Below are positions 1-37,472 of a DNA stretch of 37,472 nucleotides, piece by piece. Origin of the DNA: Prochlorococcus sp. AG-676-M04 (lineage in GTDB: Bacteria > Cyanobacteriota > Cyanobacteriia > PCC-6307 > Cyanobiaceae). The notes beneath the pieces were generated by a model. It was not told where the DNA came from and made no database searches. It saw only the letters and a list, made by a program, of their open reading frames with translations. The stretch lies in the NCBI GenBank assembly GCA_003210895.1, contig QCUB01000010.1, forward strand, positions 1-37,472, written 5' to 3'. Positions within the stretch are counted from its first letter, which is position 1. Each line of letters starts with the position of its first letter. The translations under genes and the position numbers were made by a program.

Positions 1-81
1 AATCCAGTATCGCCCATTAGATTATTTATGAATGCAAGAAGATCCACAAATAATACTTTCTTTTTTTAGATTAATTAGAAA

Positions 82-705
82 ATGAAACTCAATCAAATAA
101 TTAACCTGCATAAAGGTTTAACTGTGTTTGTTGTGGCAGGGTTAATGATGTTTTATAAAAATTATTCAATTGCTGCATGGGTTTATTTATCTTTGCATGG
201 AACTTATGGAATACTTTGGTTGTTAAAAGAAAAAATATTTCCAGATCCATATTTTAAAGAAAAAATAAATCTAATCACTTCAATTACCGGGTTTATTTTT
301 CTTGGTAGTTACTGGATAGCCCCATTTATTCTCATTTCCTCCCAAAAATCAGTTTCATATCCCATAATTGCAGCTTCTATTTCAATAAATATAATTGGTG
401 TTTTTCTCCATTTTGCAAGTGATGCTCAAAAATATTTCACTCTTAAAATCAAAAAAGAACTTATTAAAGATGGATTTTTCAAAAATATAAGAAATACAAA
501 TTACCTCGGTGAAATACTAATTTATTTATCATTTGCCATCCTTTCTGTGAGTTTTATACCTTTTGCTATTCTTGCTTTATTTTTCTTTGGAGTCTTTCTA
601 CCAAGAATGCTAAAAAAGGACAAATCACTTACAAAATATGCTTCATTTGCGGAATATAAGCGAATAAGTGGTTTACTTTTACCCAAATTTAATGAAGGAA
701 ATTAA
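82..705 (+). CDS. DUF1295 / steroid 5-alpha-reductase-like membrane protein
   Basis: A 207-residue integral membrane protein with about five hydrophobic segments (roughly 12-25, 30-48, 66-86, 94-112, 145-172). Residues 131-144 (GFFKNIRNTNYLGE) followed by EYKR at 191-194 match the C-terminal signature shared by the DUF1295, steroid 5-alpha-reductase and isoprenylcysteine methyltransferase-like families, where it forms the cofactor-binding end. The substrate cannot be told. The ATG start follows an AT-rich leader without a clear Shine-Dalgarno. It overlaps the next gene by 14 bases, so the two are probably co-transcribed and translationally coupled. Family level is fairly sure; reaction unknown. 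Confidence 0.75.
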   Translation: MKLNQIINLHKGLTVFVVAGLMMFYKNYSIAAWVYLSLHGTYGILWLLKEKIFPDPYFKEKINLITSITGFIFLGSYWIAPFILISSQKSVSYPIIAASISINIIGVFLHFASDAQKYFTLKIKKELIKDGFFKNIRNTNYLGEILIYLSFAILSVSFIPFAILALFFFGVFLPRMLKKDKSLTKYASFAEYKRISGLLLPKFNEGN

Positions 706-1243
706 AATTCCAATATGGAGGCAGGAGTTAAAGGCTGCAAGAAAAAAAGAAGGTAAATTACCCTCAAGTAGGTGGTTTCAGCTTTGTACTATTAACGGGA
801 ATAACGAACCTAGATTACGTACGGTAGTTTTTAGAGGATGGCAAACTGAAAGTTCAATCCTTGTTTTTACTGATAGTCGCAGCGAAAAAGTTGCTCAATT
901 AAAATTGAATCCTAATGCAGAAGTTTTATGGCTTTTTTATAAAAGCAAATCACAATTCAGATTTAAAGGAAAAATGAGGGAGTTAAAGGAAAATATGAAA
1001 TATTGGGATTCTTTATCAGATAGATCCAAATCAACTTGGTTTTGGCAACATCCAGGAAAACAGATTAATAAAAATATTTGCACTTCTCAAATAATTTCTA
1101 GTGAATTAAATAAACCAGAAAGTTTTGTTGTATTAGAATTTGAAATATATTCTGTAGATCTCCTTAAATTAGTAACGCCTATACACAAGAGGTATGTCTG
1201 GCATAAGGAAAATAATTGGGAAAAAATGGAAATAAATCCATAA
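692..1243 (+). CDS. Pyridoxamine 5'-phosphate oxidase-like FMN-binding protein (Alr4036 type)
   Basis: The reading frame is open from a GTG at 668, but the ATG at 692 is preferred because it gives the usual short N-terminus (MKEIKIPIWRQEL) and a smaller overlap with the upstream gene. It gives 183 residues. Features typical of the PNPOx-like split-barrel family are SRWFQLCTI, then RLRTVVFRGW near residues 41-50, TDSRSEKVAQL and WLFYKSKSQFRFKG, the segments that contact FMN phosphate and the isoalloxazine ring. The cyanobacterial Alr4036-like branch is of unproven substrate, so I call it FMN-binding and not a true PdxH: the C-terminal PdxH substrate motif is not evident. Confidence 0.8.
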   Translation: MKEIKIPIWRQELKAARKKEGKLPSSRWFQLCTINGNNEPRLRTVVFRGWQTESSILVFTDSRSEKVAQLKLNPNAEVLWLFYKSKSQFRFKGKMRELKENMKYWDSLSDRSKSTWFWQHPGKQINKNICTSQIISSELNKPESFVVLEFEIYSVDLLKLVTPIHKRYVWHKENNWEKMEINP

Positions 1244-1318
1244 AATATTTCTAAATTGTTTACTTAGGTTGAAAAAATTAAATAGATCGGTCAGTTTTAT
1301 AAAAGAAATATTAAACAT

Positions 1319-1486
1319 ATGAATTTCTCAGAAATTCCTGAAAATCCTCTAATCTTTTTATCTTGGGTAACGGCTTTAGGACTTTTCTTAAGTTTATCTG
1401 AAGCGACTTTAAAAATTAAATTTGAAAAAATAAATTCCTTACAAAAAAAACAGGAATTTATTGATAGTCTTTATCCAAAAATTTAA
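1319..1486 (+). CDS. Small membrane protein, 55 aa, unknown
   Basis: Hand translation gives MNFSEIPENPLIFLSWVTAL and so on, ending DSLYPKI. There is one hydrophobic segment (about residues 11-27) followed by a charged, lysine-rich tail. The stop overlaps the end of the convergent DoxX gene by four bases. The tail ends in SLYPK, faintly like the SLYPN near the end of the 78-residue protein at 12548. I do not recognise a family. Confidence 0.55.
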   Translation: MNFSEIPENPLIFLSWVTALGLFLSLSEATLKIKFEKINSLQKKQEFIDSLYPKI

Positions 1487-2043
1487 TTTGAAGTATCTGA
1501 GAGTAGGTTTGCTTGTAGGAATTGGAAAATACCACCTTTGTTGGTTGATTCCTCTTGACTCATTGATTTACCAGAATTAGTTTTAGTTTTTATTGTTTCT
1601 TGAATATCTTCATCATCAGATTCAGATCTCAATACTCTTATAATTACTTCATCAATTGAGAAATCTCCAGGACCTGTTAGTGCTATTGAGGTAGCTGAAG
1701 CGAAATAAAGTAGTAAAAGTTCTAACAAGAAAATATTAAAACCCGATGTTACTAGAGCATGATAGATAGCAACCGATATAGTACCAACTATTGCTAATGC
1801 ACCGAACCTTGTAGCTAAACCAAGTATTAACAACCAGCTTCCACCAATTTCTGAAAATGCAGCTACATATGATAAAAATATTGGGAAAGGTAAGTGTAGA
1901 GGTCTGACAAAAGCATCAGCAAAATTCTCTATATTAGCTAGCTTTTCAAATCCATGATGAATTAAAACTGTACCAGTAATTACTCTTAGGATTAATAAAG
2001 CAGTATCTTTGCTGAATGATTTTGTAAGTATTGTTGAAAGCAC
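1483..2043 (-). CDS. DoxX family membrane protein
   Basis: 186 residues. The first 125 have the four-helix DoxX layout: LLILRVITGTVLIHHGFEKL (helix 1 with the conserved HG-x-x-K), YVAAFSEIGGSWLLILGL (helix 2 with the E-x-x-G-G turn), then two further helices. DoxX proteins are inner-membrane proteins linked to redox or thiosulfate metabolism, but the cyanobacterial ones are uncharacterised. The last 50 residues are hydrophilic and acidic (SESDDEDIQETIKTK), an extension that most short DoxX proteins lack. It appears monocistronic. Confidence 0.85.
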   Translation of the reverse strand: MLSTILTKSFSKDTALLILRVITGTVLIHHGFEKLANIENFADAFVRPLHLPFPIFLSYVAAFSEIGGSWLLILGLATRFGALAIVGTISVAIYHALVTSGFNIFLLELLLLYFASATSIALTGPGDFSIDEVIIRVLRSESDDEDIQETIKTKTNSGKSMSQEESTNKGGIFQFLQANLLSDTSN

Positions 2044-2201
2044 TATAAAATGTATTTCTTAAGTAAAAATAACTAGCCATATTATTCATCGTGGATTAAA
2101 CCATAAAACTGATCTTTAATTAAGTATTTATACTTAGTGTTATGCATATTTCAAAATTTTTTTCTTTTTAAAAAGCTTTTACCTTTCAAAAATTTCCATT
2201 A

Positions 2202-3338
2202 CTAATTTTGAAAAACATATTGATTAATTTTGGGTATATTTTCTTTGAATTTAAAGAACCCTTTGTTGGCAAACTTCCATGCAAATAAGTCTTGATCTCT
2301 TACTAAATTAAAAATCACCTTATTATTTAACTTCTTAAAACTATTTATAAAATCGTTATTTTCTCCAACACCAGGATAAATCATATCTAATTGATCAATA
2401 TCAAACAATGTCTCTTTTAATTTTAAAGGATCAATCTGAATAACATTATCAAATTGCTTTATGAATTCAAGAACTATTTGTTGCTTGAAACTCAGAACTG
2501 CTTCAGATAATTTTATTTTTCTTTGAGCATTGCCTAGTAGGATAATAAAAACGCTCTTGTAATTTCGTAAGGTATTTTCAAGAGTTGAAACATGTAAATC
2601 GTTCTCAAATAATATGAGGGTTTCTGACTTTGGTTCCATATTGCTTTTATAAATCTCATCATCAAGTGGTATTTGATTTTTTTCTTCAAGAAAGATTTGC
2701 CTATTATTAATCTTTTCAACATTGAACCTATTATTTGAAAATTTTCTGAGATTTGCTGGTGAAAAACGATATTGCTTTCCTTTTGTTTGTAATCCTGCAA
2801 CCCATCTCCAACTCAAAAGATTTGAGGCAGCATCTCCATCATAAAGATATTTAAAGAAAAAACTTGCGCCTAATTGCCAGGGCAGACCTAAATTAAAAAT
2901 CCAAGTACTAGCAAACCACATACGAGTATGATTGTGTAAGTAGTTATAAGTTTTTAACTCATTAACCCATGAATTGAAAAAACCTAATTCTGAGTTTCCA
3001 TTTATTGCTTTTTCATAGGTTTCAAAATCAAATTCATAATTTTTTTCTGAAATAAAATTACACCACACCTTTGGTCTATTTTCCATCCAACCTTGCCAAT
3101 AAATTCTCCAATAAATCTCTTCAACAAATTTATTAATCTTTTGAGAATGATATTTCTTTTTAACCTCTTCAAGCAATTCGTATTCTAATAAAACTCTATG
3201 AGAAATATAAGGTGATAATTTTGAAACGGAGCTTTTATTCGTTGGGCCATAATCAAAATTACGCAGTTTTTCGTAGTTTGTGATTTTATTCTCTAAAAAA
3301 TCGTCCCACTTTTCCTGAGCATCTAAAAGTAAAGGCAT
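2202..3338 (-). CDS. Photolyase/cryptochrome-like flavoprotein, FAD domain first (apparently permuted)
   Basis: 378 residues. Residues 36-205 show the FAD-binding helical domain of DNA photolyases: LSPYIS (41-46), EIYWRIYWQGW (74-84), HNHTRMWFAS (135-144), YDGDAASN (166-173) and WRWVAG (177-182). The usual N-terminal alpha/beta antenna domain is missing. Instead residues 238-370 form an alpha/beta-looking segment that opens with LILFENDLHV (241-250), which resembles the first strand of a photolyase (V-W-F-R-N-D-L-R), and closes with KGFFKFKENIP (359-369), which resembles the strand-to-linker end of that domain (K-P-Y-K-V-F-T-P-F). I read this as the same two domains in reverse order. Whether it repairs DNA or senses light is unknown. 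Confidence 0.8.
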   Translation of the reverse strand: MPLLLDAQEKWDDFLENKITNYEKLRNFDYGPTNKSSVSKLSPYISHRVLLEYELLEEVKKKYHSQKINKFVEEIYWRIYWQGWMENRPKVWCNFISEKNYEFDFETYEKAINGNSELGFFNSWVNELKTYNYLHNHTRMWFASTWIFNLGLPWQLGASFFFKYLYDGDAASNLLSWRWVAGLQTKGKQYRFSPANLRKFSNNRFNVEKINNRQIFLEEKNQIPLDDEIYKSNMEPKSETLILFENDLHVSTLENTLRNYKSVFIILLGNAQRKIKLSEAVLSFKQQIVLEFIKQFDNVIQIDPLKLKETLFDIDQLDMIYPGVGENNDFINSFKKLNNKVIFNLVRDQDLFAWKFANKGFFKFKENIPKINQYVFQN

Positions 3339-3589
3339 TTTTATATATGCTAAAAACTTTTTTTCTAAATTGTATGGGCTTAACTAAATAAAGGTTTTTA
3401 ATTTCTTAATTTAATCATTAAAAACCTTGAAACAATTTTCTGAAAAAATGTTTTATTGAAGTATTTAATTTAAACCTTAAATGAGTACATTTTATACTTT
3501 TCAAGTGAACTCCTCATAGGAAAATATATATGGATAAGCCAATTTATTTTTTACTCCTAAAGTCAAATTTGAATCTATAAATCCTTGAC

Positions 3590-4390
3590 TTGAGTAAAAA
3601 ATCGCCTCAAAAATATTTTCAAAATTATCCAAGAAATATTATGGGTTCATTATTAGAAAAAAATGTTAAATATCTTGATGAACAATATCGAATAGGAAAT
3701 GCTCTTATATCTGATAAAGCATTTGATCAACTTGAAAGAAACTTACTTCGTACAGATCCAAAATGTGATTATTTTAATCAAAGAAGTAATTTATTATTAC
3801 CCTCATTACCTAAACATAATCATAAAGAGTTTTTAAATAGCTTATTAAAAAATACAAGATTGAGCATTCAACCAAAAATTGATGGTTGCGCTATTGCAAT
3901 TAAATATATAAATGGCAAGTTTAATAAAGCCATTACAAGAAAAGGATTTGATGTCTCAAGCAAAATTGAAAAGATTAAAGATGTCCCCAATAGCCTTCCT
4001 ATCCAACGAGATTTTCAAGTTAGAGGTGAGCTTTATGCCCCAAACGAAACTCCCTATTTTTCCCAAAAAATTACAAGCGAATTCCTCAACAATAAAAAAA
4101 GGATTACAGAAAATTTCAGCTTTTGCTGTTTCCAAATACTTAATGGAAGACTTAACCAGTATGAAACCCTTAACTATCTTAAAAAATGTGGCTTTATCAC
4201 CCCTCACAGTTACTTCACAAATTTCACAAGCCAAGTCGAGTTATTTAGAAAAAGATGGTTAGATGGAAAAATATTTTCTAAATACCCAACTGATGGAATT
4301 GTCATCAAAATTAATAGCAGAAAATTACAGTTACTTAGAGAAACAAATTTTTCAAAATACAATGAATGGCAATATGCAATTAAAAATTAA
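3590..4390 (+). CDS. Stand-alone NAD+-dependent DNA ligase adenylation domain (LigA-like, truncated)
   Basis: 266 residues from TTG 3590; an in-frame ATG lies at 3641 (residue 18). Residues 28-57 resemble the LigA Ia region that binds NMN (Y-x-D, then ISDKAFDQLE). The nucleotidyltransferase motifs follow: KIDG (96-99, nucleophile K96), VRGELY (144-149, motif III), DGIVIK (235-240, motif IV) and W260-x4-K265 (motif V). The protein ends one residue after motif V, so the OB fold, zinc finger, HhH and BRCT domains of a complete 670-residue LigA are all absent. It could self-adenylate but has no evident DNA-binding part. All adenylation motifs are kept, so this looks like a selected minimal protein and not a decaying copy. 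Confidence 0.8.
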   Translation: MSKKSPQKYFQNYPRNIMGSLLEKNVKYLDEQYRIGNALISDKAFDQLERNLLRTDPKCDYFNQRSNLLLPSLPKHNHKEFLNSLLKNTRLSIQPKIDGCAIAIKYINGKFNKAITRKGFDVSSKIEKIKDVPNSLPIQRDFQVRGELYAPNETPYFSQKITSEFLNNKKRITENFSFCCFQILNGRLNQYETLNYLKKCGFITPHSYFTNFTSQVELFRKRWLDGKIFSKYPTDGIVIKINSRKLQLLRETNFSKYNEWQYAIKN

Positions 4391-4524
4391 TCAATAAAAA
4401 CTAATAATAATAAAATAGTAATAATTTAACTACTCACGATCCTTACCATAAGTACTTACGATAAAAAATATTCAGCAAACTTGATTTTTAATTAAGTTTA
4501 AATATCTTCAAGAAGAATTAGAAA

Positions 4525-5454
4525 ATGACTACCACTATCTCTAAGAATAAAGATACTAATTGGACCATATCAGATATTCCCAATTTATATGGAAAAACAG
4601 CTTTTATTACTGGAGCAAACAGTGGTCTTGGATATTACACTGCTAAAGCTCTAGCAGAAAAAAATGCACATGTTTTGCTTGCTTGCAGAAGTTTAGAAAA
4701 GGCTAATTCGGCTATAAATAAATTAAAGTCACTAAATCCTGAAGGTAAATTTACACCTATAGAACTAGATCTATCAGATTTAAAAAATGTAAGTGAAATT
4801 GGATCAAAAATATCAAATGAGTTTGATAACTTAGATTTGCTCATTAACAATGCAGGTATAATGCACCCACCAAAAACATTAAGTAAACAAGGTTTCGAAA
4901 TACAATTTGCGGTTAATCATTTAGCGCATATGCTTTTAACAATAAAATTTCTTCCTTTAATCGAAAAGAGAGAAAGCTCTAGAATAGTTACAGTAACTTC
5001 AGGAGCTCAATTTTTTGGTAAAGTTGGATGGGGTAATCTAAAAGCAGAAAATTACTATAACAAGTGGGAATCATACGCAAACAGTAAATTAGCTAACGTA
5101 ATGTTTGCTTTAGAGTTAAATGAAAAACTAGAGAAAAAAAATATTTTATCTCTAGCGGCGCATCCAGGTATTGCAAAAACAAACCTTTTTTCAGCACAGA
5201 AACCGAAACCAAGTCCAATTGAAACTTTCTCTTTAGAGTTATTTAGCCCAATTTTTCAATCAGCAGAGATGGGCGCTTTACCTCAATTATTTGCTGCTAC
5301 TGCCCCTGATGCAAAAGGAGGAGAACATTATGGGCCTAAATATAATTTTAGGGGTCATCCAAAACTATCTCCTACTTCGCCATTCGCTCTAAATAAGAAA
5401 GAAAGAAAAAACCTTTGGGAAAAGAGTATGGAAATACTTAGTTGTTTTTTATAA
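4525..5454 (+). CDS. Short-chain dehydrogenase/reductase (retinol-dehydrogenase / POR-like)
   Basis: 309 residues. Classical SDR: GKTAFITGANSGLG (about 23-36, NAD(P)-binding T-G-x3-G-x-G), NNAGIMHPP (108-116), VTVTSGAQFF with the catalytic serine, and YANSK (about 184-188, the Y-x3-K pair). Basic residues after the glycine motif (LLACRSLEK) suggest NADP(H). Length and the N-terminal extension before the Rossmann fold are like retinol-dehydrogenase/WWOX-like and light-dependent protochlorophyllide reductase relatives, but the cysteines of true POR are not evident. Substrate unknown. It converges on the minus-strand operon, overlapping it by six bases. Confidence 0.85.
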   Translation: MTTTISKNKDTNWTISDIPNLYGKTAFITGANSGLGYYTAKALAEKNAHVLLACRSLEKANSAINKLKSLNPEGKFTPIELDLSDLKNVSEIGSKISNEFDNLDLLINNAGIMHPPKTLSKQGFEIQFAVNHLAHMLLTIKFLPLIEKRESSRIVTVTSGAQFFGKVGWGNLKAENYYNKWESYANSKLANVMFALELNEKLEKKNILSLAAHPGIAKTNLFSAQKPKPSPIETFSLELFSPIFQSAEMGALPQLFAATAPDAKGGEHYGPKYNFRGHPKLSPTSPFALNKKERKNLWEKSMEILSCFL

Positions 5455-5715
5455 GTTTTTTAGTTTTATTAACTTCAAAAAATATTTCAAAATATGCAAT
5501 TCACTTTCTGAAAGTTTCATAAATTCATTTAAAGCCTGATAATTTTCTTCATCAAATTCTTTGGCTAATTCCAGAAATTCTTTATGATTTTCATTTACAA
5601 ATATCTCTGCGATTTGCGATGGAGATAACCCCTTCTCAATCAAATTGCCCGGAGCATTTTTCTCCCAATTTTTATAAAACCAAGAAAACCATAATTCAGT
5701 AATATTTTCTCTCAT
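5449..5715 (-). CDS. Small protein, paralogue of the protein at 17381-17761
   Basis: 88 residues, mostly helical and acidic. ELWFSWFYKN near the start, PSQIAEIFVNEN in the middle and KLSESELHILKYFLK near the end align, with the same order and spacing, to ELWFNWLNRK, PEDVAESFITVN and KLSECEWHVYRILKK in the protein at 17381-17761. This is a two-member family in this window with no function I recognise. It is the last gene of a minus-strand operon after the DUF3721 and PepSY-type genes, starting four bases after the stop of the latter. Confidence 0.7.
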   Translation of the reverse strand: MRENITELWFSWFYKNWEKNAPGNLIEKGLSPSQIAEIFVNENHKEFLELAKEFDEENYQALNEFMKLSESELHILKYFLKLIKLKNL

Positions 5716-5719
5716 TTTA

Positions 5720-5989
5720 TTAATCTGGGTATTTATTTTTAGATTTGGGAAATAAAAATAAACCAGAAATTATTGCAAATATTGTTAAAAAACCTATAAC
5801 AGGTGTAAAAAGAGGTTGTAGATTTATTAAGAAAAAATTTCCTGTATGAATTTTCATAAGCCAAAAGAAATCCAATCCAAAATATTGAAAGAGAGAATAT
5901 AAGCTTCCACTAAGAACGGTTATAAATAAGGGGATTGATGCTATGAGAGTAATACTTCTATGAAGTTTTCTTGTTTTAGTTTTAGACAT
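5720..5989 (-). CDS. PepSY-associated TM-like small membrane protein
   Basis: 89 residues with two or three hydrophobic segments. RKLHRSITLIASIPLFITVL followed by SGSLYSL and later KIHTG is the pattern of the PepSY_TM family (H-R-x3-L...G), found in iron-uptake and reductase-type membrane proteins. Here only the helical core is present and the PepSY domain itself is missing. Its ATG shares one base with the TAA of the upstream DUF3721 gene (TAATG), so translation is probably coupled. Exact role unknown. Confidence 0.65.
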   Translation of the reverse strand: MSKTKTRKLHRSITLIASIPLFITVLSGSLYSLFQYFGLDFFWLMKIHTGNFFLINLQPLFTPVIGFLTIFAIISGLFLFPKSKNKYPD

Positions 5990-6237
5990 TATTTGTTTTT
6001 TCTAAGGTATTTATGAAGTTCTTTTTCACTTTCACAAGCCATCCACATGTCTTTTATTTTAAATGTTCCAACGCAACCAAGTTTTTTAGCTTTTTCTTTG
6101 GCTTCACTTTCATTTGAATAATAACCTCTAAGATGAGCTTTTAATTCATTATCTATTAAATTAAATCCAAAAATAATTAAAAAGAGGTTTATTAATTTTA
6201 ATTTAGAAATCAAATTTGTTTTAAAAGGATTTTTCAT
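5989..6237 (-). CDS. DUF3721 domain protein
   Basis: 82 residues. A hydrophobic N-terminus (about 15-26) may be a signal anchor. It is followed by a DUF3721-like core, GYYSNESEAKEKAKKLGCVG and then TFKIKDMWMAC, matching the family pattern of an aromatic/Ala/Glu helix, G-C-x-G and D-M-W-M-x-C. The two cysteines sit 15-16 residues apart. The family is common in marine cyanobacteria and of unknown function. First gene of a three-gene minus operon, divergent from murD with about 50 bases between the start codons. Confidence 0.75.
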   Translation of the reverse strand: MKNPFKTNLISKLKLINLFLIIFGFNLIDNELKAHLRGYYSNESEAKEKAKKLGCVGTFKIKDMWMACESEKELHKYLRKNK

Positions 6238-6286
6238 AATTAGATAGACCAGCTAGTGTATAGTCCTCAATTCAATTATAAATTTA

Positions 6287-7708
6287 ATGCCTATTAAAAA
6301 AAATTCAAAAAAGGAAGAAAAAATAAATTTTGTTATTGGGTTAGGAAGATCTGGATTTTGGGCAGCAAAGTATTTAAGAAGTATCGGTAAGAGAGTTATA
6401 GTTTGGGAAAGTAATAAAAATAAAGAACTTTTAGAAACAAAGGCAATACTAGAAAAACTCGATATATCTGTTTGTTTAAATAAACAATTTTTATTTGATG
6501 AGTTTTCTACATGTCTTAAACAAATTGAATCTGTTGTTGTAAGTCCAGCGATACCCTATGACAATAAAACAATAATCAAACTTAAAGAAAGAGGAATCGT
6601 TGTAATAGGAGAAATAAATATCGCATGGGAAAGTTTAAAGAATATAAATTGGATTGGGATTACTGGTACTAATGGGAAGACTACAGTTACTCACTTATTA
6701 AGTCATATACTTATAGAAAATAATTTATTAGCCCCATTTGCAGGCAATATTGGGACCCCATTATGCGAAATTGCTTACACAACAAAAAGCAAAAATATTG
6801 ATTGGTTAGTCGCTGAATTAAGCAGTTATCAAATAGAAATAGCGACAGATTGCATAAAACCTAAAATTGGAATTTGGACAACATTTACACCCGACCATCT
6901 TGACCGTCACAAAAACCTTGATAATTATTTCAAGATAAAAAATAGCCTACTAAAACAATCAGAATTTAGAATTTATAATTACGACGATAAATATTTAAGA
7001 GAAAATTTTAAATCTCTTTCAGCTGGAATATGGATAACCACTAATTATAAAGAATCTGATTTGGATCACTGTGATTATTGGATAAATAATGAACACATCG
7101 TAGTAGAAAGGCAGGAAAAATTATTTAGTTTAAAAAACTTTAAACTAAAAGGTAATCATAATGCTCAAAATCTATTACTAGCTGTAGCAGCTGCAAGGAA
7201 AATTGGATTAACCCCTGAGAGAATAAAGAATGCTTTACTTTCATATAAACAACTTCCCCATAGAATGGAGACAATATTCCAACGCAATAAACTTGAAATA
7301 ATCAATGATAGTAAGGCTACCAATTTTGACTCTTCTACAGCAGGTATAAATTCAATTAAAGGTGCTCCCATAATAATTTCTGGGGGGAGGATAAAAAATG
7401 GCGATTCTATTGAGTGGGTAAAGATTATCAATAAAAAAGCAAAAGCTGTATTTCTTTTTGGCGAAAGCTCGCAAATTTTAAAAAAATTGATCCTTGAGGG
7501 AGGATTTAAGAATGATATTTTGACTTTTAATGATCTTTCAGAAGTAATCAATTACTCCTATTCTTATATAGAAAATAATCAAAATGAAACTTTATTATTT
7601 TCTCCTTCATGTTCGAGTTTTGATCAATTTAAAGACTATGAAGAAAGAGGAGATATTTTTAAAAAATTAATCCATGAAAAATTCAATCTAAAGCTTTTCT
7701 CGAATTAA
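6287..7708 (+). CDS. murD: UDP-N-acetylmuramoylalanine--D-glutamate ligase
   Basis: 473 residues. MurD adds D-glutamate to UDP-MurNAc-L-alanine in the cytoplasmic stage of peptidoglycan synthesis, using ATP. Visible features: the N-terminal Rossmann-like GLGRSG (18-23), the ATP-binding loop [10 protein letters not shown] (124-133), the central-domain segment [18 protein letters not shown] at the start of the C-terminal domain, [10 protein letters not shown] and the C-terminal [10 protein letters not shown]. Order and length are normal for cyanobacterial MurD. No other cell-wall genes are beside it, so murD is isolated here. Confidence 0.95.
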
Positions 7709-7810
7709 AAATTTAGTTGGACTAATTACCAGGTCGGTCATTACAACCAAGTCACTACTAGCAAATTTTCTCTTATTTAGTTAAATTTTAAATATAACCT
7801 TTTAAGCAAC

Positions 7811-8125
7811 ATGAGTGAATCTAACAATTTACCTCAAGCAATAAGCCATAAAAAATTAACCTATTTGATGCTAAATGCACAAAAAGACCTTAATGCTTCT
7901 GATGATAAAAAAAATTCTGATAGCTTAGAGAAACAGGAATTTAATGAATTAATAAAAAACTGGGAGATAGTAACTAAAGATGTTATTAAGACAATTTCTA
8001 AGCGAAATAAAAACTTATTAAAAGATAAATCGTCTAATTCCTTAATTGCCTTAGGTGCTATGGAAGTACATCTAAACATGGCTTTACAAGCTCTAAACGC
8101 ATTCAAAAAAGACTCTTTAGAATAA
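7811..8125 (+). CDS. Conserved hypothetical protein, 104 aa
   Basis: Hydrophilic, probably all helical, with no membrane segment. Lys/Asp/Ser-rich centre (ASDDKKNSDSLEKQEF), then a C-terminal helix ALGAMEVHLNMALQALNAFK that looks amphipathic. No domain recognised. Its stop lies three bases from the stop of the convergent pirin gene. The ATG start is the first in frame after a stop-rich leader. Confidence 0.65.
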   Translation: MSESNNLPQAISHKKLTYLMLNAQKDLNASDDKKNSDSLEKQEFNELIKNWEIVTKDVIKTISKRNKNLLKDKSSNSLIALGAMEVHLNMALQALNAFKKDSLE

Positions 8126-8128
8126 TTA

Positions 8129-8860
8129 CTAAATATTTGGCATAGAGAATAAGAGCATATCGACATCGGTATCTGATTGAATATATACATCACAAAAATC
8201 AGAAATCTCAAATCCTAAACCGTCACCAGAAGAAAGCTTTTGAATTGATTTATTATTTTTATCTCTTACTAATAAATCACCCTCTATCATTTGAATCCAA
8301 TTAAATTTTTTTATTTCTGAAGGCAAATATTTTTTGTTTAAAAGTTTAAATCTACATCGCCATATAGATATATCTTGATTTATAAAAAGCTGACAATTAT
8401 TTTGTTTTAAAGAATCAATAATCAGATTATTCCCAGAAGTATTCTTAATTGAAATCTGATTATATGATGGCTTGAGATCTTGAATATCAGGATATATCCA
8501 TATCTGAAATAATTTGCAGTCTGTATTTTTTTCATTTTTTTCACTATGAGAAATCCCTGTTCCTGCAGACATAACCTGCACTTCATCTTCATGTATTATT
8601 CCTAAATTATTTAATGAATCTCTATGAGTAATCTCCCCTTTTATAACAATTGTGACTATCTCCATATTCGAATGCGAGTGAGTACTAAAGCCTGAATTAG
8701 GAGAAATTATATCCTCATTAATTACTCTAATTTTTCCAAAATTATCCCAGAATTGGTCTCTGTGTTCTGCAAAAGAAAATGAGTGTTTCGAATCAAGCCA
8801 TTCTCTATTTGATTTAAATCTTTCATTAGATTTTCTTAATTTGATAATATTAAAACTCAT
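8129..8860 (-). CDS. Pirin family protein
   Basis: 243 residues of a bicupin. The N-terminal cupin carries the family hallmarks WLDSKHSFSFAEHRD (about 20-34), the His-rich metal site FSTHSHSNMEI (about 58-68), GEITHRDS, and MSAGTGISHSEKN with the third metal ligands, then LFQIWIYP. Pirins bind Fe(II) or another metal; bacterial members such as YhhW oxidise quercetin, and others act in redox signalling. Substrate here unknown. All four probable metal ligands (3 His, 1 Glu) appear to be kept. Confidence 0.85.
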   Translation of the reverse strand: MSFNIIKLRKSNERFKSNREWLDSKHSFSFAEHRDQFWDNFGKIRVINEDIISPNSGFSTHSHSNMEIVTIVIKGEITHRDSLNNLGIIHEDEVQVMSAGTGISHSEKNEKNTDCKLFQIWIYPDIQDLKPSYNQISIKNTSGNNLIIDSLKQNNCQLFINQDISIWRCRFKLLNKKYLPSEIKKFNWIQMIEGDLLVRDKNNKSIQKLSSGDGLGFEISDFCDVYIQSDTDVDMLLFSMPNI

Positions 8861-8960
8861 TAAAACTAGAATAAATTAGAAAAATTCTAAGTAATTAAAA
8901 AAATATTTGTAAAAATTTCATTAAGAATGATTCCTAATGGAAAATAATAACTATTAAAAT

Positions 8961-9089
8961 TTAGATATTTATTTTACTTTGCGCTTTAGTAGCCTTTATC
9001 AATATAGTTCTTGCTTCGTCTCTCGTAAGGCATTTTTCCGCTTTTACATTTAAATTTTTTAGTTTTTTTAACTGCCTTTTATTACCCAT
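8961..9089 (-). CDS. Basic microprotein, 42 aa
   Basis: Begins MGNKRQLKKLKNLNVKAEKC and ends KAQSKINI. Very basic (ten or more Lys/Arg), one cysteine, predicted helical. The middle, LTRDEARTILIKATKAQSK, looks like one amphipathic helix. No family recognised. It could bind nucleic acid, but that is inferred from charge only. Confidence 0.55.
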   Translation of the reverse strand: MGNKRQLKKLKNLNVKAEKCLTRDEARTILIKATKAQSKINI

Positions 9090-9141
9090 ACTTTAACCTA
9101 TTCTTAAAATTAGCTTAACATACTTTTAAATAAATCACCTC

Positions 9142-9708
9142 TTAAACCTTTGTATAAATCAAATCGCTTTCAAATGATGCAGCTTGGAGAGTGGAATTAT
9201 CAGAGCAATATAAGGGGTGTATAGGATTTTCTTTTTTTGTTTTTTTTATAAAAAGCGGACCTAAAGGATTCAAAAAATTATCTTTTTTTATTGAATAAGA
9301 ATTCATTATTTTTTTATAGATTTTGTAATTTCTATTAAGAAAGATCCCCTTATTGCCCCAGCCCAACCACAAGTGACAATTTTTATTAGCAGACCAGTAT
9401 TTTAAACTTTTATTTATAAACTTATTATTTAAATAGCCAACTGGATTCTTATGGATCAATAGTTTATCAGGAGTTTTGGAAATTAAAGCGAAAAGATTTA
9501 TTATTTTAAGATTTCCATAATTATAGTTTTTGCAGATTTTGATTATTTTCCTCGTTGTATTATCAATATAAATTGAATCTGAAAGAGATGGATTTAGACC
9601 AATGAAAATTATTTCTTTTTTTGATGTATTTATTTTAAAACTTAAACTCCATCTATATTCTCCATTTGTGCTTATTAAACAACTTCTTTCAATAAAAAAT
9701 TTTTTCAA
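9142..9708 (-). CDS. DUF1643 family protein
   Basis: 188 residues. IIFIGLNPSLSDSIYIDNTT followed by RKIIKICKNYNYGNLKIINL matches the DUF1643 core (G-L-N-P-S-x-A-D...D-x-T, then a helix, then G-x-x-x-x-N-L-F). WLGWGNKG and NPLGPLFIKK complete the fold. The family has a uracil-DNA-glycosylase-like look, but no activity is established. The start overlaps the end of the upstream DUF2214 gene by four bases (ATGA), so they form an operon. Confidence 0.75.
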   Translation of the reverse strand: MKKFFIERSCLISTNGEYRWSLSFKINTSKKEIIFIGLNPSLSDSIYIDNTTRKIIKICKNYNYGNLKIINLFALISKTPDKLLIHKNPVGYLNNKFINKSLKYWSANKNCHLWLGWGNKGIFLNRNYKIYKKIMNSYSIKKDNFLNPLGPLFIKKTKKENPIHPLYCSDNSTLQAASFESDLIYTKV

Positions 9709-10190
9709 CCTAGACCTACACCTCTGGCCATTAAAGTCGCAAAAAGAGGGATAGTCGCAAAACCTACTAATTCAGTAGTGATAATAAATCTAAATCTTTT
9801 TACAAGTTTTTCTGAGATCTCAGGTAATTTATTTTTACTCAATGGTATTGCCCATAAAATATAAGTTGTTGTTGGGTATAAAGACAATAATCCAACCAAA
9901 ATATAGAGAGAGACTTTAATCCAAAAAATTGGATTTTCTGTATAAAAATGACCTCCTTGTCCAAAATATTTTACCCGTAGAATTCCAGTAACTAATATTG
10001 CAACACCAGCTAAGCCATAAATAACATCTGCAACAACCATTGAAATAGTTTGGTTTCTATTAAGATCAACTTTTAAAGTCAACCTTTCAAATAAAAGAGA
10101 TCCAAAGCAAAGTATTATCCCCAAATAATGGATATAAGCAACTAATGCACTTTTAGCTATTTCACCATTAAATAAAGTTCCTAGTAACAT
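9705..10190 (-). CDS. DUF2214 family membrane protein
   Basis: 161 residues with four clear hydrophobic helices (about 12-32, 45-65, 85-105, 132-155). YIHYLGIILCFGSLLFERLT at the start, ADVIYGLAGVAILVTGILRV and KYFGQGGHFYTENPIFWIKV are the DUF2214 pattern, including a conserved His in helix 1 and another before helix 3 that could be haem or metal ligands. Cyanobacterial inner-membrane family of unknown function. First gene of a two-gene minus operon with the DUF1643 gene. Confidence 0.8.
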   Translation of the reverse strand: MLLGTLFNGEIAKSALVAYIHYLGIILCFGSLLFERLTLKVDLNRNQTISMVVADVIYGLAGVAILVTGILRVKYFGQGGHFYTENPIFWIKVSLYILVGLLSLYPTTTYILWAIPLSKNKLPEISEKLVKRFRFIITTELVGFATIPLFATLMARGVGLG

Positions 10191-10276
10191 TTGTAAGTCA
10201 AAATTTATACAATACTAACTGTTTAAATATATATTCGTCCAAAAAATACTTTCAATTAAAAAGTAAATCATAGATT

Positions 10277-11026
10277 TTAAGAATCTAAGAATCTTTTCTG
10301 CCCCTCCTGAAAAGAATCTTTTTTATTCCATACCTCAACTACATCTGGAAAATGCTTTTCCATACAAATATCACAGACCCCATGACTAAATCTAATATCA
10401 CTTATCTTCGAGAGGTATTTTTCTAAATGCATCCAATCACCATCATTATTTTTTACTTCCCTGCAATAAGAACAGACTGACAATATGCCTTCTTGTTTAT
10501 GCAAATCAGACAATGCCTCTAATAAATATAAAGATTTCTTTCTCAACTCCAAGAATGAAACTATTTGCTTGGATAACAATTCCATTACATTGTATTGCTT
10601 AGGAGAAAGATTACCCGGTTTCCTATCAATTACACAAAGAGTTCCAAGCTTATTACCATCTTTATTTTTAAGAGGGAAACCAGCATAAAACCTAATTTTA
10701 GGATCGCCCGTTACTAGGGGATTATTTATAAATCTTTCATCCTGAAAAGCATCTTTAATAATTAATGGACTATTTTCTTTTATTGCATGCGTACAAAATG
10801 ACCAATCCCTTGGTGTGTCATTAATTTCAAGGCCTACTTTTGACTTAAACCATTGCTTATCTCTATCAACTAAAGTCATTAAAGATATTGGTACATCACA
10901 TGTGGATGCTGCTATTTTTGTAATGTCGTCATAACAGGATTCTGGTTTAGTACCCAATATTCGATATTCGGCTAATGCTTTTAACCTTTTTTCTTCTTCT
11001 TCCTTTTTAGGAATTAGATTTTGCAT
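10277..11026 (-). CDS. GAF domain protein with Cys/His C-terminal domain
   Basis: 249 residues. Residues 32-160 form a GAF sensory domain (YDDITKIAASTCDVPISLMT, RDWSFCTHAI, FYAGFPLKNKDGNKLGTLCV). A helical linker (162-180) leads to CSYCREVKNNDGDWMHLEKY (185-204) and FSHGVCDICMEKHFP (213-227), giving C185-x2-C188 and H215-x2-C218-x2-C221-x3-H225. This small domain is seen at the end of many bacterial GAF/PAS and response-regulator proteins and looks able to bind a metal. There is no kinase, GGDEF or other output domain. Possibly a redox or metal sensor (inference). Confidence 0.85.
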   Translation of the reverse strand: MQNLIPKKEEEEKRLKALAEYRILGTKPESCYDDITKIAASTCDVPISLMTLVDRDKQWFKSKVGLEINDTPRDWSFCTHAIKENSPLIIKDAFQDERFINNPLVTGDPKIRFYAGFPLKNKDGNKLGTLCVIDRKPGNLSPKQYNVMELLSKQIVSFLELRKKSLYLLEALSDLHKQEGILSVCSYCREVKNNDGDWMHLEKYLSKISDIRFSHGVCDICMEKHFPDVVEVWNKKDSFQEGQKRFLDS

Positions 11027-11111
11027 TATTCTTTTTGAGTTTTTAAACTTTAAAATTAATCTCCCGTTTAAAACCTTTTTCCTTTTAATACTTAATAAAA
11101 AAAAGATAAAC

Positions 11112-12371
11112 TTATTGATTTGTTACTTTATTAAATAATTCTGCAACTGCTTGTCCTGAAAGCCATCCACTAGTCCAACAATGTTGGAAATTGAAACCCC
11201 CAGTTATTCCATCAACATTTAGAATCTCCCCAGAAAAAAACAAACCTGGGCATATTAAACTTTCCATACTTTTAAAATCAACTTCATTAATTGACACTCC
11301 CCCTGAGGTGACAAATTCCTCACCAAATGGGCCTTTGCTAGAAATATTATATATATCTTTTAAGAGACTATTTATCATTATCTCTCTTTCATTAGAGAGA
11401 AGATCTGCCCACTTCTTATCTTTATTAATATTCATTTTATTTAATAAGAATACCCACAATCTTTTAGTTAACAATGGGAGGGGTCTTAAATTTATTAAGT
11501 TTAATTTGCCATTATTTAATTTAAGTTTATTTATTTTTTCTTTTAACTCTTCATATTCCAAGTCTGACCATTTAATTATTAATTTACATTTGTATTTTTG
11601 GTCAAATAACTCTCTTGCAGCTATTGAAGAGAGCTTTAAAACAGCAGGTCCGCTAAACCCCCAATGAGTTATAAGTAAATCTCCTCTATTTTTAAAAGAC
11701 TTTTTATTTAATTGAATTTCAATATCTATATTCTTTATAGATACTCCACTACACTCATTCAACTTAGTTTCTTTAGTAGTGAAAGTAAAAAGCGATGGAA
11801 CAGGTTTTACTATGGTATGACCAAGACTTTTAGCTAATCTATGTCCACTTGGATGACCACCAGTTGAAAGAATAATCTTTTTTGTAATTATCGAATCCTT
11901 TTCACTATTTAAAATAGTAAAAAGATTATCTTGAGTTTTTAAAATTTCTTTTACAAAAAATTTAGTTAATATCTCTACACCTTTAGTCATTGCATTTTTC
12001 TTTAAGCAATTTATTACATCTAAAGATGAATCTGATACCGGAAATACTCTATTATCAGACTCAATCTTTAAGTTCAATCCTTTTTTCTCAAACCAATCAA
12101 ATACATCTCCAGCGGCAAAACGATTAAATGATTCTAAAAGCTTAATTCCACCTCGAGGATAGTTTTCTGCCAACTCATTAGGAATCCAAGATGCATTTGT
12201 TACATTACATCTACCTCCTCCACTTATTCTTACTTTCTCCATAAGTTTTGAAGTGCCTTCAAGAATTATTATCCTTTTAACTCCATTTTCAGCGGCTGTT
12301 ACAGCTGTCATGAAACCTGCCGCCCCTCCACCAACTACCACTAAATCAAAAGGATCCAAAAATTTAAGCAT
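11112..12371 (-). CDS. NAD(P)/FAD-dependent oxidoreductase, BaiN/HI0933 family
   Basis: 419 residues. The N-terminus has the FAD dinucleotide-binding fold FDLVVVGGGAAGFMTAVTAA (8-27) and the family signature ISGGGRCNVTN (about 49-59). GGHPSGHRLAKSLGH and FTFTTKETK lie in the middle. The C-terminal FAD-closing segment is FGEEFVTSGGVSINEV and then GLFFSGEILNVDGITGGFNF. The length is normal. Members include bile-acid dehydrogenase BaiN and many flavoproteins of unknown physiological substrate. It appears monocistronic and is divergent from the small gene at 12548. Confidence 0.9.
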   Translation of the reverse strand: MLKFLDPFDLVVVGGGAAGFMTAVTAAENGVKRIIILEGTSKLMEKVRISGGGRCNVTNASWIPNELAENYPRGGIKLLESFNRFAAGDVFDWFEKKGLNLKIESDNRVFPVSDSSLDVINCLKKNAMTKGVEILTKFFVKEILKTQDNLFTILNSEKDSIITKKIILSTGGHPSGHRLAKSLGHTIVKPVPSLFTFTTKETKLNECSGVSIKNIDIEIQLNKKSFKNRGDLLITHWGFSGPAVLKLSSIAARELFDQKYKCKLIIKWSDLEYEELKEKINKLKLNNGKLNLINLRPLPLLTKRLWVFLLNKMNINKDKKWADLLSNEREIMINSLLKDIYNISSKGPFGEEFVTSGGVSINEVDFKSMESLICPGLFFSGEILNVDGITGGFNFQHCWTSGWLSGQAVAELFNKVTNQ

Positions 12372-12547
12372 TCAATATTTTCCTTGTTTCGATAATAGCA
12401 ATTCAATTGATTAAATAAAAAAGATTTAAATCAAATGATTTAGCTCAGAGTGAATTATTTTAAAATATTTAGAAAATCAGAAACCATATTTTAAATTTTA
12501 TGATTCAGATGAACACATAACTTTTTTTTTTATATTATTTTAGATAG

Positions 12548-12784
12548 ATGAATGATCTATTTTCCTATGTCAAATACTCGGAAGCTAGCTTTCCAATGAC
12601 GGGTCAATATACAGCACTTTTGCTATTAACTACAATTATTTGGATACTTCTTTGGATTGGATATAGACAAAATAAAATAAACGATGAAATAAAGAAAAAA
12701 GAAAAAGAAGAAAGAATTAATGAAAAAACAGAAAGGAGAAGAAAGTTAGAAAGTTTATATCCAAATAGAAAAGGTAATTTTTAA
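12548..12784 (+). CDS. Small membrane protein with charged helix, 78 aa
   Basis: One membrane segment (about residues 22-38, YTALLLLTTIIWILLWIGY) followed by a long, highly charged helix (IKKKEKEERINEKTERRRKL), then LESLYPNRKGNF. The N-terminus is probably outside and the Lys/Glu helix cytoplasmic by the positive-inside rule. No family recognised. Upstream is a run of nine T with no clear Shine-Dalgarno. Confidence 0.65.
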   Translation: MNDLFSYVKYSEASFPMTGQYTALLLLTTIIWILLWIGYRQNKINDEIKKKEKEERINEKTERRRKLESLYPNRKGNF

Positions 12785-12819
12785 AATATTGTAGAAAATC
12801 TATTGAAAAATTATTAAAG

Positions 12820-12966
12820 TTAATTCACTTTAGATTTATTCTCAAATTCGCTTCTAACTTTAATAAGCTTTAAAATTTCCTGGTTAAGTTCTTCTTCAGA
12901 TTTAAAACCTAAAACATCGAAGGTCTCAAGACCTATCGAAAGCTCATATTTGTTCATTAGTTCCAT
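12820..12966 (-). CDS. Acidic microprotein, 48 aa
   Basis: Begins MELMNKYELSIGLETFDVLG and continues FKSEEELNQEILKLIKVRSE. Soluble and helical, with a hydrophobic-acidic pattern (ETFDVLGFKSEEEL) typical of a small folded or coiled protein. An alternative start is the second methionine, residue 4. No known family recognised. Confidence 0.6.
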   Translation of the reverse strand: MELMNKYELSIGLETFDVLGFKSEEELNQEILKLIKVRSEFENKSKVN

Positions 12967-13041
12967 TTTTAATAGAATAATAACTATTAATATTATTAGA
13001 TATTTATTAAATAAAGTAATTACTTAGTGATAGATTCAACA

Positions 13042-13120
13042 TATTAGTTACTTCAATTGGATATAAGAATAAAAAGTATTTATTAGTTAATTCAATTGGA
13101 TACTAAGAATAAAAAGTATT
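13042..13120. repeat. Tandem direct repeat, about 39 bp x 2
   Basis: Copy 1 (13042-13080) and copy 2 (13081-13120) both run from TATTAGTTA through TTCAATTGGATA to AAGAATAAAAAGTATT. They differ by one substitution and one inserted base. A third partial start (TATTACTTAATA) follows. The repeat lies in the gap between two small divergent genes and encodes nothing recognisable. Confidence 0.85.
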
Positions 13121-13274
13121 TATTACTTAATATATTTCTAATCAATTTATCATATTTTTTTAATGAACTTATTTAAGGTAAGTATTAAACCTTATGAAAT
13201 TTCCATTGGCAGCTGCATTTATTGGCAGTATGGAAATTTATATTATTTAAATATAAATATCAAATTTAAATATC

Positions 13275-13373
13275 ATGGAAACTAATAAATTAAAATCTTT
13301 AATACAATATTTACCAGGATTTATTATTCTTCTATACGTGCTCTTTTTAGCAGTAACACAATTTGTAAAGTAA
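13275..13373 (+). CDS. Single-helix membrane microprotein, 32 aa
   Basis: METNKLKSLIQYLPGF then a hydrophobic stretch IILLYVLFLAVTQFVK. The size and topology are those of small photosystem or cytochrome b6f subunits, but it matches none I know (no PsaM, PetN, PetL or PsbX signature). It lies 22 bases before the EamA transporter gene on the same strand. Confidence 0.55.
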   Translation: METNKLKSLIQYLPGFIILLYVLFLAVTQFVK

Positions 13374-13395
13374 AAAATTTTAAAAATTATTAATT

Positions 13396-14271
13396 TTGAT
13401 TGGAATCATTTCTGCATTCGGAGCAGCTATATCTTGGACTTATGCATGCTTTATATGGAGATCTCATACTGTAAAGTATCAATCCATAGACATTAATTTA
13501 GTAAAAAATATAATCGCATTTCTAATTTTTCTACCTGCATTTATTAATATCAGTTTTTCCGATTATTTAAAATCTATCCTTACTCTGTTATTAAGTGGTG
13601 TTATTGGAATAGGTTTAGGAGATACTTTTTATATAAAATCATTACAAGTAATTGGTACAAGAAGAACTCTATCTATAGAGTCATTATCTCCAATTCTGGC
13701 AGCATTATCGGGTGAAATTTTTATTAATGAAAATTTAGCACTTAAATCTTATGTAGGGATTATTATTGTATCAACCTCACTTTTCATTTTACTTAGGCAA
13801 AGATCTAATCTTATAGTTCATAATTTATCCACAATTAAAGAACAAAACAATTATAAAATTTATATATTTCCTCTTTTATCAGTCTTATGCGCCGTTTTAG
13901 GGGGTCTTTTATCTCGAATGGTCTTTTTAGAAAGCGATTTATCTCCTTTCCAAACAACAGAGATCAGATTACTTGGAGCAATAATTTTTTTAATAATAAT
14001 CAAAAAATTTAGAGTAAATTTCTTCTTCAAGAAATTAGATAATAAAGATAAAAAAGATTTTTTACTTTCAATATTTTTAGGAACAAATCTAGGAATATTG
14101 CTACAACAAATTGTTTTCAAGACCCTTCCTTTAGGCATAGGATGGACTTTACTTAGTACATCCCCGGTAATTTCTCTTTTTTTCGCAACAAAAGAAGAAG
14201 AAAAAATAACAAAAGGCATAATACTTTTTACTACATTATTGTTTTCAGGTTTATGTTTAATAATTTTATAA
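13396..14271 (+). CDS. EamA/DMT family permease
   Basis: 291 residues with ten hydrophobic segments in two repeats of five, the standard EamA (drug/metabolite transporter) layout. The first repeat opens GIISAFGAAISWTYACFIWR and includes GIGLGDTFYIKSLQVIG and LAALSGEIFINENL. The second opens IFPLLSVLCAVLGGLLSRMV and includes GTNLGILLQQIVFKTL. Substrate unknown; members export amino acids or metabolites. Start is TTG at 13396, as no ATG fits before helix 1. Confidence 0.85.
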   Translation: MIGIISAFGAAISWTYACFIWRSHTVKYQSIDINLVKNIIAFLIFLPAFINISFSDYLKSILTLLLSGVIGIGLGDTFYIKSLQVIGTRRTLSIESLSPILAALSGEIFINENLALKSYVGIIIVSTSLFILLRQRSNLIVHNLSTIKEQNNYKIYIFPLLSVLCAVLGGLLSRMVFLESDLSPFQTTEIRLLGAIIFLIIIKKFRVNFFFKKLDNKDKKDFLLSIFLGTNLGILLQQIVFKTLPLGIGWTLLSTSPVISLFFATKEEEKITKGIILFTTLLFSGLCLIIL

Positions 14272-14347
14272 AAGAAAAATCTATGTAAGAAATACTCATG
14301 TTATTAAAAAAAACAATAAATAAAATTACCTTAGAAACATTTTCAAT

Positions 14348-14464
14348 ATGAAAATTTTAAAGAAAAAGACACTTGGTATCTTTGAAGTTTATTTAATTTT
14401 CTTATCATGCATATATGCTGGCTTTATTGGTTATAAGTCCTTATTAAATATATTATTTACCTAA
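14348..14464 (+). CDS. Single-helix membrane microprotein, 38 aa
   Basis: MKILKKKTLGIFEVYLIFLS then CIYAGFIGYKSLLNILFT. Lys-rich start, one membrane helix and a short hydrophobic tail. It converges on the small gene at 14466-14600 with one base between the stops. No family recognised. Confidence 0.5.
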   Translation: MKILKKKTLGIFEVYLIFLSCIYAGFIGYKSLLNILFT

Positions 14465-14465
14465 A

Positions 14466-14600
14466 CTAATTTATTTTTTGAGCTGACTTTACAAGGTGAC
14501 CTCCATCTTGATCATCATCATCACTTGAAGCAAAAAATAAAAAATATATTCCTAGCGATGCTATTGAAATTGAGATAGAAATGGTTGATAGCTCGTCCAT
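14466..14600 (-). CDS. Membrane microprotein with acidic DDDDQDGG tail, 44 aa (family member 1)
   Basis: One membrane helix (SISISIASLGIYFLFFAS, about 7-24), directly followed by SDDDDQDGGHLVKSAQKIN. Two other small genes in the window have the same plan: 15766-15945 (DDDNDDQDGG) and 32958-33107 (EDDDDDNGGDGE). GIYFLFFASSDDDD here and GIYILISSFEDDDD at 32958 can be aligned directly. D-x-D-x-D-G spacing is compatible with a calcium-type loop, but that is inference. Confidence 0.7.
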   Translation of the reverse strand: MDELSTISISISIASLGIYFLFFASSDDDDQDGGHLVKSAQKIN

Positions 14601-14722
14601 CAATAAAATTATTTCTTAAATACTAATAGAAAAATTAATAAAAATTTGTAAATTAATTAACAATCTTCAAATATAATTTGAATTGACAAATTATTTATAA
14701 TAATTGTATTGAGATATTTGTT

Positions 14723-15001
14723 TTGGTGAAAGTTCTTATCAAATCCCCATGCAGCGCTAGTATAATAATCCAGTATGGAATAAAGAATTGGCCTATTTGG
14801 GAGTCCGAACCAATAAATTTTTCATGGAATTACAGTGAGAAAGAAATATGTTTAATAATTGAAGGGGAAGCAAAAATTAAAACTAAAGCAGGAGAAATTT
14901 ACTTAATTAAATCAGGAGACTTAGTTGAATTTCCCAAGGGAATTTCTTGCGAATGGCAAATAATTAAAAGTTTTAAAAAGCACTTTAGATTAGGGGAATA
15001 G
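14723..15001 (+). CDS. Small cupin (DUF861/EutQ-like)
   Basis: 92 residues. A single cupin barrel: EICLIIEGEAKIKTKAGEIY then LIKSGDLVEFPKGISCEWQI matches cupin motif 1 (E-G-x-x) and motif 2 (G-D-x-x-x-F-P-x-G). The histidines of a typical metal site are absent from motif 1, as in many DUF861 proteins. Start is TTG 14723 or GTG 14726. Function unknown. Confidence 0.75.
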   Translation: MVKVLIKSPCSASIIIQYGIKNWPIWESEPINFSWNYSEKEICLIIEGEAKIKTKAGEIYLIKSGDLVEFPKGISCEWQIIKSFKKHFRLGE

Positions 15002-15086
15002 ATTTTGAAACGATTTTCTCATCAATTCACCAATTTTGATAAATAAGCTAATATTGGTTAATTAATTTTTAAAACATATATTTTTT

Positions 15087-15257
15087 ATGACTTTCACTGA
15101 CAATGAATATTTCGAAGTTATCCAAAAAAACCAAACAGTCAAAGAAGCCTTCGAAACTATAAAGCAAACATGTATTAATTTACAAAATCAAACTAATTGC
15201 CCAGAAGAAGATATCGAGAATTTTCTGATATTTATTTCTAAACAATGGGATAATTAA
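15087..15257 (+). CDS. Acidic microprotein, 56 aa
   Basis: MTFTDNEYFEVIQKNQTVKE, then AFETIKQTCINLQNQTNCPE, then EDIENFLIFISKQWDN. Soluble, mainly helical, two cysteines (29 and 38). ATG with an A-rich leader. No family recognised. Confidence 0.6.
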   Translation: MTFTDNEYFEVIQKNQTVKEAFETIKQTCINLQNQTNCPEEDIENFLIFISKQWDN

Positions 15258-15311
15258 TGATTAATAAATCTTTCTAAAAAGATATTCAAAGTATAAAAAA
15301 TAATTTTAATA

Positions 15312-15461
15312 TTATTTATCAGTTTTTAGAGTTTCAAAATCTTTTTTAGGACCGGTATTAATACTTGATGTTCCCTTAGCAGCTGACACAAAGAAAAAGA
15401 ACCCTACTATCCCAGAAATACCAAAAATTGCAGCTAAAGGGTCAAAAGTGAAAGAGAACAT
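15312..15461 (-). CDS. Membrane microprotein, 49 aa
   Basis: MFSFTFDPLAAIFGISGIVG then FFFFVSAAKGTSSINTGPKK and a charged tail. One Phe-rich membrane helix, with the N-terminus short and the tail hydrophilic. A GTAACATTAGTTAC palindrome lies 63 bases upstream of the start. No family recognised. Confidence 0.6.
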   Translation of the reverse strand: MFSFTFDPLAAIFGISGIVGFFFFVSAAKGTSSINTGPKKDFETLKTDK

Positions 15462-15523
15462 AAAAAACTGTAAAATCAAAATAAATAATAGTTTTTGAAT
15501 TCAAATTACACAATTATTGTTAA

Positions 15524-15537
15524 GTAACATTAGTTAC
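15524..15537. promoter_or_regulatory. NtcA-box-like palindrome
   Basis: GTAACATTAGTTAC fits the NtcA consensus GTA-N8-TAC and its arms extend to GTAAC/GTTAC. It lies between the divergent small genes 15312-15461 and 15766-15945. A well-spaced -10 box is not obvious, and several GTA-N8-TAC matches are expected by chance in AT-rich DNA of this length, so confidence is low. Confidence 0.25.
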
Positions 15538-15765
15538 ATGGACGTATCTCAATATGTCAAGAGTAAATTATTCATCAGAATTTATTATCTAAAACAATTG
15601 TATTTAGATTTCAAATAAGAGATTAATTTCTTATTTAATTATTCTTTAAACCATTTGCATGACAGATTTAAATATATATTTTAATGAATTATTCTGTAAA
15701 AAAATAAGACGAGCACACAGATCTAAATATCCACAATTTACATTTTTTTTGATTAAGGTAATTAT

Positions 15766-15945
15766 ATGACAGAAATTTATTCAACAACATCATCATTTAG
15801 CCCTGTAGCAGCAATATTATGGTGTTTCTATCCTGTAGCTATACTAGTTTTGGTAGAATTATTTTTAGGAGGCGGATTTGATGATGATAATGATGATCAA
15901 GATGGAGGCATGTTAATCCCAGCATATTCAAACGCTAAAAATTAA
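15766..15945 (+). CDS. Membrane microprotein with acidic DDDNDDQDGG segment, 59 aa (family member 2)
   Basis: N-terminal Ser/Thr-rich segment, one membrane helix (VAAILWCFYPVAILVLVELF, about 14-33), then LGGGFDDDNDDQDGG and the tail MLIPAYSNAKN. Shares the helix-then-acidic-glycine plan with 14466-14600 and 32958-33107, but keeps a longer hydrophobic tail after the acidic part. Confidence 0.7.
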   Translation: MTEIYSTTSSFSPVAAILWCFYPVAILVLVELFLGGGFDDDNDDQDGGMLIPAYSNAKN

Positions 15946-16040
15946 AGCTTAATAATTTGAGCTATACAATAAAAAATTATATAATAAAGAAAAATCAACT
16001 CTCCTAGTATAATTTGGATAACACTACATTCATTTCTCTA

Positions 16041-16145
16041 GTGTTATTAACTTTTTTTATAAGCATTTTACTCTATTGGTTAGTTATCAAGACATTGAAA
16101 GAGGGTAAAGAAGCTCTCAAAGAAATGGGAGGAGATAATAAATAA
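16041..16145 (+). CDS. Membrane microprotein, 34 aa (GTG start)
   Basis: From GTG: MLLTFFISILLYWLVIKTLK, then EGKEALKEMGGDNK. One membrane helix followed by a short charged helix. The start is inferred: no in-frame ATG precedes the hydrophobic part. Confidence 0.45.
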   Translation: MLLTFFISILLYWLVIKTLKEGKEALKEMGGDNK

Positions 16146-16306
16146 GTATTTCTATATTAATTATTTTATTGAGTAAATAAATAAATTAGTAAAAATTACT
16201 TAAAAAATAATTTAAATAGTTAAAAAATATATTTTAAGTTTGAGAGAAATTACTTATTATTGGATTAATATTTTGTTTTAATAAATTTTTTTAAAGAAAA
16301 CTAAAA

Positions 16307-16405
16307 ATGCATCTTAATTCCCTTCTTTATATTTTTTCTATAGCTTTATTTATTTATGTCATGGCGCTATTTTGGAGAGATCTGCCTAATCAAAAAAAAA
16401 AGTAA
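16307..16405 (+). CDS. Membrane microprotein, 32 aa, faintly PsbT-like
   Basis: MHLNSLLYIFSIALFIYVMA then LFWRDLPNQKKK. One helix followed by R-D-x-P and a Lys-rich end. Length and the F-x-R-(D/E)-x-P-x3-K ending resemble photosystem II PsbT, but psbB is not adjacent and the helix sequence is not convincing, so this is only a resemblance. Confidence 0.55.
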   Translation: MHLNSLLYIFSIALFIYVMALFWRDLPNQKKK

Positions 16406-16486
16406 AAATTAATTATTATTAATTTTGTTGACCATACAAATAAATTTAGTTATTAATTTAATAATGTTTCTATTAATTTTATATAA

Positions 16487-16651
16487 ATGCAACTTGAATC
16501 ATCAAATAATTCAAAAGAAAAAACTTTCTCTCAGTCGTTAAAAATAGAAAAAGAAAATATTATTTGTAAGGAAGGTTTTTGTACATTACCGAATCAAAAT
16601 GAAAATCCAAGCAGAATTGAAAATAATGTGAATTTATTTGATCCTATTTAA
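16487..16651 (+). CDS. Hydrophilic microprotein with CKEGFC motif, 54 aa
   Basis: Asn/Ser/Lys-rich and probably disordered at first (MQLESSNNSKEKTFSQSLKI), then IICKEGFCTLPNQNENP with two cysteines four residues apart, then an Asn-rich tail ending FDPI. No membrane helix. No family recognised; the C-x4-C pair could be redox active or bind a metal. Confidence 0.55.
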   Translation: MQLESSNNSKEKTFSQSLKIEKENIICKEGFCTLPNQNENPSRIENNVNLFDPI

Positions 16652-16739
16652 TCTAAAGAAATCAGTATATAGTATAAATTCCAAGGAAATACCCTACTAA
16701 AATAGAGCTTATTTCGTTAATTATAATAAATTAGAATTA

Positions 16740-17075
16740 ATGTATAAGAAATTTTTTAATGCCTATAAGGAATTTTGGCTTAAAGCTACAGACTTTAATA
16801 GCAAAACCACAAGATCTGATTGGTGGTGGGTTCAATTAGCTAATGTAATTGTTACTTTTTTCACTTTACCAATATTTTTAAGAACGTTAGATTTTAACAT
16901 TTATGGCATTATCTGTATCCTGCCCCAAATAGCTATTGATATTAGGAGATTAAGAGATTTTGGAAAGAGCTGGAAATGGATTTTTATAAATTTAATTCCA
17001 GTTTTTGGATGGATAGTGTGGTTTATATGGCTGGGGTTTGGTAAATCTGGGAACGGAAGATCAAAAATTTTTTAA
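16740..17075 (+). CDS. DUF805 family membrane protein
   Basis: 111 residues. Typical DUF805 order: FNAYKEFWLKATDFNSKTTR then SDWWWVQLAN (the R-x-x-x-W-W motif), a membrane helix, then QIAIDIRRLRDFGKSWKWIF (the family R-R-L-H/R-D motif), IPVFGWIVWFIWLGFGKSG and a short basic end. Three membrane helices. YhaH-like inner-membrane family of unknown function. Slightly shorter than usual because the second helix pair is compact. Confidence 0.85.
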   Translation: MYKKFFNAYKEFWLKATDFNSKTTRSDWWWVQLANVIVTFFTLPIFLRTLDFNIYGIICILPQIAIDIRRLRDFGKSWKWIFINLIPVFGWIVWFIWLGFGKSGNGRSKIF

Positions 17076-17090
17076 AAAAAACTTTGAATT

Positions 17091-17222
17091 TTAGCCTAGA
17101 GAATCTAAATCTCTACGATAATGAACTGAATTTTCTTTATTAATCGAAGCATTTTCTTTTAAATTTTTGTTCATATTTTTTTTAAAATTAAAAATTGAGA
17201 AGGATGTAAAAGGATTTTTCAT
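17091..17222 (-). CDS. Possible microprotein, 43 aa
   Basis: MKNPFTSFSIFNFKKNMNKN, then LKENASINKENSVHYRRDLD, ending SLG. Asn/Lys-rich, no helix or motif except a possible amphipathic start. The frame is open and starts with ATG, but composition is only weakly protein-like. A shorter start is the methionine at residue 17. Confidence 0.35.
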   Translation of the reverse strand: MKNPFTSFSIFNFKKNMNKNLKENASINKENSVHYRRDLDSLG

Positions 17223-17358
17223 ATCATAAAATAACTACTTATAACTTAATAAAAAGACAATCAATATTGGGAGTATTTTGCATATTTAAACCGAACATTT
17301 AGGTTCATTAACCCGTACCAATAAATTCAAGCGATTTATTATTTTAATTTTTGATTTT

Positions 17359-17406
17359 ACCTTTTTACCTTTTTACCTTTTTACCTTTTTACCTTTTTAC
17401 CTTTTT
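17359..17406. repeat. Octamer tandem repeat ACCTTTTT x 6
   Basis: Six perfect consecutive copies of ACCTTTTT, 48 bases, followed by one extra T. The minus-strand gene 17381-17761 ends inside it: its last codons (KKGKKVKR then TAA) are encoded by GGTAAAAA units. Three units downstream of the stop are untranslated. Confidence 0.95.
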
Positions 17407-17761
17407 TAAAATCTACGAAAGTTACTTTATTTCTTAACTCTAATTGTTTTTTTAGAATTCGATAAACATGCCATTCACATTCACTTAACTTTTGAAATTG
17501 ATCGAGTGTTTCTTGATCTTCTTCATCAAATCTATCAAAAATATCTGATATACCCAGTCTATTAACTGTAATAAAACTCTCTGCTACATCTTCAGGATTT
17601 TGACCTGATGCAAAATCTTTAAAAGCCTCAAAAGAATTTAGCTTCCTATTTAACCAATTAAACCACAACTCTGATCCACTATTATTTTCTTCTTTAACTA
17701 TTTTCTTCATTAATAAATTATCTACTATATTTATAATTATTGGTGATTCTATATTTGGCAC
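17381..17761 (-). CDS. Small acidic protein, paralogue of 5449-5715
   Basis: 126 residues from GTG 17761; an in-frame ATG at 17710 (residue 18) is an equally good start and matches the shorter paralogue better. ELWFNWLNRK, PEDVAESFITVN, FDRFDEEDQETLDQFQKLSE and EWHVYRILKKQLEL align with the protein at 5449-5715. Acidic, helical, no membrane segment. Its C-terminus is Lys-rich because the coding region runs into the octamer repeat. Function unknown. Confidence 0.75.
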   Translation of the reverse strand: MPNIESPIIINIVDNLLMKKIVKEENNSGSELWFNWLNRKLNSFEAFKDFASGQNPEDVAESFITVNRLGISDIFDRFDEEDQETLDQFQKLSECEWHVYRILKKQLELRNKVTFVDFKKGKKVKR

Positions 17762-17942
17762 CTGTACAATTACTCATATTTATATTTTGAAAAATTTAAT
17801 ACGCAATGTTTAAGTGAATTTTGTACTTATTTAGTATAAAAAGACTTAACGAGATAAATCAAAGACTAAATTAAAGGAATCTTAGGTATTTACTCTATAT
17901 TATTTGAATCAAAAAAAGCTAAGATAAAAATTTAAAGAGCAA

Positions 17943-18164
17943 ATGCTTTCTGTACCATTCTACGATTTCCCAACATCTCCTTTATTAATAATCGGAGCGC
18001 TTGGTATTGTTGTAGCAATAGCTGTATTTTTCCTAGCCTATCGAAAATACTTTAATTCACCTTTCAACAAAGAACTTCAACAAAAGAAAAAATCTTTATT
18101 AAAAGAAAAGCAAGAACTTAATGTGAGATTACAAAAAATAGATCAAGAGTTAAAAAATTTATAA
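17943..18164 (+). CDS. Membrane-anchored coiled-coil protein, 73 aa
   Basis: One membrane helix (LLIIGALGIVVAIAVFFLAY, about 14-33) and then a Lys/Glu/Leu coiled coil (ELQQKKKSLLKEKQELNVRL, about 44-63, ending QKIDQELKNL). The heptad pattern suggests a self-associating or scaffold protein on the cytoplasmic side. No family recognised. A 21-bp direct repeat begins at its stop codon. Confidence 0.65.
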   Translation: MLSVPFYDFPTSPLLIIGALGIVVAIAVFFLAYRKYFNSPFNKELQQKKKSLLKEKQELNVRLQKIDQELKNL

Positions 18165-18201
18165 ACTTAATAAAATAATTCATAAACTTAATAAAATAAT
18201 T
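18161..18201. repeat. Short tandem repeat, 21 bp x 2
   Basis: ATAAACTTAATAAAATAATT occurs at 18161-18180 and again at 18182-18201, one base apart. The first copy includes the stop codon of the gene before it. A degenerate third copy may follow. Confidence 0.8.
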
Positions 18202-18320
18202 TATAAAATTCACATAAATAATTATCCCAAATCTACAAATTTTGTCAGTCAAATAAAAAAATAAGGTTTCGAATTCAAGATTTTAAGTTTTTAATAAAGA
18301 ATTATGACTTATAAGAAGTT

Positions 18321-18476
18321 ATGGATAAAGAACATCTTGTAGAATTAATCTCTAACAGCTTGATTTACGAAAGTCAACATCTTCAATCAAGGGAAAGTTC
18401 TAGTGAAATCATAAATTATTTAAATAGGTTAGATTTGGATCAATTAAGAACAATGTCTAAAGAATTTATTCTTTAA
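18321..18476 (+). CDS. Microprotein, 51 aa, paralogue of 29369-29518
   Basis: MDKEHLVELISNSLIYESQH ... SSSEIINYLNRLDLDQL and RTMSKEFIL. The protein at 29369-29518 has the same layout: LVEQVS at the start, then AIRNYLEQLDDQQLKAMLKE. Shared residues include LVE-x2-S, I-x-NYL-x2-LD-x2-QL-x2-M-x-KE. Soluble and helical. Function unknown. Confidence 0.65.
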   Translation: MDKEHLVELISNSLIYESQHLQSRESSSEIINYLNRLDLDQLRTMSKEFIL

Positions 18477-18637
18477 TCTTTAAACTCCATTAAACCTGAA
18501 AATCTTTATTAGAAGCCAAATTTAAAATTAAATATAATTTATAAATAATGGTCATAGAGTCGAATCTTCTAAACTGGATCTTAAAATAATATCACTCGTT
18601 ATTGAAGCTGTTTCGAAAATTAATTTTTTTTGTATTT

Positions 18638-18922
18638 ATGACAATTTTTATAGGCAATTTACCTTGGGAGACTGAAGAGGGAGACCTTAAAGACCTCTTC
18701 AAAACTTACGGAGAAGTCATCAAATGTACAATTCCTTTGGATAGAAATTCAGGAAGAAAAAGAGGTTTTGGCTTTGTTGAAATGAACAATAACAGGTCAG
18801 AAAAAACTGCTATTGATGATTTACAAGATGTTGAATGGATGGGAAGAGAAATAAGAGTTTATAAAGCTGAGCAACGAGATCGTGCTCCTTGGAGCAATAG
18901 ACGTCATAAAAATAAAAAATAA
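18638..18922 (+). CDS. RRM-type RNA-binding protein (cyanobacterial Rbp)
   Basis: 94 residues from the ATG at 18638; the frame is open back to a TTG at 18602 but the family starts at M-x-I-F-I/V-G-N-L, so this ATG is preferred. A single RNA-recognition motif: RNP2 IFIGNL (3-8) and RNP1 RGFGFVEM (42-49) with the aromatic residues that stack on RNA. A short basic tail follows (WSNRRHKNKK), in place of the Gly-rich tail of many Rbp proteins. Cyanobacterial Rbp proteins affect mRNA fate, including cold response in some species. Confidence 0.9.
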   Translation: MTIFIGNLPWETEEGDLKDLFKTYGEVIKCTIPLDRNSGRKRGFGFVEMNNNRSEKTAIDDLQDVEWMGREIRVYKAEQRDRAPWSNRRHKNKK

Positions 18923-19061
18923 GTAAATAATTCCTCTTTCATTATTAAATACTTCAATATTTTTGTTAAAAAAATTCTAAAACTTTATTAATAAAGAGCT
19001 TTCTAGATTTTCTATACACACTTATGAATCATAATAAAACCAGGAATGCTATAAAATTATT

Positions 19062-20090
19062 TTGGGGAAAGTTTTAGTTACTGGAGCATCTGGGTTTATT
19101 GCAATTCACTGTATAAATGAGCTATTAAATACAGGTTATGCGGTCAAAGGATCTCTAAGAAATATGAAAAGAGAAGATGAAGTAAGAAAATCTCTTGAAA
19201 AAGGTTCAGATGATCATAAGCTGGAATTTTGTAAACTTGACCTTTTAGATGATGAGGGTTGGCATGAAGCAGCCTCTGATTGTGATTACCTTCTTCATAT
19301 TGCATCTCCGTTCACTATCGAAGAGCCAAGAAAGGAATCTCTTCTTATCAAACCTGCGCTAGAAGGCACTTTAAGGGCTTTAAATGCCGCAAAGAATTCT
19401 TCTAAACTTAAAAAAGTTGTTCTTACTTCTTCTATGGCTGCGATTGCTTATGGCCATGATAAAAAGTTATGCAACCCTGAAGACTGGACAGACATAACAA
19501 AAGATGTTGGAGCTTATGTAAAAAGTAAAACAATCGCGGAGAAAGCGGCATGGGAATTTATTCATAGTGATAATGAACATTCTTTTTCAATGACAACTAT
19601 TCTTCCTGGAATGGTCTTCGGTCCAGTACTGAGCAACGATATTGATGGGGCATCGGCAGAACTTATTTCAAAAATGATTAAAGGTAAATTTCCTGCACTC
19701 CCAGATGTTTTTTTTACTGTCGTAGATGTAAGAGATGTCGCCAAGTTACATGTTGAGTCTCTAAGAAATAAAAATAGTGATAGTAAAAGAATAATTGCGA
19801 CTTCTCGTAAAGGAATAAATATTATGGAAATTTCAAATATTTTAAGAAAAAATGGCTATAAAAAAGTACCTCAAAACTTTATTCCAACAAAAATGATAAA
19901 TTCTCTGGCACCATTTAATAAAGAGATGAAAAGTATGGCTGCCATGGTAAATAGGGGAGCTTACAGTGCTGATATTACAGAAACTATTTCTATATTTAAT
20001 TGGGAGCCAATTACTTTAGAAAACACTTTAATAGATATGGGTAATTCCTTAAACAAATTTCAATCAAATGAACCAATAACAAAGTTATGA
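19062..20090 (+). CDS. NAD-dependent epimerase / dihydroflavonol-4-reductase-like protein
   Basis: 342 residues of the extended SDR type. VLVTGASGFIAIHCINELL near the N-terminus is the T-G-x-x-G-F-I Rossmann motif, CDYLLHIASPF is the middle strand, VVLTSSMAAIAYG holds the catalytic serine, and YVKSK (about 153-157) is the Y-x3-K pair. LPGMVFGPVL follows. The DFR/cinnamoyl-CoA-reductase-like branch reduces aldehydes or ketones; the substrate in Prochlorococcus is unknown. Start TTG at 19062, with only three residues before the Rossmann strand. Its stop overlaps the ATG of a VOC-like remnant. Confidence 0.85.
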   Translation: MGKVLVTGASGFIAIHCINELLNTGYAVKGSLRNMKREDEVRKSLEKGSDDHKLEFCKLDLLDDEGWHEAASDCDYLLHIASPFTIEEPRKESLLIKPALEGTLRALNAAKNSSKLKKVVLTSSMAAIAYGHDKKLCNPEDWTDITKDVGAYVKSKTIAEKAAWEFIHSDNEHSFSMTTILPGMVFGPVLSNDIDGASAELISKMIKGKFPALPDVFFTVVDVRDVAKLHVESLRNKNSDSKRIIATSRKGINIMEISNILRKNGYKKVPQNFIPTKMINSLAPFNKEMKSMAAMVNRGAYSADITETISIFNWEPITLENTLIDMGNSLNKFQSNEPITKL

Positions 20091-20173
20091 CTAAAGTTTT
20101 CGTTCATCTTCAAATTCATAATTTAACCACGATAAATTTTTACTCGACTATCCTAGGTATATTAAGATTGTAA
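20087..20173 (+). pseudogene. Remnant of a VOC/glyoxalase (CadI/ArsI-like) gene
   Basis: An ATG overlapping the stop of the upstream reductase (ATGA) opens MTKVFVHLQIHNLTTINFYS and then TILGILRL, ending at TAA after 28 codons. The start is that of VOC-superfamily proteins: beta strand V-H-L, then a turn and F-Y-S-x-x-L/F-G. The other ~90-100 residues are missing, and a desaturase gene starts eight bases later. I read this as the surviving 5' end of a deleted gene. It could also be a short translated leader for the desaturase. Confidence 0.55.
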
Positions 20174-20181
20174 AAATATAT

Positions 20182-21288
20182 ATGAATAAAATTAAGAGAT
20201 CCGACTTCTTAATAAAGCCATTTCTAAAAAGAAATAATTTTAGAGCTTTTTATCAATTAATCTCTACTCTTATACCAATAATTTCTTTATGGATAATTGT
20301 ATCTAAGATAGTAGATTCTTCTTTTTTAATAATTACAAAAGCATTTTTATTAATTCCCATTCTTTTTCTTCTTACCCTCTTATCCTCAAGAACATTCTCA
20401 TTAATGCATGACTGCGGACATAATTCTCTATTTGAAAAACGTTATTTGAATAACTTAATTGGCTTTTTTCTTGGTTTATTAAATGGGATACCTCATAAAC
20501 CTTGGGCTAATGACCACGCATTCCACCATAGAAATAATGGAAATTGGGAAATTTACAAAGGACCAGTAGATGTTTTGAGCTTGCAAGATTACGAGTCTCT
20601 TAGTAAAAGAGAAAAACTTATTTATAAAATAAGTAGACATTGGTTAATGCTTTTACCTGGCGGTTTCTTTTATTTAGTTATTAAAGCTAGATTAGGATTA
20701 ATTTTAATTATTTTTAATTTTATTAAATCTTTAATAAAAGAAAGTTTTAACAAAATCAAAAAAAGAAATTATCTGGAACTATTAAAGATTCAATCGAGAA
20801 TTAAACCCCCTTTCTCCGATTATGGAGACAACTTTGATGAATTATTTGATCTAATAGCTAACAATCTTATTGTGATAAGTGGATGGATAATCATGTGTAA
20901 ATGGCTAGGAACTGTTTTTTTCTTAACTTTTTACTCACTAATTTTAACTTTTTCAGCAGCAATATTCATCTGTATTTTTTTCATCCAACATAACTATGAA
21001 AATGCATATGCAAGTAGTACAAAAAACTGGGATATTGTCGAAGGTGCTATTTCTGGGAGCAGCAATTTAGATATTCCAAATTGGTTAAATTGGTTTTTAG
21101 CTGATATTTCATTCCATAGCATTCATCATCTTTCTGAAAGAATTCCTAATTACAATTTAAGAGCTTGTCATAAAGCAAATTTACATTTACTTAAAAAATC
21201 AAAAGTCCTCAAATTAACTGATTTTCCAAATTGTTTTAAATATATTATTTGGGACAGTAAGAATGAAAATCTAATTCCAATTAATTAA
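20182..21288 (+). CDS. Fatty acid desaturase family protein
   Basis: 368 residues, membrane-bound di-iron desaturase fold. Histidine boxes: HDCGH (76-80), HAFHH (112-116) and HSIHH (312-316), followed by LSERIPNY. Four to six hydrophobic segments surround them. The middle (about 160-215) is a longer Lys-rich cytosolic loop. Order and spacing match acyl-lipid desaturases of the omega-6/DesA-like group, but sequence around the boxes differs from the second desaturase at 25934, so the two are not recent duplicates. Its place right after the reductase and VOC remnant suggests one transcript. Regiospecificity cannot be told. Confidence 0.85.
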   Translation: MNKIKRSDFLIKPFLKRNNFRAFYQLISTLIPIISLWIIVSKIVDSSFLIITKAFLLIPILFLLTLLSSRTFSLMHDCGHNSLFEKRYLNNLIGFFLGLLNGIPHKPWANDHAFHHRNNGNWEIYKGPVDVLSLQDYESLSKREKLIYKISRHWLMLLPGGFFYLVIKARLGLILIIFNFIKSLIKESFNKIKKRNYLELLKIQSRIKPPFSDYGDNFDELFDLIANNLIVISGWIIMCKWLGTVFFLTFYSLILTFSAAIFICIFFIQHNYENAYASSTKNWDIVEGAISGSSNLDIPNWLNWFLADISFHSIHHLSERIPNYNLRACHKANLHLLKKSKVLKLTDFPNCFKYIIWDSKNENLIPIN

Positions 21289-21291
21289 AAC

Positions 21292-21444
21292 TTAGCTAAA
21301 TCTTCTTCGCATTTTCCTTTTTAGAGGAATACTACTATAGGCGTGAGCTCCAATAGTTGGGGGCAAGTCATTTTTAACAGGATGAATAAAAGCATTTGCC
21401 ATGCTCTCCAACATTTTAGAAAGCCAATTCATAATTGATCTCAT
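21292..21444 (-). CDS. Basic microprotein, 50 aa
   Basis: MRSIMNWLSKMLESMANAFI, then HPVKNDLPPTIGAHAYSSIP and the very basic end LKRKMRRRFS. An amphipathic N-terminal helix and the PP-T-I-G-A segment look like a folded conserved protein, but I recognise no family. It runs antisense to the 3' flank of the desaturase and ends three bases from its stop. Confidence 0.55.
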   Translation of the reverse strand: MRSIMNWLSKMLESMANAFIHPVKNDLPPTIGAHAYSSIPLKRKMRRRFS

Positions 21445-21488
21445 TTGAAAATCTAAAAAGTACACTATTATGATCCTACGAAATTTTT

Positions 21489-21524
21489 AAAAAGTAAATC
21501 AGCATAAAGACTGATTTACTTTTT
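21489..21524. terminator. Perfect 14-bp terminator-like hairpin
   Basis: AAAAAGTAAATCAG and CTGATTTACTTTTT form a perfect 14-bp stem around an 8-base loop (CATAAAGA). T-runs on both strands make it usable in either direction. It most likely ends the desaturase transcript from the left. It lies between the starts of two apparently divergent small genes. Confidence 0.75.
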
Positions 21525-21573
21525 ATTATCATTTATATCAATATGAATAATAAGTAAAGGTTTAAAGATATCT

Positions 21574-21780
21574 ATGATTAACCACAATTGGCAAGCAACA
21601 AATTATCAAAAAGAAAGACACATATCTAGTACAAAAAAATATATAAAACAAAAGTTAGATGAACTGAAAAGAGAACTTGAATGTCCCAATGAATTTATTT
21701 TTGATTTTATAAAAGATATTCAACAAGATTGGGACCCTAATAGTTCTAAATTAAAAGCCCAAAAATTACAAAAAAAGTAA
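21574..21780 (+). CDS. Small hydrophilic protein, 68 aa
   Basis: MINHNWQATNYQKERHISST, then KKYIKQKLDELKRELECPNE and FIFDFIKDIQQDWDPNSSKL. Mostly one charged helix with possible coiled-coil character and a Lys-rich end. No domain recognised. The ATG is the first in frame. Confidence 0.6.
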   Translation: MINHNWQATNYQKERHISSTKKYIKQKLDELKRELECPNEFIFDFIKDIQQDWDPNSSKLKAQKLQKK

Positions 21781-21988
21781 CCTTAAAGATAAATCTTCAA
21801 TAAATAAAATTAAGTTATAAGTATTAAATTAATCTAATAAAGTTTGTTGCAAGTTGACTTTTGATATCTTTATGAAATAAATACTCAAAGCTAGTAACTA
21901 TTACTTATCTTTTCGAATTATCTTAACAAAGTAAAATTTAAATTTTAAAGTCATGCTATATATCATTCAAAATTAAGGAATAAAAATT

Positions 21989-22147
21989 ATGGATCAGTTG
22001 TCTTTTTCTTCAAATCAAATAACAGCAAAAGATACAATAGATTCATATTTTGAATGCATAAGTGAGTGCAGCATTATTGATGGCCATCAAGAATGTATTA
22101 CTCGATGCGTAGAAGTTCATCTTAAAGGAGGAAATAAAAGTGAATAA
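21989..22147 (+). CDS. Twin-CX3C microprotein, 52 aa
   Basis: MDQLSFSSNQITAKDTIDSY then FECISECSIIDGHQECITRC. Cysteines at 23, 27, 36 and 40 make two C-x3-C pairs eight residues apart in two predicted helices. This resembles helical-hairpin disulfide or metal-binding microproteins (small-Tim-like spacing), but I know no cyanobacterial family name. The 3' end holds AAAGGAGG, the ribosome site of the next gene, which overlaps by eight bases. Confidence 0.65.
   Translation: MDQLSFSSNQITAKDTIDSYFECISECSIIDGHQECITRCVEVHLKGGNKSE
22123..22130 (+). promoter_or_regulatory. Strong Shine-Dalgarno inside the upstream gene
   Basis: AAAGGAGG lies nine bases before the GTG start at 22140 and inside the coding region of the twin-CX3C gene. 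Few genes in this window have such a complete site, so it supports the GTG start of the downstream microprotein. Confidence 0.7.
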
Positions 22148-22289
22148 AAAATATCCTCCTCAAAGAAAAACTACTTTAAAGTGGAACTCAAATGGAGATC
22201 TTTGTGAAATTGATATGCTAAGAATTTTGGATAAAATTTCGGCTGCTGAACTTAATCAATGTGAATTAACATGTGATTTAGATATATAG
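22140..22289 (+). CDS. Microprotein with three cysteines, 49 aa (GTG start)
   Basis: MNKKYPPQRKTTLKWNSNGD, then LCEIDMLRILDKISAAELNQ and CELTCDLDI. Cysteines at 22, 41 and 45; the last two form another C-x3-C. The start overlaps the twin-CX3C gene and follows AAAGGAGG, so the two are probably made together. A joint role is inference. Confidence 0.6.
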   Translation: MNKKYPPQRKTTLKWNSNGDLCEIDMLRILDKISAAELNQCELTCDLDI

Positions 22290-22369
22290 ATTTAAATATA
22301 ATTTTTTTTATTTTTTATTTAATTATTTGTAAAAAAAATCCTTATATAAAAATATTTTTTAATGAATCC

Positions 22370-23239
22370 ATGATTAAGAATATAAATGACTACAAAAATC
22401 TAAGTAATTCTGATATCAGAGAAAAAAATTTAAATTTAATACTTGATTCAAATTCCTACAAACTTGCTCAAGAAGATATTAATTTTCTTAGAAGTGATGA
22501 AATGCGTGGAGTGAGGATGCTCCTAGAAATAACTAAACCTGAATTAGTACTAGAAGAACAAAATATTATCTCAACTATCATTGTTTTTGGAGGAGCAAAA
22601 ATTGTCGAAGACTCCACTACTCAGAAAAAAATCGATGAAGTAAAAAACTTACTAGAAAAATTTCCTGAATCTTTTGAACTAAAAAGTAAATTTAAGAAGT
22701 TAAAGAACTTACTTTCTATGTGTCATTACTACCATTCCGCAAAAGAATTTTCAAAACTAGCTTCAATCAACAACCAAGATGAAAAATGCAATACTCATGT
22801 AATAGTTACAGGAGGAGGACCAGGAATTATGGAAGCAGCTAATAGAGGTGCTTTTGAAGCAAACTGTAAGTCCATTGGGTTAAACATACAGCTACCTAAC
22901 GAACAATTTCCAAATTCATTTATAACGCCTGGACTTTGTTTTAAATTCAATTATTTTGCATTACGCAAAATTCATTTTGTAATGCGCTCTGTTGCTGCTG
23001 TTTTTTTCCCGGGAGGATTTGGGACTCTAGACGAATTATTTGAATTATTAACTCTTCGTCAAACAGGAATGAAAAGTCAAATTCCAATAATTTTATTTGG
23101 CAGAAAATATTGGAAAAATTTAATTAATTTTGAATTCCTTGCTGATTACGGACTTATTTCCGAAGATGATTTGAAAATTTTTAAATATGCTGATACAGCT
23201 TCAGAAGCGTGGGAAATAATTGAGTCAAGCAAAGTATAA
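22370..23239 (+). CDS. LOG family protein (TIGR00730-type)
   Basis: 289 residues. VIVTGGGPGIMEAANRGAFE and FFPGGFGTLDELFELLTLRQ are the two defining motifs (G-G-G-x-x-G-x-M and P-G-G-x-G-T-x-x-E) of the LOG/lysine-decarboxylase-like fold. These enzymes hydrolyse nucleoside 5'-monophosphates at the ribose; plant members release cytokinins. The N-terminal ~90 residues extend the domain and are helical, as in the larger bacterial members (PpnN-like in length is longer still). ATG at 22370. Exact substrate unknown. Confidence 0.85.
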   Translation: MIKNINDYKNLSNSDIREKNLNLILDSNSYKLAQEDINFLRSDEMRGVRMLLEITKPELVLEEQNIISTIIVFGGAKIVEDSTTQKKIDEVKNLLEKFPESFELKSKFKKLKNLLSMCHYYHSAKEFSKLASINNQDEKCNTHVIVTGGGPGIMEAANRGAFEANCKSIGLNIQLPNEQFPNSFITPGLCFKFNYFALRKIHFVMRSVAAVFFPGGFGTLDELFELLTLRQTGMKSQIPIILFGRKYWKNLINFEFLADYGLISEDDLKIFKYADTASEAWEIIESSKV

Positions 23240-23410
23240 AAAATAAATCAAAAATTTAGAAAATTTATTGTGGAGTAATAATTTTTATTTTCAATCTAAT
23301 TACGGGAGTAACTTAAACCTCTTTAGGTTAACTTTCTTAATTTGTTATTAATTACTTTGCAATAAACAAATGATTTTCACTGAGATATATTTTAACCATG
23401 ATCCAATCTT

Positions 23411-23720
23411 CTAAAATCGCTCAAGTTTCCCCTTTGGATTGAGTGATACTGCAACACAAAAGCAGATCGGGCATTTTTTAGCAAAAGCTACACTCTTATT
23501 AGAGTATTTATACTTATCACTTTCAAAGTTTGCTTCGTCTGTTTTTTGAAAATTTAGGATATTACATATCCTTTTTATATTTAGTCTTATTATTTAAATT
23601 TTTAGAAATTTCTTGCCTTGTTACTTGTAAAGGTTCTACTCTTCCTGCATTTCCATGAGTTGGGCAGTAGTAAGTCATTAACATCCATTTTTTATCATAA
23701 TTCATAACTATAATCTCCAT
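23411..23720 (-). pseudogene. Apparent frameshifted zinc-ribbon-like protein gene
   Basis: From ATG 23720 the frame gives 52 residues (MTYYCPTHGNAGRVEPLQV in the middle) and stops at 23562. The neighbouring frame is open right across that stop and continues to TAG at 23411 with good protein-like sequence: NFQKTDEANFESDKYKYSNK then SVAFAKKCPICFCVAVSLN. Removing one A from the A5 run at about 23572-23576 (on this strand) joins both into a 102-residue protein with C-P-T-H and C-P-I-C, a plausible zinc site. The gene is either truly broken, a sequencing error, or a site of frameshifting. Confidence 0.6.
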
Positions 23721-23900
23721 TGAAAAAAAATCATAGAATCTATCTAGGATATATATCTAAAAAGCTTCTCATCCTTAATCTTTTTTTCGTTTTTGCTTAA
23801 CAATATATATAGTTGTGAAGATATGGCCTCATTAGAGATAAATACGCATGACTAAAAAATTTTTTACTGCTATTTCTAAGAATAATTAAAAAATAAACTA

Positions 23901-24032
23901 ATGTCTCTAGAATCTATACTCATGATTGTCGCTCCAATATGTGTATTTACAGCCGGAGTTATTATTTTACCGATATTAGTAAAGCCACGTAAGCAATCAG
24001 TATCACCTAAAAGATACGTTCGTGGTTTATAA
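23901..24032 (+). CDS. Single-helix membrane microprotein, 43 aa
   Basis: MSLESILMIVAPICVFTAGV then IILPILVKPRKQSVSPKRYV and RGL. A signal-anchor-like helix and a basic tail (KPRKQS...KRYVRGL), cytoplasmic by the positive-inside rule. No family recognised. Confidence 0.6.
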   Translation: MSLESILMIVAPICVFTAGVIILPILVKPRKQSVSPKRYVRGL

Positions 24033-24141
24033 AATTAATCCAAATCTCTAAAATATTATTCTTGAAATACAAAAGTAATTAAATTCCTAAATAAAAATTA
24101 AGACTATATTAAATAAAATCTATCAAACATAATTCTATAAA

Positions 24142-24819
24142 ATGGAGTTTCCAGCAGCAATTCTTTTTGATTTAGATGGTGTTCTTTTAGATACAGAGCC
24201 TTTGCTCGCTGATGCCTGGTGTGAAACCGCAAAAGAATATAATCACTTTTTATCAAAGGACAAATTATTAGAGTTAAAGGGAAGAAGAAGAAGAGATTGT
24301 GCCAAAAAAGTACAAAAATGGATAAATAAAGAAAACTCAATCGAAAAATTACTCATTATTCAGAAAGCAAAAGTAGATAAGCAACTCTCAAAAGCAAAAC
24401 CTTTCAAAGGAGCCATAGATTTAATTAATTTTTGCTTGAATTCAAAATTACCTATCGCACTAGTAACGAGCAGTAGTAGTGAGAGTTTTAAAATTAAAAG
24501 TTCTGCGAATCCCTGGTTAAATTTATTCTCGACAAAGATTCTTGGAGATGATAAATTTATTTCTTCTGGAAAGCCTTCTCCTGATCCCTATCTCAGAGCA
24601 TTAAAACTATTGGATGTAGATCCAAAGAAAACATGGGTTATAGAAGACTCATATGCAGGATCTGTCTCTGGATTAAAGGCGGAATGTAATTTACTGTTTT
24701 TTTCAAAAGATATTGAGATACTAAATAAATTAATAAATGAATTTACTCAAGAAAAGATTCAAAAAATAAATGAGTTATCAGAAATTATTTATTATTTAAA
24801 GTTATACAAAGGATTTTAA
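24142..24819 (+). CDS. HAD family hydrolase (beta-phosphoglucomutase-like)
   Basis: 225 residues. HAD motif I FDLDGVLLDTEP (9-20; D10 nucleophile, D12), a helical cap, motif II ALVTSSSSES, motif III lysine in SSGKPSPDPYLRAL and motif IV WVIEDSYAGSVSGLKA. The order and cap position are those of subfamily IA phosphatases such as beta-phosphoglucomutase or GPH-like sugar phosphatases. Substrate unknown. Confidence 0.9.
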   Translation: MEFPAAILFDLDGVLLDTEPLLADAWCETAKEYNHFLSKDKLLELKGRRRRDCAKKVQKWINKENSIEKLLIIQKAKVDKQLSKAKPFKGAIDLINFCLNSKLPIALVTSSSSESFKIKSSANPWLNLFSTKILGDDKFISSGKPSPDPYLRALKLLDVDPKKTWVIEDSYAGSVSGLKAECNLLFFSKDIEILNKLINEFTQEKIQKINELSEIIYYLKLYKGF

Positions 24820-24865
24820 ATTAGAATTCGTACAAAAATTTATAATCCCAACTCTAATACTTAAT

Positions 24866-25504
24866 ATGTGCGGAAGGTTTGAACTAAAAACTAAATTTGA
24901 TAATTTACCTAAGATTTTAAAACAAGACTATCCAATTGGGCTTGATACTAAATACGAGACTCAGAATTTAATTAGACCTACTGATCCAGTCCTTGTAATT
25001 AAGAATGAAGGGAAGATTAAGACTACTTTTATGACATGGGGCTTTATATCACCTTGGGCTAAAGACCCTTTTGAGAAGGGAATACCTAGACCATTTAATG
25101 CGAGATCAGAAACTATTGAAGATAAAAAATTATTTAGAGGAAGTTGGAAACATAAAAGATGCTTAATACCAGCAAGTGGTTTTTTTGAAAAAGCATATCG
25201 TATTAGGAAAGAGAATTATAGAACTTTTTGGTTGGGAGGGATTTGGAGTAAATGGTCTTCACCTGATGGGGCAGAGTTAGAAAGTTGTTGTATTTTAACA
25301 ACTGAACCAAATAATTTAATGAAACCTATACATCATAGAATGCCTGTGATTATCCCAGATGGATTCGAGGAACAATGGACCGAACAGGTTAAAGATAGTT
25401 CTGAATTAAAAGGTTTAATCCCCATAATGATGGGGTGGTCATCTTCCGGATGGATAATAGAAGAAGTTAATAAAAAGCATACAGATCAAATGAATTTATT
25501 TTAA
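24866..25504 (+). CDS. SRAP domain protein (YedK/HMCES type)
   Basis: 212 residues. Starts MCGRFEL; after Met removal the cysteine (C2) forms the thiazolidine crosslink with abasic sites in single-stranded DNA. The other active-site residues appear at the expected places: N78 in PFNARSET, E108 in GFFE and H157 in HHRMP. The protein shields abasic sites at replication forks. Length is normal. It follows the HAD gene by 46 bases on the same strand. Confidence 0.92.
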   Translation: MCGRFELKTKFDNLPKILKQDYPIGLDTKYETQNLIRPTDPVLVIKNEGKIKTTFMTWGFISPWAKDPFEKGIPRPFNARSETIEDKKLFRGSWKHKRCLIPASGFFEKAYRIRKENYRTFWLGGIWSKWSSPDGAELESCCILTTEPNNLMKPIHHRMPVIIPDGFEEQWTEQVKDSSELKGLIPIMMGWSSSGWIIEEVNKKHTDQMNLF

Positions 25505-25641
25505 TTTAAAAAAATTTTTCATTATAGTTGTTATTGAATTTATAAAGATTATTTGATATAACCTCAAACCATAAATAGCTTTAAATTGGATCTTTTTAAA
25601 ATTGTGGCAAAAGTTATAAACAGAAAAATTAGATTTTTTAA

Positions 25642-25734
25642 ATGGCTAAATACTGGTCTGATTTGCCTATTTATGCCTTAGCAATTACTTCTACTCTTTT
25701 TTTATATTTAGTATTGTTGATCGCTATTAAATAA
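25642..25734 (+). CDS. Single-helix membrane microprotein, 30 aa
   Basis: MAKYWSDLPIYALAITSTLF then LYLVLLIAIK. Short soluble start and one helix to the C-terminus. Size and shape are those of small thylakoid subunits but no known signature is present. Confidence 0.5.
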   Translation: MAKYWSDLPIYALAITSTLFLYLVLLIAIK

Positions 25735-25933
25735 TTTTTTTAATTTAATAATCCATTAAAAATTTCGTGACTTTTTAAAAATTTACCTTTTTGTATTAAT
25801 AATTAAAATACGAACAAATTAATACTATTTTTCATAGGAAACTATACAAATACTTTCATAAAAAGATTCTTTGATGGATAATAAATTATGTAAATATAAA
25901 TTTATTTAAAACCACATCATAAACCAAAATAAT

Positions 25934-27118
25934 TTGAGCAATATAAATTTTTCTGGCCTTAAAGGTCAAGCTCTTGAAATAAAGATCAGTGATATCCCAA
26001 GCATGAAAGAGTTTAAAAGTGTTATTCCAGATCACTGCTTTAATTCTCAAACCATAACTTCGTTAGGCTATCTTTTACAATCAATCATAATTCAGGCCAT
26101 TGTTATAGCTATAGGATTAGCAATTCCTTTCACTCAAAAAATGATCCCGATTTGGATTCTTTATGCATTTTTATCAGGAACCACTGCGATGGGTTTTTGG
26201 GTAATTGCCCACGAATGTGGTCATGGAGCCTTCTCGAAAAACAGGATTTTAGAAACGATTACTGGATATTTCCTTCATTCATTATTATTAGTTCCATATT
26301 TCTCTTGGCAACGTTCTCATGCCGTTCATCATCGTTTCACCAATCATATAACTAATGGAGAAACTCACGTTCCCATAGTTATTAATGGAAATGGAATTAG
26401 TGAAAAAATTGGTGGCGATAGGGAACTTGCTTTCTCAAGTGAATTAGGCAAAACAAAGTATGGAATTCTTCAGCTTGTATTACATCTTATATTTGGTTGG
26501 CCTGCTTATTTATTAACTGGAAGTACAGGAGGGCTAAAATATGGGACAACAAATCATTTTTGGCCAACGAAACCTTTTTCTAAGAGATTGTGGCCTGCAG
26601 TATGGGCTAAGAAAGTTTGGATTTCAGATATTGGTGTAGCTGTAGTGATAATTGGACTTATTATTTTAGTAATTAAGCATGGAATATTTCCAATAATAGG
26701 AATGTATTTGGGACCTTTACTAGTAGTTAATTGTTGGTTAGTTTTATATACTTGGCTTCACCACACAGATTCAGATGTACCACACCTCTCTAATTCAGAA
26801 TTTTCTTTTATGAGAGGTGCTTTTCTCTCCATAGATAGGCCTTATGGAAAAGTTATTAATTTCCTTCATCATCACATTGGTTCAAGTCACGTAGTTCATC
26901 ATGTATGCCCAAGTATTCCTCACTATCATGCGAAGGAAGTTACTTTGGTAATAAAAAAAGAATTTAATCAAGCCTACCTTTTCAACCCTGACCCAATACA
27001 CAAGGCTCTTTGGAATATTGCTTGTAATTGTATTGCTGTTAAATCAGATAACAATGATGGTAAGTATATTTGGCAATCCTCTTACAAACAAAGCTCTAAA
27101 AAACTTATTAAAAATTAA
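25934..27118 (+). CDS. Fatty acid desaturase, DesA-like (delta-12/omega-6 type)
   Basis: 394 residues. Histidine boxes HECGH (93-97, in IAHECGHGAFS), HAVHH (129-133, followed by RFTNH) and HVVHH (319-323, followed by VCPSIPHYHA). HTDSDVPH is a further conserved segment. These are the marks of acyl-lipid delta-12 desaturases of cyanobacteria, which put a double bond into membrane lipids. Start is TTG 25934; no in-frame ATG precedes the conserved part. More DesA-like than the desaturase at 20182. Confidence 0.88.
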   Translation: MSNINFSGLKGQALEIKISDIPSMKEFKSVIPDHCFNSQTITSLGYLLQSIIIQAIVIAIGLAIPFTQKMIPIWILYAFLSGTTAMGFWVIAHECGHGAFSKNRILETITGYFLHSLLLVPYFSWQRSHAVHHRFTNHITNGETHVPIVINGNGISEKIGGDRELAFSSELGKTKYGILQLVLHLIFGWPAYLLTGSTGGLKYGTTNHFWPTKPFSKRLWPAVWAKKVWISDIGVAVVIIGLIILVIKHGIFPIIGMYLGPLLVVNCWLVLYTWLHHTDSDVPHLSNSEFSFMRGAFLSIDRPYGKVINFLHHHIGSSHVVHHVCPSIPHYHAKEVTLVIKKEFNQAYLFNPDPIHKALWNIACNCIAVKSDNNDGKYIWQSSYKQSSKKLIKN

Positions 27119-27227
27119 TCGAATATCACATTAATTTACGCAAATCTGAAAATAATATAAAAGAATTAGAAACTTAGTCTTTTTTATCTTAAATAATTAA
27201 CTGGAAACGGTTTTAATTTTTTAAGTT

Positions 27228-27389
27228 ATGAGCGGAGACAATTTACACGGGAAGCAGCCAATTAAGTTTTACTCTGAGGAATTAACACTTACTAAGGTGC
27301 AACTATTAGAAAAGCAATTAAGTTTAGGAGATAAAGTATCAGACTTAGATGAGAAGCATAAGGAATGGAGCAGGAAGTTATCAGGATAG
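27228..27389 (+). CDS. Microprotein, 53 aa
   Basis: MSGDNLHGKQPIKFYSEELT, then LTKVQLLEKQLSLGDKVSDL and DEKHKEWSRKLSG. Soluble, charged, with a Leu-rich heptad-like helix (about 20-42). No family recognised. Confidence 0.6.
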   Translation: MSGDNLHGKQPIKFYSEELTLTKVQLLEKQLSLGDKVSDLDEKHKEWSRKLSG

Positions 27390-27525
27390 TTTCTTTTTAA
27401 GGATATGGAAAGTACTGAACAAATCAAATAATCAAAAGGTCCAAAATTAATTAATACCCTTTTGGGGATAACTTATTTTTTTTTAATTATTAATTTTTTA
27501 TAGGCAAAACTATTTACATCCAGTT

Positions 27526-28149
27526 CTATAAAGATACTTTCCTGTAAATTACTGAAAAGTTATTAGCTGGCATGCAAATAAGCTCCTCTTTAATAAAACC
27601 ATTCTTAATAGCTTCTTCACTAACTTCTCCAAGATCTCGAAGACCCCAAAATTTATTTTGCATTTTTAATGAACTATCAAATAAATTATTACTTTGACTT
27701 ATTTGCTTATTACCAATTTTAAATGGTCCATATAACATCACAAATTGTCCCTTTTTTAATAATTTCCCAGACTCCTTAAATAGTAATTTTGTACAGTTCC
27801 AGGAGGCTATATGAATCATATTTATAGATATAATCCCCTGAAGAGAAATCAGCAATTCTGATGGAATTGCCCAAGGCGTTTTCTCCACATCAATATCTAA
27901 AGGTTGAGGCATTTTTAAATTTAAGTCTTCATGATCAATCCAAGAACTAATGCTATTTCTATGAATTAGTTCAGGATCACTTGATTGCCAAGTTATTTCT
28001 GGGAAACATTTTTGAAATACAACCCCATGCTCTCCACTACCGCTGCCAATTTCTAAAATAACACCTCTTTTTAGTTGAATTTTTGATAATACTTCTCCTA
28101 TAGACTGTCTATTTCTCTCTGTAGCAGGAAAAAAAAGTCTATTATCCAA
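27526..28149 (-). CDS. DUF938 family SAM-dependent methyltransferase
   Basis: 207 residues. FFPATERNRQSIGEVLSKI at the start and VILEIGSGSGEHGVVFQKCF (SAM motif I, G-x-G-x-G) are typical of DUF938, as are WQSSDPE, IISINMIHIASWNCTKLLFK and FVMLYGPFKIGN. Methyl acceptor unknown. The downstream edge is AT-rich with a possible weak terminator before 27526. The 54-residue membrane protein gene at 28158 lies just upstream on the same strand. Confidence 0.88.
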   Translation of the reverse strand: MDNRLFFPATERNRQSIGEVLSKIQLKRGVILEIGSGSGEHGVVFQKCFPEITWQSSDPELIHRNSISSWIDHEDLNLKMPQPLDIDVEKTPWAIPSELLISLQGIISINMIHIASWNCTKLLFKESGKLLKKGQFVMLYGPFKIGNKQISQSNNLFDSSLKMQNKFWGLRDLGEVSEEAIKNGFIKEELICMPANNFSVIYRKVSL

Positions 28150-28157
28150 AATAGTTT

Positions 28158-28322
28158 TTATTTAGCTCCTCTCAATTTTGGAGCTTTATAAAACATTACT
28201 TTGAAGCTAAAGAATAATATTAAAAAACTTAGAATTGGTAAAAAATAAAGTATCAAATCAGAACTGAATAAGCTCGGAATGCTGGCAAAAATCAAATGCA
28301 TATAGTAAGTAGTAAATGACAT
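28158..28322 (-). CDS. Membrane microprotein, 54 aa
   Basis: MSFTTYYMHLIFASIPSLFS, SDLILYFLPILSFLILFFSF, then KVMFYKAPKLRGAK. One or two hydrophobic helices with a basic tail. It is eight bases before the DUF938 methyltransferase start, so probably co-transcribed with it. Unknown function. Confidence 0.6.
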   Translation of the reverse strand: MSFTTYYMHLIFASIPSLFSSDLILYFLPILSFLILFFSFKVMFYKAPKLRGAK

Positions 28323-28474
28323 AAGTGTTAATTTTTTTATTTAATTTATTAATAGCAATAATTTTCGAAAATAAAAAGAGTTTTTTTCCTATTTTTAAGA
28401 ATATAAATTTAATTAAATATTAGACTGCTCTAAGATTTATTCTTAAAGTAATTTAAAAATAAATAACATTACAT

Positions 28475-28620
28475 AAAAAGAGTCAGCCTGTATCCCTACT
28501 AGCTGACTCTTTAAATAATATTAGTTAAAATTCATCATAAGTGAGGATATTTTTTTTAATAAATTTCATTAAGTAGCTCATGTTTATTTATAAATAAATT
28601 AAATACCATGAATCTATTAA
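28475..28620 (-). ncRNA. Candidate small RNA A, terminator homologous to RNA B
   Basis: On the minus strand a stem AAAGAGTCAGC / GCTGACTCTTT with loop TAGTAGGGATACAG ends in TTTTT at 28475-28512, with no annotated minus-strand gene to end. TATATTCAAG, a possible -10 and start region, lies at 28624-28633. The hairpin aligns without gaps to the one at 34122-34153. An 18-codon frame at 28525-28581 (MSYLMKFIKKNILTYDEF) lies inside and could be translated. The 5' end is an estimate. Confidence 0.55.
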
Positions 28621-28864
28621 TTTCTTGAATATAAATTATAAGAGCCAACTCTAATCACAGTCATAGAGGTAATTATGATATAATTGTATTATCTCAGGTA
28701 GAGATAAGAGTAATTAATACTGACCTAGCCAAATAATTTCTTAAAAGAATCTGATTTATCTCGGTCAAAACTTTCAAATAAATTATTTACTTTGATCTAA
28801 TTATTAGATTAAACATAAAAGCTAATACCCCTTATCAAACCTGAATTTATTATATATCCAACCA

Positions 28865-28999
28865 ATGAAAAAACTAAACAAAAAGTATACCGATTTATTG
28901 CATCAAGCCTCAATCGCAACTGGTAGAAAAGAGGCAGTAGGTTTATTGCATAAAGCAGCAAAACTTCAAACTAAATTTGAAGAGAAGTCAAAGCTTTGA
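28865..28999 (+). CDS. Basic helical microprotein, 44 aa
   Basis: MKKLNKKYTDLLHQASIATG then RKEAVGLLHKAAKLQTKFEE and KSKL. It contains two similar short helical units (LLHQAS and LLHKAA). No membrane segment. Unknown function. Confidence 0.55.
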   Translation: MKKLNKKYTDLLHQASIATGRKEAVGLLHKAAKLQTKFEEKSKL

Positions 29000-29053
29000 A
29001 GTAGCTTTTGATTAAATTTCGATCTAAACCTTTAAAAAGGTATCCTTTTTTTT

Positions 29054-29179
29054 ATGTCTTCTCCAACAAAAGAATTCTTGGATAAATTTTATGAAATATG
29101 TAGAGAATATCAAGGAGAAATTCCGCCAAATAAAATGGCAGAAATTTTTAGAGATTATGCAGATAGATTAGATTTATAA
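29054..29179 (+). CDS. Acidic microprotein, 41 aa
   Basis: MSSPTKEFLDKFYEICREYQ then GEIPPNKMAEIFRDYADRLD and L. Two amphipathic helices separated by EIPPN. It follows the 44-residue gene by 54 bases. Unknown function. Confidence 0.6.
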   Translation: MSSPTKEFLDKFYEICREYQGEIPPNKMAEIFRDYADRLDL

Positions 29180-29368
29180 TATTAAATATAGATGAAGCTA
29201 ATTCCTCAACTTACTGAATATAGAACTACAAAAACTTACTGAAACAATCCAACCTAATTTTAGACAAAACAACGTTTTTAGTAAAATTTAAAGATATAGG
29301 ACTCTCCAAAGGGATTAATAATTTAATAATTGTACTAAACTCTTTTGAGCTTTCACTCAGAAGAAAGA

Positions 29369-29518
29369 TTAATTCTCTTTAAGCATTGCCTTAAGTTGTT
29401 GATCATCCAATTGTTCCAGATAATTTCTAATTGCAAGCCATGAATTGTGACTCTCTATCTTTCGACTTTTCTTGAATATGTTTGCGGAAACTTGCTCAAC
29501 TAATTCTTTATGATTCAT
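29369..29518 (-). CDS. Microprotein, 49 aa, paralogue of 18321-18476
   Basis: MNHKELVEQVSANIFKKSRK ... SHNSWLAIRNYLEQLDDQQL and KAMLKEN. See 18321 for the shared pattern. Last of three overlapping minus-strand genes; its start lies 11 bases inside the end of the previous gene. Confidence 0.65.
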   Translation of the reverse strand: MNHKELVEQVSANIFKKSRKIESHNSWLAIRNYLEQLDDQQLKAMLKEN

Positions 29519-29648
29519 GAATATATTCTTCATCAACTTCAATAACTACACCATTAAAAAATTCTGCTAATAAGTTTGATGGATCTTTAACTGAAACGTT
29601 TCGATCTTCTTTATAAATTTTATTTTTATTTGAATTTAAGTTTGTCAT
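29508..29648 (-). CDS. Microprotein, 46 aa
   Basis: MTNLNSNKNKIYKEDRNVSV, then KDPSNLLAEFFNGVVIEVDE and EYIHES. Hydrophilic start, acidic end, a short hydrophobic core (LLAEFFNGVVIEV). Its ATG overlaps the stop of the upstream Cys/His gene by four bases (ATGA). Middle gene of the three-gene operon. Confidence 0.6.
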   Translation of the reverse strand: MTNLNSNKNKIYKEDRNVSVKDPSNLLAEFFNGVVIEVDEEYIHES

Positions 29649-29941
29649 AGGTCTTGAGATTTGTGATTAAGTTTTTTATTGATAACGAAAATTGCTTTTT
29701 TTTGATAAAGCTCGCATGAATGAGTTAAATGTTGACCATGACAAATAAGTTTCTGATGCCTGCTGCAACGAAGAATTGAACCAAAACTTTCTTGACTTAA
29801 GTAATCAAATTTTGAACAAGTCATGCAGACATGACTACCTATCGATCTAGAATAAGTTGGATGTTCAATATATTCCCATTCTTCATGAATCTTATGATAT
29901 CTATCAAGAAAGGAAGGGGCTGCTGCTATTTTTTTGACCAT
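29645..29941 (-). CDS. Cys/His-rich (zinc-ribbon-like) protein, 98 aa
   Basis: Residues 38-80 hold HVCMTCSKFDYL, then RCSRHQKLICHGQHLTHSCE: C-x2-C, C-x2-H, C-x-H and H-x2-C. The spacing supports one or two zinc sites. The N-terminus is amphipathic (SFLDRYHKIHEEWEYIE). No named family recognised. First gene of an operon of three overlapping small genes. Confidence 0.65.
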   Translation of the reverse strand: MVKKIAAAPSFLDRYHKIHEEWEYIEHPTYSRSIGSHVCMTCSKFDYLSQESFGSILRCSRHQKLICHGQHLTHSCELYQKKAIFVINKKLNHKSQDL

Positions 29942-30039
29942 CGCCTTAATAATACATTTGTACTATTATTTATAACCTCTCACTTTCAAGAAGTCAACTA
30001 TTGAAAGGAGGATAACCCTCATCATTCCGAACAATAGCC

Positions 30040-30068
30040 AAAAAACATCTCAACGAGTTTCCTTGAGA
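30040..30068 (-). terminator. Minus-strand hairpin with T6 tail
   Basis: TCTCAA / TTGAGA with loop GGAAACTCG, then TG and TTTTTT on the minus strand. No minus gene ends here, so it may end a short RNA starting in the hli promoter region, or stop antisense transcription. Weak (six-base stem). Confidence 0.35.
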
Positions 30069-30146
30069 CAGTAACGTATCATAAATGTAACATTATGAAT
30101 TATTTTTTTGTTAATTCAGGCTTTTTCTTTACAAAAATAAATATAC

Positions 30147-30165
30147 ATGTTATATTTATTAACAT
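30147..30165. promoter_or_regulatory. Palindrome upstream of hli operon 1
   Basis: ATGTTATATTTATTAACAT: six-base arms ATGTTA/TAACAT around seven bases. It ends 18 bases before the ATG of the first hli gene. Nearly the same sequence lies before hli operon 2 (33806-33824). It may be an operator or the promoter core itself. Confidence 0.55.
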
Positions 30166-30183
30166 AAATTACTTATTAAACAA

Positions 30184-30291
30184 ATGACACCTGAAGCAGA
30201 ACGTTTTAACGGTTGGGCAGCAATGTTAGGTTTCGTAGCAGCAGTTGGTGCTTACGTAACAACTGGTCAAATCATTCCTGGTTGGTTCTAA
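30184..30291 (+). CDS. hli: High-light-inducible protein (Hli), 35 aa
   Basis: MTPEAERFNGWAAMLGFVAA then VGAYVTTGQIIPGWF. One chlorophyll-binding-type helix with the E-x-x-N-G-x-x-A-M-x-G-F motif of the LHC/Hlip superfamily and the TGQIIPG ending of the multicopy, stress-linked Prochlorococcus group, shared with cyanophage Hlips. Hlips bind chlorophyll and carotenoid and protect photosystems and new chlorophyll proteins. Shorter than most Hlips. The stop shares one base with the next start (TAATG). Confidence 0.9.
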   Translation: MTPEAERFNGWAAMLGFVAAVGAYVTTGQIIPGWF

Positions 30292-30431
30292 TGAAGAACA
30301 ACGAAACTAAATTAGTTGAGAAAGAGAAAATTGTAGCTGAGAAGCTTAATGGAAGATTCGCGATGATGGGTTTCATTGCATTAGTTGGTGCTTATTTAAC
30401 AACAGGGCAAATTATCCCTGGGTTTATTTAA
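30291..30431 (+). CDS. hli: High-light-inducible protein (Hli), 46 aa
   Basis: MKNNETKLVEKEKIVAEKLN then GRFAMMGFIALVGAYLTTGQ and IIPGFI. The Hlip helix with E-x-L-N-G-R-F-A-M-x-G-F (Glu, Asn and Arg being pigment-ligand and ion-pair residues). The basic/acidic start (VEKEK) is shared with the second gene of hli operon 2. A frame open upstream to 30213 belongs to the first hli gene's DNA and is not used. Confidence 0.92.
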   Translation: MKNNETKLVEKEKIVAEKLNGRFAMMGFIALVGAYLTTGQIIPGFI

Positions 30432-30451
30432 TAATCTCCAAAATATTTGTT

Positions 30452-30483
30452 AACCAGATTGAATATCAATCTGGTTTTTTTTT
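30452..30483 (+). terminator. Rho-independent terminator of hli operon 1
   Basis: AACCAGATTGA / TCAATCTGGTT, a perfect 11-bp stem with a three-base loop, followed by T7. It lies 20 bases after the second hli stop. Confidence 0.92.
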
Positions 30484-30623
30484 GCCTGTTATCTTCGTTA
30501 ATTTCTTTACCGCTTATCCATTTAAGTAGTCTAAATTTAAAAAATGAGTATCTATATTTGAGAACAAATTTATTTTCTATTATTAAAAAATTTAGTTAGT
30601 ATTATTTAAATAATTATAAAAAT

Positions 30624-30743
30624 ATGAACTCAATTAATAAATATTTGCCTTTTAACTTGAAAGTGCTGAAAGTAATGCCATTTTTTATTATTTTTAAGCT
30701 TCTTACCTTCTCAAGTTTTATTGTATACATTATGAATCGATAA
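30624..30743 (+). CDS. Membrane microprotein, 39 aa
   Basis: MNSINKYLPFNLKVLKVMPF then FIIFKLLTFSSFIVYIMNR. Basic start and one long helix. One base separates its stop from the next ATG, so the two may be translated together. Confidence 0.5.
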   Translation: MNSINKYLPFNLKVLKVMPFFIIFKLLTFSSFIVYIMNR

Positions 30744-30744
30744 A

Positions 30745-30858
30745 ATGATTTATCCTACTCCTCAGGTAGTTTTTAGCTTACTAATTTTGTCTACTGCAGT
30801 AGTTCTAATTTGGGATATCAGATACAATCCTTTCGGTGAAGATGAAGACGGGATATAA
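30745..30858 (+). CDS. Membrane microprotein with acidic tail, 37 aa
   Basis: MIYPTPQVVFSLLILSTAVV then LIWDIRYNPFGEDEDGI. One helix and an acidic end (GEDEDGI). It recalls the helix-plus-acidic plan of the DDDD family but lacks the run of Asp and the Gly pair, so I do not group it. Confidence 0.55.
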   Translation: MIYPTPQVVFSLLILSTAVVLIWDIRYNPFGEDEDGI

Positions 30859-30902
30859 AAAAGGGTTAAAAAACCCCAAATATAAATAATAAGAATCAAA
30901 TA

Positions 30903-31109
30903 TTATTTAGAATTTTTATTGCCTAAAATTGTTTGATCTTCTTTTTGTCTTTTCTTAAAAATTGAAGGTTTATATTTAATAAACTCGCCATTTTTGGTTG
31001 CCAAAAGCTGAGCTTGTGAAAGTTTTCTAGCTTTTTTAATTTTATCTTTAATAAGTATTAGATGATTAATGACCTTTGCAATAATGGAAATCCCGTTCCC
31101 TATTCCCAC
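30903..31109 (-). CDS. Basic small protein, 68 aa (GTG start)
   Basis: HLILIKDKIKKARKLSQAQL then LATKNGEFIKYKPSIFKKRQ and a Lys/Asn tail. Strongly basic and helical at first. The GTG at 31109 is the only start that keeps the hydrophobic N-terminal turn; no family recognised. Confidence 0.5.
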   Translation of the reverse strand: MGIGNGISIIAKVINHLILIKDKIKKARKLSQAQLLATKNGEFIKYKPSIFKKRQKEDQTILGNKNSK

Positions 31110-31252
31110 TTGATGCGTCCAGATATAACAAGGATGAACGTATATTTACGAAACACTTTTCAAACTAAATTGGGTTTTTAATCAGTATAAAAAATCTGTC
31201 AGAATAATAAAAATCATATTAAAGTTAAATCAAATAATTGGAGGGAAATTAA

Positions 31253-31354
31253 ATGACCAACCTCGGATTTGAGATTCTATTCTGGCTAATTTTATTAACC
31301 TATATTGGAACTAGACTTACCCAAACTAAGAAAGGTTACAAACAACCATATTAA
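31253..31354 (+). CDS. Membrane microprotein, 33 aa, strong RBS
   Basis: MTNLGFEILFWLILLTYIGT then RLTQTKKGYKQPY. One helix and a basic tail. GGAGGG lies seven bases before the ATG, one of the best ribosome sites in the window, which supports translation. Confidence 0.65.
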   Translation: MTNLGFEILFWLILLTYIGTRLTQTKKGYKQPY

Positions 31355-31360
31355 AAATAA

Positions 31361-31418
31361 GGAGGTTCCAATCATGCCATCTGGATATCCTTACAAACAT
31401 ATACACAAAATCAACTAA
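31361..31418 (+). CDS. Possible 14-residue peptide with strong RBS
   Basis: AAGGAGG ends nine bases before the ATG at 31374, which opens MPSGYPYKHIHKIN and then stops at TAA (31416-31418). The feature includes the RBS. The site follows the 33-residue gene by a few bases. A Tyr/His/Lys-rich peptide with no known family; it may be a truncated gene or a leader. Confidence 0.4.
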
Positions 31419-31533
31419 TTTCTTAATTAATTCTTTTATATCCTCTTGGACTGAATTAAGAACACTAAATTATAGTCAAATTAAATGCTTGCAATTAAGC
31501 AGCTGTTCCTCGGAAAATAAAAAACGAGAAGAG

Positions 31534-31563
31534 ATTCCTTATTTTCATAATTAAATAAGGAAT
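31534..31563 (+). promoter_or_regulatory. Hairpin that covers a ribosome binding site
   Basis: ATTCCTTATTT / AAATAAGGAAT, a perfect 11-bp stem with an 8-base loop (TCATAATT). The right arm contains AAGGA, seven bases before the ATG at 31569. When folded, the stem hides the ribosome site. It has no T-run after it, so it is not a terminator. Confidence 0.6.
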
Positions 31564-31568
31564 TACTC

Positions 31569-31718
31569 ATGGTATTAAATAACACTTTCAAAACTATTCA
31601 AAACAAAACAACTCAATTAGGAAATAATAAAACATCAAATTTCCATATAAAAGATTTTTGGGAAGAAGAAAGCGAAAAACATCCCTCTAAAAATGAGTGT
31701 CTTTTCTATTGCGAATAA
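31569..31718 (+). CDS. Microprotein with CP12-like C-terminal motif, 49 aa
   Basis: An Asn/Thr/Lys-rich start (MVLNNTFKTIQNKTTQLGNN) then KDFWEEESEKHPSKNEC and LFYCE. The end resembles the C-terminal hairpin of CP12 (E-x-x-P-x-x-x-E-C-x-x-Y), but the first Cys of the CP12 pair is Ser and an extra Cys follows the Tyr. Whether it binds GAPDH/PRK or another partner is unknown. Its ribosome site lies within a hairpin. Confidence 0.6.
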   Translation: MVLNNTFKTIQNKTTQLGNNKTSNFHIKDFWEEESEKHPSKNECLFYCE

Positions 31719-31808
31719 AATCTTCTTTTACATAAAATTGTAAACTTTGCGGATTGATTTTTAGTAGATCCGTCCTAAATTAAATTTAATTTTATCTGAG
31801 GAAGATTT

Positions 31809-31913
31809 ATGACTACAAGAAAGAAAAATTCCAAGACAAAAAAAGTTGAAACTAATACAGAATGGTTAGATAAAGTTATTAATCAATTAACCAATAAGGA
31901 TTTTATTCATTAA
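31809..31913 (+). CDS. Basic microprotein, 34 aa
   Basis: MTTRKKNSKTKKVETNTEWL then DKVINQLTNKDFIH. Lys-rich start, amphipathic helix after it. GAGGAAG precedes the ATG by five or six bases. No family recognised. Confidence 0.55.
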   Translation: MTTRKKNSKTKKVETNTEWLDKVINQLTNKDFIH

Positions 31914-31943
31914 TCCTTTGAAATTTATTTAAATTAAGAAACT

Positions 31944-32066
31944 TTAAATAGCAGTATTAGATTGAGATCTAGCATCAAATCTCTTTTGAATGAAGTTAAA
32001 AAGAAAAATGATTACCGGGATGTGAGCTAGGCCTCCAATAATCACTTTTGTTTCAGAATAAGGCAT
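31944..32066 (-). CDS. Membrane microprotein, 40 aa
   Basis: MPYSETKVIIGGLAHIPVII then FLFNFIQKRFDARSQSNTAI. One helix with a central His-Ile-Pro and a polar tail. No family recognised. Confidence 0.5.
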   Translation of the reverse strand: MPYSETKVIIGGLAHIPVIIFLFNFIQKRFDARSQSNTAI

Positions 32067-32514
32067 ATTTTAAAAAGATTAAGAGCTGCAGGATATTTAA
32101 GCATATATTTGGTTCAAATCATAAATCGAATACTGAAATAAATAAATTAAATAATAATCTTGGAAATTTGTGATTAGATAAACTAATTAATGTCATTGTT
32201 TTAAAACTTTCTTTGAAATTAATTTAAGTATGAATTACCTCCATCTCAACTTTTTAAAATAATTAACTTATAACTACTAAATACAAGGTATCCTTATAAA
32301 ATCTCTAATGAAATTATAAAAACATTACTAAATAATTCGAATCAAAAAGGATTCTTAAATTAAAATAAATTCCTTTTTTAACAATCTCATTGTAGTTATT
32401 AAGTATGCTCTAAATTTTTAAGTTATCAATTTTAAAATTGAGGTAAATATTAATCTAAAGATGAAAAGTTTAATTGTAAAAGGTGCTAGATTTTAAAGAA
32501 ATTTAGGGTGCTAA
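32067..32514. other. 448-base gap, no gene seen
   Basis: Very AT-rich. Only short frames (11 residues at most with an ATG) and no convincing hairpin with a T-run. I see no gene; a small RNA cannot be excluded. Confidence 0.6.
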
Positions 32515-32643
32515 ATGAGAGTAAAACTTGAACCTGAAACAGCTTTTATAGGGAAAAAATTTGCATATATTTTCCTTGGAATAATATTTGGACTTAATGG
32601 AATAGCCTTTATTTGGTATTTCTTCTTTTCTAATCTAACTTAG
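32515..32643 (+). CDS. Membrane microprotein, 42 aa
   Basis: MRVKLEPETAFIGKKFAYIF then LGIIFGLNGIAFIWYFFFSN and LT. A polar start (RVKLEPETAF), then one long hydrophobic helix. No family recognised. Confidence 0.6.
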   Translation: MRVKLEPETAFIGKKFAYIFLGIIFGLNGIAFIWYFFFSNLT

Positions 32644-32648
32644 AGCCA

Positions 32649-32750
32649 ATGAATTATCACTTATTAGTAGATCTTGGATTTATTAATAATGGGATATCTT
32701 TTGTCCTTATACTTAGGGAAAAAGGTAACACCTCTAATAAATCTAATTAG
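32649..32750 (+). CDS. Possible microprotein, 33 aa
   Basis: MNYHLLVDLGFINNGISFVL then ILREKGNTSNKSN. It starts six bases after the previous stop. A partial hydrophobic stretch and polar end. Weakly supported. Confidence 0.35.
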   Translation: MNYHLLVDLGFINNGISFVLILREKGNTSNKSN

Positions 32751-32752
32751 GT

Positions 32753-32812
32753 ATGAATAAAAGATTTATAGTTGAAAAAATAATGACTCTTATTATTTCT
32801 CTTATTAGTTAA
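32753..32812 (+). CDS. Possible 19-residue peptide
   Basis: MNKRFIVEKIMTLIISLIS: basic start and short hydrophobic end. Its TAA shares a base with the next ATG (TAATG). Weak. Confidence 0.25.
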   Translation: MNKRFIVEKIMTLIISLIS

Positions 32813-32895
32813 TGGGATTAGCTAAGTTAAGGGCGTTTCTTATGATTCTTCTTCTTGTCGGAAGTTCCTTTATTGGTTTATTTATATTTATTTAA
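32812..32895 (+). CDS. Possible single-helix peptide, 27 aa
   Basis: MGLAKLRAFLMILLLVGSSF then IGLFIFI. One helix. The ATG overlaps the preceding stop as in the hli pairs. Supported only by that overlap and the composition. Confidence 0.35.
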   Translation: MGLAKLRAFLMILLLVGSSFIGLFIFI

Positions 32896-32957
32896 GAGTT
32901 ATCTTAAATTCAAGAGTTGCTCTAATTTTTGAATAAACCAAAATACTTATTTACTAA

Positions 32958-33107
32958 CTAATAACTTGCCTTGGAAAACTCAAAATTATAGATGTATCTT
33001 TCTCCATCCCCACCATTATCATCATCATCATCTTCAAAAGACGAAATTAATATATATATGCCCATCAAGCCAAGAATCATTGAAAGATAAAGAATCGGAT
33101 CAGTCAT
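32958..33107 (-). CDS. Membrane microprotein with EDDDDDNGGDGE tail, 49 aa (family member 3)
   Basis: MTDPILYLSMILGLMGIYIL, ISSFEDDDDDNGGDGERYIY, NFEFSKASY. One membrane helix directly before the acidic/glycine segment. GIYIL-x2-S-x3-DDDD aligns with the 44-residue protein at 14466. Divergent from nothing close; it is on the same strand as the hli operon 2 but downstream of its terminator. Confidence 0.7.
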   Translation of the reverse strand: MTDPILYLSMILGLMGIYILISSFEDDDDDNGGDGERYIYNFEFSKASY

Positions 33108-33269
33108 ATTTCTACCAATAAAAAAATTATGATTGATATTTAATACTTTCGCGGCATATCTTTTAAAAAATACTAATTAATCTATAAATTCTTAATTATT
33201 GAGCAATAATTTAAAAAAAATTCACTTAATTAGTAAAAAAGATTCTTTTCAATAAAAAAATAAAGAAAC

Positions 33270-33304
33270 AAAAAAGAGCTAATTGCAAAATACAAATCAA
33301 CTCT
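33270..33304 (-). terminator. Terminator of hli operon 2
   Basis: On the minus strand AGAGTTGATT pairs with AATTAGCTCT (ten pairs, two G-U) across a loop of about ten bases, then TTTTTTG. It lies 20 bases after the stop of the second hli gene (33324). Confidence 0.7.
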
Positions 33305-33323
33305 AATTAAAAAAGTTAAAATC

Positions 33324-33584
33324 TTAAACGTAACCAGGAATAATTTGACCCGTTGTTAGATAAGCACCTACTGCAGCTATAAGTCCAATCATTGCAAATC
33401 TTCCATTAAGTGTTTCTGCAACAACTTTTTCTTTCTCAACTTTTTTTGTTATGAAGTTTGTCTTTTTCATTTGATTGTTGTTTGAATAAATCATATTTTC
33501 CTCTTGAAACTGTTTTGTTAAATATGCAATAACTAATGCAGTCAGGGATACAACAAAAATCAAAAAGCCGGCAAGTGGACTCAT
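33324..33584 (-). CDS. hli: High-light-inducible protein with extra N-terminal helix, 86 aa
   Basis: The ATG at 33584 shares one base with the stop of the first hli gene (TAATG), as in operon 1. It gives an extra hydrophobic helix (MSPLAGFLIFVVSLTALVIA) and a linker before the Hlip part KKVEKEKVVAETLNGRFAMI and GLIAAVGAYLTTGQIIPGYV. The second half (from M39, ATG at 33470) is a close match to the 46-residue Hli of operon 1. A frame open upstream to 33659 overlaps the first hli and is not used. An internal start at 33470 would make a short, normal Hlip. Role as for other Hlips. Confidence 0.85.
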   Translation of the reverse strand: MSPLAGFLIFVVSLTALVIAYLTKQFQEENMIYSNNNQMKKTNFITKKVEKEKVVAETLNGRFAMIGLIAAVGAYLTTGQIIPGYV

Positions 33585-33790
33585 TAAAAAATACCTGGAA
33601 TGATTTGACCTGTTGTTACATATGCGCCTAGCAAAGCAACAAAACCGATCATCGCCCAACGACCGTTAACTTTCTCAGCATTTTGAGGGTAACCATCATA
33701 TGAAACAGACTCATCAATATATGGACGAGTTTCAGAAGGAAACATATTCTGTCTTCCGCCTGATTCTGTTGTTACTTGTGAATTAGCCAT
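33584..33790 (-). CDS. hli: High-light-inducible protein (Hli), 68 aa
   Basis: A longer polar start (MANSQVTTESGGRQNMFPSE), then AEKVNGRWAMIGFVALLGAY and VTTGQIIPGIF. The E-K-V-N-G-R-W-A-M-I-G-F motif holds the Glu, Asn and Arg of the Hlip helix. First gene of hli operon 2, on the minus strand. The palindrome 33806-33824 lies 16 bases before its start. Confidence 0.93.
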   Translation of the reverse strand: MANSQVTTESGGRQNMFPSETRPYIDESVSYDGYPQNAEKVNGRWAMIGFVALLGAYVTTGQIIPGIF

Positions 33791-33805
33791 TTTTAATTAT
33801 TTAAT

Positions 33806-33824
33806 TGTTAATGAATGTAACATA
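33806..33824. promoter_or_regulatory. Palindrome upstream of hli operon 2
   Basis: On the minus strand ATGTTACATTCATTAACAA, matching 16 of 19 bases of the sequence before hli operon 1. The arms are ATGTTA/TAACA(A). It ends 15 bases before the ATG. A further left half (ATGTTACATTTAT) lies on the minus strand at 30081-30093. Confidence 0.55.
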
Positions 33825-34028
33825 AGTATTAAAAAAAGTAAAGTTAAGTAGCTAAAAACCCAATAATCGATAATTTATTGACAGTTTTGTAACATATACG
33901 TCAATTAAAGCCTTTATAGAGTTAAAGAATCCAGAGATCATGAGTCCTATGAGCTTTTCTTAGCTATAGAGCTCTCTAAAGCCTCAAATAACATTCACTG
34001 AGGGTTGAATAAGCATTTATACTCACAC

Positions 34029-34056
34029 TAAGTAATTTTACTTACTATTATATATT
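34029..34056 (+). promoter_or_regulatory. Candidate promoter of small RNA B
   Basis: A TAAGTAA-TT-TTACTTA palindrome (34029-34044) then TATATT at 34051-34056, a plausible -10 box. TATATTCAAG is also found before small RNA A. Confidence 0.4.
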
Positions 34057-34061
34057 CAAGG

Positions 34062-34160
34062 CATTTAGGAAGTGCTTAGCTGGTTGAACTCAGTCAATCT
34101 GAATTTAACTTATTCGTCATGAGAGTTTGCTGGTAGGGATATAAGCAAACTCTTTTTTTT
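34062..34160 (+). ncRNA. Candidate small RNA B with strong terminator
   Basis: About 100 bases ending in a hairpin AGAGTTTGCT / AGCAAACTCT (ten perfect pairs, loop GGTAGGGATATA, 34122-34153) and T8. No open frame longer than a few codons. It is divergent from hli operon 2. The hairpin is homologous to that of small RNA A: both 32 bases, with two stem pairs changed on both sides. The 5' end is inferred from the -10 box. Confidence 0.65.
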
Positions 34161-34357
34161 TATTTTCCAAATAATACCTTAATTTTGAGCATAATAAATT
34201 AAAAGATTTTTGCTAAAAATAAACTTTTTTAATTCATTCATTAATATCTAAGATAAAATCGTGGAATAGAATCTTAAAACTCACAGTTTATTTTTTGAAA
34301 TTTAACTGTCAAAATAAATTAATTTTGCTAAAAAAAGGGATGTAGATTAAATTTAAA

Positions 34358-34459
34358 ATGTCCGTAGATTTCGTTCTTATTCCTTTTTGTATTATTGCTA
34401 TTTTATGGCTTTTTAATAGAGAGAATAAGATATACCGCAATAATAAAAAAGCTCGATAA
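34358..34459 (+). CDS. Membrane microprotein, 33 aa
   Basis: MSVDFVLIPFCIIAILWLFN then RENKIYRNNKKAR. One helix and a basic tail, the usual plan of many tiny genes here. No family recognised. Confidence 0.6.
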   Translation: MSVDFVLIPFCIIAILWLFNRENKIYRNNKKAR

Positions 34460-34575
34460 GAATAAATTTAAGCTCCAAAACTTTAAGCTAGGTATTTAAT
34501 ATAGCTGTGATTGTTTTGATATTTTTTATTTAGATTGTAGTGATATCTTTTTTAAAATTTGCTATTAAAAAATAT

Positions 34576-34695
34576 TTAAGCGCACAATTTATTAATAATT
34601 AACTTATCCCAATAAAGTCTTGAACGATTAATTTGTTCTAATTTTTGTTTGCAATGAATACAATTACAATTTTTTAGCGATGTTTTAGAAGTCAT
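34576..34695 (-). CDS. Cys-rich microprotein, 39 aa
   Basis: MTSKTSLKNCNCIHCKQKLE then QINRSRLYWDKLIINKLCA. C10-x-C12-x2-C15 and a fourth Cys near the end. The C-x-C-x2-C then basic/aromatic pattern could bind a metal. No family recognised. Confidence 0.6.
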   Translation of the reverse strand: MTSKTSLKNCNCIHCKQKLEQINRSRLYWDKLIINKLCA

Positions 34696-34879
34696 AACTT
34701 CTTTTTTTTTAATAAAGCAAATTTCTAAATTAATTGCAATAGCCAAATTTCTATTTTGTGAAATTCCTAAAGAATAAATCTTTAATTATTTTTTACATAT
34801 TTGATAAAAAAAGATTTGTTTATACTTTTCTCTATAAATATAAAAATTATTAGTATTAAATTTGTCTCTGGTTTATGGA

Positions 34880-34978
34880 ATGATATTACTTTCCCAAAAA
34901 ATTATAATTACATTATTACTTATAAGTATTGGATTAGTAGTTACTTTTGACATAAAATTTGACTCCCTGCAAAAGTGA
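34880..34978 (+). CDS. Membrane microprotein, 32 aa
   Basis: MILLSQKIIITLLLISIGLV then VTFDIKFDSLQK. One helix. The TGA shares a base with the ATG of the next gene (TGATG). First of three overlapping genes. Confidence 0.5.
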   Translation: MILLSQKIIITLLLISIGLVVTFDIKFDSLQK

Positions 34979-35100
34979 TGGCTATTTCCGACTTAAGTGG
35001 ACTAAGAATTATACTACTTTCACTTTTGAAACTTGAACTCATTTATTACTATCAGAAAATAAAAACACGTCGCGAACTAATCAAAGAAGATGATAAATGA
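34978..35100 (+). CDS. Microprotein, 40 aa
   Basis: MAISDLSGLRIILLSLLKLE then LIYYYQKIKTRRELIKEDDK. An amphipathic or weakly membrane-bound start and a charged end. Overlaps the genes on both sides (one and eleven bases). Confidence 0.5.
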   Translation: MAISDLSGLRIILLSLLKLELIYYYQKIKTRRELIKEDDK

Positions 35101-35251
35101 TAAAGAATGTGATATTTGTAAACAATCTTGTAAAATTCAATTTAGAGTCAAATTTGTAAATTGCACCAAAGGGATTTTCTTTTGTAATCAATGCTGCCGT
35201 ACCGTTGCACAAGAAGATAAAAACTCTTATGGAGGAACTAGTAAGTCATAA
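35090..35251 (+). CDS. Zinc-ribbon-like microprotein, 53 aa
   Basis: CDICKQSCKIQFRVKFVNCT then KGIFFCNQCCRTVAQEDKNS. C7-x2-C10 and C32-x2-C35 make a short treble-clef or zinc-ribbon-like pattern, with extra cysteines at 14, 25 and 36. Last gene of the overlapping trio. Confidence 0.65.
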   Translation: MINDKECDICKQSCKIQFRVKFVNCTKGIFFCNQCCRTVAQEDKNSYGGTSKS

Positions 35252-35450
35252 TTAAAAAAGATATTACTTGCATGCAAATAGAGTTAAAGAAAAAGCTAGA
35301 AAAGAACGATATTATTTTTAGAGTGATAAACTTATTAATTTAGAAAAACTTAAAATTTAAATTAATTTAAAAAGAATAAAAAATGGTCTCAATATGATTA
35401 GTATTTTATAATTTTAAAAAGATATTGAAAATCTATTCAAATAAATTTCT

Positions 35451-36653
35451 TTGAAAATTACAACCCCATCGCTTATAACAAAAATTATCAGAAAAATAAC
35501 TTCACCTTTGAATTCTGTCCCATTAATGGATAGATGGTTAGTGGCGCAAATACTACCCCCAATGCTATTCGCTATCTCAGCTTTTACTGTAATTTCATTA
35601 TCGGTAGGAGTAATGTTTGATCTAATAAGAAAAATTGTCGAATATGGTTTACCTTTATTTACTGCAATAAAAGTCATTTTTTATAGCCTGCCTAGTTTTC
35701 TGGTTCTATCTTTCCCAATGGCAGTTTTATTATCTACTTTATTATCTTACGGAAAGCTGTCGGCAAACTCTGAACTATTAGCCTTAAAATCCCTAGGCAT
35801 AACAACGACAAGGATTATTGCTCCAGCTATTGCTGTTTCAATTTTCATGACATGCTTAACATTTTATTTTAATGATAATTTAGTCCCGGCAAGTAATAAG
35901 TTGGCAGAATCAACTTTAAGATCTGGAATTGGAAGTTCATTTAATAGTGAAAAAGGTAAAAATAATATTATGTTTTCTAGGAAAGGATCAAGAATACAAT
36001 CATCAACAAATAAACCATCGAAAACGAATACCTTTCTTACTCATATATTCTATGCTTCACGATTCGAAAAAAATATGATGAAAGGAGTTACAGTCTTAGA
36101 CTTTTCAAGAGACGATATTAGACAAATTCTTACCGCAAAAAGTGCTACATTTGACACTGAAAACTCTTCTTGGATATTCAAAGAGGGTAGTATTGTTTCT
36201 ATTGATTCTGTTGGTCAAACTACAAATGTTCAATTCCAACAATATATATATCCATTTGTTGAAGGGCCCTTAGATTTAGCAAAAGTTCCAAAAGATGCTA
36301 GTGATATGACCCTAAAACAAGCGTTGGAAGCTGAGAGAATATATAAAAAGATTGGGAACTTAAAAGAAATTAGGAGAATGCAAGTTCGTATTCAAGAAAA
36401 ATTTACCTTCCCTTGTGCATGCTTAGTATTTGGATTAATTGGGAGTAGCTTAGGATCAAAATCAAATTTAAGATCCTCGAAAAGTCAGGGGTTTGGATTA
36501 AGCGTTATTTTAATTTTGATTTATTATATTTTGTCATTTGTATTTAGTTCTTTTGGTGTTCAAGGATTACTTACTCCAATTATTGCGACTTGGTTACCAG
36601 TTTTTATTTCATTGGGTGGCGGATGTTATCTTCTTAGGAAATCAAGTTTGTAA
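35451..36653 (+). CDS. LptF/LptG family permease (YjgP/YjgQ)
   Basis: 400 residues from TTG 35451; an ATG at 35526 (residue 26, MDRWLVAQILPPMLFAIS) is also possible. Three N-terminal helices (about 35-55, 68-90, 116-135), a periplasmic beta-rich domain with jellyroll-like strands (about 150-285) and three C-terminal helices. PLLKALAEE-like coupling helix features (SANSELLALKSLGITTTRI) match the family. LptF and LptG are the membrane half of the lipopolysaccharide exporter; cyanobacteria often have one such gene. Assignment to LptF or LptG is not possible. Confidence 0.88.
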   Translation: MKITTPSLITKIIRKITSPLNSVPLMDRWLVAQILPPMLFAISAFTVISLSVGVMFDLIRKIVEYGLPLFTAIKVIFYSLPSFLVLSFPMAVLLSTLLSYGKLSANSELLALKSLGITTTRIIAPAIAVSIFMTCLTFYFNDNLVPASNKLAESTLRSGIGSSFNSEKGKNNIMFSRKGSRIQSSTNKPSKTNTFLTHIFYASRFEKNMMKGVTVLDFSRDDIRQILTAKSATFDTENSSWIFKEGSIVSIDSVGQTTNVQFQQYIYPFVEGPLDLAKVPKDASDMTLKQALEAERIYKKIGNLKEIRRMQVRIQEKFTFPCACLVFGLIGSSLGSKSNLRSSKSQGFGLSVILILIYYILSFVFSSFGVQGLLTPIIATWLPVFISLGGGCYLLRKSSL

Positions 36654-36675
36654 TTATATTTTAAATTTATTAATA

Positions 36676-37344
36676 TTAGTTTTTTTTAAAATTTATATTA
36701 TGCCAAAAATGTAAGAAAATACCTGTTGATAATAAAAATTCAAATATTTCTTGGTCATTCCTAATATGTGCAACTGTAGAAGCCCAGGAAAGATCGTAAT
36801 AAGCAAAAAACAAAGATACTATTAAAAAAAATAAGCTTAATTTTTGGCTAGGTAAAGAGTTCAAGTAAGGCCACTTTCTCCATCCTACCCAACCTAAAAA
36901 AATACAAATTAGCTGCAAAGCAGGATCAAGAAGATAATTATGAAAGAAAGGAAGGTTATGCAAATTAGTTTCTCCTTGTATACTTATTTCTGAAATTGAC
37001 TCCAACGCAAAGCCTGTTATTCTTTCACCCCAACTTATTTCTTCAGCAGCAATCAAAAAACAGAAAATACTAAAAACCAACCAAATAGTCGAATTTAATG
37101 ATTTCTTTTTCTTACTTTTATAGAAAATAAAAAAACCAAATAAAGAGGAAAAAAAATATTGAATAAATTGTAACCACTCTAATGGGCCATCTTCTTTTTT
37201 CAACAAATCGAACCAACTTGATCCAACTATAATTTTTCCAAAAGGTAATATATAAATAAAACCGTAAACAAAAATTAAATAGTATATTGGAAATAAATTA
37301 ACTTTTGAGTGTATTGAACCCCAAGGGGTCTTAAGTTCAGTCAT
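36676..37344 (-). CDS. Conserved membrane protein with AEEISWGER motif, 222 aa
   Basis: About six helices. CFLIAAEEISWGERITGFAL and GETNLHNLPFFHNYLLDPAL are striking conserved-looking segments: E-E-I-S-W-G-x-R followed by N-L-H-N. I recall this as a family motif in bacterial membrane proteins of unknown function, and a cluster of Glu, Arg and His at the membrane face looks like a catalytic or metal site (inference). Convergent with the LptF/G-like gene. Confidence 0.75.
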   Translation of the reverse strand: MTELKTPWGSIHSKVNLFPIYYLIFVYGFIYILPFGKIIVGSSWFDLLKKEDGPLEWLQFIQYFFSSLFGFFIFYKSKKKKSLNSTIWLVFSIFCFLIAAEEISWGERITGFALESISEISIQGETNLHNLPFFHNYLLDPALQLICIFLGWVGWRKWPYLNSLPSQKLSLFFLIVSLFFAYYDLSWASTVAHIRNDQEIFEFLLSTGIFLHFWHNINFKKN

Positions 37345-37472
37345 AAATGTTTTAAATATTTATATAATAAAAAACTAAATTAATAGTAAATATTTTTTTA
37401 AAATTTATTTAATATTTATTTAATTAATGGCTATTCAATAGAATTAATTTGATTTATTCTTTAAATTCGTTT

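Follow-up and report, generated by a model that had tools for sequence, protein, structure and literature searches.

Yfr20 is an 89-nt RNA with its own transcription start that goes up from dark to high light and lies near hli11 and hli12, according to the passages of PMC2518516 available to us. The same passages describe Yfr11 and Yfr16 of MED4 as paralogous sRNAs that are 74% identical, and report few protein regulators in Prochlorococcus. In Synechocystis, ApcZ is a 3'-end-derived sRNA from the apc operon that inhibits ocp translation (passages of PMC8136909). No partner or target of Yfr20 is named in the passages we have on this RNA, and the hairpin family reported here is not described in the available passages on Yfr20, on MED4 sRNAs and start sites, on hli terminators and stem-loops, or on psbD small RNAs, nor in those of PMC2518516, PMC2897979, PMC7368042, PMC5069720, PMC3898218, PMC5607370, and PMC8136909. 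We argue tentatively, as our leading candidate among several, that one member of this family, copy A, stands alone as a minimal RNA gene whose product would be a 37-40-nt hairpin RNA that competes for the partner of the family loop.

The stretch of DNA analyzed here (the window) is the 37,472-nt contig QCUB01000010.1 of Prochlorococcus sp. AG-676-M04. It contains two related hairpins, which an earlier note on this DNA had proposed to be a two-copy small RNA family near hli genes:

28479-28510, minus strand: core of the copy A hairpin, with a 10-pair stem, an A.A mismatch, and a GUA[GGGA]UAC loop, from fold and covariation
28477-28512, minus strand: extended copy A hairpin, 36 bases, the core plus two more A-U pairs
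34122-34153, plus strand: copy B, the terminal hairpin of Yfr20
34059-34147, plus strand: sRNA Yfr20 (RF02367), 98.1 bits over all 89 positions against a gathering score of 44
34114-34123, plus strand: linker TCGTCATGAG, which leads into the terminal hairpin of Yfr20 and which copy A lacks

When 32 bases of each copy are set against each other without gaps, 25 are identical, as the earlier note had it, and both of the two-sided stem changes that it pointed out are present (pair 6/27, C-G to U-A; pair 7/26, A-U to U-A). The 9-mer GTAGGGATA occurs at two sites in the window, copies A and B only, a count that 3 of 100 shuffles reach. Copy A folds with -19.6 kcal/mol (z of -6.4) and copy B with a z of -4.1, and in each case 0 of 200 shuffles are as good. 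As RNA, the copy A loop reads GUA[GGGA]UAC closed over one purine mismatch.

Copy B is the known high-light-induced sRNA Yfr20, which we find in 148 of 200 genus genomes at E <= 0.001, 140 of them above the cut-off. Copy A reaches the gathering score of no Rfam family. Its best match to Yfr20 is 16.9 bits and lies on the opposite strand; since its own strand has no Yfr20 match and the opposite-strand score is noise, copy A was ruled out as a second Yfr20. Ten further weak Rfam matches at this place (SNORD19B, mir-5984, and others), all under their gathering scores, were dropped. The Yfr20 model finds neither of the two Yfr20-type 5' hairpins upstream of copy A, where the body is poorly conserved. 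Elsewhere in the same region, a Glutamine-II riboswitch aptamer (RF01704) is present at 31084-31143 on the minus strand with 42.8 bits (gathering score of 33). On another contig of the window's genome, a third hairpin follows an hli gene and a 36-aa ORF; it is identical to copy A at 31 of 32 positions, as compared with 25 of 32 for copy B, and it has the linker CGTCATGAG, as in Yfr20 and unlike copy A. A structured RNA family near hli is thus supported by 103 sense matches in 81 sources and by covariation, but not as a pair of two new sRNAs, because copy B is the published Yfr20 and the third copy in the same genome is closer to A.

The members of the family were collected in several ways. A search with the neighboring hli protein returned 80 loci, nearly all from Prochlorococcus, and the exact loop word was found 75 times in 82 records, 59 times with at least 7 pairs around it, a few of those 59 by chance. 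Two models were used, R1 of copy A and R2 of the hairpin. At E <= 1, a threshold at which it also takes in other family hairpins, R1 matches 213 of 266 genus genomes and 81 of the 87 of good quality. R2 has a match in all 24 genomes of a further set (23 at least 90% complete, plus the draft of the window itself), and copy A is present by position in 22 of these, G204 and G206 being those without it. When the search was widened to the taxonomic family, R2 matched 12 of 201 genomes, 10 of the window's own genus and two of other genera (34.1 and 28.1 bits), and R1 matched 7 of 151, one of them of another genus (31.9 bits). A spread beyond the genus is not supported, since the other-genus matches are few and weak and the one of 34.1 bits (L213) has a different loop. 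As far as searched, the hairpin family appears confined to the window's genus, which we take to be the high-light clade; the HLI and HLII labels of loci are likewise our reading of similarity. A phage origin was also considered and rejected: 18 stretches of viral contigs (4 and 14) match the sequence pattern exactly, 12 of them in loci of at least 50% G+C, and none has paired stem arms by eye.

In the 81 sources, R2 gives 108 matches, of which 103 are sense and 5 are antisense reads of A copies. The earlier note had named such a search as its check, and the search returns more copies with paired changes and a common loop. The sense matches divide, by a loose form of the linker, into 46 without it (A-type) and 57 with it; exact TCGTCATGAG is present in 0 of the 46 and in 52 of the 57, and the GGGAUAC loop core of the Yfr20 terminal hairpin is kept in 46 of 46 and 51 of 57, respectively. 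GTAGGGATAC is likewise kept in all 46 linker-less matches, although the model that found them was partly trained on copies picked by an exact loop word. Among 30 linker-bearing copies that lack TAGGGAT, mostly of the Yfr20 type, 28 keep GGGATAC; the loop sequence is therefore kept even where the GUA[GGGA]UAC fold is lost. Nearly all family members have the loop core, and all but A have the linker.

The stems vary in a compensatory manner. Of the 13 pairs in an alignment of 31 hand-picked copies (A2), 8 have both-sided changes, and the double-change cells number 45 where shuffling gives 13.3 on average; an alignment of the 108 model-fitted matches (A3, 5 antisense rows included) again has such changes in 8 pairs, with 166 cells against 48.8. 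A copies alone give 4 pairs and 10 cells against 1.5 in shuffles. All of these double-change counts are inflated by the relatedness of the sequences. On this comparative evidence, the hairpin structure is under selection.

The positions of the hairpins were read in the MED4-like genome G015 (1,657,990 bases, 40,000 of them read N), which has Yfr20 at the published MED4 coordinates. R2 marks five places in it. Besides Yfr20 and copy A, these are a pair of identical hairpins that follow duplicated hli clusters and a single one after a different hli gene. A script lists 210 terminator-like hairpins in this genome, and the five of them that carry TAGGGAT or TAGTGAT are its five R2 matches. The set of hairpins with the family loop is more than chance. 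The listed ORFs of the two hli clusters (L198 and L199) agree; the last in both is a 59-aa ORF (...SRLDMALVLKIGRLMD...), and the hairpin after it is the same. Across seven genomes, 18 places were inspected: 10 lie behind an hli operon, 3 are Yfr20, 2 are copy A, 2 are weak and unrelated, and 1 lies 287 nt past the nearest ORF of an hli region. All 10 hli operons have the linker (altered in G204), and 8-10 nt separate the stop of their last ORF from the matched 56-nt stretch.

The earlier note had allowed that the hairpins might prove to be ordinary terminators of other genes, and this fits part of the family, because those 10 of 18 places are hairpins behind hli operons. Copy A has the form of an intrinsic terminator, a G+C-containing hairpin followed by a U-run, but does not share the position at a gene or operon end. 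No plausible gene among the listed ORFs stops at either A or B, in agreement with the earlier note; the nearest same-strand frame upstream of A in the window is a 50-aa TTG frame that ends at 28809, antisense to a 44-aa ORF. Over 83 distinct A-type loci, same-strand ATG or GTG frames that stop within 50 nt of the stem are at least 30 aa long in 31, at least 40 aa in 14, and at least 60 aa in 1. In 52 of the 83, a frame of 3 to 42 codons begins with an ATG inside the upstream block and ends 9-119 nt before the stem. As the length and end of this frame are unconserved and the ATG is missing in the other 31, a small gene ending at copy A was set aside, and the stretch was taken as non-coding. In many loci (e.g., L024-L081), a semi-palindromic TGCTACATATATGTGTCGAAATATACC-like block, which opens short frames of unconserved length, lies about 130-150 nt upstream of A; it is absent from the window and its closest relatives and is possibly a regulator site. 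Could copy A nevertheless be an ordinary terminator or insulator that arrived between hli and p54 as a copy of an hli operon end and makes no RNA of its own? The 31 of 32 identity to the hli 3' hairpin of the same genome and membership in a family of which part stands behind operons speak for it, but A has no conserved same-strand gene end upstream, and the kept loop, block, and spacing described next would be superfluous for a plain terminator. We consider this origin improbable.

The region around copy A contains three elements that suggested to us a transcription unit of its own:

28539-28548, minus strand: block ATCCTCACTT (family form ATCCTCATTT) in the -35 position, with 17 nt between CCTCAC and TAATAT
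28518-28523, minus strand: TAATAT, a -10-like hexamer, 7 nt before the first stem base
28475-28479, minus strand: U-run after the copy A hairpin, the 3' end predicted from sequence

The arrangement ATCCTCATTT-15 nt-TAATAT is nearly fixed. Of 83 distinct A-type loci, 82 have the start of the block 25 nt ahead of TAATAT, in a count from which 18 viral loci were removed and for which the block offset was fixed at 25; the exception (L184) is the weak match of G206 and is not itself an A copy. A broader count that includes chance matches of viral contigs gives an offset of 25 in 73 of 94, of 15 in 8, and elsewhere in 4, with no block in 9. The distance from the end of TAATAT to the first stem base is 6 or 7 nt in 78 loci (5 nt in 1, 6 in 52, 7 in 26, 8 in 3). 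Three items stand out as conserved when 49 A copies are aligned, namely the hairpin, TAATAT, and ATCCTCATTT (the loop is invariant there because the copies were chosen by an exact 15-mer), and conservation is low from TAATAT to the stem and in the upstream body. We read the block and TAATAT as -35 and -10 of a putative promoter with a start at the stem base. The mapped start of Yfr20 in MED4, taken from the passages of PMC2518516, lies the same 6 nt after TATAAT if TATAAT is read as its -10. A generic promoter scan gives 5 hits in the region, no more than shuffles do (5.5); the ATCCTCATTT/TAATAT pair is not among them, but a more distal ATGACT-18-TATAAT is, at 28664-28635, upstream of copy A.

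With these elements, the promoter would start transcription at the hairpin base (about 28510-28511), and transcription would pass the hairpin and stop at the U-run near 28474, likely giving an RNA of 37-40 nt, unusually short for a terminated transcript. In MED4, the predicted start and end would lie at about 1333801 and 1333765 on the minus strand. Such an RNA could act as a decoy whose loop competes for the partner of the hli and Yfr20 hairpins, and this partner may be a protein or an mRNA. At least 5 T within the 8 bases past the 3' arm are present in 72 of 79 distinct A loci, and the U-run is poor in 7 of the 79. A generic terminator scan with loops limited to 3-8 lists none at copy A. In the passages of PMC2518516, the MED4 ncRNA table (Yfr8-Yfr21) lists none at its place.

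A 145-base transcript that would start farther upstream had also been proposed, from TATATTCAAG, which precedes both hairpins in the window (28624-28633, minus strand; 34051-34060, plus strand). The word is indeed there, in the start region of Yfr20 for copy B and about 110 nt before the hairpin for copy A, but it is found exactly in 1 of 83 distinct A-type loci, the window itself, and in 4 of 83 if one mismatch is allowed. TATATTCAAG as a promoter common to A and B was ruled out on that count. TGAATTTTAACT, also noted before both hairpins, is present in the window but conserved in only 2 of the 83. Conservation does not support the 145-base transcript: strong conservation sets in only at 28548, and the conserved part resembles a promoter more than RNA.

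An RNA longer than the hairpin is nonetheless conceivable, with copy A as the terminator of an sRNA of about 110-155 nt that would carry AUCCUCAUUU as a single-stranded seed, followed by an AU-rich stretch. Seed, AU-rich stretch, and terminator make up the anatomy of many sRNAs, which counts for this proposal, as does the promoter-like ATGACT-18-TATAAT. The ATCCTCATTT block has TCCTCA in common with ACUCCUCACAC, the conserved Yfr1/Yfr10 motif given in the passages of PMC2518516, and UCCUCA in the RNA would point the same way. On the other side, the distance from block to TAATAT is all but invariant, which an RNA linker would not need, the upstream body is poorly conserved, and complements of the block are unremarkable at start regions. 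We regard the longer sRNA as unlikely.

Downstream of copy A, on the same strand, lie a small gene and its neighbor:

28348-28363, minus strand: conserved AATTATTGCTATTAAT block upstream of p54, likely p54's own promoter
28158-28322, minus strand: p54, a 54-aa ORF and the next gene downstream of A, for which Pfam and NCBIfam give no match at E <= 0.01
27526-28149, minus strand: DUF938 (PF06080) protein, the gene after p54, 189.3 bits

The p54 product is conserved and hydrophobic and has no family match. The constancy of this neighborhood brings in the second reading that we keep alive, although we judge it doubtful: copy A may be the 5'-terminal hairpin of a p54-DUF938 mRNA that starts at the hairpin and usually reads through the U-run, the hairpin protecting the 5' end or acting as an attenuator controlled by its loop. 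p54 follows in the same orientation at every one of the 90 A loci (79 distinct sequences), and 84 of the 90 also have a DUF938 match; the poor U-run of 7 of 79 copies fits read-through; and A and p54 co-occur in the genomes checked, in that five genus genomes without an R1 match are also without a p54 match, as are six genomes of other genera. The co-loss may, on the other hand, reflect the loss of one island segment or missing assembly. Moreover, p54 has its own conserved block, with AATAATTGCTATTAAT conserved just before the gene, and its start lies 96-287 nt from the copy A loop, across a variable and less conserved filler between the hairpin and that block. Divergent p54 homologues in G204 and G206 have no hairpin and no TAGGGAT within their 3.1-kb loci, and G204 retains AATAATTGCTA. 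Because p54 has its own block at a variable distance and homologues exist without the hairpin, copy A is separable from p54, and we place the leader reading second to a stand-alone RNA.

Possible targets were sought among 1815 start regions of G015. They show no enrichment of loop-complementary 7-9-mers, and the loop was dropped as an antisense seed against start regions for that reason; the block AUCCUCAUU as a seed also has unremarkable complements there. The 10-mer complement of TCGTCATGAG is found at psbD alone among the 1815. Upstream of it, psbD also has GTATCCC, which complements the loop core and occurs in 2 of the 1815 in all. The MED4 Yfr20 linker is a perfect 12-nt complement of the psbD start, with the loop-core site, noticed only after the psbD leader was seen, 15-17 nt further upstream, an order that would let a single antisense molecule pair with both sites. 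GTATCCC stands 15-17 nt before TCTCATGACGATCGC in all 32 genus psbD starts that were read (L317, which is the G015 leader, and L318-L348; 30 of 58 matched genomes plus 2 others). Of all 1815 regions, psbD comes first in duplex energy with each of three MED4 linkers and in cofold with the 3' domain of the MED4 Yfr20; with two hli copies it comes 10th and 61st in cofold. For three Yfr20 copies (MED4, L082, L087), the psbD cofold beats 300 of 300 background regions; with the Yfr20 of the window, 4 of 300 do as well as psbD, and with nine further copies between 33 and 178 of 300 do. No pairing with psbD is predicted for copy A, which places it at rank 1185 of 1815.

Controls for the psbD matches vary. 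Permutations that keep the composition and fix CATGA reproduce both matches in 2 of 5000, and independent random genome words do so in 59 of 5000; a further control, at 246 of 5000, is flawed in that the pieces can match themselves. An equal duplex energy is obtained with 4 of 15 shuffled seeds, and shuffled linkers give a match of at least 12 in 22 of 400 and a loop match as well in 5 of 400. TCTCATGACGA is present at 7 of 14 pattern-recognized psbD starts of other genera (27 loci), where the hairpin family was not found. As a candidate target predicted by base pairing, psbD is convincing only for three Yfr20 copies including that of MED4, moderate for that of the window, and no better than background by cofold for nine others. 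Since the pairing differs in this way among Yfr20 copies and is absent for A, we claim for copy A only a free, loop-competing hairpin RNA, with modest confidence. A fuller circuit of high-light Prochlorococcus is a long shot: hli mRNA 3' ends and Yfr20 would pair with the psbD leader at two sites, the linker with the start codon and the loop with an upstream GUAUCCC, while copy A would serve as a tiny, promoter-driven, loop-only antagonist. If it were true, making photoprotective proteins would shut down the production of new D2 of photosystem II, and copy A would tune this circuit.

That one hairpin family is found at a solo locus, in Yfr20, and at the ends of hli operons points to a common RNA-level factor in the light-stress response of a very abundant phototroph, and the analysis makes exact predictions, a start at the hairpin base of copy A and psbD pairing for Yfr20. 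Among known systems, ApcZ, as described in the passages of PMC8136909, resembles the linker-bearing copies, which would likewise be the 3' ends of operons for photoprotection or light harvesting and may have a target in the photosynthetic apparatus; for the hairpin family, the psbD target is a prediction, and one that does not apply to copy A. Yfr11 and Yfr16 (PMC2518516, passages available) are likewise two related RNAs per genome, but A and Yfr20 have only the terminal hairpin in common. With the intrinsic terminators of hli operons, copy A shares stem, loop, and U-run; they have a linker and an ORF stop just before the matched stretch, and copy A has neither. Compared with Yfr20, which is also near hli and about 1.4-5.6 kb away in the genomes where positions were compared, copy A lacks the 5' hairpins and the TCGTCATGAG linker and has a different, putative promoter, but its hairpin has the same loop core and a compensatory stem.
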